Source: Candidatus Endomicrobiellum trichonymphae
GTDB taxonomy: Bacteria > Elusimicrobiota > Endomicrobiia > Endomicrobiales > Endomicrobiaceae
Reading direction: 5' to 3'
Length of the DNA stretch: 64,000 nt
Assembly: GCF_002355835.1 (NCBI RefSeq)
Contig: NZ_AP017459.1
Coordinates: forward strand, 682,001-746,000
The translations under genes were made by a program, and so were the position numbers. Shown here one piece after another: positions 1 to 64,000 of this stretch (positions are counted from its first letter, which is position 1; the number at the start of each line of letters is the position of its first letter). The notes beneath the pieces were generated by a model. It was not told the origin of the DNA. It saw only the letters and a program-made list of their open reading frames with translations, and did no database searches.

Positions 1-102
1 ATATGTAACAATGACAAATCGTTCTTTCAAATTTAAACGATCTATTAAGTACTTAGTTTTCCCTGAACCTGCTACAGCTAATATTAGTTTTCTCTCAACC
101 AT
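1..102 (-). CDS. GajB-like UvrD/PcrA helicase, 5' end only
   Basis: Only the first 34 codons lie in the window; the gene runs off the left edge. The ATG at 102 is followed within a dozen codons by AVAGSGKTKYL, a Walker A loop of the UvrD/PcrA/Rep superfamily 1 helicases, where it typically lies near the N-terminus. The start overlaps the last codons of the OLD-family nuclease relic immediately upstream by 19 bp, so the two were translationally coupled. A TOPRIM-type OLD nuclease followed directly by a UvrD-like helicase is the gene order of the Gabija anti-phage system (GajA-GajB). Calling it GajB rests on this context. A generic UvrD helicase cannot be excluded from 34 codons. Confidence 0.6.
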   Translation of the reverse strand, partial: MVERKLILAVAGSGKTKYLIDRLNLKERFVIVTY

Positions 103-1398
103 TTGATTGACTCTTTAATATATTCGGGAACTGCCAACTCATCCCCCTTTTTATCAAGTAATTCAAGCGCATACTCTGTTTTTTTATTAAGCATATATTG
201 TTCAACATTTTTATTTTCTGTTAATTTTTTTGAAAAAATATCATTACAGATTTCCTTATTACTATTATATAAAGATAATTCAAATGTATATATATCATTT
301 TTTTTGATAGTCCTTATCATTGTCCGTAATGACAGCTGTCTTTATTTTTAATAGCCTAGCTACTTCCATATATCTTTTGAATCTCTTTCCTCCAACAGAA
401 ATAATATGCATATCTGATAAATTTGATTTTTTCCCCAGTTTCTAATTCAAAAAACTTCTCAAGCAATATATATTCTGTGTCACCTTCAACAAGAATTACT
501 TTACTTGACAATATAAATTCTAATATGTTGTTGTATGGTGATTTAATAAAAAATTTCACTGTTTCTTCACTTAATTTCTCTAGGTCAATAGATTCTTTGC
601 TACTACTGTTTAACAAAGTAGAATTACGCAAATCCAATTGAGCACTAATCAAACTATTATGCGTCGTTATAAATAACTGTTTATTTGGGGATTTATTAAG
701 TCTTTCTATCAAATTCAGCATATTGATATGACTTAAATGATTTTCAGGTTCTTCTAACAGAATTATATCAAGTTCATCTTCATTTTTTATGAAACATTGT
801 CTTCCTTTAACATGATTTTGTAAATCAATATCGTCTTCGATAATTGTCAAATCTGTCTCAAGATTAGATTTTGTATTATTTTTTATTGAAAACTCATATT
901 TGCCTTTAGATATCCTGTCATTTAAACATTTTAGTATACTTTCTTTAAATTTTAATTTAGAATTACGATATTCATTTAAATGTTTATTTTTTCAATTTTC
1001 GAAACGGAACAGTTATAAAGCTTTTTTACAAATAAGTTGGTAGCATATTCATTGTCTATCATTGTATTATCCAATAAAATATGTTTGAATTGTTTTTTAA
1101 ACCCCCAAGCTGAATGTCATGAAAGAAATTGAATAGTACTCATATGGGGAATTATTGGTGATCTGTTTTAATATATCTGAAATATCCTTGCTGAGTTCTT
1201 CTCTCGGAGAACAAATTAAACTAATCCCAGTGTTTCAATTTTATGTATACTTCCCGATAAAACTAAGTCTATTGCCGATAGAATAGAACTTTTACCCGAT
1301 TCATTATCTCCAACAATGACGTTAATATTTTGTTTAAAATTGATTTCAATAAAACTGAACCTCTTAAAATTAAATACTATGAGTTTTTTAATTTTCAT
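84..1398 (-). pseudogene. GajA-like OLD-family ATPase/TOPRIM nuclease, broken
   Basis: Fragments of one OLD-family protein lie in order in different frames. The N-terminal AAA part (1398 to 1216) carries a Walker A loop, VGDNESGKSS, and ends at a stop. After a degenerate stretch (about 1000-1215), coding resumes around 970 without a start and includes Walker B (IILLEEPENHL) and the H-loop (FITTHNSLI). The TOPRIM glutamate motif follows (VILVEGDTE). A frameshift near 420 moves the TOPRIM aspartates (VITDND, about 335) into another frame, and a further shift near 310 leads to the C-terminal helices (84-320). About 440 codons are left, which is shorter than typical GajA, so internal sequence is missing. 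It begins in an ATGA overlap with the restriction-enzyme gene and overlaps the helicase downstream. The protein cannot be functional. Confidence 0.75.
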
Positions 1399-2465
1399 TT
1401 TACCACAAATATTATATCCGCCAAAGCCGAAAATCCATGAGATCTGCCATTGAATTCAAAAGATATATTCAAATCTTCTGTTTTTTTGCTTTTAAAACTG
1501 TCCAAATATGAAATAACCGCTGGTTTCAATAAGTTAATATTTCGTTTCAATTTCCATGAATTATTAAAGTCGTCTGTGTCAACAAGAATAAGAAACAAGC
1601 GATTTTCTGAACCGAATCGCATTTCTCCCTGATTCTCATAAAGCCACTTTATTAAAATTTCCGGCTTTTCTTGCACTTCTTTCAAAATTTCCAATTTTTC
1701 AGCTTTTAATTTTGTCAGTACTTGACTGCAAAACACGTCATTTTTATCTTTCATTTTCTCTGTTATTTCGTAAAGAATATCAGTTGGTTTTGCATTTTTG
1801 TCAAATACGATTCCTGCTTCTGCTGCTTTCTTTTTTAGGTAGGTTAATTCAATTGGCAAACCTTTTTCTTTACGCTTACACTTAACGTATTCAGATGGCA
1901 AGTAGGTAACTTTCAAATCAAATGGAATGTCATTGATAAAGAAATCGACGTTTTTTATTTGGCCAACCGTAGGCAATACAGCAGGATGTAATTTAAAAAT
2001 ATTTTCAATCACTATGCTACTCCAATAATTATACCAACTGTTTAAAACATAGCCTTGCACTACGGGATTGATTTCGGTTTCAAATTTTGATACGAGATCA
2101 TCATAAGATGGATTCAAGACTTTTACATACTTTCTCACCAAATATTTATCTAGTGAATTCCGATAATCTCCACCCCAATCAAAATTTTTGAGTTTATACA
2201 ACTCCGAAACCAACTGCTGAATGTCAATGCTTGTTATTTGTACATGACTAACCTTTCTAATGTAGTCATCATTTAGCAGACTATGACTTTGGGCTATATC
2301 TTGAGGAGAGAGCAACTTAAATAACTCTCGGAAATTATCTACTTGCTTTTTAGCAGTTGCGGTATAGCCTGAAAATTTTAAAAAGCCTTTTACTAACTCA
2401 ACCCGGATGAGTGATTTAATTTTTAGCCATAACAATCCGACATTGTCACGATTGAATTCTTCCAA
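1395..2465 (-). CDS. Putative type II restriction endonuclease (PD-(D/E)XK-like)
   Basis: This is a 356-residue open frame with no family I can name. Residues around 180-195 read VDFFINDIPFDLKVT, compatible with a PD-(D/E)XK nuclease core (acidic residue, then D-x-K). The position directly after a D12-class adenine methyltransferase fits a type II R-M pair. The only in-frame start is TTG at 2465. An ATG at 2496, which would give MKNFNYWDDLIG, lies in another frame and runs into a stop, so a frameshift near the 5' end is likely and the gene may be dead. Its stop overlaps the GajA relic start by 4 bp, so nuclease, methyltransferase and Gabija genes formed one transcription unit. The nuclease call is inferred mainly from context. 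Confidence 0.55.
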   Translation of the reverse strand: MEEFNRDNVGLLWLKIKSLIRVELVKGFLKFSGYTATAKKQVDNFRELFKLLSPQDIAQSHSLLNDDYIRKVSHVQITSIDIQQLVSELYKLKNFDWGGDYRNSLDKYLVRKYVKVLNPSYDDLVSKFETEINPVVQGYVLNSWYNYWSSIVIENIFKLHPAVLPTVGQIKNVDFFINDIPFDLKVTYLPSEYVKCKRKEKGLPIELTYLKKKAAEAGIVFDKNAKPTDILYEITEKMKDKNDVFCSQVLTKLKAEKLEILKEVQEKPEILIKWLYENQGEMRFGSENRLFLILVDTDDFNNSWKLKRNINLLKPAVISYLDSFKSKKTEDLNISFEFNGRSHGFSALADIIFVVK

Positions 2466-2500
2466 TTAGATCGTCCCAATAATTAAAATTTTTCATTATA

Positions 2501-3578
2501 CTAATTATTCCTGCTTTTAATTGGAATAAAATATTTCTTTCGTGGTTTGCAAACAAATAAAATTTCCTGGCTTCCCGCGACGCTTCCTTTTCCGCCTCTA
2601 TCATTTTGATAGGTTTTTGTTTCAATAGTTACATCGCGATGTTTCAGGATTAACTCCTCAAAATCTTCTATTCCGGGATAACTTTTATTATTATAACTAA
2701 TTAACCAATATGGTATTTCACTTGATAACTCAAACAGTTTTTAAAAGAGGAAAAGACATCTCGCTTTTTATCAAAACCGCTGTATCTCTGCGGCTCATAT
2801 CGTTTAATTCCATTTACAAATTCTTTGTCTTTCCAATATTCTGTATAGGTTTCAAGCAAATGATAAAAACCCTGATAATTAGCGTGACTGTCGCAATATA
2901 GAGGATCAAAATACGCTAAATCAATATTTGATAACTGTGGTAAAAGATCTAAAATGTTTTGATTAAAACTCCGATTGTCATTTGTATTGTCAAAAACTGC
3001 ATTATTGTAACTCGGCAAAAGCTCTTTAAATAACTCTTTAATTGGACGAATTAAACTTCTGTTTCGCCTTCATTTGCATAGACTAAAGCCTGCATATGAC
3101 CGAAATGTCCCATTGTTATTTTTCTAGTTATACTTCGATTGATTACTGTAAATGCAACAGCCTTCTTGTATTCATTTTCCAATAAAGAAATGTTGGCTCT
3201 AAAATTATCTAAAAATATGGCTTCTTCCCTTTCAAAAAATATATCGGTAAATGTCTTTTCAATTAAATCAAAATCATCTTTGTTGGTTGCTGGCTGAAAA
3301 AGAATCGCTAAGTCATTACTGTCTAATGTATATGATTTATTTTCAATTAAGGCCTTGCCTATTTGATTGTTGAAATTGAGGAAGTCGTTGGTTATGGTTT
3401 TAAATCCTAATTGCTTAAAGAGGAAACTGACAGATTGAGAACCTGAAAAAGCATCAAGCACAACAGAAATTCCATCTGGCATAAATTTATTTATCCATGA
3501 CAAATGGGTATGTTTTGCTCCTAAATATTGCGGCTCAGGAAATCTGTAATCAAAATATTTATATTCTTCAAAAAGCAT
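2501..3578 (-). pseudogene. D12-class DNA adenine methyltransferase, frameshifted
   Basis: The Dam/D12 family transfers a methyl group from SAM to N6 of adenine. The likely start is the ATG at 3578, right after the lpd stop; an upstream ATG at 3629 would overlap lpd by 50 bp. Early residues contain FPEPQYLGAKH and motif I, VLDAFSGSQSVSF. A frameshift near 3060 (first frame stops at 3051) puts the catalytic motif, read as YFDPLYC in place of DPPY, in a second frame starting near 3060. Another shift near 2701 moves the C-terminal part (to the TAG at 2501) into a third frame. The P to L change in the catalytic tetrapeptide is also unusual. It pairs with the putative nuclease downstream, and both were probably acquired together and are now decaying. 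Confidence 0.8.
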
Positions 3579-3579
3579 T

Positions 3580-4944
3580 TCAATCCTTATTCTTAACCAG
3601 TTCCGTACATTTTCCGAGCGCGTATTCATAGGCGTTCAGCAGACTTTCGCTAAACGACGGATGGAACATTGTTTCTCTTGATATATATTCCATACCGCTT
3701 TTGAGAATCTGAGAAGCTGTATTTATGAGTTCGTCGGAATGCGCGCCGACAATCCAAAAAGCTAACGGTTTTTTTGTTGTCTTATCAACAGCGCATTTTA
3801 CAAAACCCGCACGTTCGTTTTCAATAAAAGCCCTGCCGCTTGCAGTAAACGGAAATTTCCCGAAGACAACATCTTGATATTTTGAAAAATCTAATACTTT
3901 TACCGAAGCGCTTTGCGGCATTGCAAAAACAGCTTGCGGGACAATAAAGTTATCGACTGCAATAAAATTCCCTCTAACAACATTTTCAGCAGTTAAGGCT
4001 CCTTCGTTTTGGGCAGTATATGCAAGCAAATTTTTCCCAGCAATGTCTCCTACGGCATAAATATTTTCTATATTTGTTTGGCAAAACTCGTTCGTTTCTA
4101 TAAAACCTTTCTTTGCCATTTTAATTCCGATATTATCCAAACCTAAGTCATTGTTCGGCGTTCTGCCAGTAACTATCAATACTTTTTCATATTTGTCTAT
4201 GTCATCAAGCGCATCAGCACATGAAGTCAGCACATTAACACCATGCCTTAACAAATTTTTTCTTATTTCTTCAGATATTTCTTCATCTTCATTTGGAAGC
4301 AGGCAATTTTCATATTCAGATAGAGTTACCTGACAGCCAAATCCCGAAAATATCGTCGCCATTTCAACACCTATCGCTCCGCCACCTATTATAAGCATAT
4401 TTTTCGGGATTTCTTTAAGATTTAAAACCTCTGTCGAACTTATTACTTTACTGCCGTCAAAGGCAGAACCTTTTATTATTGAAGGTTTTGTGCCCGAAGC
4501 GATAATAATTTTATCTGCAAGGACTTCGTAGATTACATCTTCTGAAACTGTGCCTCTTTCATTATTCAAAACCGTGAGAGTGTTTTTATCTTTAAACAAA
4601 GCGGAGCCGATTATAACATCCAATTTATGTGAAGCCAGTACCATCTCCATCCCTTTTCTAATATTGGCAATATTTTTGTCTTTTTTTGCAATTATATCTG
4701 AAAAGATAACTGGTTCTAAAACCGCCTTAAAACCGTATTCATAAGATTTTTGGATTTTTTGTTTTGTTTTTAGCGACTGCCACAAAAATTTTGTTGGAAT
4801 ACACCCGCAGTTTAAACAAGTGCCACCGGTAAAAGATTTCTCTATTACTGCAACTTTTGCTCCAAGCTGAGCTGCTCTTACAGCAGCAGTAAATCCACCC
4901 GGTCCCAAACCTATGACAGCAATATCATATTTATTAAAATTCAT
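3580..4944 (-). CDS. lpd: Dihydrolipoyl dehydrogenase
   Basis: A 454-residue flavoprotein disulfide reductase, normal length for E3, which reoxidises dihydrolipoamide in 2-oxoacid dehydrogenase or glycine cleavage complexes using NAD+. Visible motifs are the FAD loop GLGPGG near residue 12, the redox disulfide GGTCLNCGCIPTK (Cys about 43 and 48), the NAD loop GGGAIG near 190, the second FAD motif NIYAVGD near 290, and the C-terminal interface His-Glu pair HPSFSE. All catalytic residues are present. No partner E1 or E2 genes lie in this window. The stop is followed 2 bp later by the ATG of the methyltransferase relic, so the R-M cassette sits hard against this gene's 3' end. Confidence 0.93.
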   Translation of the reverse strand: MNFNKYDIAVIGLGPGGFTAAVRAAQLGAKVAVIEKSFTGGTCLNCGCIPTKFLWQSLKTKQKIQKSYEYGFKAVLEPVIFSDIIAKKDKNIANIRKGMEMVLASHKLDVIIGSALFKDKNTLTVLNNERGTVSEDVIYEVLADKIIIASGTKPSIIKGSAFDGSKVISSTEVLNLKEIPKNMLIIGGGAIGVEMATIFSGFGCQVTLSEYENCLLPNEDEEISEEIRKNLLRHGVNVLTSCADALDDIDKYEKVLIVTGRTPNNDLGLDNIGIKMAKKGFIETNEFCQTNIENIYAVGDIAGKNLLAYTAQNEGALTAENVVRGNFIAVDNFIVPQAVFAMPQSASVKVLDFSKYQDVVFGKFPFTASGRAFIENERAGFVKCAVDKTTKKPLAFWIVGAHSDELINTASQILKSGMEYISRETMFHPSFSESLLNAYEYALGKCTELVKNKD

Positions 4945-5170
4945 TTTATCCTTTAAATGAAATTATAGCTGAAACTATTGTCACGATTTCTTTTTTGTAC
5001 CTCATCCGAGCCGTTTTATATCATTCTATTATTTTATCTGCCGCTTTTTATGCTCCTGCTAATTTTTAATAAAGTCATTATACTCATCTTATAAAAGCAA
5101 TTCAATTTTATAATTAAGTCTGTAAATTACTTTATATTTTTCGCATCATTAGAGATAACATAAAGTCATA

Positions 5171-6880
5171 TTACTTTTTAAATATCTTTAACAATTCAAT
5201 TACAACTCCTTCCGGTTTGAAAAGCCTGACGGCATCATCTTTGCCGTCTCTTCTTGCTTTTAATTCTACGTTCCCGTTTGCGAGATTTTTTTCGCTGATT
5301 GTTATTCTGTAAGGAATGCCTATAAGGTCGGCATCTTTAAACTTAATTCCGGCTCTTTCATCTCTGTCATCAATTAAAACATCTAATCCTTTTGAAGATA
5401 GTTCTTTGTATATTTTCTCCGTTGTTTCTTTAGTTTTTTCATCTGCGTAATTCAGAGGAACAATTACAACTTCAAACGGGGCAATATTGTTAGTCCATAT
5501 TATACCGTCATCGTCATGAGACTGTTCTATTATTGCGGCAAGTATTCTTGTGACTCCTATCCCATAACAGCCCATAATAATAAATTTTTCTTTCCCGTTT
5601 GCATCAAGATACGAGGCATTCATTGATTTTGAATATTTGTCACCCAGTTTAAAAGTATGTCCTATTTCAATGCCTCTTGAAAATTTTAATTCTTCTTTTT
5701 TACATCTGGGGCAAGTATCGCCGCGTTTAACTTTTCTTATATCGGCAACTATGTCTGCATTGTAATCCCTTTTGAAGTTTACATTCTTTAGGTGATAATC
5801 TTTCTTGTTTGCGCCTGTCAGCGCATTTGATAATTCAGCGACAGACAAATCGGCTATAATTTTTATGTTTTTAAGTCCGGCAGGACCTGCAAAACCTATC
5901 GGCGCATTTGTAACGGAAATAACAGTCTGTTCATCTGCAAGCAGCATTCCATCTGCACCGAGCAGAGTCTGAAGTTTTATTTCGTTTATCTCGTAATCTC
6001 CTCTTACTAAAACAGCAACAGGTTTTTTGTCTGCAATATATATCATTGTTTTTATAAATTTCTTAGGAGACAAATTCAAAAGTTTTGCAACGTCTTCGAT
6101 AGCACAGACATCCGTAGTAAATATTTCTTCCGAGGGAAGCGGTTCTTCTTTGGATTGTTCGATTTTTAAGCATTCGGTTTTTGCGCTGTTTGCACCGTAA
6201 CCGCAGCTACACCATGTCATCTCTTCTTCGCCAGTATCTGTCAAAACCATAAACTCGTGAGAAAATGATCCGCCGATTACGCCCGATGCTGCTTCAACGG
6301 CACGGAATTGAAAACCGCATTTTATACATATATTTGTATAGGCGTCAAACATAGTTTTATAGTATTTTTCTAAGTCGGCTTCATCGGCATGAAACGAATA
6401 AGCATCTTTCATTAAAAATTCTCTCGAGCGCATCACACCAAAACGCGGACGTATTTCATCTCTGAACTTTGTCCCAAATTGATACAGCATAACAGGAAGC
6501 TGTTTATATGACTTAATATCTTTCCTTATCAAATCGGTTACTACTTCTTCCGCAGTCGGAGCAAGACAAAACTCAGCATCTTTTCTGTCTTTAAGCTTGA
6601 AAAGTTCTTTTCCATAAGCATTCCATCTATCGGTTTCCAACCACAAAGCTTTAGGAAAAACCAAAGGAAAGATTACTTCTTGTCCACCCGCACTGTTCAT
6701 TTCCTGTCTTATTATATTTTCAACCTTTCTTAAAACTTTAAGTCCTAAGGGCAATAATTCATAAAATCCCGACGCTAGTTTACGTATCATTCCAGATCTT
6801 ACCATAAGTTTTACGGAGACTATATCAGCATCTGACGGAGCTTCTTTTAATGTGGGAATAAGCATTTTTGAAAAAAACAT
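5171..6880 (-). CDS. proS: Prolyl-tRNA synthetase
   Basis: Class II synthetase that charges tRNA-Pro, about 569 residues, of the bacterial type with the inserted editing domain (roughly residues 220-400). Class II motif 2 is FRDEIRPRFGVMRSREF and motif 3 is GCYGIGVTRILAAI. The frame is open 21 codons further up, but I choose the ATG at 6880: a strong AGAGGAT Shine-Dalgarno lies about 8 bp upstream of it, and the resulting start (MFFSKMLIPTLKE) matches how bacterial ProS proteins begin. It is the last gene of the rpsB-to-proS block and lies 72 bp after greA. No T-box or leader structure was seen. Confidence 0.95.
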   Translation of the reverse strand: MFFSKMLIPTLKEAPSDADIVSVKLMVRSGMIRKLASGFYELLPLGLKVLRKVENIIRQEMNSAGGQEVIFPLVFPKALWLETDRWNAYGKELFKLKDRKDAEFCLAPTAEEVVTDLIRKDIKSYKQLPVMLYQFGTKFRDEIRPRFGVMRSREFLMKDAYSFHADEADLEKYYKTMFDAYTNICIKCGFQFRAVEAASGVIGGSFSHEFMVLTDTGEEEMTWCSCGYGANSAKTECLKIEQSKEEPLPSEEIFTTDVCAIEDVAKLLNLSPKKFIKTMIYIADKKPVAVLVRGDYEINEIKLQTLLGADGMLLADEQTVISVTNAPIGFAGPAGLKNIKIIADLSVAELSNALTGANKKDYHLKNVNFKRDYNADIVADIRKVKRGDTCPRCKKEELKFSRGIEIGHTFKLGDKYSKSMNASYLDANGKEKFIIMGCYGIGVTRILAAIIEQSHDDDGIIWTNNIAPFEVVIVPLNYADEKTKETTEKIYKELSSKGLDVLIDDRDERAGIKFKDADLIGIPYRITISEKNLANGNVELKARRDGKDDAVRLFKPEGVVIELLKIFKK

Positions 6881-6952
6881 GGAATCATCCTCTTTCAGTC
6901 GCAGTGAAAATGTGGAGATAGGTTGCCATTGCCGTCTTTTCACTTTACAATT

Positions 6953-7429
6953 TTAATTTCCCTGATATCTTGAAATTTTTAATATTTTAAATTTTGTTTT
7001 GCCTGCTGGCAGCTCAACTGCAACTGTTTCGCCGGCTGTATGTCCCAGCAATCCCTGAGCAAGCGGAGACTGTATTGATATTCTGTTTGCGGCAGGATCT
7101 GCTTCTTCTAAATCTACTATGGCATATTGATAATCCGCACCATATTCATCCTTTATTGTTACGGTAACGCCTATAAATACTTTGTCAGAATCAATATTCT
7201 GTTCTTCAATAATTTTTGCACAGGCTATTTTTGAGGTAAGCTCCATAATTCTGCGTATAAGATTAGCGAGTGTTTCTTTTGCGGCACAATATTCCGCATT
7301 CTCTCTTAAATCCCCGTGTTCTCTTGCACTTGCAATTTCATCTTGAATCAGCGGCTTTCTTTTTTGAAGTTCGTTTAATTCTTTAATAAGTTTTTTTCTT
7401 CCTTCCCTGGTTAAATAAATTTCTGACAT
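6953..7429 (-). CDS. greA: Transcript cleavage factor GreA
   Basis: A 158-residue GreA, normal length. The protein binds the RNA polymerase secondary channel and stimulates cleavage of backtracked transcripts. The N-terminal coiled coil carries the acidic tip segment HGDLRENAEY (residues about 38-47), whose D and E residues position the catalytic magnesium. The C-terminal half has the FKBP-like globular domain, including SPLAQGLLGH. A GGGAGC ribosome binding site precedes the ATG at 7429, which lies 20 bp after the ispG stop. It therefore appears to be co-transcribed with ispG and proS. Confidence 0.95.
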   Translation of the reverse strand: MSEIYLTREGRKKLIKELNELQKRKPLIQDEIASAREHGDLRENAEYCAAKETLANLIRRIMELTSKIACAKIIEEQNIDSDKVFIGVTVTIKDEYGADYQYAIVDLEEADPAANRISIQSPLAQGLLGHTAGETVAVELPAGKTKFKILKISRYQGN

Positions 7430-7449
7430 TTTCTGCTCCCAAAATCATC

Positions 7450-8532
7450 TTACCTACAATAACTTTTTATCATAGAAATAATTTTCTCAACCCATTTATC
7501 TACATTGACCTTTCCTATAAGCTTGCCGTTTTTAAACAATATTCCCGTATTCTTTCCTCCGGCTATGCCAAAATCTGCGTCTTTTGCTTCTCCCGGACCG
7601 TTTACAATGCAACCCATCAAAGCCACTTTTACAGGTTTAGAAAATCTCTTCAAGTTTTTCATTGCAGAAGTTTTCTTTTCAATTTCTGAAACTATCTTTA
7701 TTAAATCAACTTCACATCTGGAACATGTGGGACATGAAACAATCTCTATTCCTGAACTTCGAAGTTCCATAGACTGCAAAAGAGAATAAGCTGTTTTAAC
7801 TTCTTCAACAGGATTTGCGGTAAGAGAAATCCTGATAGTGTCGCCGATACCATCGTACAACATTATGCTAAGCCCAGCCGCCGATTTTACGGTCCCGCTG
7901 AAAATTGAACCTGCTTCCGTTATTCCCAGATGAAGAGGATAATTTCTTTTTGAAGCAAAAATTTTATATGCTTTTACTGTCGTATCAATATCTGAAGCTT
8001 TTAAAGAAACAACTATGTCTTGAAAATTGTGCTTTTCTAAAATTTTTACATGTTCCATTGCTGCACTTGAAAGAGCTTTTGCCCGTAAAAAATTATCGGA
8101 AAAATTATGAACTTCTTTTAAAGATCCAGCGTTAACTCCAATTCGTATGGGTATATGCGCTTTTTTTGCTTCTTTTGCCAAAACACTTATTTTATCTTTT
8201 GAACCTATATTCCCTGAATTAATTCTTAATTTATCAGCGCCCTGCTTTATTGCTTCAAGTGCTATTCTATAGTCAAAATGAACGTCTGCAACCAAGGGGA
8301 TTTTAATACTTTTTTTTATTTTGCCTAAATTACAAGCAGATTCTATATCGGGAAGAGAAATACGTACGATTTCACAGCCTGTTTCTTCAAGTTGTTTTAT
8401 TTGTCTTACGGTAGCTTTCCAGTCTCTTGAATTTGTATTTGTCATCGACTGGACAGCAACAGGAGACCCGCCTCCTATTATAACGCTTCCGATACTTATT
8501 TTTCTTGTTTCGGTTCTTTTATAAAATTTCAT
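7450..8532 (-). CDS. ispG: (E)-4-hydroxy-3-methylbut-2-enyl-diphosphate synthase
   Basis: Penultimate enzyme of the MEP isoprenoid pathway, which converts MEcPP to HMBPP using a [4Fe-4S] cluster. At 360 residues it is the short bacterial form. The N-terminus has VAVQSMTNTNSRD at the TIM-barrel mouth. The C-terminal cluster cysteines are visible in SCPTCSRCEVDL and MGCIVNGPGEAKDADFG. With dxr just upstream and ispE at 57.2 kb, three MEP pathway genes are in this window. About 500 bp of non-coding DNA separates it from dxr. Confidence 0.95.
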   Translation of the reverse strand: MKFYKRTETRKISIGSVIIGGGSPVAVQSMTNTNSRDWKATVRQIKQLEETGCEIVRISLPDIESACNLGKIKKSIKIPLVADVHFDYRIALEAIKQGADKLRINSGNIGSKDKISVLAKEAKKAHIPIRIGVNAGSLKEVHNFSDNFLRAKALSSAAMEHVKILEKHNFQDIVVSLKASDIDTTVKAYKIFASKRNYPLHLGITEAGSIFSGTVKSAAGLSIMLYDGIGDTIRISLTANPVEEVKTAYSLLQSMELRSSGIEIVSCPTCSRCEVDLIKIVSEIEKKTSAMKNLKRFSKPVKVALMGCIVNGPGEAKDADFGIAGGKNTGILFKNGKLIGKVNVDKWVEKIISMIKSYCR

Positions 8533-9044
8533 TTTTAGATTAAATCAAAATCTTTTTCTAAATCTTTAGTTCTGATTCTTGACTACAGGCAGTTATTTAT
8601 ACGACGGCGAATTCAGTTTTACGTTTTTCTTCATTAAGGTTTTAACAATCCTTCATAATTTTTGCTGCTTTTGATTCTATAAAAATAACGCCGCTTAAAA
8701 AGGAATGTACCTGCCATGCAAATATGCTTTATTGGAGTGTAATTTTCCAGTCAATCTTTATTTTAAATATTCACGCCTAATAATTAATACAAACAACCCA
8801 ATCAGCATAATAATTTTTATTAATATTCTTATTTTGTCCCAAACTCTCTGCAAAATATGACAACAGCTTGATATATGCGGAATAGAAAGTGAAAATTTTC
8901 CACATGCCCCCTTTTACTTTAGTAAATAGAGACAGAAGTACGAATAATGATAAAAACGGGAGTAAATTTTATTTTTACTGTAGACACTGCAATGTAAATT
9001 AAATAATTATCTTTTTTCGCTAAACTCTCCCTTTATACTACGAA
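8533..9044. other. Gene-free gap at the usual rseP position
   Basis: 512 bp with no credible open frame on either strand. In many bacteria the gene after dxr in this block is the site-2 protease rseP, and ispG or proS follows. I could not recognise HExxH, NPDG or PDZ-like pieces here, so the stretch is either an unrecognisably eroded gene or ordinary spacer. No terminator or clear promoter is visible. Confidence 0.5.
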
Positions 9045-10202
9045 TTATATTTCATTAATTAATTTTTCTGCATAGTGTCTCGCCCAATAGTCAGCTTCAA
9101 TAAAAGTATCCAATGATGTACTCTTTGAAATCTTATGGGTTTTTATGGTTCTTCCTACAATTTTTGCAATATCCGTAAACTTTATTTCTTTATTTAAAAA
9201 AGAAGCAACTGCCATCTCATTTGCGGCATTCATTACTGCAGGCACAGTATATCCTTTTTGGGCCGCATAGTACGCAAGACTCAAACACGGAAATTTATTA
9301 AAATCAGGATTGTAAAATTCTAATTTATTGATTTCAATAAGGTTTAGCGGTTTAATATTTGACGGCAGTCTTTCTGGATAGGTTAAAGCGTACTGTATCG
9401 GAAGTTTCATGTCCGGATTTGAAAGCTGCGCTATAACCGAACCATCGACGTATTCCACCATTGAATGCACTACAGATTGCGGATGTATAATAATTTCAAC
9501 TTTATCTATGGATACACCGAAAAGAACAGACGCTTCAATGGCTTCAAGGCCTTTATTCATAAGAGTGGCGCTGTCAACCGTTATTTTCCTGCCCATTTTC
9601 CACGTCGGATGATCTAAAGCCTGCTCAACTGTTATTTTGGAAAAATCTTTGTCATATTTATAAAATGGTCCGCCGGAAGCCGTAAGAATTATTCTTTTTA
9701 TCTGTGACTTTTTCTCATCAGTACAGCATTGGAATATCGCAGAATGTTCGCTATCAACAGGAAGTACTGAAACGCCGTTTTCAGCAGCAAGTTTCATTAT
9801 ATAACTTCCTGCCATAACAATGGCTTCTTTATTTGCAATAGCAATATCTTTTTTCGCTTTTATTGCAGCTATAATGGATTTTAAGCCAACAGCTCCGATG
9901 ATAGCGGCAAGAATCATATCAGTTTTTGGCATTGTTGTAAGTTTTTCAAGGCCTGTATTTCCTTTGTAAACGTCAGTTTTTATATTATTTGAAATACACC
10001 ACTTTTTTAAGTTTTGAGCCTCGGCAGGACTGTTTACGGATACCGATGCGGGTTTAAATTTTTTAATCTGCGATTTTAAAATTTTTATGTTAGATCCAAC
10101 GGCAAGACCTTCAATACAAACATTCTCTTTCATTTTAGAAATTATGTTAAGAGTTTGTTTCCCTATTGAACCTGATGATCCTAAAATCGTTATTCTTTTC
10201 AT
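9045..10202 (-). CDS. dxr: 1-deoxy-D-xylulose 5-phosphate reductoisomerase
   Basis: First committed enzyme of the MEP pathway, producing MEP from DXP with NADPH and a divalent metal. Length 385 residues, typical. The N-terminal NADPH loop is GSSGSIGKQTL (residues about 7-17). The metal and substrate site reads PVDSEHSAIFQC, and NKGLEAIEA supplies the second metal ligands. The ATG at 10202 overlaps the cdsA stop by 4 bp, indicating translational coupling. No missing key residues were noticed. Confidence 0.96.
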   Translation of the reverse strand: MKRITILGSSGSIGKQTLNIISKMKENVCIEGLAVGSNIKILKSQIKKFKPASVSVNSPAEAQNLKKWCISNNIKTDVYKGNTGLEKLTTMPKTDMILAAIIGAVGLKSIIAAIKAKKDIAIANKEAIVMAGSYIMKLAAENGVSVLPVDSEHSAIFQCCTDEKKSQIKRIILTASGGPFYKYDKDFSKITVEQALDHPTWKMGRKITVDSATLMNKGLEAIEASVLFGVSIDKVEIIIHPQSVVHSMVEYVDGSVIAQLSNPDMKLPIQYALTYPERLPSNIKPLNLIEINKLEFYNPDFNKFPCLSLAYYAAQKGYTVPAVMNAANEMAVASFLNKEIKFTDIAKIVGRTIKTHKISKSTSLDTFIEADYWARHYAEKLINEI

Positions 10203-11002
10203 TTTAAAATCTGTAAAACGTAATACGCTATAGGAGCTGTAAATAGATAAGAGTCAAACCTGTCAAAAACTCCGCCGTGTCCGGGTACGACTTTTCCGGA
10301 ATCTTTAACATTTCCGTCTCTTTTAATAAGCGATTCGGCAAGATCCGAAAATTGTCCACTAACAGCAATTACAAGACCGAGTATTATGGCATTCTGCAAA
10401 GTTAAAATATTGCTCATAAATGTACACCTGCAGGCAACTGCCGCCAAAACTCCAAAAACAATTCCTGCTATTGCGCCTTCCAACGTTTTATTAGGACTTA
10501 TATTATTTGCAAGTTTATGTTTCCCCAGCGCTTTTCCAAAAGCGTAAGCCATAGTATCTAAAATCCAAATGACTATGAAAATGAAAAATACAAGTTTCAT
10601 GCCGCCGTGTAAATTGCGTATATAAACCATATGCATCAAAGCAAGCGGAATAAAAAAAGCTCCTAAAAAAGATGACGATATTCTGCCAATGCAAAAGGTG
10701 GGATTTTCTCCGAAAATCTCAATTCCGAAAAGAACAAATATCATTACTATAGCTGAAACTATCACTTTATCTGCCGGAAAATCTTTGAAGAAATATAAAA
10801 ACACAAAAAATGCCGCTGCCATAGCAAGAGATACGGCGGTATGCGGATTATATTTTTTTGAAATCATCAAATATTCTTGAACACACAGAGACGATATGAT
10901 AAACATCATTACATAAAACGGAATATTCCCGCTGTATATGCACGCTAAGATAAAAGGTATTCCAGCAACAGCCGTCAATATTCTAGTTAATAACATCCAC
11001 AA
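10199..11002 (-). CDS. cdsA: Phosphatidate cytidylyltransferase
   Basis: Integral membrane enzyme that makes CDP-diacylglycerol from CTP and phosphatidic acid, the branch point of phospholipid synthesis. It has 267 residues with about seven or eight hydrophobic segments. The C-terminal family signature is complete: KDSGKVVPGHGGVFDRFDS, with the catalytic aspartates. It lies between uppS and dxr in the standard order. The start at 11002 leaves a 153-bp spacer after uppS, in which I see nothing. Confidence 0.95.
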   Translation of the reverse strand: MWMLLTRILTAVAGIPFILACIYSGNIPFYVMMFIISSLCVQEYLMISKKYNPHTAVSLAMAAAFFVFLYFFKDFPADKVIVSAIVMIFVLFGIEIFGENPTFCIGRISSSFLGAFFIPLALMHMVYIRNLHGGMKLVFFIFIVIWILDTMAYAFGKALGKHKLANNISPNKTLEGAIAGIVFGVLAAVACRCTFMSNILTLQNAIILGLVIAVSGQFSDLAESLIKRDGNVKDSGKVVPGHGGVFDRFDSYLFTAPIAYYVLQILK

Positions 11003-11155
11003 ACTCTCGAAATTATATTTAATATCAGATTAAACTTTTTGCAAATATTTGGGTTTTTATAGGTATGAGACACATAAATGCAATAGCAAATTCCAACGTT
11101 TAAAAATATATTTGTAAAAACCTGTACTATCCAGCAAAACAGTTAACTCCACAGT

Positions 11156-11830
11156 TTATAAACCGCCGAAATGTCTCTCTCTTTTTTGAAATTCTGAAAC
11201 CGCAGTTTCTAAATCCTGCTGTGTAAAATCAGGCCATAATTTATCTGTTATGTAAATTTCAGAATACGCGATTTGCCAGAGAAGAAAATTTGATATTCTG
11301 AATTCTCCCGAAGTGCGGATAAGTAAATCTGGATCAGGCTGTCCGGCTGTGTACAAAAAAGACGAGATAATTTCTTCTGTAGGTTTTTTTATATTCTGTT
11401 TTGACATTTCTTCAAAAGCATGTATAAGTTCCTGTCTTGCTCCATAATTTAAAGCTATATTTAACTCAAGCCCCGTATTTTGAGATGTAATCTTACTGGC
11501 ATTTTCAATTTCAGTTCTTATATTTTCAGGAAATTTTGACAAATCTCCAAGTATTCTCAATTTAATGCAGTTGTTTAACTCTATTAATTCTTCCTTTATA
11601 AACTGCATTATCAAAGAAAACAATTCTTTTATTTCAGATTGCGGCCTTTTCCAATTTTCGGTAGAAAAAGCATATAAGGTCAAAATCCTGATTCCAAGAT
11701 TACTTGCGGCCTTAACAATCTTTTTTACGGTTTTGCCCCCCTGCTTATGACCAAAAGTTCTAGGCAAAGATCTTTTCTCCGCCCATCTGCCATTCCCATC
11801 CATTATAATAGCTACATGTCCGGGTATCAA
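11156..11830 (-). CDS. uppS: Undecaprenyl diphosphate synthase
   Basis: Cis-prenyltransferase that builds the C55 carrier lipid for peptidoglycan synthesis from FPP and IPP. It has 224 residues, slightly short because the N-terminus begins only four residues before the conserved HVAIIMDGNGRWA, which holds the catalytic Asp. Later motifs include YAFSTENWKRP and RTSGEFRISNF. It lies 11 bp after the ferredoxin gene and uses the products of the IspG/Dxr pathway encoded in the same block. Confidence 0.95.
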   Translation of the reverse strand: MIPGHVAIIMDGNGRWAEKRSLPRTFGHKQGGKTVKKIVKAASNLGIRILTLYAFSTENWKRPQSEIKELFSLIMQFIKEELIELNNCIKLRILGDLSKFPENIRTEIENASKITSQNTGLELNIALNYGARQELIHAFEEMSKQNIKKPTEEIISSFLYTAGQPDPDLLIRTSGEFRISNFLLWQIAYSEIYITDKLWPDFTQQDLETAVSEFQKRERHFGGL

Positions 11831-11840
11831 AAAATTTCCT

Positions 11841-12014
11841 TCATTTTTGAGAAATTGCGCTTACTGGGCAAGTTGATTCACATACTCCACATCCTTTACA
11901 CTTATCAGAATTAATTGTATATTTGTCTTCTTTCTGTTCAATAGCTGAAACGGGACAACTTCCCGCACATGCTCCACACCCTACACAAGCATTTTCATTA
12001 ATTTGATATGCCAT
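11841..12014 (-). CDS. 2[4Fe-4S] ferredoxin
   Basis: Small bacterial-type ferredoxin of about 57 residues with two full CxxCxxCxxxCP cluster motifs: CVGCGACAGSCP and CKGCGVCESTCP. I place the start at the ATG at 12014, giving MAYQINENA, because GGGAG lies about 8 bp upstream. A TTG at 12029 and an ATG at 12020 are also in frame. It probably carries low-potential electrons in anaerobic metabolism. IspG in the same block is one enzyme that needs such a donor, but a specific partnership is inference. It sits between frr and uppS, which are normally adjacent. Confidence 0.93.
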   Translation of the reverse strand: MAYQINENACVGCGACAGSCPVSAIEQKEDKYTINSDKCKGCGVCESTCPVSAISQK

Positions 12015-12036
12015 CTCCATATCTCCCAATATTTAT

Positions 12037-12597
12037 TTATACCTGCATAACTTCTTTTTCTTTAACCACTATACTGTCATCTATTTTTTTTATATAACCG
12101 TCAGTAACTTTTTGAGCTTCGACTTCAAGTTTCTTTTTGTCATCTTCAGTTATAACTTTATCTTTCTCAAGCTTCTTTATATTTTCAACCAGAACTCTTC
12201 TTTCGTTTCTTATGGCAACTCTGAATTCTTCCGCCATTTTACCTATAGATTTTGCTATCTCTTTTCTTCTCTCCTGCGTAAGATGAGGCACAGAAACACG
12301 TATAAGTTTTCCGTCATTTGCCGGAGACATTCCTATGTCAGCTTTAAGTATCGCTTTTTCTATTGCGTTTAGCTGCGAAACGTCCCAAGGTCTTATTTCT
12401 ATTGTTCTTGCGTCGGAAACACTGATGCTTGCAATTTGATTTATAGGCATAATAGAACCGTAACTTTCAACTTTTATTGTCTCTATTACCGCACTGTTTA
12501 CTCTACCGGTTCTTATCGAAGACAATTCGCATTTTAATCTATCTATAGTTCTTTTCATAACCTCTTCTGCCGCCGAAAAAAAACTCTGCGTATGCAT
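12037..12597 (-). CDS. frr: Ribosome recycling factor
   Basis: RRF splits post-termination ribosomes together with EF-G. It has 186 residues, the usual size, with the conserved RTGRVNSAVIETIKVE near the N-terminus and the basic recycling-domain helices that follow (LTQERRKEIAKS, RNERRVL). The start codon directly abuts the pyrH stop (12598), so the genes are co-translated. Gene order tsf-pyrH-frr is near universal in bacteria. Confidence 0.96.
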   Translation of the reverse strand: MHTQSFFSAAEEVMKRTIDRLKCELSSIRTGRVNSAVIETIKVESYGSIMPINQIASISVSDARTIEIRPWDVSQLNAIEKAILKADIGMSPANDGKLIRVSVPHLTQERRKEIAKSIGKMAEEFRVAIRNERRVLVENIKKLEKDKVITEDDKKKLEVEAQKVTDGYIKKIDDSIVVKEKEVMQV

Positions 12598-13299
12598 TTA
12601 CGCCTCCACTATTGTACCTACTTTCTCGCCATTTAAAACTTTCTTTAAATTGCCGTCCTTATAAAAATCAAACACGGTAATTGATATATTTGTCTGCATA
12701 CACAATGAAAAAGCTTCGTAATCCATTATTTTTAAATGTTTATCCAAAGCTTCTTTAAAGGTTAAGGAATTAAATTTCACGGCATCCTTGTTCTTTTTCG
12801 GATCTGCACTGTAAACGCCGTCAACTTGCGTAGCTTTCAACAACATATCGGCTTTTATTTCTGCGGCTCTTAAAGCAGCAGTTGTATCCGTCGTAAAAAA
12901 AGGATTGCCCGTACCGCCTGCAAAAATAACTGTAGTATTTCCCTGCTCAATACATCTTATAACTTTTTCTCTGTTAAAGTTTTCAGCAAAACCGCTTACG
13001 CCGTTTGCTGAAAATAAATTTGATTTCATACCCGCTTTTGCCAAAGCATCGCTTAAAGCAAGAGAATTCATAACCGTTACAAGCATTCCCATCTTGTCTG
13101 CAGTTACCCTTTCTATAAATTTACATGCACCTCTCCAAATATTTCCCGCCCCGATAACAACTGCAAGCTGCACTCTGCTACAGGTGACAGCAGATTTAAT
13201 TTCATTTACTGTTCTTAAAAGGCTGTTTGCGCTTATTGAAGATGAACCATCAGAAAGAGATTCTCCAGAAAGTTTTAAAAGCACTCTCTTTGCAGCCAT
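12598..13299 (-). CDS. pyrH: Uridylate kinase
   Basis: Bacterial UMP kinase (amino-acid-kinase fold), which phosphorylates UMP to UDP and acts as a hexamer regulated by GTP and UTP in studied species. It has 233 residues. The N-terminal RVLLKLSGESL, the glycine-rich VVIGAGNIWRGA and the nucleotide segment FAGGTGNPFFTTDTTAALRA are intact. It begins 2 bp after the tsf stop. Nothing unusual was noticed. Confidence 0.95.
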   Translation of the reverse strand: MAAKRVLLKLSGESLSDGSSSISANSLLRTVNEIKSAVTCSRVQLAVVIGAGNIWRGACKFIERVTADKMGMLVTVMNSLALSDALAKAGMKSNLFSANGVSGFAENFNREKVIRCIEQGNTTVIFAGGTGNPFFTTDTTAALRAAEIKADMLLKATQVDGVYSADPKKNKDAVKFNSLTFKEALDKHLKIMDYEAFSLCMQTNISITVFDFYKDGNLKKVLNGEKVGTIVEA

Positions 13300-13301
13300 T
13301 A

Positions 13302-13898
13302 TTATTCTTCTCCGAGTTTAAATCTTGCAAATCTTTTTATTACTATATTCTCGCCGGTTTTTGCAATAGCATTTACAACCAAATCTTTTATTGTTTCTTT
13401 ACCTGAGGCATCCTTTATATAAATTTGGTCGTACAAACACACTTGACTGTAAAATTTTTCAATTTTGCCTTCAATGATTTTATCATGAACTTTTTCTGGC
13501 TTGCCTTCTTCCTTAAGCTGAGCTTTATAAATTTCTTTTTCAGCTTCTATGATGCCTGCCGGCACTTGCTCGCGTGAAACATAATTAGGGGAAGCGGCGG
13601 CAATCTGCATAGCAACTTCCTTAACCAAACTTTGAAAATCTCTAGTTTTTACGACGAAATCAGTTTCACAATTTACTTCAAGTAAAACACCGAGCGTACC
13701 GTTGCCGTGTATGTATGACTGGACAAGTCCCTGTTTTGCAGATTTTCCCGCTCTTTTAACGGCTGACGCTATACCTTTTTCTCTAAGCCACTGGCAGGCT
13801 TTATCTATATCGTTATCTGATTCTTTTAACGCATTTCTACAATCCATTATTCCCGCGCCGGTCATTTCCCTTAACCTTGTTATAAGCTCGGTTGACAT
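13302..13898 (-). CDS. tsf: Elongation factor Ts
   Basis: EF-Ts is the nucleotide exchange factor for EF-Tu. About 198 residues gives the short form. The N-terminal UBA-like domain has LREMTGAGIMDCRNAL, and the TDFVV signature of EF-Ts is present near residue 80. I choose the ATG at 13898 (MSTELITRLREMTG), preceded by GAAAGGAGAAAC, over an in-frame ATG seven codons earlier. It lies 29 bp after rpsB. Confidence 0.95.
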   Translation of the reverse strand: MSTELITRLREMTGAGIMDCRNALKESDNDIDKACQWLREKGIASAVKRAGKSAKQGLVQSYIHGNGTLGVLLEVNCETDFVVKTRDFQSLVKEVAMQIAAASPNYVSREQVPAGIIEAEKEIYKAQLKEEGKPEKVHDKIIEGKIEKFYSQVCLYDQIYIKDASGKETIKDLVVNAIAKTGENIVIKRFARFKLGEE

Positions 13899-13927
13899 TA
13901 TTTTGTTTCTCCTTTCCACATGTTTTC

Positions 13928-14662
13928 TTATTTTACTTCAATAGCCGCTTCTTTCACCTTGTTGTCTTCTTGCTTTCCGATTATACTTTTGCCTTCCAAA
14001 ACGGCGTCTGCAATAACAGTGCAGAAAAGCTTTACAGCTCTTATTGCATCATCATTTCCAGGAATAGGATAGTCAACCAAATCCGGATTGCAGTTTGTAT
14101 CACAGACTGCAACAATCGGAATTTCAAGTTTTCTCGCTTCTAAAATAGCTGTTGTTTCTTCATGAGAATCTACAACAAACATAAGTCCTGGAAGACTTGA
14201 CATATTTTTAAGGCCTTCCAGAGATTTCTCAAGTTTTATTCTCTCTTTTTCAATCCGCGATTGCTCCTTTTTTGAAAGAAGTTTAAAAACTCCGGTCTCT
14301 TTCATATCTTCTATTTCTTTGTATCTTGTAATTGATTTCTTCAAGGTTTCAAAATTTGTAAGCGTCCCGCCGAGCCATCTTTCAGAAACAAAATATGCTC
14401 CACATCGCAGAGCTTCTTCCTTTATGGGAAGCCGCGCTTGTTTCTTTGTTCCCACAAATATTATGTCTTTTCCTGTAGAAGTAAAATTTCTCACAACTTT
14501 GTAATTTTTTTTTAATTCTTTGAGGGTTTTCTGAAGATCAATGATGTGAATTTTATTTCTCATTCCAAAAATAAACTTTGCCATTTTGGGATTCCATCTT
14601 CTGGTTTGATGTCCGAAATGGACGCCGGCTTCAAGCAAAGCCTTCATCGTAATATTTGCCAC
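13928..14662 (-). CDS. rpsB: 30S ribosomal protein S2
   Basis: S2 is a 244-residue small-subunit protein. The diagnostic start [47 protein letters not shown] and [18 protein letters not shown] are all present. It is the first gene of a long minus-strand operon through proS. A structured leader of about 190 nt lies between the upstream terminator and the ATG, so autoregulation by S2, as known for rpsB leaders elsewhere, is plausible. Confidence 0.96.
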
Positions 14663-14850
14663 AATTTTCTCCTTTGGTTTTTTTACTGCGTTATAACGCA
14701 GTCTCCGTTTCAGACGGTTTATATTTCCATCTCACGGCTTCCACAATCTTCAATCTCCTAAACCCCAAAATTTAATTTTGGGGACCCTGGCAAATTCGAC
14801 TGTGTGCTTATTTACGACACACCTATCTATAGATACTTTCTTATTCTATC
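14663..14850 (-). promoter_or_regulatory. Structured 5' leader of the rpsB operon
   Basis: Between the terminator and the rpsB ATG the minus strand has two strong palindromes. One is the near-perfect inverted repeat CCCCAAAATT/AATTTTGGGG at 14763-14783. The other is CTGCGTTATAACGCAG at about 14688-14703, followed by an A-rich run leading to an AAAGGAG ribosome binding site. A GTGTG/CACAC pair flanks a short loop near 14800-14821. TTGATA and TATAGA hexamers spaced about 15 bp lie just upstream at 14825-14855 and are a weak promoter candidate. The first hairpin could be an S2-binding or attenuation structure; this is inference. Confidence 0.45.
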
Positions 14851-14875
14851 AAAAAAAAGCCTTGTTTTTCAAGGC
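14851..14875 (-). terminator. Rho-independent terminator upstream of rpsB
   Basis: On the minus strand GCCTTG-AAAAA-CAAGGC forms a perfect 6-bp stem with a 5-nt loop and runs directly into eight T residues. It lies about 260 bp downstream of murA and would end murA transcription before the rpsB operon promoter. It is the clearest intrinsic terminator I saw in the window. Confidence 0.8.
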
Positions 14876-15135
14876 ACCATTTATTCAGTCAACCCGATTA
14901 AATATTTGTCCAAAAATATTACATCCTTTTTTCTGAGATAGAAATACTTTATATAAATATAACAGATTTTTGGGATTTTTTAACTCAGTGTTTGTGAATT
15001 TTTTTGAATCTTTATAACTGTTTAAAAAAAGCAGAAAGCATTTTAACTTTCAGGGAAATCAAATGGTTTATATGCGTCAGTAAACTGATAAAATTCTTAG
15101 ATTACTGCCTTTGCCATAAACATCTTTTTACGTTA

Positions 15136-16392
15136 TCAGTTATGAATTATTCGTATATCGGCACCGAGTTTTTTTAACTTCTTTTCAAGCATATCGTATC
15201 CTCTATTCAAATGATAAATCCTTGAAACGACAGTTTTGCCTTTTGCGGCAAGTCCGGCTAAAACAAGAGCAGCTCCGGCTCTCAAATCCGACACCATTAC
15301 AGGCGCGCCCGAAAACTCTTTAACGCCTTTTATATTTACTGTTTTACCATTTACTGTTATATCAGCCCCAAATCTCTGAAGTTCAGAGACATGCAAAAAT
15401 CTATTTTCAAAAACATTCTCTTCTATACAGGACTCCCCATTTAAGAGACACATCAGAGACATCCATTGAGCCTGAACATCGGTAGGAAATCCCGGATACG
15501 CTTCTGTTTTTACATTTTGCGGTTTTAAATTTTTTACCCATTCTGCAGAAATTGTATTTTTTGTTTCTTTAATGCACAATCCGCACTTTTTTAATTTATC
15601 ATTTACTGACTTTAAGTGCTGCGGAATAACTTTTTTGAGAATAACTCCTCCTTTAGTTATTGCTGCGGCGATTAAATATGTAGCAGCTTCTATTCTGTCA
15701 GGAATTACTTCGTGCATAAAACCGTGAAGTTTATCTACACCTTCTATTTCAATATTTTTTGTTCCCGCTCCCATCACTTTTGCACCCATTTTAGTTAAAA
15801 CGTTTGCCAAATCTTCTATTTCTGGTTCGCGGGCGGCGTTTTTGATTATAGTTTTGCCTTTTGCTAGAACTGCGGTAAGCAATATATTTTCAGTCGCACC
15901 GACGCTTGGAAACCTAAAGCTTATCGTTGCGCCTTTAAGTCCGTTTTTTGCAGAAGTTTTTACATAACCGCCTTTTACTGAGATTTTAGCGCCCAATTTC
16001 TTAAATGCAGCTAAATGTATATCCACAGGTCTTGCACCTATAGCACATCCGCCGGGCAGCGATACTTCAATTCTTTTAAGTCTTACAAGCAGAGGTCCCA
16101 TTATTAAAATGCTTGCGCGCATTTTTCTTACTAAATCATACGGCGCTATATGTTTATATTTGTACGAAGAGTAAGCTTTTACGGTATTTCCTTCTTTAAC
16201 AGTTTTTTTACCTATAAAATTCAAAAACGCAATCGCCGTATCTATGTCGGTAAGAGACGGAACATTTGTTATCATTACGGGATCGTCTGTAAGAAGAGTC
16301 GCAAACAATATAGGCAAGGCGGAATTTTTTGACCCTGATACAACGATTTCACCTTTTAACTTCTTGCCTCCGCGTATTACTATTTTATCCAT
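15136..16392 (-). CDS. murA: UDP-N-acetylglucosamine 1-carboxyvinyltransferase
   Basis: MurA transfers enolpyruvate from PEP to UDP-GlcNAc, the first committed step of peptidoglycan synthesis. It has 418 residues, the normal size. Conserved segments include GSKNSALPILFATLLT near the N-terminus and PGGCAIGARPVDIHL, whose Cys corresponds to the fosfomycin-reactive loop residue. FPTDVQAQWMSLM and DLRAGAALVLAGL are also intact. A terminator follows about 260 bp downstream. Together with murG and ftsW at 43-46 kb it implies retained cell-wall synthesis. Confidence 0.95.
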   Translation of the reverse strand: MDKIVIRGGKKLKGEIVVSGSKNSALPILFATLLTDDPVMITNVPSLTDIDTAIAFLNFIGKKTVKEGNTVKAYSSYKYKHIAPYDLVRKMRASILIMGPLLVRLKRIEVSLPGGCAIGARPVDIHLAAFKKLGAKISVKGGYVKTSAKNGLKGATISFRFPSVGATENILLTAVLAKGKTIIKNAAREPEIEDLANVLTKMGAKVMGAGTKNIEIEGVDKLHGFMHEVIPDRIEAATYLIAAAITKGGVILKKVIPQHLKSVNDKLKKCGLCIKETKNTISAEWVKNLKPQNVKTEAYPGFPTDVQAQWMSLMCLLNGESCIEENVFENRFLHVSELQRFGADITVNGKTVNIKGVKEFSGAPVMVSDLRAGAALVLAGLAAKGKTVVSRIYHLNRGYDMLEKKLKKLGADIRIIHN

Positions 16393-16662
16393 TTTTAATC
16401 CTTAAAAAGCATTGCCACTTCATTTTCATTCCATTCAACAAACCTCATACCGCTCCGCGGATATTTGATTATTGCGGCTGGAAAGTTATCATCGTTTAAC
16501 ATCACTGCAGCGTTCTATATTTCATAAGTTTTTCCTGCTACATAAGATTAATTTCTTTCAATCTGTACTAATGTCTGTTCATCTACATTTTTATGATTAC
16601 TGTGCGGGCATTTTGACAATCTTAAACCCTTTCGCAAGCAGATAGTATTTCAATATACAGCT

Positions 16663-16972
16663 TCATTTTTTCCTTTCCAATTCGCATCTGAATGATTTGC
16701 CGACGTTTACTGTTTGCGGAACGATTCTAGGCTTGTTTACTGCTGGTTTTTCAAGTTGTTTAGGAAAACAGCGGAATAAGCTCTAAACTGCCTTGATAAC
16801 TACCTGTTTTATCGTAGCAGTTATAATTTTTATACAACAGGCTTAAACTAAAAACTTTATAGGCGTTTTTGCAAGTCCATTTTGATTTCCCGTTACCGCA
16901 GGCTTTCAGCCCGCTAGAGTTTTCAATCGGATTTATCTCACTTTTACTCAAAATAAATGCATTATTCACCAC
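16663..16972 (-). pseudogene. Relic of a cysteine-containing protein, family unknown
   Basis: The first frame (16972-16760) encodes 70 residues with KACGNGKSKWTC and NYNCYDKTG, a spaced-cysteine pattern. A frameshift near 16765 gives a second piece reading RCFPKQLEKPAVNKPRIVPQ and ending in FRCELERKK at 16663. Together they would make about a 100-residue C-terminal part. I do not recognise the family. A pilin-like or secreted origin is possible from the cysteines but unproven. Confidence 0.3.
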
Positions 16973-17279
16973 CTTTTTAACGCTGGTTATAAAAAATTAA
17001 GCAATATAAATAAATATTTATGTAAAAACATTATATGCAAGAACTGTTGATAGTTCCCTCTCTGTTTTTCTAGTGTAATAAAAAATCAACAGAGTAAAAT
17101 GTTCTTATTCTTATTATTTATTTTATGCCCTATTACATTTGCGGATAGAGTTTACAGCTCTGCCCACAATTTCTTTTTACTTCTATTTATTTTATACTTA
17201 TTTTTTTACCTCATTTATCAGAGAATTTTACAACTTCTCATTTTAAATTCATTTCCCTTATTTATTTTAGGAAATATAA

Positions 17280-17691
17280 CGCTCAAGTTCACTAAATTAT
17301 TCTACATAGCATGTGGTTTTTTACCTTGCGGCTCATCGCTTTTAGGTTGTTTAGTATCATTCCCAGACTGTTTATATTACCTCTCTTTCCTCTTTCTGCT
17401 GCTGGAGATGTCCACTCTTACGTCTTCAAATCTCTTATTTTCCTTTCCCAAGTTCTCATTTTTCCTTAACTTTCTGCTTATAAAAACCAAAATACCAAAC
17501 AGCAGGGGATAATCGCTATCGTCCCAACAATTGGGATACAAAATCAACGCTCCACACCTTTTCCATTTTCCCTACGCTTGCTTTACCCGCCTCACCTTCT
17601 TGCTCCACTCAAACACTTTAGGCTTCAAACCGCTAAAGCTTAACAACACTAACGACATCAAAACGCAAATACTAGTTATTTTTTTCATCAT
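17280..17691 (-). pseudogene. Relic of a secreted or membrane protein
   Basis: An ATG at 17691 has an AGGA ribosome binding site 6 bp upstream and opens a 39-codon frame. It begins with two Met and two Lys and a 14-residue hydrophobic core (ICVLMSLVLLSFSG), typical of a signal peptide, and stops at 17572. In a second frame downstream (about 17510-17390) a hydrophobic segment, LLFGILVFISRK, is followed by a Lys/Arg/Glu-rich tail. The pieces look like one membrane or secreted gene split by frameshifts. No family was recognised. Confidence 0.3.
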
Positions 17692-18672
17692 TATTCCTAA
17701 ATCTTTATTTTCTATATTTTAATTCTGCTGTTTCTGATCAGGAAAAACACACCATTTATCAACTATTACCATTATCTCAGCCTTATCCCCTTAAAAAGTT
17801 ATAGGGTTGGATCGAAGCTGTTAATTCAAACCACAAACATTATTTTTATAGTAGCTTTTTGCACTATAAATATAATAGCCTCTTTTTACTTCTCTCTAAG
17901 TTATACTTATTTTTTCTATTCCCTCTGTTTAAATTGATAACTTCCGTTTCCTAGTTTTGCATCTTACTATGCTCATAGAACTCTATTTTTGGTTGTATTT
18001 TCATCATCACTGCTACTAGCAGATTTCCATGGAAACCCATCACCTTGATAACTTGACTGCGGCAGTTATTTTTTCCCCAAAAGAATTACGAACTTTCTTG
18101 TCCCGGGGGTAGCACAGGGGCTTTTCATCTTTCTTCCCCTCAAAGAGCTTTCCTTTATTTTCATTGTTCGTACTATCATTTTAACCATTCTAGCGACTGT
18201 TCTGATATTCTGTGGCGGGTCAACGAATTTTTTTGTTGATTAATTTCTATAAACAGCTGGAACAAGTTTCCAACCCAGAGTAGAAACTCCAACTGTCCCG
18301 ACTACCCACCACTTGTACTCCTAAAGATAGCGTCCGACAACGACTGCGCAATTCTTTATTATTTTCATTCTTATTTAAAAACACAAAAGCAAGGATCAAA
18401 CATTCTTTTTTCTCCATCCTCAAAACCCTTGTCCACACTTCAAGGAAACCATAAACCGTTTTTCACTTTAGATTTCTAATCCGCAACGAACTTCCCGACA
18501 CTTTCTGCTATCAGAAACGCTCTCACTAATATAAATGTATGCTTCATATTCTTCTAAACATCTTTAATCATCACAAGGTATATCGTCTGTTGAATTCACT
18601 CCATATGTCATATTTATCCATCAATGTATTAAATTACTTTTTTTCTACTAAATACAACTTTAATATTATCAA

Positions 18673-19677
18673 TCACGGAACTTTGCATATAAAAACAAAT
18701 TCTTTATGCCCGTTAAAAAATGTTTTACCTGAATTAAAAAATTTATGGTCATAATCATAAATTTTCAATTTACCCAATTTGGATAAAATATCTTGAAGTT
18801 GCTCAAATTTAATTTTATTATTAGATGCTTCACTATTAGCATGATAAGTATTATTATATGATAGTACAATATATTTGGTTTTAAGTTTAGACAATAAATC
18901 TGTTAAAGAATTTAATGCCTTTGATTTTGAATAATCACTTTTTTTGTTATTTCTTGGCATTTTTAGAGTTTTACCTGAAATTGACATCTTTTTCCACTCT
19001 GCTATATTCTCTAATATATGATAAAAATTTATATACTGCCTTGCATTATACGGAGGGTCTATATATGTTAAATCTGCAATTATGCTATCAGCAATACTAT
19101 TAGCATTTTTGCAAGTAATTATTGGCGAATATTTATATTGTTTAATTTTAAGAGGGAGAAGTTCTATTTTTTTATCCTTTGGAGTAGAAGATAAGAATGC
19201 TTCATAGTGTCTAACAGTATTTGCAATTTTGTCAGCTGAGTACAGTAAAGAACTGAGAAGTATGTAATATTCTCGTTCCGTTACTTCATTTTTTATAGTT
19301 TCTAAATGTTCTCTTACAGAACCTATAAATTTCGCATTAGAGTATGAAAAGTATGTTCCAGAAAATGTATCTGAAAAATAATTATCTTTTATATAATCTT
19401 TTGAATTGTTATAATAATTCAATAATTTATATATTTTGGCTTGATTGTATTTGCCACTAGAAAGCCACGCATTATAAAAAATATAATTTGAATACAAACT
19501 ATCATTTATATAGACTTTTTTATTTTGTGATAAAAAATATTCAGAAACTACTCCTGTCCCGGCAAATAAATCAGAAAAAGTGTTAAATTTGATATTCTCC
19601 AGATCTAACACTTTCACAATAAAACTAATGAGCTTTGATTTACTACCAATATACCTACGATTTTGTATTTTATACAC
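18673..19677 (-). CDS. D12-class adenine-specific DNA methyltransferase (second of pair)
   Basis: A 334-residue N6-adenine methyltransferase. SAM motif I is DLFAGTGVV (residues 36-44) and catalytic motif IV is DPPYNARQY (207-215). The N-terminal RYIGSKSKLI is the typical D12 opening. The start is GTG at 19677, overlapping the upstream methyltransferase by 8 bp. Two distinct adenine methyltransferases beside one nuclease usually means an asymmetric recognition site, with one enzyme per strand; that is known for type IIS systems and inferred here. The reading frame is intact, unlike the nuclease gene of the cassette. Confidence 0.88.
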   Translation of the reverse strand: MYKIQNRRYIGSKSKLISFIVKVLDLENIKFNTFSDLFAGTGVVSEYFLSQNKKVYINDSLYSNYIFYNAWLSSGKYNQAKIYKLLNYYNNSKDYIKDNYFSDTFSGTYFSYSNAKFIGSVREHLETIKNEVTEREYYILLSSLLYSADKIANTVRHYEAFLSSTPKDKKIELLPLKIKQYKYSPIITCKNANSIADSIIADLTYIDPPYNARQYINFYHILENIAEWKKMSISGKTLKMPRNNKKSDYSKSKALNSLTDLLSKLKTKYIVLSYNNTYHANSEASNNKIKFEQLQDILSKLGKLKIYDYDHKFFNSGKTFFNGHKEFVFICKVP

Positions 19678-20593
19678 TATAATTTGTTATTAAAACCTCT
19701 TCTTCTGGCGTTGCCCTATCCTTTTTATTATAACTTGAAGAACGATAATGATAACTTATGTAATTAATATCGAATTTATTCTTTTTAATCCATGATAATA
19801 AGATTTTATTTACATTAGCGCCTTTTCTTAATACATTTGATAGAGCGAATCTTATTCCTTTTTCGTTCAAATACAACAAAACTGAAAGTAATTCTGTCTC
19901 TTTAACCTCATCCCACTTTGAACCGCTCCAATTATAAACAGCATTTGTAATTAAATATGGCGGATCTATATAAACAAAATCATCTTTGCGTAAATCAAGC
20001 TCTTTAATAACTCTAAAATCTGATTGAACAAACTTAATGTTTTTATTCTTTAGTCCATATTTAAAAGAAGTTAATTTTTTGCGAATACTTTCATTAAAGT
20101 CTGTTTTACCAACAGGCATATTGAACTTCCCTGCAGAATTAAAACGCAAGTCATTATTAAAACAAAAAACTAACAGGGTAAATAAACACACTGCACTGTC
20201 TCTATGCGTATTAAAAGAATCATCATTATAAAAACTACGTAACTTTGCATATCCTTCAGCATTAAACTGTTTTAAGCCATTATTTCCCTGAATATATTTT
20301 CTGTACATATCATAGCCATTATTGAAAGTATCTGATAATTTGAATGTGTTGATAAATCCCTCCATCTTATCAATAATTAATTTCTCAGATAAGAAGCGAA
20401 GAGTTTTTAATAGTTCTATAACTTTTTTATTATTGTCAAAACAAATAATATATTTAGCATTTACATTTAGCCCAACACTTGCTCCGCCACAACACATATC
20501 TACAAATTTGTTTATTTTTTGTGGGAAATGAGGGAATAGTTGATCTAAAAGCCTTGATTTATTCCCTGTGTAGTTTAATGGAGATTTTATCAT
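19670..20593 (-). CDS. Dam-like D12-class adenine DNA methyltransferase (first of pair)
   Basis: 307 residues. It opens with PLNYTGNKSRLL, as in Dam/DpnM-type enzymes. Motif I is FVDMCCGGASVG (about 31-41) and the catalytic tetrad is DPPY (210-213), within VYIDPPYLIT. The ATG overlaps the stop of the HNH nuclease gene (ATGA type, 20590-20593). Intact and presumably active, it would protect the host DNA from the partner nuclease. The strongly AT-rich codons (AAT, ATT, AAA) differ from the murA-proS block and suggest lateral acquisition. Confidence 0.9.
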   Translation of the reverse strand: MIKSPLNYTGNKSRLLDQLFPHFPQKINKFVDMCCGGASVGLNVNAKYIICFDNNKKVIELLKTLRFLSEKLIIDKMEGFINTFKLSDTFNNGYDMYRKYIQGNNGLKQFNAEGYAKLRSFYNDDSFNTHRDSAVCLFTLLVFCFNNDLRFNSAGKFNMPVGKTDFNESIRKKLTSFKYGLKNKNIKFVQSDFRVIKELDLRKDDFVYIDPPYLITNAVYNWSGSKWDEVKETELLSVLLYLNEKGIRFALSNVLRKGANVNKILLSWIKKNKFDINYISYHYRSSSYNKKDRATPEEEVLITNYSV

Positions 20594-21960
20594 TTATTTT
20601 CTTCCAAATCTTCCTCTAATCCGTAAAAACTCCCAAGAGTATTAATATCAACAAAAATACCTTTTTTAATCCACGCTTTTTTATCTATTCCACTATACAT
20701 TTTAATCAGCAAATCTTTAACAATATTATTCTGTGCGTTATGTAATTTACGATGACAATTTGGACATAAGGGTATCATGTTTTCTTTTATATCTATATCA
20801 TTGTTAAACAAATGAGAATGCTCTAACTTTATTAGATGATGAATTTCAAGATAAACTAAACGCTTCTTAGTTAAAAAATATCCTTTCTTATGCCACTCTG
20901 AGTAGTCCCCATAATCAAAAAAACATCTTTTTTCATATTTATTAATAACCTCTTGCTTTTGATCTAATGAAAACTTACGACTAGTATTTTTATTAAAAAG
21001 AACATTCTTATCTTCTTCTTTTACTCCAGAAGCGTAAAAAATGACTTCTAATATATACTTTGATAATCTCTTAAAAATTTGTTTTGTTAAATCTTTATCA
21101 TTATCGCCAATTCCCAGAAACTTATTAAGCCCTTTTGTAAATAGTAAATCAACATAAGTATTGATAATTTTTTCTCTTTTTTCCTTTAAATTATCAATAC
21201 CTGTATTCTTTAAACAAGTCTTTTTAAAAATGTAATAATTTACTACTGTAAAAACATCAGATACAAAATTCTTTTTTCCACCGGCATTTAGTATCTTTAT
21301 TCTTAATGGACTATCTTTTCCATTAATATATTTGTATAAATATTCTAAATCGTTATCTTTTACTTCATTAGATAATATTTTATAGGCAAACTCATACCCT
21401 ATATCGCAAGTTGGATTATATAAGATGGAAGATACAAAAAGCCTATTATTATTATTATTATTTAAAATTAAATCTTGCGCAGTTGCTACTAAATCGCCAT
21501 TGAAATTATTGGTAATTTTATCAATATCAATTAATGACTGTTTATCAATGCCAAAATATCTCCCCAATAAAAGATATAAATATAGAAAAGCCGTCACATA
21601 TTGAATACCATTCTTTTGAATGATACCATAAAGTTTTTCTGCCAACAAGTTCAAATTAGGATTATTTTCAACATTCCTAAATAATAGAGAAGCTAACTCT
21701 AACCTTTTAAATTTCTGTTTATGTTTTCTCTATTGCCTTATATTATAACACCAATTTTTCCAAGCCAATGGATTTTTTTTCTTTTTGAGATATTCAGGAA
21801 CAAGTTCATTTATATATTTTGAGATTGTTTGGGGACTTCTTATATTTGTTGTAATATACCCGAAAATCCTTGTTTGCTTGGTATGAGTGTTGGAAACAAA
21901 ACTTTCTGTGTTTATTTTTTCTATAAATTCTTTTATCTTTTGCACAATTTCCTCTGTCAT
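20590..21960 (-). pseudogene. HNH restriction endonuclease with one in-frame amber stop
   Basis: A single frame runs from the ATG at 21960 to 20590 (457 codons including the stop) with one TAG at codon 77 (21730-21732). The second part, after the TAG, has an HNH nuclease core near its C-terminus: LEIHHLIKLEHSH followed by MIPLCPNCHRKLHNA, supplying the HH, N and H residues plus a CxxC zinc pair. After the TAG no ATG exists before TTG at 21654, so a truncated product would start poorly. It overlaps the two adenine methyltransferases downstream, making an R-M-M operon. I infer that the nuclease has recently been silenced while the methyltransferases persist. Confidence 0.8.
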
Positions 21961-22086
21961 CTGCCCATACTATTGCCACATATGTATTACGTATAATTGC
22001 AAGTAATATTTTATTCAACTGTCCATTACCCAATATTGGTAATTTTAGGATATAGAACTTAATTTTATCACTCAATTACATCATTT

Positions 22087-22776
22087 TTATATCAAACTGT
22101 ATTCTTTGAAGCTGAAATAATTATTATTTGAAATTATTATGTGATCTAAAAGCGAAATTTCTATAGATTCCAAAGCCTTTTTCACAGCAACAGTTGCATT
22201 TATGTCATTTTGCGACGGTTTCAAAGTACCACCGGGATGATTATGCGCTATCACAACAGAAGCAGCTCTGCATTTTAACGCAATTTCCGCAATTTTTCTT
22301 GGTATAAGCAAAGATTTATTTACAGTACCGCTTTCAATTTCTAAACAATCAGTAACTCTATTTCCTGAATTTAACAATATTGCATAAAATTTCTCTATAT
22401 TCTCACCGCTTAAAGTTGAAATCAAATAATCTTTCACATTTTTGGGTGACGATAATCTGTCTTTTTCTTTTATATCTAAAGACAAATACAGAGAAACAAA
22501 CTTTTTCAAAAATAACAGAAACTCTGCAGAATAGTCTGAAATGCCTTTAATTCCTTTCAACTGATCTGTATCAGCGTCAAAAACTTGTTTTAGGCTGCCG
22601 AATTTATTTATCATTTCTTTTGCCAAAGCTTTCACGTCTTTTCTGGGCAAAACGTATGTCAATGTTAATTCCAATATTTCATAATCCGCAAGATTACTGA
22701 ATCCTCCGGAAATAAATTTTTTTCTCAGACGGCATCTGTGTCCTAAATAATGAGGCTCTGGCTTTTTTATATTCAT
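22087..22776 (-). CDS. radC: RadC-family JAMM-domain protein
   Basis: About 229 residues: an N-terminal helix-hairpin-helix-like region (LKGIKGIS) and a C-terminal MPN/JAMM domain with the zinc motif AHNHPGGTLKPSQND. The family was once thought to act in DNA repair; its molecular role is unsettled and it is often found near mobile DNA. I choose the ATG at 22776, which overlaps the upstream TGA (TGATG), over an in-frame ATG 14 codons earlier. The resulting start, MNIKKPEPHYLGHRCRLRKKF, fits the family. Confidence 0.9.
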   Translation of the reverse strand: MNIKKPEPHYLGHRCRLRKKFISGGFSNLADYEILELTLTYVLPRKDVKALAKEMINKFGSLKQVFDADTDQLKGIKGISDYSAEFLLFLKKFVSLYLSLDIKEKDRLSSPKNVKDYLISTLSGENIEKFYAILLNSGNRVTDCLEIESGTVNKSLLIPRKIAEIALKCRAASVVIAHNHPGGTLKPSQNDINATVAVKKALESIEISLLDHIIISNNNYFSFKEYSLI

Positions 22777-23186
22777 CAATAAATTATTTTTCCCTGCATC
22801 TCTTTTTTTGCAAGGCACATTTTCCTCCCTTCAAGCATCTTTTCTTTAGCACGTTTAGAACGCTTTCTTTTTTGTCTGCGAATTCTTTCTATTTTCTGCC
22901 GTTTCTCGGATATTCTTCCTAAAACTTTTTCTTCAATTTTTTCTGCAAGCAACCGTCTTGCAAAAAATCTGTTTAATCCTTGAATTCTCTCTCTGCGACA
23001 CTTTACTTCTATTCCCGTTGGATAATGCTTCAGATAAACAGTTGTCGAAACTTTGTTGACATTCTGCCCGCCTTTTCCCGAAGAACGGATAAACTTTTCT
23101 TCAATATCTGATTCCTGAACTTTGCACTTTTCAAACTTTTTATCAAGTTCCTCTTGTTTTTTTGGACTTACTCCAAAATCTGTCAT
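22776..23186 (-). CDS. GGQ-domain peptide chain release factor-like protein
   Basis: 136 residues with the class I release factor GGQ loop, RSSGKGGQNVNKVST (about 34-48), and a strongly basic C-terminal tail. There is no codon-recognition domain. This matches stand-alone RF-1-domain proteins such as ArfB/YaeJ or PrfH-like factors, which hydrolyse peptidyl-tRNA on stalled ribosomes. Distinguishing ArfB from PrfH needs an alignment. It is coupled to radC by a TGATG overlap. Ribosome rescue may matter here because truncated messages from broken genes would be frequent. Confidence 0.85.
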   Translation of the reverse strand: MTDFGVSPKKQEELDKKFEKCKVQESDIEEKFIRSSGKGGQNVNKVSTTVYLKHYPTGIEVKCRRERIQGLNRFFARRLLAEKIEEKVLGRISEKRQKIERIRRQKRKRSKRAKEKMLEGRKMCLAKKEMQGKIIY

Positions 23187-23205
23187 ATCCGTACCTTTTG
23201 ATTTC

Positions 23206-23560
23206 TCATATCTCTAATAAGTTCTGACTGGCTTGTAAACAATGCAATGCAAGCTGATAATTTTTTACAAGAGAAGTAATAATTCCTATTATTTCAAGCA
23301 CAGGTCCAAAAATATTATTCCATACAGCTGAAAAATCATCATAACCCCCATAATAGTCGGTTTTTTTACCAGCGCATTGTAAAAATTTAAAGATGAAATA
23401 TTTCTTTTTTCGTAGGAATACAAAATATCAGAATAGGTAAAAATCAACTCATTAAAATCGTTTACTTTATAATTGCAGGTCTTTTTCAGATAGCTTTAAT
23501 AAATTTTAACAACTCAAACTTGAAAATGACATTCCCTAAATCAAAAACTGTAATTTTTAC
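23206..23560 (-). pseudogene. HAD-superfamily hydrolase relic (YihX-like)
   Basis: Minus-strand pieces in different frames reconstruct the start of a HAD subfamily IA hydrolase. The nucleophile motif region VFDLGNVIFKFE lies near 23525-23560. Then comes NELIFTYSDILYSYEKRNIS (about 23400-23460), and finally YYGGYDDFSAVWNNIFGPV leading to a stop at 23206. Frameshifts separate the parts, and the C-terminal half with motifs II-IV is missing. The remaining DNA up to phoU (23560-23890) holds nothing I can identify. Confidence 0.55.
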
Positions 23561-23890
23561 ACTTATATTCCAATTTAAATGCTGCTCATAACATTTTGAA
23601 TTTTTTTAACAACTATATATTATTTAGCAAACATGTTCTCTAATACTTCATTCAATATAAATCCAAATCTATTCTTAATTTCAGAAAAAGAATTTATTAT
23701 TCTGTCATAATCTTATACAACTGCCGCAGGAGAAAAAAGACTTATAATACTTTTCTTGCCATCTTATTCCTACAGTCAACTTAAATTTAAGCTAGCACAA
23801 AAAATATTAATTCTCTCAATTCTTCCTCTTAAAAGGATCATGAGGATATGGTTTTGTCGTCTGGACATGAGAATGCAAAACGACTGTCAA

Positions 23891-24568
23891 CTACCCCGGA
23901 ACACCGTGCGACGAATATGGATGACGCACATCCTTTCCGTGCACCATAAAAATAACATCTTCGCTGATATTTGTAGCATGATCGCCAAGTCTCTCTATGC
24001 TTTTTGTTACAAAAATCAAATCTACGGTTCTTTGAATAGTATCAATATCTGAAGATTTAAGTATTAAATTTTTAAGATTAGTGAGAACTCTGTTTTTTAA
24101 ATCGTCAACTTCATCGTCTTTTGCAAGCACCGACACTGCAAGTTCGGAATCGCTCGTATTAAAAGCTTTTATACAGTCCATTACCATATTTTGCACAGCT
24201 TCCACCATTTTAGGAATGTAAACAAGAGATTTAATTTTGGGATACTTTATTAAATCCAACGCCATCTCACTTATATTTACGGCTTCGTCGCCCATTCTTT
24301 CTAAATCACTATTAATACGCATTGCGGAAGTTATAAATCTTAAATCAATGCTGACAGGCTGATTTAAAGCTATAAGTTTTAAACATTTATCGTCAATAAC
24401 TATTTCCTGAATATTAACTTCTTTTTCAAGACAAAATACAGTATCAGCCTGCTTAGGATCTCTTTCGACAAGCTCCTGCATCGCAGTTTTTATCATTTTT
24501 TGAACAAGTACAGCCATATTAAGAAGATGATTTTGTAAATCACTCATTTCAACATCAAAACGCCGCAT
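23891..24568 (-). CDS. phoU: Phosphate-specific transport regulator PhoU
   Basis: A helical PhoU with two three-helix repeats. Each carries the metal-binding ExxxD-type signature, seen as RMGDEAVNISEMA and RLGDHATNISEDV. It negatively modulates Pst transport and PhoR signalling in studied bacteria. It is last in the pst operon, 125 bp after pstB. The frame ends with an atypical tail (HPYSSHGVPG) at a TAG codon, which may be read-out past the original terminus. 225 residues is normal. No phoR/phoB genes were seen in this window. Confidence 0.92.
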   Translation of the reverse strand: MRRFDVEMSDLQNHLLNMAVLVQKMIKTAMQELVERDPKQADTVFCLEKEVNIQEIVIDDKCLKLIALNQPVSIDLRFITSAMRINSDLERMGDEAVNISEMALDLIKYPKIKSLVYIPKMVEAVQNMVMDCIKAFNTSDSELAVSVLAKDDEVDDLKNRVLTNLKNLILKSSDIDTIQRTVDLIFVTKSIERLGDHATNISEDVIFMVHGKDVRHPYSSHGVPG

Positions 24569-24692
24569 ATTTTACCCTCCCCTTAAAAAACAGAGTTAAA
24601 GTTAAGATTGAAAATGGCATATATTTACTTCATCGCCTTTGCTACTTCAATGACAGCAAAATATCTTTCTGTCGCTTATTGTACTATAGTCC

Positions 24693-25448
24693 TTAACCAA
24701 ACCTGCCGCTTATATAATCTCCCGTTTCTTTTTTTGACGGATTTGTAAATATTTTTTCAGTCTTATCAAATTCTATAATTTCGCCAAGAAGCATAAAGGC
24801 AGTATTATGTGAAATTCTCGCCGCTTGCTGCATGTTGTGCGTTACTACTACAATGGTATATCTGTCCTTTAATTGAATTATCAATTCTTCAATTTTCTGT
24901 GTTGCAACCGGATCAAGAGAAGAACAAGGCTCGTCAAGAAGAATAACATGAGGAGCTATAGCAATAAGTCTTGCAATGCAAAGTCTTTGCTGTTGTTCCA
25001 AAGTCAAAATTAATGCTGATTTGCGCAGTTTATCTTTAATATCGTTCCACAACAAAACGGCTTTTAAACTTCTTTCCACAGTTTCGTCAATAATACTCTT
25101 ATTTGAAGTTATTCTGTTAACTTTTAAACCAAAAGCAACATTTTCATAAATTGAAATCGGAAAAGGATTGGGTCTTTGGAAAACCATTCCGACATTTCTT
25201 CTCAAAGCATCCACATCAATTTTCTCGCCGTAAATATTTTCGCCGGATATGTTGATTTCGCCATTTGTATAAACGTTTTCTATCGTGTCATTTATTCTGT
25301 TTATCGATCTTAAAAGAGTAGACTTGCCACAGCCTGACGGACCTATCATCGCGGTAATTCTTTTTTCTTCAATATTAATAGTAATATTTTTGAGCGCATG
25401 AAAATCTGCATAATATAAATTAAATTTTTTTATTTCTATTTTTGACAT
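24693..25448 (-). CDS. pstB: Phosphate ABC transporter ATPase PstB (copy 1, degenerate signature)
   Basis: A 251-residue ATPase of the Pst importer. Walker A GPSGCGKST (36-44), the Q-loop Gln 91 in VFQRPNPFP, Walker B with catalytic Glu (LLDEP, E173) and the H-loop His 204 (VTHNMQQ) are all intact. The ABC signature, normally LSGGQ, reads LTLEQ (148-152), losing both glycines and the serine. A homodimer would therefore lack any proper signature. The neighbouring copy has a good signature but lacks the Q- and H-loop residues, so the two copies could form one functional ATP site as a heterodimer (see findings). Confidence 0.92.
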   Translation of the reverse strand: MSKIEIKKFNLYYADFHALKNITINIEEKRITAMIGPSGCGKSTLLRSINRINDTIENVYTNGEINISGENIYGEKIDVDALRRNVGMVFQRPNPFPISIYENVAFGLKVNRITSNKSIIDETVERSLKAVLLWNDIKDKLRKSALILTLEQQQRLCIARLIAIAPHVILLDEPCSSLDPVATQKIEELIIQLKDRYTIVVVTHNMQQAARISHNTAFMLLGEIIEFDKTEKIFTNPSKKETGDYISGRFG

Positions 25449-25526
25449 ACGCTCCCCAAAATCAACCGCATTTGTAAAACCAGCGAAATTACGCCGTACG
25501 AATGGAAATGATAATCGGTAAAACTA

Positions 25527-26279
25527 TCAACCAAAGCGGCCGGTAATATAATCTTCCGTTTGTTTTTCTTTCGGAGATACAAATAATCTATCAGTTTTAC
25601 CAATTTCAACAAGTTTACCCATAAGAAAGAATGCCGTCCTATCGCTAACGCGTGATGCCTGTTTTACATTATTTGTCACAAGCACTATAGTATATCTCTG
25701 CTTAAGTTCAATCATCGATTCTTCAACCTTTGCCGTAGATATTGGATCAAGTCCCGTGCAAGGCTCGTCAAATAAAATAACTTCAGGGTTAATTGCAAGA
25801 ATTCTTGCAATACAAAGTCTCTGTTGCTGTCCGCCAGACATTTTCATTGCAGATAAGCTTAATCTGTCTTTAACTTCATTCCATAAAGAAGCGTCTCTTA
25901 AAGCCTGTTCAACTATAGCATCCTGTTCTGATTTCTTTGAAATAAGCCCCAGACGTTTCGGAGCATAGATAATATTTTCATATATGCTCATAGGAAGCGG
26001 TATAGGCATAGCAAAAAGCATACCGATGCGTTTTCTTAAATTCTCCATATTCATATCAAAAATATTGTCACCTATGAGATAAACTTTGCCTTCTCGCGAA
26101 TAAGTTGCATCCAAATCGTTCATTCTGTTTATAGTTCTCAAAAACGTCGTCTTGCCGCTGTTTGCCGGCCCTATAATGCTTAAAATTTCATTTTGGGCGA
26201 TATTAATGTTCAACGATTCCAAAACGCATTTTTTATTATAATAACAACTCAAATCTTCAACTTTAATTTTATCTACCAT
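25527..26279 (-). CDS. pstB: Phosphate ABC transporter ATPase PstB (copy 2, degenerate Q- and H-loops)
   Basis: 250 residues. Walker A is GPANSGKTT (37-45), the signature is intact (MSGGQQQ, from 147), and Walker B retains its Glu (LFDEP-type). Two catalytic switch residues are replaced: the Q-loop Gln is Ala 90 (MLFAMPIPLP) and the H-loop His is Asn 203 (VTNNVKQ). Its start overlaps the pstA stop by 7 bp, and the second pstB follows 78 bp later. Tandem pstB genes exist elsewhere (for example in Bacillus); the strict complementarity seen here is notable. Confidence 0.92.
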   Translation of the reverse strand: MVDKIKVEDLSCYYNKKCVLESLNINIAQNEILSIIGPANSGKTTFLRTINRMNDLDATYSREGKVYLIGDNIFDMNMENLRKRIGMLFAMPIPLPMSIYENIIYAPKRLGLISKKSEQDAIVEQALRDASLWNEVKDRLSLSAMKMSGGQQQRLCIARILAINPEVILFDEPCTGLDPISTAKVEESMIELKQRYTIVLVTNNVKQASRVSDRTAFFLMGKLVEIGKTDRLFVSPKEKQTEDYITGRFG

Positions 26280-27127
26280 TTTCTGCGTTTCCTTAAATAA
26301 ATTCTTGCAACGATCGCAATAAAGCTCATTGTCAAAACCATCAGCAAAAGCACAAGAGCCGTACCGAATATCACATTTTCAGGCATATTAGGAATCTGCG
26401 TTGAAATAATATACAAATGGTACGGTAAAGTCATTACCTGATCAAGCACAGAACGCGGTAAATGCGGAACAGAAAATGCCGTAGCAGTAAATAATATAGG
26501 CGCAGTCTCACCGGATATTCTTGAAATGCTTAGTATTGCTCCCGTTAAAATGCCTGAAATAGCATTTGGAAGCACTATGTATCTTATAGTCTGCCAGCGA
26601 CTTACGCCAAGAGATAAACTCGCATCTCTAAAATAATAAGGGACGCTGTTTAATGCGTTGCGCGACGTGGTTATAATAACGGGAAGTTCCATTATAGACA
26701 GAGTTAAAGCTCCGGCAATAATAGAAACGCCCAGTTTTAAAAACATAACAAAAATACCGAGTCCGAATAATCCGTAAACAACCGATGGAACACCAGCCAA
26801 ATTTACTATAGCAAGTTTAATTATCCTCGTAAGCAAATTATTTTTTGCATATTCGTTTAAATATATAGCCGCAAAAACACCTATCGGAAGAGTTATAGCA
26901 ATAGCACAAGTGACTATTAAAAGAGTACCAAGTATCGCGGGAAGAATTCCCCCTCCGCGCATTCCGTCCTTAGGCATCGACATTAAAAACTCCCAAGTTA
27001 TAGCTGATACTCCATTTTTTATGATTATAAAAATTATCATTACGACTGGAATAACAGTTAAAACTGTGGCGAGAAAGAGAATTGTGTATGAAAATTTCTG
27101 GGACAATTTAGGATTTAGTTTTATCAT
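26273..27127 (-). CDS. pstA: Phosphate ABC transporter permease PstA
   Basis: 284 residues with six predicted membrane helices. The coupling-helix (EAA-type) segment FRDASLSLGVSRWQTIRYIV contacts the PstB ATPases. The GGILPAILGTL region after the first periplasmic loop is typical of PstA. Its start overlaps the pstC stop (27124-27127) and its end overlaps pstB copy 2, so these subunits are made in a coupled way. Confidence 0.94.
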   Translation of the reverse strand: MIKLNPKLSQKFSYTILFLATVLTVIPVVMIIFIIIKNGVSAITWEFLMSMPKDGMRGGGILPAILGTLLIVTCAIAITLPIGVFAAIYLNEYAKNNLLTRIIKLAIVNLAGVPSVVYGLFGLGIFVMFLKLGVSIIAGALTLSIMELPVIITTSRNALNSVPYYFRDASLSLGVSRWQTIRYIVLPNAISGILTGAILSISRISGETAPILFTATAFSVPHLPRSVLDQVMTLPYHLYIISTQIPNMPENVIFGTALVLLLMVLTMSFIAIVARIYLRKRRKW

Positions 27128-27993
27128 TTATTTTTATTATTCCCAAGAAATAAATCCGCTATAAAGTTTACGATAAACGTCACTATAAAAAGCACAAGTG
27201 CTATGGCAAATAACGCTCTATAATGAATGCTCCCTACGACAGTTTCCCCCATTTCTGAGGCTATTACAGCCGTCATAGTTCTCACTGGCTCGAAAATCGA
27301 ATGAGGAATACGCGCAGAGTTTCCGGTTATCATCATAACAGCCATCGTCTCTCCGATAACTCTGCCTATTCCAAGCATTATCGCGGCAATTATTCCAGGC
27401 ATTGCCGCTTTCAGTACAATTCTTCTTATAGTCTGCCATTTAGTAGCTCCTAAAGCGAGCGCCCCTTCTTTATACTGACAAGGAACCGAACGTATTGCAT
27501 CTTCTGATATCGTTACTATTGTAGGCATAGCCATAAATGCAAGCATTATTGAACCCGAAAAAGCCGTAAGTCCGGTAGGTATGTTAAAAAGTGTTCTAAC
27601 AAAAGGGACAAGTGTAACCATTCCGACAAATCCTATAACTATACTTGGAATTGCAGCCATAAGCTCGACTAAAGACTTCAAAACGTCACGTACGCCTTTA
27701 GGCGCAATTTCTGAAATGTAAAGTGCGGTCATAATGCCAATAGGAACCATTATTATGCATGCTCCGACAGTAACTAAAACAGAGCCGATAATTAAAGGAA
27801 GAATACCAAATGATTTAGTGTCTGAAGTCGGATACCAAAACTGTCCGGTAATAAATTTTATAATGCCGAAATCTTTAAAAAAACTAAAACCTTCTTTAAA
27901 CAAAAATCCAAAAATTAAAATGACAAAAACAATAGATAATATTCCGCATATAAAAATTACCGTTTCAATTACAGTGTCTATAATTTTTCTCAT
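27124..27993 (-). CDS. pstC: Phosphate ABC transporter permease PstC
   Basis: 289 residues with six membrane helices. The cytoplasmic coupling loop reads YKEGALALGATKWQTIRRIV, and the PstC-typical FGILPLIIGSVLVT follows the first helix. It forms the inner-membrane channel with PstA. Located 160 bp after pstS, a spacing in which I see no clear terminator. The frame is intact. Confidence 0.94.
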   Translation of the reverse strand: MRKIIDTVIETVIFICGILSIVFVILIFGFLFKEGFSFFKDFGIIKFITGQFWYPTSDTKSFGILPLIIGSVLVTVGACIIMVPIGIMTALYISEIAPKGVRDVLKSLVELMAAIPSIVIGFVGMVTLVPFVRTLFNIPTGLTAFSGSIMLAFMAMPTIVTISEDAIRSVPCQYKEGALALGATKWQTIRRIVLKAAMPGIIAAIMLGIGRVIGETMAVMMITGNSARIPHSIFEPVRTMTAVIASEMGETVVGSIHYRALFAIALVLFIVTFIVNFIADLFLGNNKNK

Positions 27994-28153
27994 TTTGATC
28001 TTTTAATAATAATATATGTTGTACTCAATAAAATACAATAACACAAATATATCTCATACTTTCAAAGATGGTGATGTTGTAACAGCATTTACTTTTTTTA
28101 GAAAACATGAATAACGCATCACTGATTTTCCTTGCTGCAAAAAACTTCAATTC

Positions 28154-29038
28154 TTACTTTACACTCTGTTTCCTTATCGGTATAAAATCAGCTTCCAATA
28201 CAATTTTTTGCCCCGCGGCCGATAAAGCATAATCAATAAACATTTTTACAACATCCTGTGACTCTCCATTTGTATAAATATATAGAGGTCTTGAAATAGG
28301 ATACGTACCATTCATCACGTTTTCAGGCATCGGATAAACATATTCGCTTTCCGCATTTACCGCTACCGAAACAGGTTTTACTCTTTCGTCTACAAAACCC
28401 ATACCGACATATCCTAAAGCATTGGGATTTTGACAAACCTCATTGCATATAGTCTGCGAAGACGACATCATAAGCGACTGAGTGGAAAACTCGTTTTTAT
28501 TATTTTTATCACCAACACCTAAGACACGCTCTTTAAAAAACATATACGTTCCTGAATTACTTTCCCTTGAAAGAATTACTATTTTTCTGTTTCTTCCTCC
28601 GACCTCTTTCCAGTTTGTAATTCTTGCCATGAAAATATCTCGCAACTGTTCTAATGTAAGTTTATTTACTGAATTATTTTTATTTACAATTACAGCAAGT
28701 CCGTCAAGACCAATCTTAAATTCAACGGGGTTTATATTTTTACTCTCCGCCAGCATCTTTTCTTTTTCTTCTATTCTACGGGAAGACATTGCAATATCAC
28801 ATGTTCCGTTTATTAAAGATGCAAAGCCAGTCCCCGATCCACCCCCCGTAACACTTATGTTAAACGACGGATTCTGTTCTACAAACTTTTCTACCCATTC
28901 TTGAATAAGATTTACGATAGTGTCAGATCCTCTGATTTGTATAGATATGCCGCCATGCCTATCGCCGACTTGCGATTTCACGCAAGCGTAGAAAAATACG
29001 TATATTAAAAGAACCGTAATAAGTTTAGAAATTTTCAT
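28154..29038 (-). CDS. pstS: Phosphate-binding protein PstS, probable lipoprotein
   Basis: Periplasmic phosphate receptor of the Pst importer, about 294 residues. The N-terminal hydrophobic segment ends FFYAC, a plausible lipobox, so the protein is probably anchored by a lipid at that Cys. Phosphate-contact motifs are visible: RGSDTIVNL, GGGSGTGFASL and SRESNSGTYMFF. I choose the ATG at 29038, which overlaps the guaA stop as TAATG, over an ATG three codons earlier. Coupling of guaA to the phosphate operon is unusual but clear from the overlap. Confidence 0.92.
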   Translation of the reverse strand: MKISKLITVLLIYVFFYACVKSQVGDRHGGISIQIRGSDTIVNLIQEWVEKFVEQNPSFNISVTGGGSGTGFASLINGTCDIAMSSRRIEEKEKMLAESKNINPVEFKIGLDGLAVIVNKNNSVNKLTLEQLRDIFMARITNWKEVGGRNRKIVILSRESNSGTYMFFKERVLGVGDKNNKNEFSTQSLMMSSSQTICNEVCQNPNALGYVGMGFVDERVKPVSVAVNAESEYVYPMPENVMNGTYPISRPLYIYTNGESQDVVKMFIDYALSAAGQKIVLEADFIPIRKQSVK

Positions 29039-30567
29039 TATTCCCACTCTATAGTAGCGGGCGGTTTATTGGAAATATCATAAACTACTCTGTTGGTGCC
29101 TTTAACTTCGTTTATAATTCGAGAAGATATCTTACTGAGCAGCTCATAAGGAAGTTTTACCCAGTCTGCCGTCATCGCATCTTCAGAATTTACGGCTCTT
29201 ATGGCAATTACATATTCATAAGTTCTGGCATCTCCCATAACGCCTACAGTTTTAACAGGCAGTATTATAGCAAAAGACTGCCAGATTTTCTCATAAAGCC
29301 CAGCTTTTATTATTTCTTCCGTTACTATATTGTCTGCTTCTTTTAAAATATTTAGTTTTTCTTTCGTTATCTCGCCTAATGTTCTTATGGCAAGTCCAGG
29401 ACCCGGAAAAGGCTGCCTATCTATGATTTCTGACGGAACCCCGAGTTCTTTTCCTAAAACTCTCACCTCATCCTTAAATAAAAACCTCAGAGGTTCAACA
29501 AGTTTCATTTTCATTTTTTCAGGAAGTCCGCCGACATTGTGATGACTTTTAATCGGAGATTTCGCTCCCTTTATAGAAACACTCTCTATAACATCAGGAT
29601 ATATCGTTCCCTGCAAAAGAAAATTTATGCCCTTCAACTTTTTTACTTCTCCATCAAAAACTTCTATAAAAGTGTGACCTATAATTTTTCTCTTTTGTTC
29701 AGGATCGGTTATACCTTTAAGTTTTGACAAAAATATTTTTTTTGCGGAAACTATAATAAGATTTTTACCGAACATTCTGCCAAATACTTTACGCACTCTT
29801 TCAGTCTCACCGAGCTTCTGAAGTCCGTGGTCAACATAAACGCATATAAGCTGCTTCCCTATAGCTTTATAGAGCATTACAGCCGCAACGGAAGAATCAA
29901 CTCCGCCTGAGAGAGCACATAAAACTTTGCTTTTTCCAACCTGTTTATGAATTCTTTTAACTTCCTCCACAATATAAGATTTCATAGTCCAGTCGCGTTT
30001 TAAACCGCAGATTTTAAATATAAAATTTTTCAAGATTGTCCTGCCGTTAACAGAATGCTTTACCTCAGGATGAAATTGTACACCGTATATGTTCTTTGCT
30101 GTATTCTCTATCGCCGCATAAGGAGAGTTATCTGACTTTGCCGTTATCTCAAAACCTTTTGGAATTTTTGAAAGTTTGTCGCCATGGCTCATCCATAGAG
30201 TTTCTTCGGAACTAAGTCCATTAAATAAAGAACTGTTACATTTTACATTTACATTCGCAAGACCGAATTCCCTGCGTTTTGACGGAGCAACTTTTCCGCC
30301 GTGAAGTTCCGCTATAAGCTGCATACCGTAACATATTCCCAAAATAGGAACATCAAGTTCCCATATTTCAGGATCAGGCCAAGGAGCATCTTTTGAGTAA
30401 ACACTTTCATAACCGCCTGAAAGAATTATGCCCTTTAAATCCTTAATTCCGGAAAAAGATTTTATAGGTTTATTCCCAGGGCATAGTTCGCAATATACTT
30501 TCTCTTCCCTTATGCGTCTTGCGATCAGCTGCGTGTACTGCGAACCAAAATCCAATATCAAAATCAT
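29038..30567 (-). CDS. guaA: GMP synthase (glutamine-hydrolysing)
   Basis: 509 residues with both domains. The class I glutamine amidotransferase has nucleophile Cys in GICYGMQLIA and His/Glu in GVQFHPEVKHS. The ATP-pyrophosphatase loop is ALSGGVDSSVAA, and the C-terminal dimerisation region ends PPATIEWE. It converts XMP to GMP. It sits between dcd and pstS; the 47-bp gap after dcd and the TAATG overlap with pstS suggest one transcript. Confidence 0.96.
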   Translation of the reverse strand: MILILDFGSQYTQLIARRIREEKVYCELCPGNKPIKSFSGIKDLKGIILSGGYESVYSKDAPWPDPEIWELDVPILGICYGMQLIAELHGGKVAPSKRREFGLANVNVKCNSSLFNGLSSEETLWMSHGDKLSKIPKGFEITAKSDNSPYAAIENTAKNIYGVQFHPEVKHSVNGRTILKNFIFKICGLKRDWTMKSYIVEEVKRIHKQVGKSKVLCALSGGVDSSVAAVMLYKAIGKQLICVYVDHGLQKLGETERVRKVFGRMFGKNLIIVSAKKIFLSKLKGITDPEQKRKIIGHTFIEVFDGEVKKLKGINFLLQGTIYPDVIESVSIKGAKSPIKSHHNVGGLPEKMKMKLVEPLRFLFKDEVRVLGKELGVPSEIIDRQPFPGPGLAIRTLGEITKEKLNILKEADNIVTEEIIKAGLYEKIWQSFAIILPVKTVGVMGDARTYEYVIAIRAVNSEDAMTADWVKLPYELLSKISSRIINEVKGTNRVVYDISNKPPATIEWE

Positions 30568-30613
30568 CCATTTGCCTCATATTTTCTTTCCTTCATTTAC
30601 GTTTTGCATTGTA

Positions 30614-31171
30614 TCAAATTTTTGCAGAAGTTATGATTTTCTGAGTCTGATATTTTCCTCTTCTGTCGGCATAAGAGACCTCACAAACTTCACTTGCCCC
30701 TAAAAATAAAACCTGCGCTATTCCTTCATTTGCATAGACTTTTGCCGGAACCGATGTCATATTTGCTATTGAAAGAGTAACATATCCATTCCATTCAGGC
30801 TCAAACGGAGTGATGTTTACAAAAATTCCACATCTTGCATAAGTCGATTTGCCGAATGCAATTGTTACAATATTTCTCGGAATTCTAAAATATTCTATTG
30901 TCTTACCTAAAACCACGGAATTCGGCAAGATCTCTATATAATCCTTAACTGTTATGGATTCAAGCAGATTACCACTTGTTCTTTTAGGATCCAAAACAAA
31001 ATCTTTATTTTTGACTTTCATAATCATAAACTCGTTTGAAAGACGCATATCATATCCGTAAGAAGAAGTACCAAAAGAAATTTTTCCACACCTGATCTGT
31101 CGGGGCTCAAACGGATCTATCATCTTATATTCAAAAGCCATCTTTTTTATCCACTTATCATTTTTAACCAC
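30614..31171 (-). CDS. dcd: dCTP deaminase
   Basis: 185-residue trimeric-fold deaminase, which makes dUTP from dCTP for dTMP synthesis. The signature GKSTYARCGI and the later ITPFEPEWNGYVTLSI contain the catalytic and nucleotide-binding residues. The start appears to be GTG at 31171 (MVKNDKWIKKMA). Its Shine-Dalgarno, AAAGGTGAG, overlaps the end of the restriction-enzyme relic only 4 bp upstream, so the R-M cassette was inserted directly before dcd. Confidence 0.93.
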   Translation of the reverse strand: MVKNDKWIKKMAFEYKMIDPFEPRQIRCGKISFGTSSYGYDMRLSNEFMIMKVKNKDFVLDPKRTSGNLLESITVKDYIEILPNSVVLGKTIEYFRIPRNIVTIAFGKSTYARCGIFVNITPFEPEWNGYVTLSIANMTSVPAKVYANEGIAQVLFLGASEVCEVSYADRRGKYQTQKIITSAKI

Positions 31172-31175
31172 TTTC

Positions 31176-31919
31176 TCACCTTTTATATAAATAATTATAA
31201 AATAAGTTCAAAATGTCGACACTCAACAAAAAAGGAACATTTAATTTTTTCAGCAAAATTTTAAAATCGTTAACACAATGTAAATTACCTTTCATTTCAA
31301 TATAATTTATATTCTCGGATTTTAATTGATTTCTGTTTTGCTCACTCAAAGTATCCGCAATAAAGATATCGGTACCTCTGGCATATATTACATCCGCACT
31401 CTCAGGATTCCCCTTGCCCATAAGCTTAACCTCAACTCTATATTCTTTTTCTTTTCTGCTATCATAGAGTTTAAAATCAACTTCTCTATCAAAATTTAAA
31501 GTCCCATCTTTTTAAAAAATTGAACTATTAATATATTCCTCTGGCACTTTACATAATTTACACAGTTTTAATATAAAGGTTTTTCAACTTTTTTGCCTAT
31601 TGAACTCCATGCCCCCCCCTCGTATCGCTATTTTTTTTGTTGCACTTCCACGCATATTAGTGATTGTCTTTTTATTTATACCTGCAAATATTGCTTTATC
31701 ATCAGGAGAAATATTATCTGCAGCAATAAAATGTTTTTTATACCAAACCAAGTCAACATTATTTTCTTGAATTTTTACAGCAACTATCTTCTTGAAAAAA
31801 TCTACAGCAAAATCAAGAAAAGACACATTTATTGCATTCACAACTTCATCGCGATAATCATCGCCTTTAACCAATTTACTTACAGCACTATCAATGACTT
31901 CTTTTTCAAAGGTTATCAT
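31176..31919 (-). pseudogene. Type II restriction endonuclease relic
   Basis: Two large pieces of one nuclease remain. The N-terminal part (31919-31584) reads through helices and INKKTITNMRGSATKK to a run of eight G on the coding strand (31612-31619), where the frame is lost. In the next frame AWSSIGKKVEKPL follows, then further stops near 31570 and 31515. The C-terminal part has REVDFKLYDSRKEKEYRVEVKLMGKG (about 31405-31485), matching the D...ExK of a PD-(D/E)XK nuclease, and ends at 31176. The pattern resembles restriction enzymes of the CfrBI type, from memory only. At least three lesions make it dead. Confidence 0.7.
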
Positions 31920-32680
31920 AATTTTCTTCTTCCAATTTTTTTATATACTTATTATCCATTTCACACAACACTGGAATTCTTTTCCTCTTTTTTGCCACTC
32001 TTCCAAAAGTCCCAGAACCCGCAAAAGGATCTAAAACTACATCTCCACTAAAAGAATAATATTTTAAAACTTTTTCACATAATTTTTCTGGAAAAACAGC
32101 CGGATGATCTTTATCTATTTTTGGAGATATATGCCAACAATTTGACGTATCTGTATTTTCAACGGCATTTGCCAATATTCTTGTTTTCATCTAGCAAAAA
32201 AGGCGTCTTTTTCCTGTAAACCAATAAACTTTCAGTAACACAGTTAGGTTTATAAGACAAAGGCATACCGGTTTGTAAATAACCCGCAATTCTGTTTGGA
32301 ACTGTATACTCAGGTTTAATCCATATAATTTCATCTATAAAATAAAAACCTGCTTCTTCTAAAATCTTATGAAAGTCAAAGTGAATTGGATATCTAACAC
32401 TTTCAAACTCTCGACCAGGTCTTTTTGTAATTACCGGAGAAACATTTATAATAATAAAACGTCCATCTTCTAATACACGATTACATTGTTTTAAAACACT
32501 ACACATCTTTTCTAAATACCTTTCATAAGACGTATAATCAGAATACATCCTGGCATTATAATATGGCGGAGATGTAAATATAAAATGTATAGTTTTACTC
32601 TGAATTCTTAACAAAGTTTGCTCGCTATCGCCTTTTAATAAAGTTGCCTTTATAATTTTTCTCTTGTTTTTTACATCCAA
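31906..32680 (-). pseudogene. Beta-class DNA methyltransferase, frameshifted
   Basis: The N-terminal frame (32680-32159) carries catalytic motif IV, FTSPPYYNARMY. The S-P-P-Y form is typical of N4-cytosine enzymes and some N6-adenine enzymes. The C-terminal frame (32190-31906) has SAM motif I, VVLDPFAGSGTFG. Motif IV before motif I is the beta-class permutation. The frames overlap around 32160-32190, where a shift splits the gene. It overlaps the nuclease relic by 14 bp and the upstream ORF by 10 bp, forming one dead R-M operon. Confidence 0.82.
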
Positions 32681-33060
32681 TAATTTCGATTTTTTCTATG
32701 CAAAAAATATTCATACATCTTATGCATTACTTCATTGTTGTAAAAAGATAATAGACGATTCCCCAATTCTTGAAATTCAATTTTACTAAATCTATACAAT
32801 GTTGTACGAAACATTTGATAAACAAGTTCCATATATGTTTTTTTAAAACCTTCTTTCATTATAAACTCATAAATTTTTTTATCAATTTATTGTCTTCCAA
32901 TAGACGAAACAACTTCCCTTTTTATATCCAAAGGAAGAATACTGTTATAAAACAATAAGAGTTTATTTAAATTTTCTTCACTCTTTTCTTTACCGAGTTG
33001 CTTTATATATTCTATATTTATATTATCTTTACAATAGCTTTCCTCTAAAGCACATTCCAT
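32671..33060 (-). pseudogene. Unknown R-M-associated gene with one in-frame TAA
   Basis: One frame opens at the ATG at 33060 and runs to 32671 (about 129 codons), interrupted by TAA at codon 58 (32887-32889). Both halves are similar in character, helical and rich in Lys, Glu, Leu and Tyr, which supports a single original protein. No conserved motif was recognised. It overlaps the beta-class methyltransferase start by 10 bp, so it belonged to that cassette, possibly as a regulatory or specificity partner. That role is a guess. Confidence 0.5.
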
Positions 33061-33269
33061 AATAAAACACTCCTATAAAAAACTATCAGCTACATATAGT
33101 CTATTTTGCTTCACGAAACATTCAAGACTTAACAACCATGATTAACCGCAATCACGGCAATCAATACATCTTTAGGTTAAAGTTTATTCAATTCTATCCT
33201 ATTCCAAATCTCAACTGGGAAATATTTTTTTATTGCATCCTGTGCTTTTAAATTATTTTTTAATCTGTT

Positions 33270-34967
33270 TTAATCCTTTATTATTTTTTCTAATTCGGCT
33301 TTCCTCTGTTCAGCCCAAGCACAAATTTTTATTTCTTTTTTAAACCTGACATAATTCTTTTCTACTTCTTTTAAATTATTTCCTTTTGTTAAATGTGAAT
33401 CTGTGAAATAGTAATTGATTTTCATTGATATATAATTGGATATTTGCAATTCCATTTCTTTTTCTAGCTGTAGAATCACTTCACTTTTAATACTTTCAAC
33501 AGCATTTTTATCCTGCACCAATAATTTTTCCGACAATAACTTTAAAAAGGATTCGTCAAAAAAAAGATTTTCAATTTCCGCCATTGAAAATGAAAATATA
33601 TCATTCGATTTTAACTTTTCTAATCTATCAGCTCCATGATGGTCTGAATCAATTAATCCAATTGCTTTTGTTGTCAAATTAGACATTTTATTAAAAGCTT
33701 TTGTATAGTTAATGACAGAAAAGCAACTTTCAACAGGAATTATCGTAAAATCAGGAAACAAGATATTATATATTTGTTCATCGATACCACCTTTTTTACC
33801 TTCGCAAAACAAAATATTTTTCCTACTACCAAGCAATTCCATCAGCAATTCTTCCGGCAGTTCATTTCCCTTAATATATTCTATTTCCCATTTATCAGGA
33901 ACACTAAAAGACTTTATCCAAACTTTTTTTGCTAATGCTCTGCTTGTTGCAAAACCTAAGTCATGAGTTAAGTAAATAAAAATGCAATCTTTTCTTTCAT
34001 CCTCTAAAATATCCCATAATTTATTCAGAATAGTTTTATGTAAATACATTTCAGGCTCGTCAACAATAACAAAACCGTCTTTGGGCGACTGTAAAACATA
34101 GGCTATTAAATAAAGCGCTACTTTTTCGCCATCACTCATTTGATATGCTGGATAATTAACGCTCAAATTTGTTTTCATTTTCAAGGTAAAAGTAATACCG
34201 CTCTCCACTTCAAGAATTCTATGCTGGATTAGAGAATTCCATATTTTTATCACATTATCTAAATTGTTTTTAGGTAGCTCATAATCTTTATTAGTTCCTC
34301 TTTGGATATTATCGCAAAATTTATTTCTTACCTCATTTCTTTCTGCAAGAAGATTGCCAAGCAGCATCTTACATTCATCAAGAACGTAACTTATAGATGT
34401 AATACTTGCAGAATAAGGTTCTTTTAATGACTTGTCACGGCTTTGTGATTCTTGTAATTTTATAGAAGTATTAACAATATTAGGAATTGCATCAAAAGTA
34501 GGCATTAGTAGAATTTTTTGAGCTGAAATAACAGTCCCGGCAGTCGGTAAATATTGCAATAAGTTCCGGTTTTTACTAAAAAACCCGAGTTTTTTAAAGA
34601 AATCAAGATTAAATTGCAATGGTTTTAATTTTTCTGACAATTGTTTAGTTATATTTTCTATTTCTATTTGTTGTTTTATTTACTTCTTATCATCATCTTT
34701 AATAAAGTCCAAATTTTGATAGCTTCTTCTATATGAGAAAACATTTAAAATTTGATTAATATCATTTTGAAATTGAGTTAAATAATTAATTTTAATTAAT
34801 TGTTTTGTATTCGACACTATACCCTTTATTTCAGAACAACAAAATATTGTCTCAGTATATAAATCAAGCATACTTTTATCCACATCACATTTAACTAAAA
34901 TATTTTTATGCTGTTCTAATCGCTCTATAGCTGAACTAATAAATTGTAAAAAATTTTCTTCTGTCAC
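33270..34967 (-). pseudogene. OLD/DUF4435-like ATPase lacking a P-loop, in-frame TAA
   Basis: A single frame from GTG at 34967 to 33270 (566 codons) has one TAA at codon 96 (34680-34682). The second part has an ABC/AAA signature, MSDGEKVALYL, Walker B (FVIVDEPEMYLH) and an H-loop (YLTHDLGFA). These are followed by a TOPRIM-like or DUF4435-like region: NILFCEGKKGGIDEQ, then GLIDSDHHGADRL. No Walker A (GxxxxGKS/T) is present before QYLPTAGTVISAQ, where relatives have one. The N-terminal domain has therefore been lost or rearranged. Related ATPase-nucleases often act in phage defence. It is not functional as read. Confidence 0.6.
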
Positions 34968-35140
34968 ATTATTACATCATCGTTATAATAATTTTTTTCT
35001 GCTTCATATATATTTTAGCATCTGAGGTTTCCAAAACGGAACGGAATTCCTATATGTGTTTTAATATGTTCTTTTGAAAATCGTCATATCCGCAAAAATA
35101 CCGCAAACGAAAAATATAAACTCAAAAACAAATCAAAAAA

Positions 35141-37447
35141 CTAAAAGCACTTAGAGTAGCTGCATCCACGACAAATAACACAACTTTCGGCAAAAGTCAA
35201 CATCTCACCGCATTCCGGGCATTGCGGGCATGCTCCCGACGAATTACCGCTTAAACCGGAAGTATAATGTTTTTTTATATATTTTGACGCATAAGGTTCC
35301 GAAACAGACATATCCCGAGCGGAAAGAACCGGCGTCATTTTTTCTCTCTTATACGCTTCTAAAGCTTTCGCAACGGCATCCGCGCACGATAAAATTATTC
35401 CGCCGTCCGCAAGTGTCGGAGACGGACATCTTATACCTTTCAACTGATCTATAATTCCTTGTTGATCAACGCCAGAGCGCAAAGCTAAAGAAATTAAACG
35501 ACTTATCGCTTCAGCCTGCGATGAAGTACATCCTCCGGATTTACCAAGCTGCGTAAACACTTCGCACATTCCTCTGTCATCTTCATTTACGGTAACATAC
35601 ATTTTGCCACAACCGGTATGCATAAGGAACGTCAAACCAGTTGTCTTTTTAGGACGAGTTCTCGGTTTTTTCTCATGCAATGCTCCTTGAGAATATTCTT
35701 CTTTTTTGTTTGCAAGATTTAACACCTGCACATTCCTGCTTCCGTCGCGGTAAACAGTTACTCCCTTGCAACCCATTTTATATGAAAGAATATAAACTTT
35801 TTTTACATCTTCTTTCGTGGCTGAATTAGGAAAATTTACAGTTTTTGATACGGCATTATCCGTAAATTTCTGGAAAGCCGCTTGCATTTTTATATGTTCT
35901 TCAGGCGCAATATCATGTGAAGTTACAAAAATTTTCTTTATTTTCTCTGGAATTTCTTTAAATCCGCGTATACTTCCTTTTTCTGATATTTTATCTATAA
36001 GTTCCGGCGAATAAAAACCGTTTTCTTTTGCAAGTTTCTCAAAATACGGATTTACTTCATACATCTCTTCATTGTCAAGACATTGCATTCTTTTATAAAC
36101 AAGCGCAAAAATCGGTTCAATGCCACCGGAAGCCGAAGCTATCATACCAATTGTTCCCGTCGGAGCGATTGTAGTCGTTGTTGCATTTCTTACGGGACTT
36201 CCCTTTGCGTATATACTTTTTTTAAAGTTTGGGAAAGATCCTCTCTTAAAAGCAAGCTCTTCGGAAGCTTTACGGGATTTAGAATGAATAAAACCCATAA
36301 GTTCTTCGGCAAGCGCCAAAGAATCGTTAGATCCGTAGGGTATACCTAAATACAAAAGCAAATCTGCCCACCCCATAATCCCAAGTCCTATTTTTCTGTT
36401 GGAGCGAGTAACCTCGCCAATTTTCTGTATAGGATAATTACTTACATCTATAACGTTGTCAAGAAAATGAACGGCAGTTTTCACTGTTTTCTCAAGTTTT
36501 TCCCAGTTTACGTCGTTGTTTTTTACAAAATGACCAAGATTTATTGAGCCTAAATTGCAGGATTCATAAGGAAGAAGTGGCTGTTCTCCACATGGATTTG
36601 TAGATTCTATTGAACCCGCCGACGGAGTAGGGTTTTTATGGTTCATTCTGTCAACAAAAACTATACCCGGTTCGCCATTTTTCCATGCTTGATCGACTAT
36701 CTTGCCAAAAACTTCATTTGCGTTTAATCTGCCTATTATCACACCGTTTCTCGGATTGTAAAGATTATAATATTCTCCTTTTTCCAAAGCATCCATAAAC
36801 TTTTTTGTAATCGCAACAGATATATTAAAATTATTTAAACTGTCATCTTTATCCTTGCAGATTATAAAATCCAAAATATCAGGATGATCTATCCTCAACA
36901 TTCCCATATTTGCACCGCGTCTTGTACCGCCCTGTTTAATAGCTTCCGTAGCAGCATTAAAAACTTGCATAAAAGATATGGGACCAGAAGAAATACCGCT
37001 TGTGGTTCTTACCACATCTTTTTTAGGACGCAATCTTGAAAATGAGAACCCCGTCCCGCCGCCAGATTTATGTATAAGAGCCGTATTTTTCAAAGTCTCA
37101 AAAATTGAATCCATTGAATCGTCTATCGGCAAGACAAAACACGCCGAAAGCTGTTGCAAATGTCTGCCTGCATTCATTAAAGTAGGCGAGTTAGGTAAAA
37201 AATCACAAGAAGACATTGTGAGATAAAACTCTCTTATCAATATAGTTATATCCGTATCTTCATCATAAATTTTGTCCGCCTGAGCAATATTTTCGGCAAC
37301 TCTGTAGAACAAATCTTCAGGACTTTCAATCACATTACCATCTTTATCTTTCTTCAAATACCTTTTTTTTAGAACAGTAAGTGCATTATTCTCTAGATTA
37401 ACTTTGTTTTCTGAAATTAATTCTTCTTTTTTATCCCGCAACATCAA
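35141..37447 (-). CDS. nrdJ: Adenosylcobalamin-dependent ribonucleotide reductase (class II)
   Basis: 768 residues. It makes deoxyribonucleotides with a B12 radical and needs no oxygen, which suits an anaerobe. Substrate-site and active-site sequences are present: PNSPTLMNAGR, a Cys in QLSACFVLPI, the radical-site region STNPCGEQPLLPYESCNLGS (Cys, Asn, Glu), and APTGTIGMIA. The C-terminus ends in a zinc-ribbon-like stretch with CPQCPECG and CRGCSYSKC, which supplies the redox cysteines. It lies 33 bp after the nrdR relic, so it was in the same operon. Translation ends at TAG. Confidence 0.95.
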   Translation of the reverse strand: MMLRDKKEELISENKVNLENNALTVLKKRYLKKDKDGNVIESPEDLFYRVAENIAQADKIYDEDTDITILIREFYLTMSSCDFLPNSPTLMNAGRHLQQLSACFVLPIDDSMDSIFETLKNTALIHKSGGGTGFSFSRLRPKKDVVRTTSGISSGPISFMQVFNAATEAIKQGGTRRGANMGMLRIDHPDILDFIICKDKDDSLNNFNISVAITKKFMDALEKGEYYNLYNPRNGVIIGRLNANEVFGKIVDQAWKNGEPGIVFVDRMNHKNPTPSAGSIESTNPCGEQPLLPYESCNLGSINLGHFVKNNDVNWEKLEKTVKTAVHFLDNVIDVSNYPIQKIGEVTRSNRKIGLGIMGWADLLLYLGIPYGSNDSLALAEELMGFIHSKSRKASEELAFKRGSFPNFKKSIYAKGSPVRNATTTTIAPTGTIGMIASASGGIEPIFALVYKRMQCLDNEEMYEVNPYFEKLAKENGFYSPELIDKISEKGSIRGFKEIPEKIKKIFVTSHDIAPEEHIKMQAAFQKFTDNAVSKTVNFPNSATKEDVKKVYILSYKMGCKGVTVYRDGSRNVQVLNLANKKEEYSQGALHEKKPRTRPKKTTGLTFLMHTGCGKMYVTVNEDDRGMCEVFTQLGKSGGCTSSQAEAISRLISLALRSGVDQQGIIDQLKGIRCPSPTLADGGIILSCADAVAKALEAYKREKMTPVLSARDMSVSEPYASKYIKKHYTSGLSGNSSGACPQCPECGEMLTFAESCVICRGCSYSKCF

Positions 37448-37479
37448 TATCTCCTATATATCTAATTAACTGACTACTA

Positions 37480-37932
37480 TTAAAGTTTTTTATTTTTTTT
37501 TCGTCTCTTCACATATTCTTTTTTCAGTTTTTGCAATTCTTTCATAAATGTGCTAATATCATCAAACTTTCTATATACTGATGCAAATCTTATATATGCA
37601 ATCAAATCAATATTCCAAATCTTTTACCCTATATTCCTCGAAGGAATTTCCATAATACATTCGCCCACAATTTCATCTTCAATTTTACTTACCATTTTAT
37701 TTATTGTTTCAGACGAAATAGAACGTTTTCTATACATACCTGCCCAAATTTTTCTCCTGTCAAACGGTTCTCTTCTACTGTCTGATTTAACAACCATAAT
37801 CGGTAGTTCTTTAGGTCTCTCAAAAGTTTTGTAGTTGAGCCATTTCCTGAGTCTTCTTACAGCCGGCACATGTTCGATAGGGAGCGAATCAAGAACCTGA
37901 TCATTATTAATACCGCAAAAAGGATAATTCAT
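37480..37932 (-). pseudogene. nrdR: Transcriptional repressor NrdR, inactivated
   Basis: A 151-codon frame, exactly NrdR length, with one in-frame TAA at codon 103 (37624-37626). The ATP-cone domain is recognisable (PIMVVKSDSRREPFDRRKI) and the C-terminal [14 protein letters not shown] follows the stop. The N-terminal zinc ribbon is ruined: the MxCPxC start reads MNYPFCG, and the second CxxC is WLNY with a few residues deleted. Three of four zinc ligands are therefore gone. NrdR normally represses ribonucleotide reductase genes, and here it lies directly upstream of nrdJ. The double damage shows long relaxed selection, not a sequencing error alone. Confidence 0.88.
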
Positions 37933-37974
37933 TCTTTTTCTCTCCTTCTATTTTATTGAAATTCAAGAATAATT

Positions 37975-38020
37975 AAACTATATGTTGTGATAGAAGCAAT
38001 TTATAACATATATATAGAAT
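37975..38020 (-). promoter_or_regulatory. Tandem NrdR-box-like operators
   Basis: Two motifs resemble the NrdR box ACACwATATwTwGTGT. AAACTATATGTTGTGA (37975-37990) matches about 13 of 16 positions. AACATATATATAGAAT (38005-38020) matches about 11. Their starts are 30 bp apart, close to the roughly 31-bp (three helical turns) spacing of known paired boxes. They lie 43-88 bp upstream of the nrdR start, where the promoter of nrdR-nrdJ should be. The AT-rich background raises the chance of coincidence, mainly for the weaker box. Confidence 0.5.
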
Positions 38021-38512
38021 TTGTAAATGATTAACACTTATAACAATACTCATCCGTTTTTACATATTTCTAATATCTCTATTATTTACAAATTTATGGG
38101 CATACGCTAATTAATCAATTAAGATAGTCTAAAATTTTACTGCAGATTGGCTCTAGCGGTGGATATCCGGGAGAGACTTCAGTTATTTAATGATAAAAGT
38201 CTTTTCACAATTATTCAAAAAACTCCCAAAATGAAAACAGACATATAAACATCTAAAATGCATCCAACTCCAAATAACGCTTAAATGATTGAATTAAAAA
38301 TAAAGTACTAAAAATTATACTTTCTGCAAAATTAAAACTGGCAATACGGTACAACTTTTTTTGTACGGCGTCAAACTGCCGAAATTGATTATATAAAATA
38401 CCGTCGAAATAAGATGAGGTATTTAATTATGGTTATGAATATTTATATACAAGCGGAAAATTAATCACTGACTGTAAAACAGACTTACAATCAAAATAAT
38501 ATTGAAATATCA
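38021..38512. other. Gene-free gap
   Basis: About 490 bp between the NrdR-box region and the SpoVG-like gene. Stops are frequent in all frames, and I recognise no protein relic, RNA gene or terminator. Confidence 0.5.
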
Positions 38513-39073
38513 TTATTTACCTTTTATTTTATCATTTTTAAAAATATAGTCGTCAATCAGTTTTTTCTCAACTGCTTTTTTTAAATCTTTATTTATAAAC
38601 TCAAAATCTTTTACCCATACGCCGTCTTTTTTATTTGAAGGCCACGCAATCCATAAACCTTTTGCGCTCTGCATAATACGACATTCAATTTCAATATCAT
38701 CGTCAAAAATGACGGATACAAAAGCTTTTATTTTTAGATGTTTTTTTGAAATCGAAAGTTTATTCGTTTTAAATACGGTTTTTTCAGTTTTTGAAGATAT
38801 TTTATTTTGATATAAAGCACTGACTAGATATTGCCTGAACTCTCTTTTTAAAATGCCAAATTGTTTATATACTTTATTTTTACTCCTATATATAGGCAAT
38901 TTAACATCATTATTTTTCAAGAGTATATTTGAAATCTTAATATCATCGTTTAAAACTATTTCAAATGATTTATTATCATGAATAATTTTGGTAATCTTTA
39001 ATTCAGCATAAAGAGACGAACATAATACGAGAGGAGCAATTAAAACCAATAATGAGATTTTAGCTAATGTCAT
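38513..39073 (-). CDS. Exported protein with a SpoVG-like C-terminal domain
   Basis: 186 residues. Residues 1-23 are a signal peptide: short positive start, hydrophobic core, and CSSLYA just before the probable cleavage site. The C-terminal part from about residue 117 resembles SpoVG: AFVSVIFDDDIEIECRIM, then GLWIAWPSNKKDGVW (family: GLFVAMPS), then a helix with KKLIDDY. SpoVG is normally a cytoplasmic nucleic-acid-binding protein of about 90 residues, so an exported version is odd. The middle region (24-115) is unassigned and Lys-rich. Homology is judged by eye. The frame is intact and preceded only by relic sequence. Confidence 0.6.
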   Translation of the reverse strand: MTLAKISLLVLIAPLVLCSSLYAELKITKIIHDNKSFEIVLNDDIKISNILLKNNDVKLPIYRSKNKVYKQFGILKREFRQYLVSALYQNKISSKTEKTVFKTNKLSISKKHLKIKAFVSVIFDDDIEIECRIMQSAKGLWIAWPSNKKDGVWVKDFEFINKDLKKAVEKKLIDDYIFKNDKIKGK

Positions 39074-39087
39074 TTTTTATATCTGCA

Positions 39088-39561
39088 TCATGTTTTATTT
39101 TTTGATATTTTATCAAGGAATTCAACATAATGTAAAAGATTTGAATTATATTTTGTGAGAATCTGTAAGCCTGAAATTAAAGAATTTACTTCAAGGGTTT
39201 TTTCTCCTTTTGCAAAGGGGGAAATTTATAGTATCTAGCGGAAGTTCCGAAACAAGATATTTTAAAACTATCTATTCGTCTTCAATATCCCGTTCGGAAT
39301 GCAACAATGAAACCAAATCTTCAATACCAAACAGCATAAGAGGTTCATAATTTATTTTCTCTGTCGTGGTAAAGAACAAAACGCTCGGCATAAAATACTT
39401 TTTTACATTCAAGGCAGGATACAACATTAATTCCCCCCCCCTTCCATTAACACACTCTTTCACTCAGGATTATCTGAAATGCTTATTGCAGAAAACAACT
39501 CTGCTTCAAAAGCATATCCACAGGGACACTCAATTTCTTCGACAAGATTTGAGATTGTCAT
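39088..39561 (-). pseudogene. CpXC-domain protein relic
   Basis: The ATG at 39561 starts SNLVEEIECPCGYAFEAELF, the CpXC-type opening with a Cys pair. The frame breaks near 39440 at a run of about nine C (G on the coding strand). A second frame continues MLYPALNVKKYF, then NYEPLMLFGIEDLVSLL, and stops at 39272. Downstream pieces VLKYLVSELPLD and ISGLQILTKYNSNLLHYVEF continue the family-like C-terminus to 39088 with further shifts. The internal zinc region and aromatic middle part are missing. The function of intact CpXC proteins is not established. Confidence 0.6.
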
Positions 39562-39653
39562 TGATAAATTTCCTATGAATTAAAGCTCATATACTGACGT
39601 ACCAACTAACCTATTCATCATTCTTTTCTGTTATTAGCATTCAAGAATACTTC

Positions 39654-39726
39654 AGCCGATGAGAGGATTTGAACCTCTGACCCATTGCTTACGAAGCAAT
39701 TGCTCTGCCAGCTGAGCTACATCGGC
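39654..39726 (-). tRNA. tRNA-Thr (CGT)
   Basis: Full cloverleaf: acceptor GCCGATG/CATCGGC, D-arm GCTC...GAGC, anticodon loop TTCGTAA on an ATTGC/GCAAT stem, and T-arm AGAGG-TTCAAAT-CCTCT. Discriminator is T. The anticodon CGT reads ACG. The CCA tail is not encoded. Confidence 0.93.
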
Positions 39727-39804
39727 ACAGTTTATAGCCAACTAACTTAATTACGACACTGCCTCATAGTCAATAGAAGCCGTATTAAAAAACTACGAAA
39801 AATA

Positions 39805-39877
39805 TGCTGAGGGACAGAATTGAACTGTCGACACCAGGTTTTTCAGACCTGTGCTCTACCAACTGAGCTACCTCAGC
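39805..39877 (-). tRNA. tRNA-Phe (GAA)
   Basis: Full cloverleaf: acceptor GCTGAGG/CCTCAGC, D-arm GCTC...GAGC, anticodon loop CTGAAAA on a CAGGT/ACCTG stem, and T-arm GACAG-TTCAATT-CTGTC. Anticodon GAA. Discriminator A, no encoded CCA. It lies upstream of tRNA-Thr in the same orientation, 78 bp apart, so the two are probably co-transcribed. Confidence 0.94.
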
Positions 39878-39946
39878 ACACAATAAAAGTTTTTAATTGA
39901 TCTTTTTTACTGAATTTATCAGAAGTCTCTTTTCCGTCACTTTCGC

Positions 39947-40156
39947 TTACTTTATTTTAGAAGAAACCTTAAACTGGCTTTCATCATCTTTGAAATCATC
40001 GCTTAAATTGCTGACAGTGTCCACTATTTCTTCGCCGAACTTTTTAATGTTGCTTCTCGTCTCTCTTCCCGATTTGGGAGCATACAGTATTCCCAGAGTC
40101 GCTCCTATTAAACCGCCTAAAACAAAAGCCAAAAGCGTATCTCTATTATCGCTCAT
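39947..40156 (-). CDS. YtxH-like small membrane-anchored protein
   Basis: About 69 residues from the ATG at 40156, which follows the upstream TAA by 1 bp (TAAAATG); an in-frame start 13 codons earlier is less likely. It has one glycine-rich membrane segment, LLAFVLGGLIGATLGILYAP, followed by the basic KSGRETR motif typical of YtxH (gas-vesicle/stress-like) proteins, then an acidic amphipathic tail. The family's function is poorly defined. It is coupled to the DUF948-like gene, a common pairing. Confidence 0.75.
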   Translation of the reverse strand: MSDNRDTLLAFVLGGLIGATLGILYAPKSGRETRSNIKKFGEEIVDTVSNLSDDFKDDESQFKVSSKIK

Positions 40157-40157
40157 T

Positions 40158-40448
40158 TTATTCCCCATGCGTTCTGTTTTTTCTTTCACTGACACTTAAA
40201 AAAGCATAAAAAAGAAATGAAATCCCCTTAATAACCAAAGACGATAACTTTCTTCTCATTGATGCAACACCAGAAACTTTATTGACACCATCTAGTTCGC
40301 TGTTTATTTTCTTTATAAACCTTCTAAATTCTATCGCAGATTTCTTTATCCCAATCAGCATAAGTATTAGAAAAACTGTCACTGCCACTACGGAAAGAGT
40401 TATTAAAATAACTCCTATAATAATAAATACTAAACCTATAGAATTCAT
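40158..40448 (-). CDS. DUF948-like small membrane protein
   Basis: 96 residues. One long N-terminal hydrophobic helix (residues about 4-33) is followed by a charged, probably coiled region, EFRRFIKKINSELDGVNKV. This layout matches DUF948 proteins, which often precede ytxH genes, as here. A second weakly hydrophobic patch (GISFLFYAFLSV) lies near the C-terminus. The function is unknown. Confidence 0.6.
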   Translation of the reverse strand: MNSIGLVFIIIGVILITLSVVAVTVFLILMLIGIKKSAIEFRRFIKKINSELDGVNKVSGVASMRRKLSSLVIKGISFLFYAFLSVSERKNRTHGE

Positions 40449-40541
40449 ATTCGAGTATTTTAATAAAAACTCAAGGGTATGTCAATAAACTTTTTTTTCT
40501 CAAAAAGTCAAAAATTTTAAGAATAATTTATTTTTTATCAG

Positions 40542-42560
40542 TTAACGCTTAGAAGATTTGCAGGATTTCATATTTTTTAGTTCAAGCATTCTGTCCCTTA
40601 AGGCTGCAGCTGATTCAAAATCAAGATTGTCAGCAGATTCTCTCATCTGTAATTCAACTTCTTTTATTATGTTGCCAATATTTTTAGGAGTGATATTATA
40701 ATTAAGCTGTTCTTCGGCAACAATATGATTCATAGATTCTTCTCTTGATAAATTTCTAAACTCGTCAAGTTCGTGAACGGCTTTGATTATTGACTTGGGT
40801 TTAATATTGTTTTTTTTATTATGTTCAAGCTGTTTATCGCGCCTGCGGTTCATTTCTCTTAAAGCTCTCTGCATCGAACCGGTCACAGTATCCGCATAGA
40901 AAATGACTCGCCCGTCAATATTTCTCGCAGCTCTTCCGCAAATCTGGATAAGCGTAGGTTCAGAACGCAAAAAGCCCTCTTTATCAGCATCTAAAACAAC
41001 TACCAAAGATACTTCAGGCAAATCTAATCCTTCTCTCAAAAGATTTATTCCCACTAAAACGTCAAATTTACCAAGACGCAGATTTTTAAGTATTTCTATT
41101 CTTGTTAAAGTATCTATTTCAGAATGCAAATATTCAACTTTAATCCCTTTTTCTTTCAAATAAGCCGCCAAATCTTCGGACATTTTTTTTGTAAGCGTAG
41201 TAACTAAGGTTCTCTGTTTTTTCTCAACATTTTTCCGTATTTCCTGCATTAAATCCTGTATCTGCCCGCTTATAGGACGGATGACAATTTCTGGATCTAC
41301 AAGTCCAGTAGGGCGAATAATCAAATCCACTATATATTTTTTGCTTCTATTAAGCTCGTATGTTCCCGGAGTTGCCGAGACCATCATAAATTTTCTTATA
41401 ACTTTTTCAAATTCCTGAAACTTCAAAGGTCTGTTATCTAAAGCAGAAGGCAGTCTGAAACCAAAATCTACAAGAGTTTGTTTTCTGCTCCTGTCGCCTT
41501 CATACATTCCTCTTATCTGCGGAAGAGAAATATGCGATTCGTCAGTTATTATTAAAAAATCATCATTTTCCTGCACGAAATAATCTATAAGAGTAGTCGG
41601 TTTAGCTCCCGACAGACCGCCTGAAAGATGTCTTGAATAGTTTTCAATCCCATTGCACGATCCGGTTTCTTTTAACATTTCAATATCGTATTTCGTTCTC
41701 TGTTCAAGACGCTGTGCTTCAAGAAATTTATTTTGAGACTTTAATACCTCAAGCCGCGTATTCAATTCTATCTGTATGGTTTTTAAAGCTTTATCAACCT
41801 TATACTTATCAGTGACAAAAAGTTTTGCAGGATAAATATAGGCTTTATCTTTTTTACTAATTACTTCACCAGTTACCGGATTAAATTCTTTTATCCTTTC
41901 AACCGTATCGCCGCAAAACTCAATTTTTACGGCAGTTTCAAGGTAAGCGGGAAAAATTTCAACAGTATCGCCTTTTACCCTGAACTTCCCCCTTTTAAAT
42001 TCAACTTCATTTCTCTCATAACGGCTTGCAATAAGTTCTGTTAAAAGCAGACTTATTGTTTTTTCTTTTCCAGCAATTATTTCAACGCACATATTTTGAT
42101 AATCTTTAGGAGATCCCAGATTATATATACACGAAACAGAAGCGACTACAATAACATCTTTTCTCTCAAGAATAGAAGTAGTCGCTTTTAAACGCAATCT
42201 GTCTATATGGTCATTTATTGACGCATCTTTTTCTATGTATGTGTCGCTTGAAGGAATATAGGCTTCAGGCTGGTAATAGTCGTAATAAGATATAAAATAT
42301 TCTACGGAATTATTTGGAAAAAAAGCCTTAAATTCAGCATAAGTCTGCGCTGCTAAAATTTTGTTCGGCGATATTATAAGCGTAGGTTTCTGAAGTTTTT
42401 CAATAACGCTTGCCATAACAAATGTTTTTCCCGAACCTGTAACGCCAAGCAAAATCTGCGAGTTTTTATTATTTAAATAATTATGATACAGCTTATCGAT
42501 AGCCTGCGGCTGGTCACCGGACGGTTTGAATTTTGAAATCAGTTTAAATTCATTTTTCAT
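40542..42560 (-). CDS. uvrB: UvrABC system protein B
   Basis: 672 residues, full length. UvrB is the damage-verifying helicase-like subunit of nucleotide excision repair. Walker A is LGVTGSGKTFVMA, the beta-hairpin region has YYDYYQPEAYIP, and helicase motif II appears as ITDESH. The C-terminal UVR domain (ELQMRESADNLDFESAAALRD) binds UvrC. All motifs are intact, in contrast with the dead recN in this window. It stands alone between the DUF948-like gene and surE. Confidence 0.96.
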   Translation of the reverse strand: MKNEFKLISKFKPSGDQPQAIDKLYHNYLNNKNSQILLGVTGSGKTFVMASVIEKLQKPTLIISPNKILAAQTYAEFKAFFPNNSVEYFISYYDYYQPEAYIPSSDTYIEKDASINDHIDRLRLKATTSILERKDVIVVASVSCIYNLGSPKDYQNMCVEIIAGKEKTISLLLTELIASRYERNEVEFKRGKFRVKGDTVEIFPAYLETAVKIEFCGDTVERIKEFNPVTGEVISKKDKAYIYPAKLFVTDKYKVDKALKTIQIELNTRLEVLKSQNKFLEAQRLEQRTKYDIEMLKETGSCNGIENYSRHLSGGLSGAKPTTLIDYFVQENDDFLIITDESHISLPQIRGMYEGDRSRKQTLVDFGFRLPSALDNRPLKFQEFEKVIRKFMMVSATPGTYELNRSKKYIVDLIIRPTGLVDPEIVIRPISGQIQDLMQEIRKNVEKKQRTLVTTLTKKMSEDLAAYLKEKGIKVEYLHSEIDTLTRIEILKNLRLGKFDVLVGINLLREGLDLPEVSLVVVLDADKEGFLRSEPTLIQICGRAARNIDGRVIFYADTVTGSMQRALREMNRRRDKQLEHNKKNNIKPKSIIKAVHELDEFRNLSREESMNHIVAEEQLNYNITPKNIGNIIKEVELQMRESADNLDFESAAALRDRMLELKNMKSCKSSKR

Positions 42561-42713
42561 AATTGTTCTTTATAACCACCCCAAACAAACTTCTACCTCA
42601 TTTCTTTTCCCCCACGTCAGAGGAAGAGAATACAGTTAATTTTCCATTTCATCAGTTTAGCATCAATATAGTATTCCAAACAGTTCATACATCCATCAAT
42701 ATCTAATTCATTG

Positions 42714-43466
42714 TTATTTTTTAGAAGGAATAATAACCTTATAATTTAATTTTTTTATAAAAGTAAAATCTGTCTGATCAATTCGTAGCGGAGTAACAGA
42801 AATATAGCCTTTATCCACAGTATCTATGTCTGTCCCCTTGTTTTTTCCGCCAGATATATATTTACCCGATAGTCTGTAAGAAAAATTTCCTCTTTCATCA
42901 ACGACAGTTTCGACGCTCTCGTCATAAATGCGCAGTCCCAAAGGAGCGACTTTTATACCTTTATAATTTTGAGGAATATTTATATTTAAACAAATATTCT
43001 TGAAAAATTTTTTTCTTTTCAATACCTTTTCGGCAATCTCTCTTGTTGCAATAGCCGAATGTTCATATTCCGTAGCACACACTTCTGCCGCAGAAACGGC
43101 AAGAGACGGAACTCCTCTTAACGCCCCCTCTCTTGCAGCACCGACAGTTCCTGAATAAATAACATCTTGCCCAAGATTAGGACACGTATTTATGCCGGAC
43201 ACCACTAAATCCGTTTTATTTTTAAAAAAATGATACAAACCGTATTTCACACAATCTGCAGGAGTACCGCCTTTTATCACATAAAAATCTTTTTCTATTT
43301 TTTCGACTTTTTTATATTTTGCAAGCGTTATACCGTGCCCTGTGCCTGACATTTGAGTTTTTGGAACAATCACATAAACTTTTCCTATCTTGGAAAGCTC
43401 TTTCATCAGAGGACGAAGTCCGGGAGCTTTTACGCCATCATCGTTTGAAATCAAGATTTCATGCAT
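42714..43466 (-). CDS. surE: 5'/3'-nucleotidase SurE
   Basis: 250 residues. It is a metal-dependent survival-protein phosphatase that hydrolyses nucleoside monophosphates. The N-terminal ISNDDGV carries the metal-binding Asp pair, with further ligands in SGINTCPNLGQDVIYSGTV. The start overlaps the murG stop by 16 bp, so its translation is probably tied to murG. The C-terminal YISVTPLRIDQTDF is family-typical. Confidence 0.94.
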   Translation of the reverse strand: MHEILISNDDGVKAPGLRPLMKELSKIGKVYVIVPKTQMSGTGHGITLAKYKKVEKIEKDFYVIKGGTPADCVKYGLYHFFKNKTDLVVSGINTCPNLGQDVIYSGTVGAAREGALRGVPSLAVSAAEVCATEYEHSAIATREIAEKVLKRKKFFKNICLNINIPQNYKGIKVAPLGLRIYDESVETVVDERGNFSYRLSGKYISGGKNKGTDIDTVDKGYISVTPLRIDQTDFTFIKKLNYKVIIPSKK

Positions 43467-44530
43467 TTTATTATTTCCTCAAATACTAATTTACGCGGAA
43501 ATTTGATTATACTTTCAGCCGTATTACTTTTTATATTTTCCTTAAGCGCATATATGGCATTGCTTAAGCTTTCTTTCGCAAGATTTTTTTCTTCAATTAT
43601 TATGACTTTACCATCTTTTTCTATTTCTTTTGCATTCCAATACTGATGATTATCAGCAGCATAAAGATACGGCACTAAAACCGCAGGTTTATCCAAAGCT
43701 TTAAGCTCAAACACGCTACCAGCGCCTGAACGACATACTACAACATCGCTTGCAGCGTAGGCAGCACCGATATCATGCATATACTCAAAAACTCTGTAAT
43801 CCGGATTATCTCCGATTTTTTCTTGAATTTTAATATAATTCCCAGAACCTGTAATATGCAAAACCTGAATTCTATTTTTAAAAGACAATTTTAAAAGAGT
43901 CTCGCAGGCGACTTCATTAAGCTTAACCGCACCGAGGCTTCCTCCAAAAACTAAAACCGTAAAAATTCCATTTTCAAATTTAAGTTCCCGTAATATTTTT
44001 TCTTTTGATACCGACAAAATATTTTTCCTAACGGGATAGTTTGAGAGAATAGTATTTTTTTTTTTAAAATATTTTTCTGAAGATTGAAAACTTATAAACG
44101 TCTTATCGGTTATTTTATTTAAAAGTATATTTGCTTTGCCCGGAATAGCGTTCTGCTCATGTATAAAAGTTTTTTTATGCAGTATTTTTGCCGCAAAAAG
44201 AACAGGAACTGCAATATATCCCCCAGTACCTATTACCGCTAAAGGATCCAGCTTTACAATCTTTATTAACGCTTTAAAAAAACTAAACTTCATTTTAACT
44301 AAAAACGTTATAAACAAAAATGAAATTCCCCCCGGCATTCCCGAAACGTTAAATTCAATATATTCAAATCCGCTGTTTTTTAAAATCTTTATGGAAGCGG
44401 TATTATTACTTATAAAAAAAATGGGATTATACCCTTTATTCTTAAATTCTTCCGCTAAAGCTATGCCTGGATAGATATGCCCTCCCGTTCCGCTTGAAGC
44501 AATAATTATATTTCTATTCCCCATTTCCAC
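43451..44530 (-). CDS. murG: UDP-GlcNAc:lipid I GlcNAc-transferase MurG
   Basis: 359 residues. This membrane-associated GT-B glycosyltransferase completes lipid II. Motifs are SSGTGGHIYPGIALA at the N-terminus, HEQNAIPGKAN, and the UDP-GlcNAc site VVCRSGAGSVFEL. Located 62 bp after ftsW; surE follows where murC often lies in other genomes. With MurA and UppS it supports an active peptidoglycan pathway. Confidence 0.95.
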   Translation of the reverse strand: MEMGNRNIIIASSGTGGHIYPGIALAEEFKNKGYNPIFFISNNTASIKILKNSGFEYIEFNVSGMPGGISFLFITFLVKMKFSFFKALIKIVKLDPLAVIGTGGYIAVPVLFAAKILHKKTFIHEQNAIPGKANILLNKITDKTFISFQSSEKYFKKKNTILSNYPVRKNILSVSKEKILRELKFENGIFTVLVFGGSLGAVKLNEVACETLLKLSFKNRIQVLHITGSGNYIKIQEKIGDNPDYRVFEYMHDIGAAYAASDVVVCRSGAGSVFELKALDKPAVLVPYLYAADNHQYWNAKEIEKDGKVIIIEEKNLAKESLSNAIYALKENIKSNTAESIIKFPRKLVFEEIIKCMKS

Positions 44531-44592
44531 TCCACAGTTCTTAACTATTTAAAGACAGCTGCTGAATTAAATTTAGAGAGAATATTGTCACT

Positions 44593-45702
44593 TCACGTTC
44601 TGCTCTGTTTTTTATTGTATTGTGATAAATTTATCAATATTCCTGAAGTTGCCATAGTTATAATAAGCGCCGTTCCTCCAAAAGATATAAACGGAAGCGC
44701 CAGTCCTTTTGCCGGAAACACTCCCGTAGCAACGGAAATATTTATAATAGCCTGAAAAACTATCAGGAACGTTATTCCTAAACACAGATACTGCGAAAAA
44801 ACATCAGGCATATTCTTACTCATTTTTATGCCTTTGAAGAACAAGTACATAAAAAATGCAATAACCGAGACTGCTCCAAGAAATCCGAGTTCTTCTCCTA
44901 TAATAGGAAAAATAAAATCAGTGTGCGCTTCAGGAAGATACATAAGCTTCATCTCACTTTTACCGAGACCTTTACCCCAAAAACCGCCTGAACCCAGAGC
45001 ATTTAAAGACTGTTTTACCTGATAAGAAGATACATCAATATTTACAAAAGAAGCAAGATAATCTTTAACCCTTGTAATTCTGTAAGGTTTTCTCATAATT
45101 TCTTCAACCATCAAAAGAATTAACGCTAAACCTCCGGCAAATATAACATTCATTTTCATTCCCGCACAAAACAGCATTGCAAAACATACTACAGCTACTA
45201 AAATAGGCGTGCCTAAATCAGGTTCTACAACAATTGGAAAAAGCATAAGCAAAATAATAAATCCCGGCGCTATTAAACCTTTCCATTTCTCAACTAACTT
45301 TTTTTTTCTCGATATAAAGTCAGCTATAGCTATAACTACTGCAATCTTTGCTAATTCTGAAGGCTGCAGAGTAAAGGGACCTACCTGTAACCATCTTTTT
45401 GCTCCCAACCGAAGAACTCCCACAAATAAAACCGCAATGACCAAAACCAACGCAAACAAATAAATCCATTTTGCATATCTTTTGTAAAATTTATAATTAA
45501 TTAAAAAACTTGTCACAAACATTGCCGCAAAACCAAATATAACCCACAGAATTTGCCTCAAAAAAAACTTGTAAGGACTTGTCCATTTTACGTCAGCCAT
45601 AACAGCGCTTGACGAAAATACCATAAATGCTCCAAAAACAGTGCATATACATACTGCCGCTATAAGAGTAAAATCATATTTTTCAAAATTAATCTTAAAC
45701 AA
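44593..45702 (-). CDS. ftsW: Peptidoglycan glycosyltransferase FtsW
   Basis: 369-residue SEDS-family membrane polymerase with about ten helices. The conserved loop GLGKSEMKLMYLPEAHTDFI and the C-terminal GLALPFISFGGTALI are present. It polymerises lipid II at the division septum with a class B PBP. FtsW is preferred over RodA because murG follows, as in division clusters. A strong GAGGAG ribosome binding site precedes the ATG. The upstream 740 bp hold no protein gene. Confidence 0.93.
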   Translation of the reverse strand: MFKINFEKYDFTLIAAVCICTVFGAFMVFSSSAVMADVKWTSPYKFFLRQILWVIFGFAAMFVTSFLINYKFYKRYAKWIYLFALVLVIAVLFVGVLRLGAKRWLQVGPFTLQPSELAKIAVVIAIADFISRKKKLVEKWKGLIAPGFIILLMLFPIVVEPDLGTPILVAVVCFAMLFCAGMKMNVIFAGGLALILLMVEEIMRKPYRITRVKDYLASFVNIDVSSYQVKQSLNALGSGGFWGKGLGKSEMKLMYLPEAHTDFIFPIIGEELGFLGAVSVIAFFMYLFFKGIKMSKNMPDVFSQYLCLGITFLIVFQAIINISVATGVFPAKGLALPFISFGGTALIITMATSGILINLSQYNKKQSRT

Positions 45703-45849
45703 ACATTGTCTCCTCTATATGTTTTTCAAAATACAGGGTTAACTAACACATTCCTTATCATATTAATTAACATAACAATTTTTGATACCTTAAACTTTAT
45801 ACTTTTCCTAAAGCTAACACTATTCAGTGAAATATTGTTTATCTAATTT

Positions 45850-46010
45850 GATGTCTGTTCTCAAAGTTAAGTTACTGCTTGTTGTTTATCCGCTTTTACA
45901 AAAGAATCATAACAGTTTAAATTAAATATAATATCAAGCATATCCGTCTAACAACGCATTATTGCCGCATATTATTTGCTCGTTTAAACACCCCTGTCGA
46001 CTCCAAAATA
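45850..46010 (-). ncRNA. Possible decayed or divergent tmRNA
   Basis: The minus strand from about 46006 reads TTTGGAGTCGACAGGGGTG, close to the tmRNA 5' motif (TGGATTCGACrGGG). About 110 nt further on, an A-rich stretch leads to GCGGATAAACAACAAGCAG and then TAACTTAA. This would encode a tag-like ADKQQAVT ending in TAA at 45867, comparable to A-D/N-N-N...-type tags. I could not find the 5' GGGG acceptor strand or a GGTTCGAnTCC T-arm before ftsW. It is therefore either a degenerate copy or a coincidence. Confidence is low. Confidence 0.25.
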
Positions 46011-46067
46011 AATTGTCGTTGATGGCAATAGTAATATTGTTTGGGCGGTATTTGAATTTATATATTC

Positions 46068-46094
46068 ATTATAATAGATATGAAAAACTGTCAA
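46068..46094 (-). promoter_or_regulatory. Sigma70-type promoter upstream of ftsW leader
   Basis: TTGACA (46094-46089) and TATAAT (46073-46068) are both perfect consensus hexamers. The spacer is 15 bp, a little short. Transcription would start near 46060, 360 bp before ftsW, and would run through the tmRNA-like stretch. It is the best promoter match I saw in the window. Confidence 0.5.
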
Positions 46095-46439
46095 TAATTA
46101 TTTGAGCGCTGCGACGGTAAAAACACTGATAAAAATAAGGCTTTTCTATAACAATCTTTTTCTTCAGAGCCTATGCCTTATTTAATATTCAAATCTCAAA
46201 TTCATAGATTATCCGTATTTTATTATCTAAGCATTTTTTTTATGAAAAACCTAATTTTATCAAAAAGCAACTGCCGTCAATTGGCGGTTTTAAAATCCAT
46301 GAGATTAATATTACAAATGCGCAAATTCAAGCAACTTGCGGGTAAAAGGAATTATTCTTGTAGTTGTGGTTATTCCTCTATTTTTTTATTTAATTTTTGG
46401 CTTATTGTCATGCAACAATATCTTAATTTAGGTGGTAAA

Positions 46440-47006
46440 TCAGCTGTAGAGGCTTACGAAATTTTGCCTTCCTTGTGAAGATAAAGCCCCCCCAAAAAAA
46501 ATTGTGCCGATTTGAGGGCTTCTTTGATGTGTGTGATTAATTATACTGTGTTCTGCTGTGGCATTTTTGTTATCTATGCAGGAATAGTTGTAATCCTTTG
46601 GGCAGTGGTACCGTTTTCCATCATACATAAATATTTCCCCGCCTTTTGCAGTGCGTCCTATTGTTTCATATCCGTGCTTTCTTTGTTCTGCGCTAATAAT
46701 CTCGCTATCCCTTTTTATTTTCCAAACAGTGTATACTATCATAAGCGAACAGTATCCCAAAACTACACAGCATTCTATAACCTTCTCTTTACAAAAAAAA
46801 TGCCCAATCGGAGTTAAAACACGTCTATATATTGGCTTTAATACGTATTCTTGCATAGGTCTTACTATGTACTTAACTCCATCGCTGAAAGAAAGTCCTG
46901 CTGTTAACTGTCTGCCGTCTAGTGAGGTGGCTTCTGATGGTGGAGCTGCTTTAGTCGGCGCTACAAATAAGCATAAAGATAACAACATTGCAATTACTTT
47001 TATCAT
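46440..47006 (-). CDS. Secreted/membrane protein of unknown function
   Basis: 188 residues. A signal peptide occupies residues 1-20, ending APTKA with AP following. A second hydrophobic segment with cysteines, CCVVLGYCSLMIVYTVW, spans about residues 79-95. The remainder is soluble, with GGEIFMYDGKRYHCPKDYN. The 3' end contains T8 followed by G7 on the coding strand (46487-46501), a slippage-prone run, so the last 20 residues may not be original. It follows a lipoprotein/thioredoxin-like relic by 14 bp. No family was recognised; the cluster could be part of an envelope or secretion element. Confidence 0.45.
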   Translation of the reverse strand: MIKVIAMLLSLCLFVAPTKAAPPSEATSLDGRQLTAGLSFSDGVKYIVRPMQEYVLKPIYRRVLTPIGHFFCKEKVIECCVVLGYCSLMIVYTVWKIKRDSEIISAEQRKHGYETIGRTAKGGEIFMYDGKRYHCPKDYNYSCIDNKNATAEHSIINHTHQRSPQIGTIFFGGALSSQGRQNFVSLYS

Positions 47007-47020
47007 AATATTTTTTAGTT

Positions 47021-47334
47021 CTATCCTTTAATCTTTTTATCTTTTGTCTTTATGCTTGTTGGGTCTATTTGTACAAACTGTAAACTGGACTTGTAGATAT
47101 CAAATAATTCCAGTAGTTCCTTTTTAGCCTCACAAGGTTTGCAAAGTGTCATGATTATAGATATAGCAGTCTCTTCAAAGGATGCATCTTTAAAAGCATC
47201 TACATCTCTTGACTGTTTACGGTCTTGTAGGTACCAAATGCGTACCCGATTGCGGCACCTCTCAACATATCATTCTTGCTACGACCGCATCCTGCACACA
47301 CCATCAACACCATTACTCCATTTTTTTTAACCAT
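47021..47334 (-). pseudogene. Small lipoprotein fused to or followed by a CKPC thioredoxin-like piece
   Basis: The ATG at 47334 opens 44 codons to TAG at 47200. They contain a hydrophobic start, a lipobox-like LMVCAGC and a glycine-rich LRGAAIGYAFG. In another frame from about 47225, without its own start, runs RDVDAFKDASFEETAIS, then IIMTLCKPCEAKKELLELF and FVQIDPTS, ending at 47021. CKPC after a beta strand and before a helix fits a thioredoxin-like active site. The two pieces probably came from one protein split by a frameshift, or from two adjacent genes. Lipid-anchored thioredoxin-like proteins occur in envelope redox or conjugation systems. Confidence 0.4.
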
Positions 47335-47343
47335 TTCAGTCTC

Positions 47344-47580
47344 CTACTTTTGAGGCGAATGCCTCTTTATTCCCCAATTTTTAAATTTACGCCCGGGCAG
47401 GAAAAATTGGAGATTAAACCTGCCCGCTGTTTTTGTTATTTTTAAAGCTCTTCCTCTTTGCAGTGAATTATATACGTGTATTGCTGTCGGTGATAATTTT
47501 TGTCCCATTATAGCCACATAATCCCCGTCTTTTGGTTCATATTTATAATCGGGGTCTTTATACATATCGCAATGTTTCAC
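47344..47580 (-). CDS. Small protein of unknown function
   Basis: 78 residues, hydrophilic, with DGDYVAIMGQKLSPTA and a basic C-terminus. No family was recognised. It lies 10 bp upstream of the lipoprotein relic in the same direction, so it may belong to the same small envelope cluster. It may itself be a fragment. Confidence 0.35.
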   Translation of the reverse strand: MKHCDMYKDPDYKYEPKDGDYVAIMGQKLSPTAIHVYNSLQRGRALKITKTAGRFNLQFFLPGRKFKNWGIKRHSPQK

Positions 47581-48050
47581 CGCTCCATCATGGTTGTTAT
47601 ATTAGTGAGAATTTTTTACAATTCCTGTTCGTAAAGCAATCATTTATACTATGAAAAATTTAGCTCTTTCTTCAAGAAATTTTTGAAGAACTATTTGCAA
47701 ATAATTTAAATTTTTAATGCTATCTTCTTTTATCAATAATGGGAAATTAGAGTGTGTTCATACAAAGACTATTACAGGTTAGAGGTAGAAGCTACTCATT
47801 GCATTAAGAGACAAAAGAAAAATAAGCTTATAATGTCAAAAACAAACTAAGCTCTATTTTAATCTGTTGAAATTATCATGCTCTTGACAGTTTGAAACAC
47901 TCTGATAGAGGAGTTGAATCTATATATAAATTTTACTATTTTGTAGGCGATTTGTAAATTATTATCATTCACATTTTAGGATTATTCAAAAACGACAGAA
48001 ACAAAAGAAGAAGTCAGCAGAGTTTTTAATGCAAAAACTTCTGAATTAAA
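47581..48050. other. Gap between envelope cluster and ABC-exporter cluster
   Basis: 470 bp of very AT-rich DNA without a convincing gene. The only structure noticed is an 8-bp stem, TTCTTCAA/TTGAAGAA, at 47668-47690 with a 7-nt loop and no T-tract. No peptide precursor was recognised here. Confidence 0.5.
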
Positions 48051-48413
48051 CTAGCATTTTTTATTTTTTAGAATATAACTTATAACATTTTTTTTAAAAC
48101 TATAAAATATTTTTAAACCATTCTCTACATTAAATTGCCGTATATCTAAAACAATTTGACTTCTTTGAACATCATAGCTATTAATTTTAAAACTTCCCGT
48201 ATGATGACTTATAATCATCGTATTTTTGTCAAGTTTTACAAATAAATCCTTTTTAATATTCAAATTTTTCATGTTTACTATTAAGTCATTTCCATTGATT
48301 TTATAATCTAAAGAAATATTAATTTTAAATATTGGAATAAAAAAAATAACAATAAAAATTATAGAAGCTATTATAATAAAATTATTTATAAAAAATATTT
48401 GTTTTTGAATCAT
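48051..48413 (-). CDS. Small membrane-anchored protein of the exporter cluster
   Basis: 120 residues with one strong N-terminal membrane helix (about 9-28), then an extracytoplasmic beta-rich region (LDYKINGNDLIVNMKNL and similar). The layout recalls the start of HlyD-type membrane-fusion proteins but lacks their long hairpin, so it is either a short accessory protein or a truncated relic. It follows the ABC exporter by 18 bp and shares its extreme AT bias. The role is unknown. Confidence 0.5.
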   Translation of the reverse strand: MIQKQIFFINNFIIIASIIFIVIFFIPIFKINISLDYKINGNDLIVNMKNLNIKKDLFVKLDKNTMIISHHTGSFKINSYDVQRSQIVLDIRQFNVENGLKIFYSFKKNVISYILKNKKC

Positions 48414-48431
48414 TTATCTCTCGACAACAAT

Positions 48432-50036
48432 TTACACCTGAATTTTTTTATCAAACAAATTAGCAATACTTACTCTATGGGAAACAGCAATAATAATTTT
48501 GTCTTTATAAAAATTAATTAAATTCTTATAAATTTCTATTTCCATATTTTCATGAATAGAATTTCCGAACTCATCTAATAATAAAACTTCAGGATTTTTC
48601 ATTAGACATCTTGCTAAAGTTATCCTTTGTTTTTCTCCTCCCGAAACAAATACGCCTTTATTCCCTACAACTCTTTTATCATCTAAATTATCAAGTTTAC
48701 ATATTTTTAAAATTTCTAAATATTTTTGATTTACTATTAAATTATTATGATCTAAATTTAATAAAATATTTTCTTTAATAGTTGTATTAAATAAAAAAGA
48801 ATCTTGCGTGAAATAAGATATTTTAGATCGAAAATTTTTAATGTCTATACCATATAAGTCTTCACCATTTATTAGAATGTTGCCAGCAGATATATTATCA
48901 AAAAGTACTATTAAATTTAAAATTGTCGTCTTACCAACTCCGGTATTTCCAATTAAAACAGTTTTATCTTTTGAATTAATTTTTAAATTCAGATTTTTTA
49001 ATATAACTCTACTGTTTTTTTCTACTGAAACATTTTGAAAAACTATACTGTTAATTTTTTTAACATCATTATTAACATCATTATTTTCATACTTTCTAAG
49101 CAATATTCTTTTAATTCTTTTCCAAGGCACATCGGAATTCTTAATAGAAAAATAAAGACTCCAAAAATCATTAATAACATAAAAAAGATTATCCGATATG
49201 CTATAAATAAAAATTGCTTGCCCTAAAGTAATTACTTTCTGCTGAACTTGACAACCCAAAAATCCGAGCAAAATTCCAATAATAATATGTTGTAACGACA
49301 CACCAAATTGTCCGGATGTAAATCCCCAAAAAATTCTTTTTACATTTATCAAAACTAAATCTTCGACTTTAGAATCAATCTCGTCCGTTTCTTTTTTATA
49401 TAAATCAAATAATTTTATTTCTCTAATCGAATCTATCACATCTGATAATTTTGAAGAATATAAAGCAAACTTTTCCTGATATTTAGATGTAAAACATCGA
49501 TTCTTTCTATTAAAAAAAGAAAAAAACAAAGATGGCAAAACAGCACTTAAAATAAGCAACAAAATAATTAGAAAATTAAATTGTAAAAAAATCGGCAACA
49601 AACATGCTAAAAAGAATATTGAACTGATACTCTTTGCTATCGGGGCTACAAATAAATCATTTATAAGTTCTGTATCATTTATAACTCTCTGGGATAAATA
49701 TGGACCTTTATTTAGATTACTGTTGACGTTGTATCTAGAATTTAAGAATTTTGTTAAAATAATCTTTCTGAAGTCAAATAAAACTTTATTTTCTAACAAA
49801 TATAAAGTAAGTGTTTTAAATAAAACAGAAAATGAGCTGAAAACTAACACGGAAATGTATAAAGTCACAAAAATCAAAACAAAATTATTGCTAATATCAA
49901 CTGTATCAATGAAAACCACTAAGAAAAAAGTAGTAATTATATTGATGAATTTCAATAAAAAATCAATTCCTAAATATTGAAAAACTTCTGTTTTATAATT
50001 CCTAAAAAGATTAAATACAATATTAATCTTTTCCAT
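48432..50036 (-). CDS. ABC exporter (fused membrane and ATPase domains)
   Basis: 534 residues. About six N-terminal membrane helices (to about residue 300) are followed by one ATPase domain: Walker A IGNTGVGKTT, Q-loop YFTQDS, signature VSGGEKQR, Walker B VLLLDE and H-loop VSHR. All are intact. There is no C39 peptidase domain, so it would not itself cleave a leader peptide. It overlaps the radical SAM gene upstream by 14 bp. Exporters of this kind next to a SPASM radical SAM enzyme commonly secrete modified peptides (RiPPs). The substrate is not proven. Confidence 0.88.
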   Translation of the reverse strand: MEKINIVFNLFRNYKTEVFQYLGIDFLLKFINIITTFFLVVFIDTVDISNNFVLIFVTLYISVLVFSSFSVLFKTLTLYLLENKVLFDFRKIILTKFLNSRYNVNSNLNKGPYLSQRVINDTELINDLFVAPIAKSISSIFFLACLLPIFLQFNFLIILLLILSAVLPSLFFSFFNRKNRCFTSKYQEKFALYSSKLSDVIDSIREIKLFDLYKKETDEIDSKVEDLVLINVKRIFWGFTSGQFGVSLQHIIIGILLGFLGCQVQQKVITLGQAIFIYSISDNLFYVINDFWSLYFSIKNSDVPWKRIKRILLRKYENNDVNNDVKKINSIVFQNVSVEKNSRVILKNLNLKINSKDKTVLIGNTGVGKTTILNLIVLFDNISAGNILINGEDLYGIDIKNFRSKISYFTQDSFLFNTTIKENILLNLDHNNLIVNQKYLEILKICKLDNLDDKRVVGNKGVFVSGGEKQRITLARCLMKNPEVLLLDEFGNSIHENMEIEIYKNLINFYKDKIIIAVSHRVSIANLFDKKIQV

Positions 50037-51378
50037 TCTTCTTGAGACTCTTATAATATAATCTCAATCCTTTTTCATATTCATATTTCCACTCACTACA
50101 ACCTAATTCTAAAAAATTCCCTATATTGGTTTCTTTTTTAAATCTCCTTACCATATTGCATCCACCCTTACATATAGGCAATAATTTACAGTGATAACAC
50201 TCTAATTTTTCAAAATCAAAATCTTTTTTTATCCAGTCTGTATACTTATAAGTTAAGTTTATACTTTTATCTCTTATATTTCCGATAGATTCAGATCTAT
50301 TAAATACATTTTCAAAACACTTAAAAATATCACCGTTTGCGTCTATAACAAACACATTGTTTTTATAAGCCCCGCATTCTTTATACAATTCCGGGTAAGG
50401 AGTAAAATTTATGATATTTTTATTAAACAACTCCTCATAAATATCAAAATATATATTAGAATATTCTCTGGAATCAAAAATATCATTTAAAATAGCATAA
50501 TCCAGTTGCGAATTTAAGTAAGGGATATGCAATGGACCTAAAGCAAAGTTTACTTTATTAAAAAATAAATTATCATTTTTCAATTTTTCAACGAAACTAA
50601 CAATTTGATTAAAATTTTTCTTTGACAACGCAATTCTTAAAACAATTGATATTAATTCTGCCGTATTTTTTACATTTTCATAAGTATTATTAAAATTTGA
50701 TTTATTTGTATTCTTAATAGGTCTGTTTAGTGAATCCAAAATTTCTGTTGGCTCTATAGAAACTTGTATATTACTAACTCCTACTTTCTGTAAAATTTTT
50801 ACAGTTTCTTTATTCAATAAAACAGCATTGGTTATAATATTGGACTTATAGTGAATATCGTTTTTACAACAAAAATTAATAATTTCTTCTGATAATTTTA
50901 TTATATTATCAAGATCAATTAATGGCTCTCCGCCAGACCACGTTATAAATAAATTTTTAATTTTATGATCTTCATAGTATCGTTTTATAAAATTGATAAT
51001 ATTTTTATAATTTCTTGCTGACAATTTATAAATGTTATCTTTATTTACATAACAAAAAATACAATTCAAATTACATTCATTTGTAATTGCTACTGTTAAA
51101 TTTAAACTGTCGAAAAAATATTTATTTCTTTCAAAATTAATTATAACTTCATTTTTTTCATCTTGATTGTAATTTACAAAAAAACCTAATTCATAGAGCT
51201 TTTTAAAATCCTAATCAATCCTTAAATTCATATCGTCTTTGTTGACTTTTATTACATAGTTAAAATAAATATTTTTTTCTAGTTTTACTAAATTGTTGTT
51301 TCTACTATTGTAAAGTAGCAAGCTATCTTCATTTAAATTAACAACAAAATTATACTGAGAAATTTTCATTTCCTGCAT
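50023..51378 (-). pseudogene. Radical SAM/SPASM peptide-maturase-like gene with one amber stop
   Basis: One frame of 452 codons from the ATG at 51378 (an ATG at 51369 is also possible) with a single TAG at codon 56 (51211-51213). The N-terminal region, SQYNFVVNLN...LLLYNS, resembles the opening of radical SAM peptide maturases. The SAM cluster motif is CNLNCIFC (Cys 102, 106, 109), followed by WSGGEPLID. The C-terminus has SPASM-type auxiliary cysteines: KECGAYKNN, DANGDIFKCFE, CYHCKLLPICKGGC. Every catalytic element is downstream of the TAG, but the first restart is a TTG inside the cluster motif, so no useful protein would form without readthrough. It is coupled to the ABC exporter. Confidence 0.8.
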
Positions 51379-51410
51379 ATTTTAGTTTTATCAACAAATA
51401 AATTCCACCT

Positions 51411-51446
51411 CATGATTAATGTTCCATGCATGAAACATTAATCATG
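51411..51446. repeat. 36-bp near-perfect palindrome upstream of the radical SAM gene
   Basis: CATGATTAATGTT and its exact reverse complement AACATTAATCATG flank a 10-bp centre that itself contains CATGCATG. Only one centre-flanking pair mismatches. It lies 33 bp upstream of the radical SAM ATG and 19 bp after the candidate precursor. There is no T-tract on either side, so an operator for a dimeric regulator or an mRNA hairpin is likelier than an intrinsic terminator. Confidence 0.75.
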
Positions 51447-51464
51447 TAGTAGGAGCACTTTAAT

Positions 51465-51656
51465 TTATAAACCAACTCTTATTACTGGTGGCGGTGCTGG
51501 CTGTGCTGCCGGTGGCTGCCAACGCGACTGTTGTATTTCCTTCTGCTGCTCTACTAGAGAAGCACAATATCCCTCATAACCAGCACAAGCGCAGGCAGCT
51601 AGAATTAATTTATATTTCTAACTGTCTAATTTTACAACTTTTAAAACTTTATACAT
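51465..51656 (-). pseudogene. Candidate RiPP precursor or small lipoprotein ORF with one amber stop
   Basis: The ATG at 51656 opens a 64-codon frame with one TAG at codon 13 (51618-51620). The N-terminus is MYKVLKVVKLDS; after the TAG come KYKLILAACACAGYEGYC (Cys 22, 24, 31), a Gln-rich stretch, and a Pro/Ala-rich tail ending PPPVIRVGL. Two readings are possible. In one it is a leader plus Cys-containing core for the radical SAM enzyme 87 bp downstream on the same strand. In the other it is a small lipoprotein with LILAAC as lipobox. Local GC is far above the surroundings. No good Shine-Dalgarno was seen. The function is inferred from position only. Confidence 0.35.
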
Positions 51657-51772
51657 ATTCTACTAATCCGTAGAATTTTATATTTTTGACTTATACTATT
51701 ACATTGTATAACAATCATTTATAAAAATATCAAGCAGTTGTAAAATCTCTTAATATATTGAACTTTTTGAAA

Positions 51773-51799
51773 TCAAAAATAGCATTGCTATGCTATTTT
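51773..51799. terminator. Possible bidirectional hairpin terminator
   Basis: AAAATAGCA-TTGCTA-TGCTATTTT forms a 9-bp stem with a 6-nt loop, with A/T runs on both ends. On the minus strand it ends in TTTTT, so it could terminate transcription arriving from the tRNA side before the peptide cluster. Confidence 0.4.
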
Positions 51800-52259
51800 G
51801 CACATCTATCAATTATCAATAGCAACAAGTCTCTTGTCAAATTTAAAACTGCGATTAATTATTACTTCATACTTAACACTTTGAAATCACTTCCTTTGAT
51901 GACTTTATCCAACAATACTAGTTTTACTCGTCATAGTCAATATAACTAAGATTCCCAAAGGAATATGCCTGCTTCTCTATTTTACCAGGTTCTACAAAAC
52001 CTAACCCTTTTTAGAGATACATATTCAAGTAAATACCTATATTACCATAAAATATTTATGTAAGTTTTTGTTAAGTTCAAAATCTAAAAAACCTATATTT
52101 CTAAGAAAATCAATGTTGAAGTTTAAATGTTTTGAAAAATCCTATTCTCCAGTATTGTGATTTGAAGATATAAGTACTTTTAAGATTATTCTTCTTTGTC
52201 AAATTGCCTACTTGGTACTCTAAAACTTTATAGTTGGGCATTTCAAAAATGTTCTAGTT
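51800..52259. other. Gap before tRNA-Arg
   Basis: 460 bp of AT-rich DNA. Frames on both strands are short and show no known motif. I see nothing assignable. Confidence 0.5.
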
Positions 52260-52333
52260 CGCCCTGAAGAGGAGTTGAACCTCCAATCTTATCCTTAGGA
52301 CGGATCTGCTCTATCCAATTGAGCTATCAGGGC
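52260..52333 (-). tRNA. tRNA-Arg (CCT)
   Basis: Acceptor GCCCTGA/TCAGGGC, D-arm GCTC...GAGC, anticodon loop GTCCTAA with a four-pair ATCC/GGAT stem plus a weak closing pair, and T-arm GGAGG-TTCAACT-CCTCT. Anticodon CCT reads AGG. No encoded CCA. Confidence 0.9.
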
Positions 52334-52349
52334 ATAATTATAAACTTAG

Positions 52350-52405
52350 GACAAACAACCTCACGGTCCCGAACCGAGCGCTCTAGCCAACTGAGCCACG
52401 CCCCG
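52350..52405 (-). pseudogene. tRNA-Pro (CGG), 3' truncated
   Basis: The 5' half is a normal tRNA-Pro: CGGGGCG acceptor strand, D-arm GCTC...GAGC, and anticodon loop TTCGGGA (anticodon CGG). The anticodon stem has one mismatch (T opposite T). After CCGTGAGG no T-arm and no CGCCCCG acceptor strand follow; the sequence runs into AT-rich spacer before tRNA-Arg. It cannot fold into a cloverleaf, so it is a pseudogene. Confidence 0.75.
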
Positions 52406-52433
52406 ACTGATTTTAAAGCATTGGCTAATCAAA

Positions 52434-52769
52434 CTATTTTATTTTTAAAACTTTATTATTTTTGTCAACAAAAACAATCCTCGGGTTAATAGGTTTATCC
52501 GAAAGCTTAAACCCCATTATTATTATTTCTTCGCCTGTTTTTATAAGATGAGCTGCCGCTCCATTCATACAAATTACTCCGGAGCCGCCAGGGATTACGT
52601 AAGTTTCCAAACGCGCCCCCGTTGTATTTGAAACAACAAGAACTTTCTCCCCTATCCAAAAGCCCGCTTTATCACAAAGATCCATGTCTATTGTTATGCT
52701 GCCCTCATATTTCACATTAGCCTGCGTTACTGTAGCTCTAAATATTTTTGAATTTAAAACAAACTTCAT
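52434..52769 (-). CDS. panD: Aspartate 1-decarboxylase
   Basis: 111-residue pyruvoyl enzyme that makes beta-alanine for pantothenate and CoA. The self-cleavage site YEGS (Gly 24-Ser 25) is present in VKYEGSITIDMDL, and the conserved PGGSGVICMNGAAAH forms the active site. Normal length. No other pan genes are in the window. Confidence 0.94.
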   Translation of the reverse strand: MKFVLNSKIFRATVTQANVKYEGSITIDMDLCDKAGFWIGEKVLVVSNTTGARLETYVIPGGSGVICMNGAAAHLIKTGEEIIIMGFKLSDKPINPRIVFVDKNNKVLKIK

Positions 52770-52814
52770 TTATATACCTCCGCATAAGTCCGATTGTTAT
52801 TACATCAATTTGTA

Positions 52815-53813
52815 TCAATGCTTGTTAAGTGTAACAACCCTTTGAGGGAATGGAATTTCTATTTTTTCTTCATTTAATTTTTTATACAGATTTTTAAACA
52901 CTTCGCTCTGAATAAAATTTCTTACATAGACATTTTTTACCCTGAAAATTAAAGTAAAATTTATCGAAGAATCCTCAAAACCTATAAAATGCACTATTGG
53001 AGTATAAGTTTTTACAGAGTCTTCGTATTTATATATTATCTCCTGAGCCGCAAGTATCGCAATTTTTTCTACGCATTCCAAATCACTGCCGTACGCCACT
53101 CCACAGTTTACCGAAGCACTAACTTCAGCTTTTCGGAACTGAAAACTTGTCAATATTGCAGATGATAATTTACTATTTGGCACTGAAATAACCGTATTAG
53201 AAATCGTCTTCATAAGAGTTATTCTCCAATTAACCTCAATTATCGTCCCTTCCTGCCCCGAATCAAGCTTAATATAATCGCCTCTTGCAATTTGTTTGCT
53301 TAAAAGAATATTTATCCCTGCAAAAAAATTGACGAGAGTATCCTGAAGCGCAAGAGCTACCGCCAACGAGCCTATACCCAATGCCGTTAAAATAGGCGTC
53401 AATTTAATGCCAGCCTGATTTAATATTAATATCAAACCGACAAATATCACGCTAAATTTTATTACATTTACTCCGATTTTTTCAGGAATAGATTTACGAA
53501 AAACTTTGGAAAGAACTGATGCTACAAAAACAACTATGGAAAAAGCAAATACTCCATAAAACAATTTATGAATAACCACCATATTATTTACAGGCGCTAT
53601 TAAAAAAGCCGCGTACAAAGCTATAAGAAAGAACCAAAAAGAAATGTAACTACTTGATATTGCAAATGCTTCTCCAAGTAAAACAAGCCTGTCTCTCACA
53701 AAAATATTTTGAATAAACTTTATGAAATATTTTTTAAACAAAAATCCGACAGAAAATATTAACACAAACAAAATTATGCTTTTTAACCATAACATAAAAT
53801 TTGACGGTATCAT
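52815..53813 (-). CDS. MscS-family mechanosensitive channel
   Basis: 332 residues. About four N-terminal membrane helices precede the pore helix TM3-like segment LTALGIGSLAVALALQDTL, a glycine/alanine-rich helix typical of MscS. Then comes the beta domain (GDYIKLDSGQEGTIIEVNWR) and a C-terminal alpha/beta domain. It releases solutes on hypo-osmotic shock. Its start overlaps the dksA-like stop by 4 bp. Confidence 0.9.
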   Translation of the reverse strand: MIPSNFMLWLKSIILFVLIFSVGFLFKKYFIKFIQNIFVRDRLVLLGEAFAISSSYISFWFFLIALYAAFLIAPVNNMVVIHKLFYGVFAFSIVVFVASVLSKVFRKSIPEKIGVNVIKFSVIFVGLILILNQAGIKLTPILTALGIGSLAVALALQDTLVNFFAGINILLSKQIARGDYIKLDSGQEGTIIEVNWRITLMKTISNTVISVPNSKLSSAILTSFQFRKAEVSASVNCGVAYGSDLECVEKIAILAAQEIIYKYEDSVKTYTPIVHFIGFEDSSINFTLIFRVKNVYVRNFIQSEVFKNLYKKLNEEKIEIPFPQRVVTLNKH

Positions 53814-54181
53814 TTTTTATTTTTGGGGTTTTCAGATTCTTCCTGACATTGAATACAGTACTTTGCCCACGGAATTACTTTCAATCTTTCCAACAGAATA
53901 TTATTGCTACAACCCTCGCATTTGCCATAAGCGTTTTTTTCTATTTTTACAAGAGCATCATTTATAGCATCTAAGGTCATTTTATCGCTTGCAACAAGTT
54001 CAAAATACATTTCTTTTTCGCTGTTCTGGCTTGCAGTATCTATTTCATCTCCGACACTAGTATTTGAATCATCATATATTCCTCTTTGAGCTTTGCTCAT
54101 TTTGTTTAAAAAATCCATTTTCTTTTGTATTAAGATTTTTTTTAAACTCGCTAAATCCTTTTTATTCATTATTTTCTCCAT
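53810..54181 (-). CDS. DksA/TraR-family zinc-finger protein
   Basis: 123 residues: an N-terminal coiled coil, then a four-cysteine zinc finger, CEGCSNN...YCIQCQE. DksA-type proteins bind in the RNA polymerase secondary channel and modulate transcription with ppGpp. The coiled-coil acidic tip is less clear (VGDEIDTASQNSEKEM). The ATG at 54181 overlaps the decarboxylase stop by 1 bp; an internal ATG four codons later is possible. Confidence 0.85.
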   Translation of the reverse strand: MEKIMNKKDLASLKKILIQKKMDFLNKMSKAQRGIYDDSNTSVGDEIDTASQNSEKEMYFELVASDKMTLDAINDALVKIEKNAYGKCEGCSNNILLERLKVIPWAKYCIQCQEESENPKNKK

Positions 54182-55662
54182 TAATTTGTAAAAACTTTCA
54201 CTGTCCTTAACATTCCGGTTTCCTGCCCGCTTACTCTTATATCTTTAGAAGACATATCAATAAGATAATCGCATATTTCTTTTGTAATTCTCTCGCCGGG
54301 AATTACAACCGGAATACCGGGAGGATAAGGCGTAAGAGTCTGTGCGGCAACGTGTCCCGCGGCTTTTTTCAAACTCACTTTTTTTGTGCTGTTTGAAAGA
54401 AATACTTCTCTGGGTCTCATAACCATTTCTGTCGCAAGAGATGGAATCTTAAGTATCCAGTTTTTTTGTTTGCCGCGATATTTTTCGCTTATATTTTCAA
54501 GAGCATTTACAAAAACTTCTACATCCGATTTTTCTGAACCTTCACTCATAATTGCAACTAAATTAAATAAATCGGCATAGTCAAGCTGTACATTATATTC
54601 TTTTGCAAGAATACTTTCAATCTCATAGCCGGAAAGTCCAGTTTTTGTAACGTTTACCGTAAGTTTTGTAACATCCAAATCAAATCCCAATTTCTGCACT
54701 TCCTGACGCGTAAAACATTTCATTGAATTAATATTGTCATTTATATATGCGCGTCCCCATTCTGCGGCTTTTATAACTCTGTTAAAATTTTCTTCACCGC
54801 GCAGAAATGCCTGTCTTCTTGCCAAATCAAGAGTTGCAAGAATTAAATAATTGGGACTTGTAGTCTGAAGCATAGAAACTACTCTCTTTACTCTGTTAAA
54901 ATCAACAAGTTTTGAATTAAAGTGCAATACTGATCCTTGAGACATAGCGGACAAAATTTTATGCGTTGATTGAACGCATAAATCAGCTCCCGCGCTAACC
55001 GCAGATTCAGGCAACTGGTCATTAAACAGCAAATGCACGCCATGCGCTTCATCAACTAAAACTGTTTTTCCTCTTCTATGGCATAAGTCAACAACTCTGC
55101 TTAATTCCGTAACTATGCCATTATAAGTAGGACTTGTGATAAATACGGCTTTAGCTTCTGGATATCTGTCCAAAGCATCCTTTACCTGATTATAAGTTGA
55201 ATTAAAAATTAAATCTAAATTCTGATCGATTTTAGGCTGAATCCAAATAGGCCATACACCGGACATAATGATTCCCGCCATAATTGACTTGTGCGAGCTT
55301 CTTGAAACTATTACAGAGTCGCCGGAATCGCATGCCGCAAGAAACATAGCTATATTCCCAACAGAACTGCCGTTAACCAAAAAGAAAGAATGTTCAACTC
55401 CGTACGCCTGAGCCATAAGCTCCTGAGCTTTCTTTATCGATCCTACCGGATCATGCAAAGAGTCTACTTCGTCAAAAACAGTTACATCAAATTTATATAC
55501 TTCTTCGCCAGTATAATCTTTTAATTCTCTATCTATGCCCTTTCCGTTTTTGTGGCCAGGACAGTGGAAAGAAACAACATCTCTCTTTGCATGCGCCAAA
55601 AGAGTGTCAAACAGAGGGGCTTTAGATTGTTTGGCTAAAAGCAATTTAGATATTTTTTTCAT
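54181..55662 (-). CDS. Orn/Lys/Arg decarboxylase family PLP enzyme
   Basis: About 493 residues of fold type I. CPGHKNGKGI near the N-terminus, NGSSVGNIAMFLA, the Asp in VDEAHGVHLLF and the Schiff-base lysine in QSTHKILSAMSQGS are all present. The C-terminal domain has LTPYPPGIPVVIPGE. It probably makes a polyamine precursor (agmatine, cadaverine or putrescine); the substrate cannot be told from sequence. I choose the ATG at 55662 because the frame above it runs into tRNA-Val. Confidence 0.88.
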   Translation of the reverse strand: MKKISKLLLAKQSKAPLFDTLLAHAKRDVVSFHCPGHKNGKGIDRELKDYTGEEVYKFDVTVFDEVDSLHDPVGSIKKAQELMAQAYGVEHSFFLVNGSSVGNIAMFLAACDSGDSVIVSRSSHKSIMAGIIMSGVWPIWIQPKIDQNLDLIFNSTYNQVKDALDRYPEAKAVFITSPTYNGIVTELSRVVDLCHRRGKTVLVDEAHGVHLLFNDQLPESAVSAGADLCVQSTHKILSAMSQGSVLHFNSKLVDFNRVKRVVSMLQTTSPNYLILATLDLARRQAFLRGEENFNRVIKAAEWGRAYINDNINSMKCFTRQEVQKLGFDLDVTKLTVNVTKTGLSGYEIESILAKEYNVQLDYADLFNLVAIMSEGSEKSDVEVFVNALENISEKYRGKQKNWILKIPSLATEMVMRPREVFLSNSTKKVSLKKAAGHVAAQTLTPYPPGIPVVIPGERITKEICDYLIDMSSKDIRVSGQETGMLRTVKVFTN

Positions 55663-55685
55663 TATTTTGCTAACCCCTGAAAAAA

Positions 55686-55759
55686 TGCCCGGCAGAAGAC
55701 TTGAACTTCCGACCCCTTCCATGTCAAGGAAGTACTCTAACCAACTGAGCTAACCGGGC
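55686..55759 (-). tRNA. tRNA-Val (GAC)
   Basis: Acceptor GCCCGGT/GCCGGGC, D-arm GCTC...GAGT, anticodon loop TTGACAT on a CTTCC/GGAAG stem, and T-arm GGAAG-TTCAAGT-CTTCT. Discriminator A, no encoded CCA. It lies 22 bp after tRNA-Cys. Confidence 0.93.
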
Positions 55760-55781
55760 AGTATCCCAATATGTTAAGATT

Positions 55782-55853
55782 AGGTGCGGGCCGGAATTGA
55801 ACCGGCGAATAACAGTTTTGCAGACTGCTCCCTTACCACTTGGGTACCGCACC
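55782..55853 (-). tRNA. tRNA-Cys (GCA)
   Basis: Acceptor GGTGCGG/CCGCACC, anticodon loop CTGCAAA on a GCAGT/ACTGT stem, and T-arm GCCGG-TTCAATT-CCGGC. Anticodon GCA, discriminator T, which is not the usual U73 exception since tRNA-Cys normally has U. No encoded CCA. Confidence 0.92.
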
Positions 55854-56233
55854 ATTGAAATGATTGGGAAGTATATAAAAATAATGACACATAGTCAAAT
55901 AATTCTGAACCGACAATGACGCCAATGACACCGAAATACAACATCCGCTTTCGTCTCTATTGACTCTTTTAATTCTTTTCTTTAACTTTATGAATTTACT
56001 GTAAAATACTTTTTTCGTAATGCTGGTTTTCGTTAGTACCCGAGCGACGGCTAAAGTCTCTAAAATATATTTTACCGTCAGCCTTCTCATCCCCCACTTT
56101 AAGTCTTTTCCGTCAAGCGGAGAATACGCTCCATTTTTAGCAACAAAAGAAATAAAAATGATAAAATGAAACGTATTATAAATGTCCCTGCAACTATAGT
56201 GCGCCGCCAATATCATAAGGTGGAAAGTATAAA

Positions 56234-56680
56234 TTGAAAATAGTGAATTTTTCCGAAAGATTCTTGGATGATATAACTGAAATTGAAAAACAGTCTTTTG
56301 CAAATCCTTGGACCAAAGAAATGCTGCTAGATTCTGCAAAAAATACAGCTGTAAAGTTTAAGGTTTTAATTGAAAATAGAACGGTTGCAGGGTATTACAT
56401 AATAAGCACAGTCGCGGATGAAACGGAACTACTTGACATAGCTGTCGATCCGAAGTTCAGAAGAGGGTATTTCGGGCAAGCGATGCTTGCAGATATTAAA
56501 AAAGAATCCACTAATAAACAGACCGGAGTTATTTTTCTAGAAGTACACCAAAGTAATAATGCGGCAATAAATTTATATAAATCTTTCGGGTTTAAAGAAA
56601 TAGGCGTGAGAAAAAAATATTATAAAAATGAAGATGCTCTCGTGCTAAGGCTGATTAACCGTAAGAAATCCACATTATGA
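56234..56680 (+). CDS. rimI: Ribosomal-protein-alanine N-acetyltransferase-like GNAT protein
   Basis: 148-residue GNAT acetyltransferase of the RimI type, which acetylates the N-terminus of S18 in E. coli. It has the acidic start region (IEKQSFANPWT), the acetyl-CoA loop region ELLDIAVDPKFRRGYFG, FLEVHQSNNAAINLYKSFGF, and the C-terminal YYKNEDALVLRL. In the CoA loop the usual RRxGxG/A reads RRGYFG, one glycine short of consensus. This is the first plus-strand core gene after a long minus-strand stretch. Its stop overlaps the ATG of the relic that follows. Confidence 0.88.
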   Translation: MKIVNFSERFLDDITEIEKQSFANPWTKEMLLDSAKNTAVKFKVLIENRTVAGYYIISTVADETELLDIAVDPKFRRGYFGQAMLADIKKESTNKQTGVIFLEVHQSNNAAINLYKSFGFKEIGVRKKYYKNEDALVLRLINRKKSTL

Positions 56681-57200
56681 AAAGAAAAGCAGCCTCTTTC
56701 ATTTTGAGTTTTATGTTTTTGCTGCAAGACGTCTATGCTGCACTCGGAAGAATCACATAAGCGTGGATGACTTACGCATTATCCCACGACTTAAAATAAG
56801 ATAAAAATGCTAAAAAGAAACTAGATTTCGTGCAAGCAAAATTCTGCAAGAAGAATTATCCAGACAGATGCTTTTAAGAAGTGCAAGCAACTATACTAAA
56901 ATGTTTTCATTTAAAACCAGCTATAAAATAAAATTAGAAGTCTTTAAGCAAAAATGTTTATATTCCTTTTTCTTATACAAAAGACGGCAACATTAAATTG
57001 GATTTCTCCGCCAAGCTCGCTCCCGGCAGAATGACAATTTCTATAAAAAACAGGCAAGTCAAAATTTTGCCGGCACTAAAGCGACAAGAAACGGAAAAAT
57101 CTTACATACCACAAGGACAAAGCTGAACTTACTTTAAATATGAATATTGCATTAATAGAAAGACTTTCACAAAACAACATAAACATAGTGATTCTGAAAA
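56677..57200 (+). pseudogene. Relic of a secreted protein between rimI and ispE
   Basis: The ATG at 56677 overlaps the rimI TGA and starts a signal peptide (hydrophobic core ASFILSFMFLLQDVYA). The frame stops at 56760. Later pieces in other frames read YTKDGNIKLDFSAKLAPG with RMTISIKNRQVKILP, then AELTLNMNIALIERLSQNNI up to ispE. Several frameshifts separate them. About 170 residues of one exported protein can be traced; the family is unknown. Confidence 0.5.
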
Positions 57201-57203
57201 AAA

Positions 57204-58109
57204 ATGAAAATATATCTCAAAGCGCCGGCAAAAATCAATTTTTTCCTTGAAATTAAAAATAAAAGAGCCGATGGATACCATAACTTAGAAAGTATTATGC
57301 AAACCGTAAGTTTATATGACGAACTTTCTTTTGAGCTTACTAAAAATACGATCTCTCTTGAATGCAACGATAAATCTCTATATGCTTACAAAACAAATAT
57401 TGTTTATAAAGCAGCAATGGCGGTTAAAAAGCATTACAATACTGATAAAGGCGTAAAAATATACTTAAAAAAAGAAATTCCTATAGGATCCGGTCTTGGC
57501 GGCGGTTCTTCTGATGCCGCTTCAACACTTAAAGCTTTAGCCAAACTGTGGAATATAAAAACGAAAAAAGATGAATTAGAACAAATTGCTACAAAGCTCG
57601 GCGCTGATGTTCCTTTTTTTCTGACAGGAGGAACAGCGCTATGCGAAGGAATAGGAGAAATTGTCACGCCCTTAAAAAGCGCCGGAAAATTAAATATAGT
57701 TCTTGTAAATCCGGGTTTTGACGTTCTTACAGCAGATATATATAAAAAAATCAAATTCCCGTTGACAAATCAAGCAAAAATTCATATAATAAAGAATCTT
57801 ATTTTCAATAATTCTTTTAATAAAAAAGAAGCTTTTAAAAGCTGTTTTAACAGACTTGAAGAATTTATTTTTCCTAATTATCCTGAAATATTAGAAATTA
57901 AAAGAGTTTTAAACAAGTTGTGTTGCGCAAGTCTTATGTCCGGCTCCGGCGCAACAGTTTTTGGTATTTTAGATTCCGACGCTAAAACCGAAAAACTTAA
58001 ATCCAGACTGAACAGATGCGGCTGGAAAATCTGGTTCGTTACTACAATTGATACCTCATTCCACAGCCTATTTCCCTCTACGCAATCACAGAGTTCCGGG
58101 ATTGTGTAA
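57204..58109 (+). CDS. ispE: 4-diphosphocytidyl-2-C-methyl-D-erythritol kinase
   Basis: GHMP kinase of the MEP pathway. 301 residues, slightly long. The N-terminal APAKINFFLEIKNKRADGYH, the ATP loop PIGSGLGGGSSDAA and the C-terminal MSGSGATVFG are intact. The last 15 bp of the frame overlap tRNA-Gln, and the final residues (SFHSLFPSTQSQSSGIV) look unlike the family, so the original stop was probably lost. Confidence 0.93.
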   Translation: MKIYLKAPAKINFFLEIKNKRADGYHNLESIMQTVSLYDELSFELTKNTISLECNDKSLYAYKTNIVYKAAMAVKKHYNTDKGVKIYLKKEIPIGSGLGGGSSDAASTLKALAKLWNIKTKKDELEQIATKLGADVPFFLTGGTALCEGIGEIVTPLKSAGKLNIVLVNPGFDVLTADIYKKIKFPLTNQAKIHIIKNLIFNNSFNKKEAFKSCFNRLEEFIFPNYPEILEIKRVLNKLCCASLMSGSGATVFGILDSDAKTEKLKSRLNRCGWKIWFVTTIDTSFHSLFPSTQSQSSGIV

Positions 58110-58165
58110 TGGTAGCACAAGGGATTTTGGATCCCTTTGTCTAGGTTCGAATCCTAGTCCCGGAG
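58095..58165 (+). tRNA. tRNA-Gln (TTG)
   Basis: Acceptor TCCGGGA/TCCCGGA, short D-arm, anticodon loop TTTTGGA on an AGGGA/TCCCT stem, and T-arm CTAGG-TTCGAAT-CCTAG. Discriminator G, no encoded CCA. It overlaps the ispE 3' end. Confidence 0.93.
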
Positions 58166-58245
58166 TTTAATGATATTTCCGCTTTTCTTCGAACACACAT
58201 AAATAGTAAAACTATAAAGTAAACAAAAACGTAGCATTTTCCTAC

Positions 58246-58704
58246 GCGAGTTCTAAAAATATATGAACAACAGAAAAAATTAAATAATAGTACTACTGAA
58301 AAATATTTAAATAAAGTTTTTTTTAAAAACTCAAGGGAAATGACAGAATTACACAATGATTCTGTAGATATGATATTAACTAGTCCACCATATTTCATAA
58401 AGACTATTCAAAAAATGGTTATCAAACAAAGCAAATAGGAATAAAGCATAAAGGACAAATTGGCGATATCAAAAAATATACTGATTATATAGATGAAATG
58501 CTTATTGTATGGCAAGAATGTGAAAGAGTATTAAAATCTAACGGTAAATTAATAATAAATACGCCACTTATGCCAATGTTAAAAGCCAGCCTAAATACGC
58601 ATTACAATAGACATATATTTAATATAAACAACGATATAGAACATTCCATTTTAAATAATACTAATCTATTCTTATATGACCTGTTTATATGGAATAGAAT
58701 ATAA
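58246..58704 (+). pseudogene. Beta-class DNA methyltransferase fragment (motif IV half)
   Basis: Starts without an initiation codon near 58246 (KKLNNSTTEKYLNKVFFKNS) and carries the catalytic ILTSPPYF. A frameshift directly after it, near 58400, leads to the rest: QIGDIKKYTDYIDEM, then ECERVLKSNGKLIINTP, ending at TAA 58702. The SAM motif I half normally found downstream is absent, so the gene has lost its 3' part as well. It is the first of two methyltransferases in a dead plus-strand R-M cassette. Confidence 0.75.
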
Positions 58705-58706
58705 TA

Positions 58707-59431
58707 ATGTTAGAAAGCAATAAAATTTATAATTTAGATTGTTTTACTTTTTTTAATCAAGTTGAAAAAGAAAGCATTGACTTGGCAATTATGGACCCTC
58801 CTTATAATATGAAAAAGGCTAAGTGGGACACATTTAAAAGCCATCAAGATTTTTTATATTTTACTTTTAAATGGATTAATGCGTTAATTCCAACTTTAAA
58901 AGAAACTGGGAGTTTATATCAATACTCCTTTTAACTGTGCTTATATTTTACAATACTTGGTTGATAAGGGACTGATTTTTCAGAACTGGATAACTTGGGA
59001 TAAGAGAGATGGATTAGGAACTTCAAAAACTAAATACAGCAATGGGCAAGAAAGCATATTATTTTTTACAAAAAACAAAAAACATATTTTTAATTACGAC
59101 GAAATAAGAGTTCCTTATGAGTCAACAGAAAGAATTGAGCATGCAAGCAAAAAGGGTATATTTAAAAATGGTAAGCGGTGGTTCCCTAATGATAAAGGAA
59201 GATTATGCGACGAAGTCTGGCATATTGTAAGTGAAAGACACAGGACTTGAATTAATAGAAAGAATAATAAAAGCAAGCAGTAATGAAAAAAATTTAGTCT
59301 TAGACTGTTTTGTTGGAAGCGGAACGACCGCAGTTGCAAGTAAAAAATTAAACAGAAGCTTTATTTGTAGCGATTTTGACAGAAAGTGCGTGAATTTATC
59401 GCTTAAAAAACTAGAGAATATGTGTGAATAA
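58707..59431 (+). pseudogene. Beta-class adenine DNA methyltransferase, frameshifted
   Basis: The N-terminal frame has LAIMDPPYNMKKAKWDTF, a D-P-P-Y N6-adenine motif IV. A shift near 58915 moves into the frame of GLIFQNWITWDKRDGLGTS, which continues to CDEVWHIVSERH. A further lesion near 59235 (short deletion, where relatives have a HPTQKP-like motif) leads to ELIERIIKASSNEKN and motif I, VLDCFVGSGTTAVA, ending at TGA 59431. It resembles M.MboII/M.DpnA-type enzymes. At least two frameshifts are present. Confidence 0.8.
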
Positions 59432-60564
59432 TTTTAATACTTTTTTGAAAAATTTTAACAATAAAGCGACTGACTATTTAATTAAAAGGCTAGAAAGTCC
59501 CAAATATAGAGGACATCACTTAGTATAGATATAATTTTGATGATATATCATCTATTTTAAGGACTTTAGATAAATATGTTCCGAATAAAACTCTATTAAA
59601 AATAAGAACAAAAGATTTATCAAAACAACCTACAAACTTGCCCGAATGGAAAGATTACGTTTCATTTTGCAATGAGTTAAAAAAGGGGACGCAAGATTCT
59701 ATTAGGAAAATTTTATTTGTAGATTTAGAAAGAATGGGATTAATTTGCAGATATAATAAACAGAAATTTTATAATTTCTAAATTTGTCGATAAATTTTTA
59801 AATGGCTGCATAGAGAATCTATTAGAAGTTCTAATGGATCAGGATAATAAAATTAATTATATAAATACTTATGAATACATGTTTTTTATAACCGCAATTA
59901 ATTTTGAGTCAGATTTTATTTTGACTAAAAGCGAAGCTGTTAGTCATATAAAGAAATATAGGGAATTAAGTGGAACTCAACAAAAAAGTATTACTGAATT
60001 TTTAAAAGAGAATATGATGCCCGATAAAAAAGACAAAAAGGGAAGAGCCAAAAAAGATTTTCATAATTGGAAAAATGAAACTGATAGTTTATTTAATAAT
60101 TTTTTATCAGAAACTGTTTATTTTAATCTTGTTGGAACAAAGGAATGCAAAACAATTCGTTTAAGTGCAAAAAATGGCTTATTCAACGATGAACAAACAA
60201 AATTAGATAGAAGTTTGCAAGAAAGACAAAAATATATGAAAAACCATAATATTAAAAAGAAAGACGGATTTGAATTGCATCTATTATACCATTAGCATGG
60301 TCTATCAGTAAAACCCACTTTAAGATGTTGGACAATTGGTTAAACATGATTTATATTGATGCTTACAGTCATAGAAAAGTAAAACAACATATAACTTTAA
60401 ATAAAGGAAATAATCAGGATTTAAAATTATCAGATTTTTGTAATAAGGAAATATATTTAAAAAAAGATAAAAACGTTTTATATAATTACAAAAAACAAAA
60501 AGAGATGTTAGATAAAAATAGAGACTTAATAACCAAACCGGAAGAAGACAATAATATTGAATAG
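59424..60564 (+). pseudogene. Probable restriction endonuclease relic
   Basis: Successive frames give VNNFNTFLKNFNNKATDYL, then a piece with YNFDDISSILRTLDKYVP and DLERMGLICRYN, stopping near 59780. A 153-codon frame (59834-60295) follows, and then, shifted again, MLDNWLNMIYIDAYSHRK to 60564. All are rich in Lys, Asn and Asp. No catalytic motif is certain. Location directly after two methyltransferases and the size (about 370 codons) point to the cognate nuclease. Confidence 0.55.
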
Positions 60565-60638
60565 AATCAACTTTTAGACTTTAATAGCCGAACCATATTA
60601 AAAAAATAAAGAATACTTTTATGATAAAATTGTTATTA

Positions 60639-62252
60639 TTAAGATTTTACGGAAGCAGCTACTAAATCTTTTGCGTGTCCCAACGCTGCTTTTGTTATTT
60701 TTTCGACTGATATCATCCTTGCTATTTCCTCAATATGTTCCGTTTCGGTAAGCACTTTTGCCTTTGTATAAGTTCTTGAATTTTCTGTTTCCTTATAAAT
60801 TTTTATATGCGTTCCCGCAAATGCGGCAATCTGCGCCAGATGCGTTACAGAAAACACCTGTTTTCTTCTCGCAAGTTCAGAAAGTTTTTTTCCTATATTA
60901 CCGCCCGTTCCAGAGTCAATTTCATCAAATATTACCACCCGGTCGGTTTTTATTTTTGACGACAGTTTTAGGGCAAGAAGCGTTCTTGAGAGTTCTCCGC
61001 CTGAAGCTGAATTTTTTAAAGGAATAGTTTTCTCGCCCTTATTTGCGCAAAACATAAATTCTACCAAGTCATAACCGTCTGCAGAAAGTTCTTTCCTGTC
61101 AAATTTCACTTCAAACACGGCATTTTTATCTCTAAATCAAAAAGTTTTTCCCGCACGGACTTTGCAAACACCTGCGCGGCTTCTTGTCTTTTTTTACTTA
61201 TAGTTTCGCATAATTCAGACAAGCGTTTCGTCTCTGATTTAAGTTCTTTTTTAAGTTTTTCGAAATTATCTTTACAATTGTTCAAAGAATTCAATTCACC
61301 GGCAATTTTATTTTTATATTCAATAACAGATTCAATACTGCTCCCATATTTCTTTTTTAAGTTTTTTTATAAGTTCTACTCTCTCAAGAGAAGCATTTAA
61401 TTTTTCCGGATCTAATCTCGTTTTTGACAGAATAATATCAACTTCCCTGTAAGCTTCTTCAGTCTGGTAATACACCTGCTCTATTAAAGACACAGCACCA
61501 GAAGCATCCGCACCATAAGAGTTTATTGCTTCAATATTTTTCTTCGTTTTTAAAATATTGCCCAGAATCGAATTTTCAGAAGAATATAACGCAGAAATAA
61601 TTTCTTGCGACAAAGCAGAGATTTTTTCTGCATTTTTTAATTTCGGAATATCCAATTCAAGTTTTTTGTCTTCTCCAGTCTCAAGTTCTGCATCCTCAAT
61701 TTCTCTGACTTGAAAAGAATATAAATCAATTTTTCTTCCTCTTTCGGCATCCGACAAATTTAAAGCTTCAAGTTTTGATCTCAAATTTTTTATATAAAGC
61801 CGCCGATTCTTTAAGCAACGGTCTGATGTCTTCGATTTCATTATCTAAAATTTCAAGCTGCGCATCTAAATCGAGAAGTGAATGTTTCTCATCCTGTCCG
61901 TGAAAATCTATAAGCAATTTCCCAAGAGTCGCAAGCGCCAATATACTCACATGTGAGTCATTTATAAAAGCTTTGCTTTTACCGGTATTTTCAATAGTTC
62001 TACGTATCAAAACTATATTATTTCCCGCAGAAATCGAAAAATTATCCAAAATCGTCAACCTTAGAATTACTATATTCAAAAGAAGCAGTTATAGCGCATG
62101 CAGAACAGCCTGCCTGTAAACAACTCAATGGATTTTATTAAAATGGACTTCCCGGATCCGGTTTCACCGGTAATAACGGTAAAGCCTCCGGTAAAATCAA
62201 TGGTTAAATATTCAATTAAAGCGTAATTTTTTATGGAAAGCGCAAGCAGCAT
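60639..62252 (-). pseudogene. recN: DNA repair protein RecN, broken
   Basis: The ATG at 62252 overlaps the nadK stop (TAATG). The first frame has the SMC-like Walker A TGETGSGKSILI and stops near 62090. Four further frames in order cover the rest: LLIDFHGQDEKHSLLD, the coiled-coil arms (61841-61106), and the C-terminal ABC part with SGGELSRTLLAL, VVIFDEIDSGTGG and VTHLAQIAAFA, ending at 60639. At least four frameshifts are present. RecN acts in double-strand break repair; here it is lost while uvrB and radC remain. Confidence 0.9.
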
Positions 62253-63073
62253 TAAACACTCCAGTGCAGCTTAGCCTTTAGAGTTTCAAAGTAAGATTTA
62301 CTGCGGTTTTTTATAAGCTTGAGCGGCTTTCTATACAGAGCAAATTTTACTTTTGTCCCATTTGAAAGCGTATAATTCTCCTGCCCATCCATTGATATCA
62401 TAATTTTTCCGTTGCTGTCTTTATTTTTTGTAATAAACGAAATATTACTCTTATCAGATAATATCATAGGTCTCTGTGTCAGAGTGTGCGGAGAAATAGG
62501 AGTAAGAATAAAAACCGGAAGATTCGGGTAAACTATAGGTCCGTAAGCCGCAAGAGAATATGCGGTTGAACCCGTAGGCGTCGCTATAATCATTCCGTCG
62601 CATTTGTATTCCGCTGTAAAATTTTTATCTATATTGACGTCAACTGTAATAAGTTTTCCGCCCGATAAGGAACGCACCACACAATCATTTACCGCTATAA
62701 CTTTTATTTTTCCGCTTTTATATTCAAACTCGGCAGAGAGCAAAACTCTTTTTTCAATTCTAAACCCCGAAGATAAAATATCTTCTAAAAGCATAAATAT
62801 TTCATTTGTGTCGGTATCTGTCAAAAAACCCAGCGAACCTAGATTTATACCTTTTACAGGAACTGATAACGGCGAGAATGTTCTTATCACTTTAAGCATC
62901 GTGCCGTCGCCACCTATTGATAAAACAAAGTCAACCTTTCTATGCTTTACCGACATAGAATCACTTACAAATACTCTGCATTTATTTTGTTTAAGCCATA
63001 TTGCAATTTCAAATGCAAGTTTTTTTGCATTTGCTTTCGATTTATTGTAAATAATTCCAGTACTATATTCCAT
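62252..63073 (-). CDS. nadK: NAD kinase
   Basis: About 273 residues. It phosphorylates NAD to NADP. The GGDGTML loop (LSIGGDGTMLKVI) and CDGMIIATPTGSTAYSLAA, which forms the substrate site, are intact. I choose the ATG at 63073 (MEYSTGIIYN); an ATG four codons earlier is in frame. It is coupled to the recN relic by overlapping stop and start codons, a common gene pair in bacteria. Confidence 0.94.
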   Translation of the reverse strand: MEYSTGIIYNKSKANAKKLAFEIAIWLKQNKCRVFVSDSMSVKHRKVDFVLSIGGDGTMLKVIRTFSPLSVPVKGINLGSLGFLTDTDTNEIFMLLEDILSSGFRIEKRVLLSAEFEYKSGKIKVIAVNDCVVRSLSGGKLITVDVNIDKNFTAEYKCDGMIIATPTGSTAYSLAAYGPIVYPNLPVFILTPISPHTLTQRPMILSDKSNISFITKNKDSNGKIMISMDGQENYTLSNGTKVKFALYRKPLKLIKNRSKSYFETLKAKLHWSV

Positions 63074-63891
63074 AATTTTTCTCAATTGCCACAGTTCGTT
63101 ATTATATATAAAAACCCAACATTTTTAAAAGACAAACAGCAATTTTATCAACAATAATAGAGGAAAATTGTATGACAAGATATCCGAATTGAAGCAACGA
63201 TGACCGGAGCGCAAATTCCTAATTATTTTTTAATATCTAACCGCAACATGCCATCAGCCACTGTCATTTTAAAAAGATGAAGCTTTTAAATATGTGTATA
63301 AAAAAGAATAATAAAAGACTGTATTTTCCAGAGATAAAGTCTCGACAAAACCTGCTCAAAGACTGATGTGAAATATGGGAGTTTGGAGCGAAAATATTTA
63401 GGGCATATCGGAAGCTGAATTATTATTAAATTCTTAAACGCTATAAAAAAACATACATATTTACATTATTTACATCCAGAAATATTCATATTTTACTCAG
63501 GTCTGTCGACAATCTTATCCATCCCTATAAGTTTTGCTTCGCAGTGCGAAAGTTTCTCTATTATTGCCCAGACTGTATTCTTGTGGGACGGGTCAACCAT
63601 CCATAATTCTGTCGACAAGCTCTAATTTCATTCTCCCTCCCGTTTGATAGGTGTTTAGCGCCGAACACTAACGACACCAGCGGGGTATCCCCATAGAGTC
63701 GTTCCATTGTCTCGCCTCTCTTTCCCTCTCGGCTTCTCCTTTGGTTTTCTTTTTGCCAGTGTTTATAGTTTTGAGATGCAATGGCGTGCAGCATTTTCTG
63801 CACACTTTTGTAGAAAAGAAACATAATAACTATTTTATACAATGCAAAACCTAAGGTGAATCACAGTGCTGTACTCAACATTTTTTATTTT
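63074..63891. other. Relic-rich gap
   Basis: No intact gene. On the minus strand, MKLELVDRIM (about 63630) and, in another frame, DPSHKNTVWAIIEKLSHCEA to about 63497 look like one small broken protein. A frame at 63561-63842 is Arg/Lys-rich and unassigned. Near 63160 on the plus strand, GAGG precedes ATGACAAGATATCCG, but the frame closes at once. Confidence 0.4.
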
Positions 63892-64000
63892 TTACACTAT
63901 ATTCCTTTTAGGGTCGATTATATACTTAACGTCACCGTCTGGGCGATACACACAGTGGTATCCGTTTATCAAAATAAGATTGCCGTTTCAGTCATATACA
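63892..64000 (-). pseudogene. C-terminal fragment of an unknown protein at the window edge
   Basis: The last frame on the minus strand reads NGNLILINGYHCVYRPDG, then DVKYIIDPKRNIV and a stop at 63892. Reading inward from the edge there is an in-frame TGA just before NGNL, so the gene is interrupted. The family was not recognised. Confidence 0.35.

Follow-up and report, generated by a model that had tools for sequence, protein, structure and literature searches.

Does a minus-strand gene cluster in a termite-gut symbiont encode a ribosomally made, modified and exported peptide (RiPP), and does it still work there? The window, which is the whole 64 kb stretch of DNA that was analysed (G000:C1:682001-746000), belongs to a 1.13 Mb genome in four contigs; those of its relatives that have names are Endomicrobium MAGs recovered from termite guts. 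The Endomicrobium symbionts have since been renamed Endomicrobiellum (PMC11257099). The bacteria that carry the cluster are residents of protists in these guts, and a modified, exported peptide system in such reduced intracellular symbionts is unusual.

Four minus-strand frames make up the cluster: a 64-codon frame, a radical SAM/SPASM frame, an ABC exporter and a 120-aa membrane protein (Table 1). All the features that the earlier note had described here (frames, TAG codons, Cys motifs, overlaps) are present in the sequence, including the one TAG each in the peptide frame and the maturase. Its proposal of a RiPP-type cluster was borne out by the relatives of the window genome: precursor homologues adjoin the maturase in five of them (four intact), with the exporter and the small protein downstream. 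A small precursor gene is thus conserved beside a modifying enzyme and an exporter, as is general for RiPP loci. Comparison across the genus suggests that the window very probably holds a recently inactivated copy of a RiPP locus specific, in the genomes searched, to Endomicrobium, in which precursor and maturase are lesioned while exporter and membrane protein are open.

Table 1. Features of the peptide cluster (positions in the window)
Feature	Position	Strand	Basis or remark
Precursor-peptide pseudogene (64-codon frame)	51466..51656	-	Intact homologues before the maturase gene in relatives; affine-gap alignment with three of them
In-frame TAG, precursor leader, codon 13	51618..51620	-	Glu in intact homologues
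Core motif CACAGYEGYC, contains CX3E (CAGYE)	51564..51593	-	Sequence unchanged
Long hairpin in the precursor-maturase gap (RNA fold -28.5 kcal/mol, z = -6.5)	51405..51452	-	Folding and stem search
Pseudogene of a radical SAM/SPASM peptide maturase (read through the TAG, 451 aa)	50023..51378	-	Pfam and NCBIfam scores; genus homologues
In-frame TAG, maturase codon 56	51211..51213	-	Sequence
CNLNCIFC, radical SAM [4Fe-4S] binding motif	51052..51075	-	Sequence, alignment
C-terminal SPASM cysteines	50098..50376	-	TIGR04085 score; alignment
ABC exporter (534 aa, open frame) with transmembrane and ATPase domains fused	48432..50036	-	PF00664 and PF00005 above cut-off
Small protein (120 aa, open frame) with a single membrane helix at the N terminus and a predicted beta domain	48051..48413	-	Kept after exporter in relatives

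The precursor family and its window copy

Four relatives have an intact homologue of the 64-codon frame immediately before the same maturase gene: G026 (MEILHVSKLDDENYEENQAKCACAGYEGYCSLLVAPPPPIWVPPPMPRPFL), G061 (MEILRVVKSDNEDYELSQASCSCAGYEGYCSVLVAPVPVPFPPFNPFPFPF), G010 (MEILKVVKPDNEGYELSPAACACAGYEGHCATLVPERPKPKPNPPPRPKPNPPPMPMPPPYHPPPFGPPFG) and G020 (MEILHLTKLDYEDYKLNDDECACAGYEGYCATLVSPPRPQPSLPPPSPRPF, starting with GTG). These peptides are 51-71 aa long and consist of a 20-residue leader, a C[AS]CAGYEG[YH]C core, an [AS]xLV stretch and a Pro-rich tail. The leader follows the pattern MEILxVxKxD, exactly 20 residues precede the first Cys in all four, and clear Shine-Dalgarno sequences are seen in three. 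A frameshifted precursor relic is in place upstream of the maturase in G060, and a truncated one in G021 runs into the downstream gene, on a contig different from that of the maturase relic. CX3E is invariant across the five aligned precursors (5/5). The core motif was found in 7 of 341 Elusimicrobiota genomes, every one in this genus, and in none of the 299 other Elusimicrobiota genomes searched; the reversed control pattern gave no matches, and a pattern scan of viral contigs gave none for the motif. In the window genome it occurs once. The peptide motif is not a product of chance, and the precursor locus appears, as far as searched, to be specific to Endomicrobium.

The earlier note had named two outcomes that would speak against the peptide, an unrelated precursor elsewhere at syntenic loci and homologues that are clear lipoproteins away from maturases, and neither occurred. 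Taken by itself, the window frame could pass for a chance ORF or a lipoprotein remnant, with the maturase acting on a different peptide, since it has no Shine-Dalgarno sequence and its leader is like the short hydrophobic stretch before a Cys. The homologues rule out both origins for the frame: they sit intact in the same place in four relatives, with leaders of constant length, a conserved three-Cys core and mostly clear Shine-Dalgarno sequences, and we consider this explanation extremely improbable. The family had no NCBIfam match and no Pfam match above cut-off. No description of the cluster was found in the literature searched, model-name searches included, and the paper that compares genomes across the genus (PMC11257099) mentions neither RiPP, radical SAM nor bacteriocin in its main text. 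Apparently, then, the precursor family with its maturase and exporter is undescribed. For RiPP chemistry, it supplies a compact substrate that has three Cys and a defined leader, and G026 or G061 can serve as the intact donor.

Judged by this homology, the 64-codon frame in the window, which translates as MYKVLKVVKLDS*KYKLILAACACAGYEGYCASLVEQQKEIQQSRWQPPAAQPAPPPVIRVGL (51656-51466), is the relic of a true precursor gene. Besides the TAG, it carries several changes in the leader. With a gap model permitting one long gap (affine-gap), the window, aligned with three relatives, matches the 5' untranslated AATATGTRTAAA of G010, G061 and G021 and then picks up again within the coding sequence; the 22-27 nt passed over contain the Shine-Dalgarno sequence and the ATG of the relatives. 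Ordinary gap costs pick a smaller-gap alignment instead, and the deletion is the better, not the sole, reading; under either alignment no Shine-Dalgarno sequence is left for the window frame. A deletion of 22-27 nt therefore probably removed the Shine-Dalgarno sequence and the true start codon and, since both appear to have gone with it, the ATG at 51656 probably sits in what was the 5' untranslated region. Thus, of the peptide frame proposed earlier, the TAG and the Cys motif stand, and the start at 51656 probably does not. Note that the core sequence of the window copy is unaltered, although its frame is broken.

The maturase and its known relatives

The frame downstream, with a likely start at 51369 or 51378, has both marks of a radical SAM/SPASM protein, the CxxxCxxC motif and a C-terminal SPASM domain. 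The radical SAM domain PF04055 scored 54.9 bits against a cut-off of 29.5 (Pfam) and the SPASM domain TIGR04085 52 bits against 27 (NCBIfam), with the Pfam SPASM model PF13186 just under its cut-off (18.9 versus 21.5). Among the curated NCBIfam subfamilies shown, no cut-off was reached. By sequence similarity, its nearest kin are enzymes that act on Cys-rich, Clo7bot and ranthipeptide precursors, and the only relative of solved structure found by sequence was 5wgg/5why (E 3.3e-11). The AlphaFold model of the maturase (three sequences; pLDDT 44) is too poor for checking the presumed N-terminal leader-binding domain.

The best NCBIfam match, covering nearly the whole protein, was TIGR04463 (E 2.6e-55, 188 bits), a model named for Cys-rich targets; its cut-off of 525 bits was reached neither by the window maturase nor by that of G005 (185 bits). 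The TIGR04463 member annotated by NCBI in Methylomagnum lies beside a 680-aa peptide with a Cys at every fifth position and a C-methyltransferase, whereas the Endomicrobium locus has a short peptide, an ABC exporter and a membrane protein instead. Full-length similarity extends to the Clo7bot maturase TIGR04334 (E 4.5e-49; window 167 and G005 176 bits, below the cut-off of 600). Clo7bot, however, has seven tandem precursors, and the Endomicrobium locus a single one, with a three-Cys core and a Pro-rich tail, plus the extra small membrane protein. A clostridial locus (L088), possibly of Clo7bot type, resembles the Endomicrobium order: tandem Cys-rich peptides precede its maturase and a fused ABC exporter follows it. 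Its leader (MKYIVKP..GYC) resembles that of Endomicrobium (MEILKVVKP).

Similarity to FlmE/OhkG (NF052473; E 4.5e-52, over the full length) and to PapB (NF047865; E 3e-29, radical SAM/SPASM similarity) also fell below the respective cut-offs, 500 bits (window 177, G005 159) and 340 bits (window 102, G005 106). The PapB substrate PapA carries six CX3D/E motifs and the Endomicrobium precursor one CX3E, a site type that PapB accepts (PMC9413430). The SCIFF model TIGR03974 gave 49.9 bits against a cut-off of 425, and SCIFF has six Cys where the Endomicrobium core has three. Closer by taxonomy are the MFTWYQ-type loci of other Elusimicrobiota (L070-L075), whose maturase is homologous (best E 8e-35) and is adjoined in L071, L072 and L075 by small Cys-rich peptides. 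These peptides (MFTWYQ..VEC..GACCLSGCCCK) are unrelated in sequence to the Endomicrobium precursor, often tandem and placed downstream of the maturase, and are followed by separate ABC ATPase and permease genes, while the Endomicrobium exporter is fused. Small Cys-rich peptide ORFs next to the maturase are therefore a feature of some loci in the best free-living relatives examined, from both Elusimicrobiota and Clostridia.

Decay of the peptide genes and retention of the exporter

A search of 60 relatives for the maturase matched 12 genomes; all belong to the genus, and most carry stops or frameshifts in the gene. In the window, the TAG is the only lesion in 451 codons; no ATG, GTG or TTG lies between it and the first cluster-binding Cys, which leaves no restart. 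Elsewhere, G010 has a frameshift near residue 311, G017 one TAA, and G005 has lost the start codon; decay is gross in G020, G021, G034 and others, and the lesions of the other lineages include TAA, TGA, frameshifts and deletions. On these sequences, the maturase appears to be mostly broken across the genus. The gene bears the mark of purifying selection (dN/dS 0.14-0.20), and since dN/dS is low on the window's terminal branch as well (0.14-0.18), its loss there is taken to be recent.

The maturase is clean apart from its one TAG, a codon that could be suppressed or stem from a sequencing error. That the maturase is intact in the living organism and its TAG a base-call or assembly error would agree with a sole lesion and with the low dN/dS on the window branch. 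We find this very unlikely, given that the precursor too has a TAG, a probable start deletion and several leader changes, and that single-lesion maturases arose independently in G010 and, in the available part, G017. Even less likely is it that the locus still works here through read-through of both TAGs (amber suppression or recoding), yielding full-length precursor and maturase. One TAG per gene, a maturase otherwise clean and constrained, and an unchanged core motif would suit it; however, recoding is improbable because TAG ends 5 of the 34 listed window genes, no relative has TAG at either position, the assorted lesions in relatives are typical of decay, and read-through would not repair the apparent loss of the precursor's Shine-Dalgarno sequence and start codon. 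We therefore keep to recent inactivation. Uninterrupted precursor and maturase genes, with ribosome-binding site and start, as a functional locus would have, are not what the window contains. Of the peptide-export system suggested earlier, the RiPP locus holds and the working system does not: precursor and maturase are interrupted, and open frames remain for the exporter and the small membrane protein alone.

The exporter frame overlaps the maturase frame by 14 nt, and its pairwise dN/dS of 0.14-0.26 shows purifying selection. Pfam and NCBIfam searches found no peptidase domain in it and all NCBIfam cut-offs shown were widely missed, and its identification as MsbA or as a peptidase-containing exporter was dropped. 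The 120-aa protein (AlphaFold pLDDT 77) had no Pfam or NCBIfam match above cut-off, and its best PDB fold match in Foldseek (E 0.29) was not credible, which led us to drop a short (HlyD-type) fusion protein; from its predicted structure, it may be an adaptor or immunity protein.

The exporter is open in G000 (the window genome), G010, G017, G021, G034 and G066, and in none of them was a complete maturase demonstrated. The maturase is broken in the first five; the sixth, G066, is probably one locus with G005 (with L029), whose maturase has no start, as the G005 contig ends within the first ~119 bp of the G066 exporter contig, with at least 110 bp identical. An intact maturase with a broken exporter was not seen among the lineages examined. 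By our own gene-length estimate, which ignores shared ancestry, random lesions over the coding length would give six of six with a probability near 0.006. Retention of the exporter fits a kept immunity or another export role.

One explanation would separate the two halves of the locus: exporter and small membrane protein work independently of the peptide, for instance in self-immunity or on another substrate, with the peptide genes as passengers that can be lost. The one-sided pattern of these six lineages is in its favour, as is the exporter dN/dS of 0.27 on the G021 branch, where the maturase is gutted. On the other hand, several other lineages have lesions in exporter and membrane protein too, with the exporter broken in G020, G023, G033, G004, G060 and G063/G067. 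Moreover, since most of each branch may predate the loss of the maturase, a low dN/dS is no proof of later selection. We hold this explanation to be possible but doubtful. Either way, the genus offers lineages in which decay has struck maturase and precursor and spared the exporter, a natural series that makes production versus immunity directly testable.

Proposed chemistry, role and setting of the locus

In a standard RiPP system of this make-up, the precursor is held by its leader, its core is altered by the SPASM enzyme, and the product leaves the cell through the ABC protein. An intact Endomicrobium system would likewise bind the precursor leader; the maturase would join one of the core Cys to a second residue (Cys3 and Glu7 being the likeliest pair), and the ABC protein would export the peptide. 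Ranthipeptides are defined by a Cys thioether to a non-alpha carbon, which in PapA lies at CX3D/E. PapB joins Cys to Glu in CX3E motifs (PMC9413430), and by analogy a Cys-to-Glu thioether at CAGYE is a plausible product.

The hairpin between precursor and maturase would set the expression ratio of the two. No other perfect stem of at least 12 bp with a loop of 3-12 nt exists in the window. Stems of comparable strength but different sequence stand at this position in G026 (z -5.6) and in G020 (z -4.9), whereas none does in the G060 locus, which is broken (z -1.3). Since no run of T follows the window hairpin, it would probably act in the precursor's favour, either by partial termination or through processing of the transcript.

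The peptide would most likely have an antibacterial or signalling role among the symbionts within one flagellate host. A bolder version, which we put forward as a rather unlikely one, makes it an intersymbiont weapon for shared protist hosts, with the exporter and small membrane protein also giving immunity and lineages repeatedly dropping the peptide and keeping the resistance. If this were true, an intracellular bacteriocin system would persist in the genus in three states: producer, resistant non-producer and sensitive.

Finally, the gene order of precursor, hairpin, maturase, exporter and small membrane protein was read from sequence and pieced together across the genus: no genome examined has the entire cluster intact on a single contig, and the G026 and G061 contigs end within the maturase. 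As the earlier note had claimed, codon use is more AT-rich than in the flanking genes, three cluster genes having the lowest GC3 of the 34 window genes (0.13, 0.18 and 0.195; others, 0.24-0.32). These codons and the patchy distribution are compatible with acquisition of the locus from outside. The neighbouring genes in G010, G021, G026, G034 and G061 are unlike those of the window, and the G020 locus is still near ftsW, murG and uvrB; movement of the locus or genome rearrangement would each account for the differing neighbourhoods. At the window's own site, an exporter remnant is present in L031.

Genomic surroundings of the cluster

Among the Endomicrobium copies of the RiPP cluster in L036, L037, L039, L041 and L055, the cluster is flanked by unrelated genes, and no adjoining integrase was noticed at the cluster in these five loci. 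The window contains a degenerate tRNA-Pro(CGG). Its counterpart in L031, the relative that carries an exporter remnant at the window's own site, is an apparently complete tRNA-Pro(CGG), and about 120 bp of L031 at this site are absent from the window. Note that the window contains three more AT-rich islands, which include DNA-methyltransferase-like and ATPase-like genes.

Remnants and open genes in relatives

In five relatives the maturase is broken, yet the exporter and the small membrane protein are open in the same genome. In genome G021, a junction truncates the precursor relic immediately before an ORF starting MEISEVKKILEALLFVSERPLSLKELKDLVKSDY, which is possibly scpB.

Other RiPP-like loci

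A different, second RiPP-like cluster was observed in an Endomicrobium (G017), and the ORF upstream of it might encode its precursor. In other Elusimicrobiota, MFTWYQ..VEC..GACCLSGCCCK peptides, single or tandem, follow a homologous maturase, with ABC ATPase and permease genes next; these loci are a candidate for another RiPP group.

Coordinates of the features described
Feature	Location	Remarks
Degenerate tRNA-Pro(CGG)	window 52346-52405, minus	22 bits, below Rfam 29
Apparently complete tRNA-Pro(CGG)	L031 ~7563-7635	
AT-rich islands	window 18500-22000, 31500-34700, 37000-39500	GC 27-30%
Open exporter and small membrane protein	L029 1-2001; L037 10673-12664; L039 6088-8088; L040 2552-4548; L041 8219-10219	
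Truncated precursor relic	G021:C79 (L056, ~9476, minus)	
Second RiPP-like cluster	L078 2906-8391 (G017:C34)	two tandem radical SAM/SPASM-like (463 and 464 aa), third radical SAM (317 aa), ABC exporter (563 aa)
Upstream ORF	L078 8517-8822	101 aa
MFTWYQ-type peptides	L071 6535-6807; L072 4429-4933; L075 6695-6796
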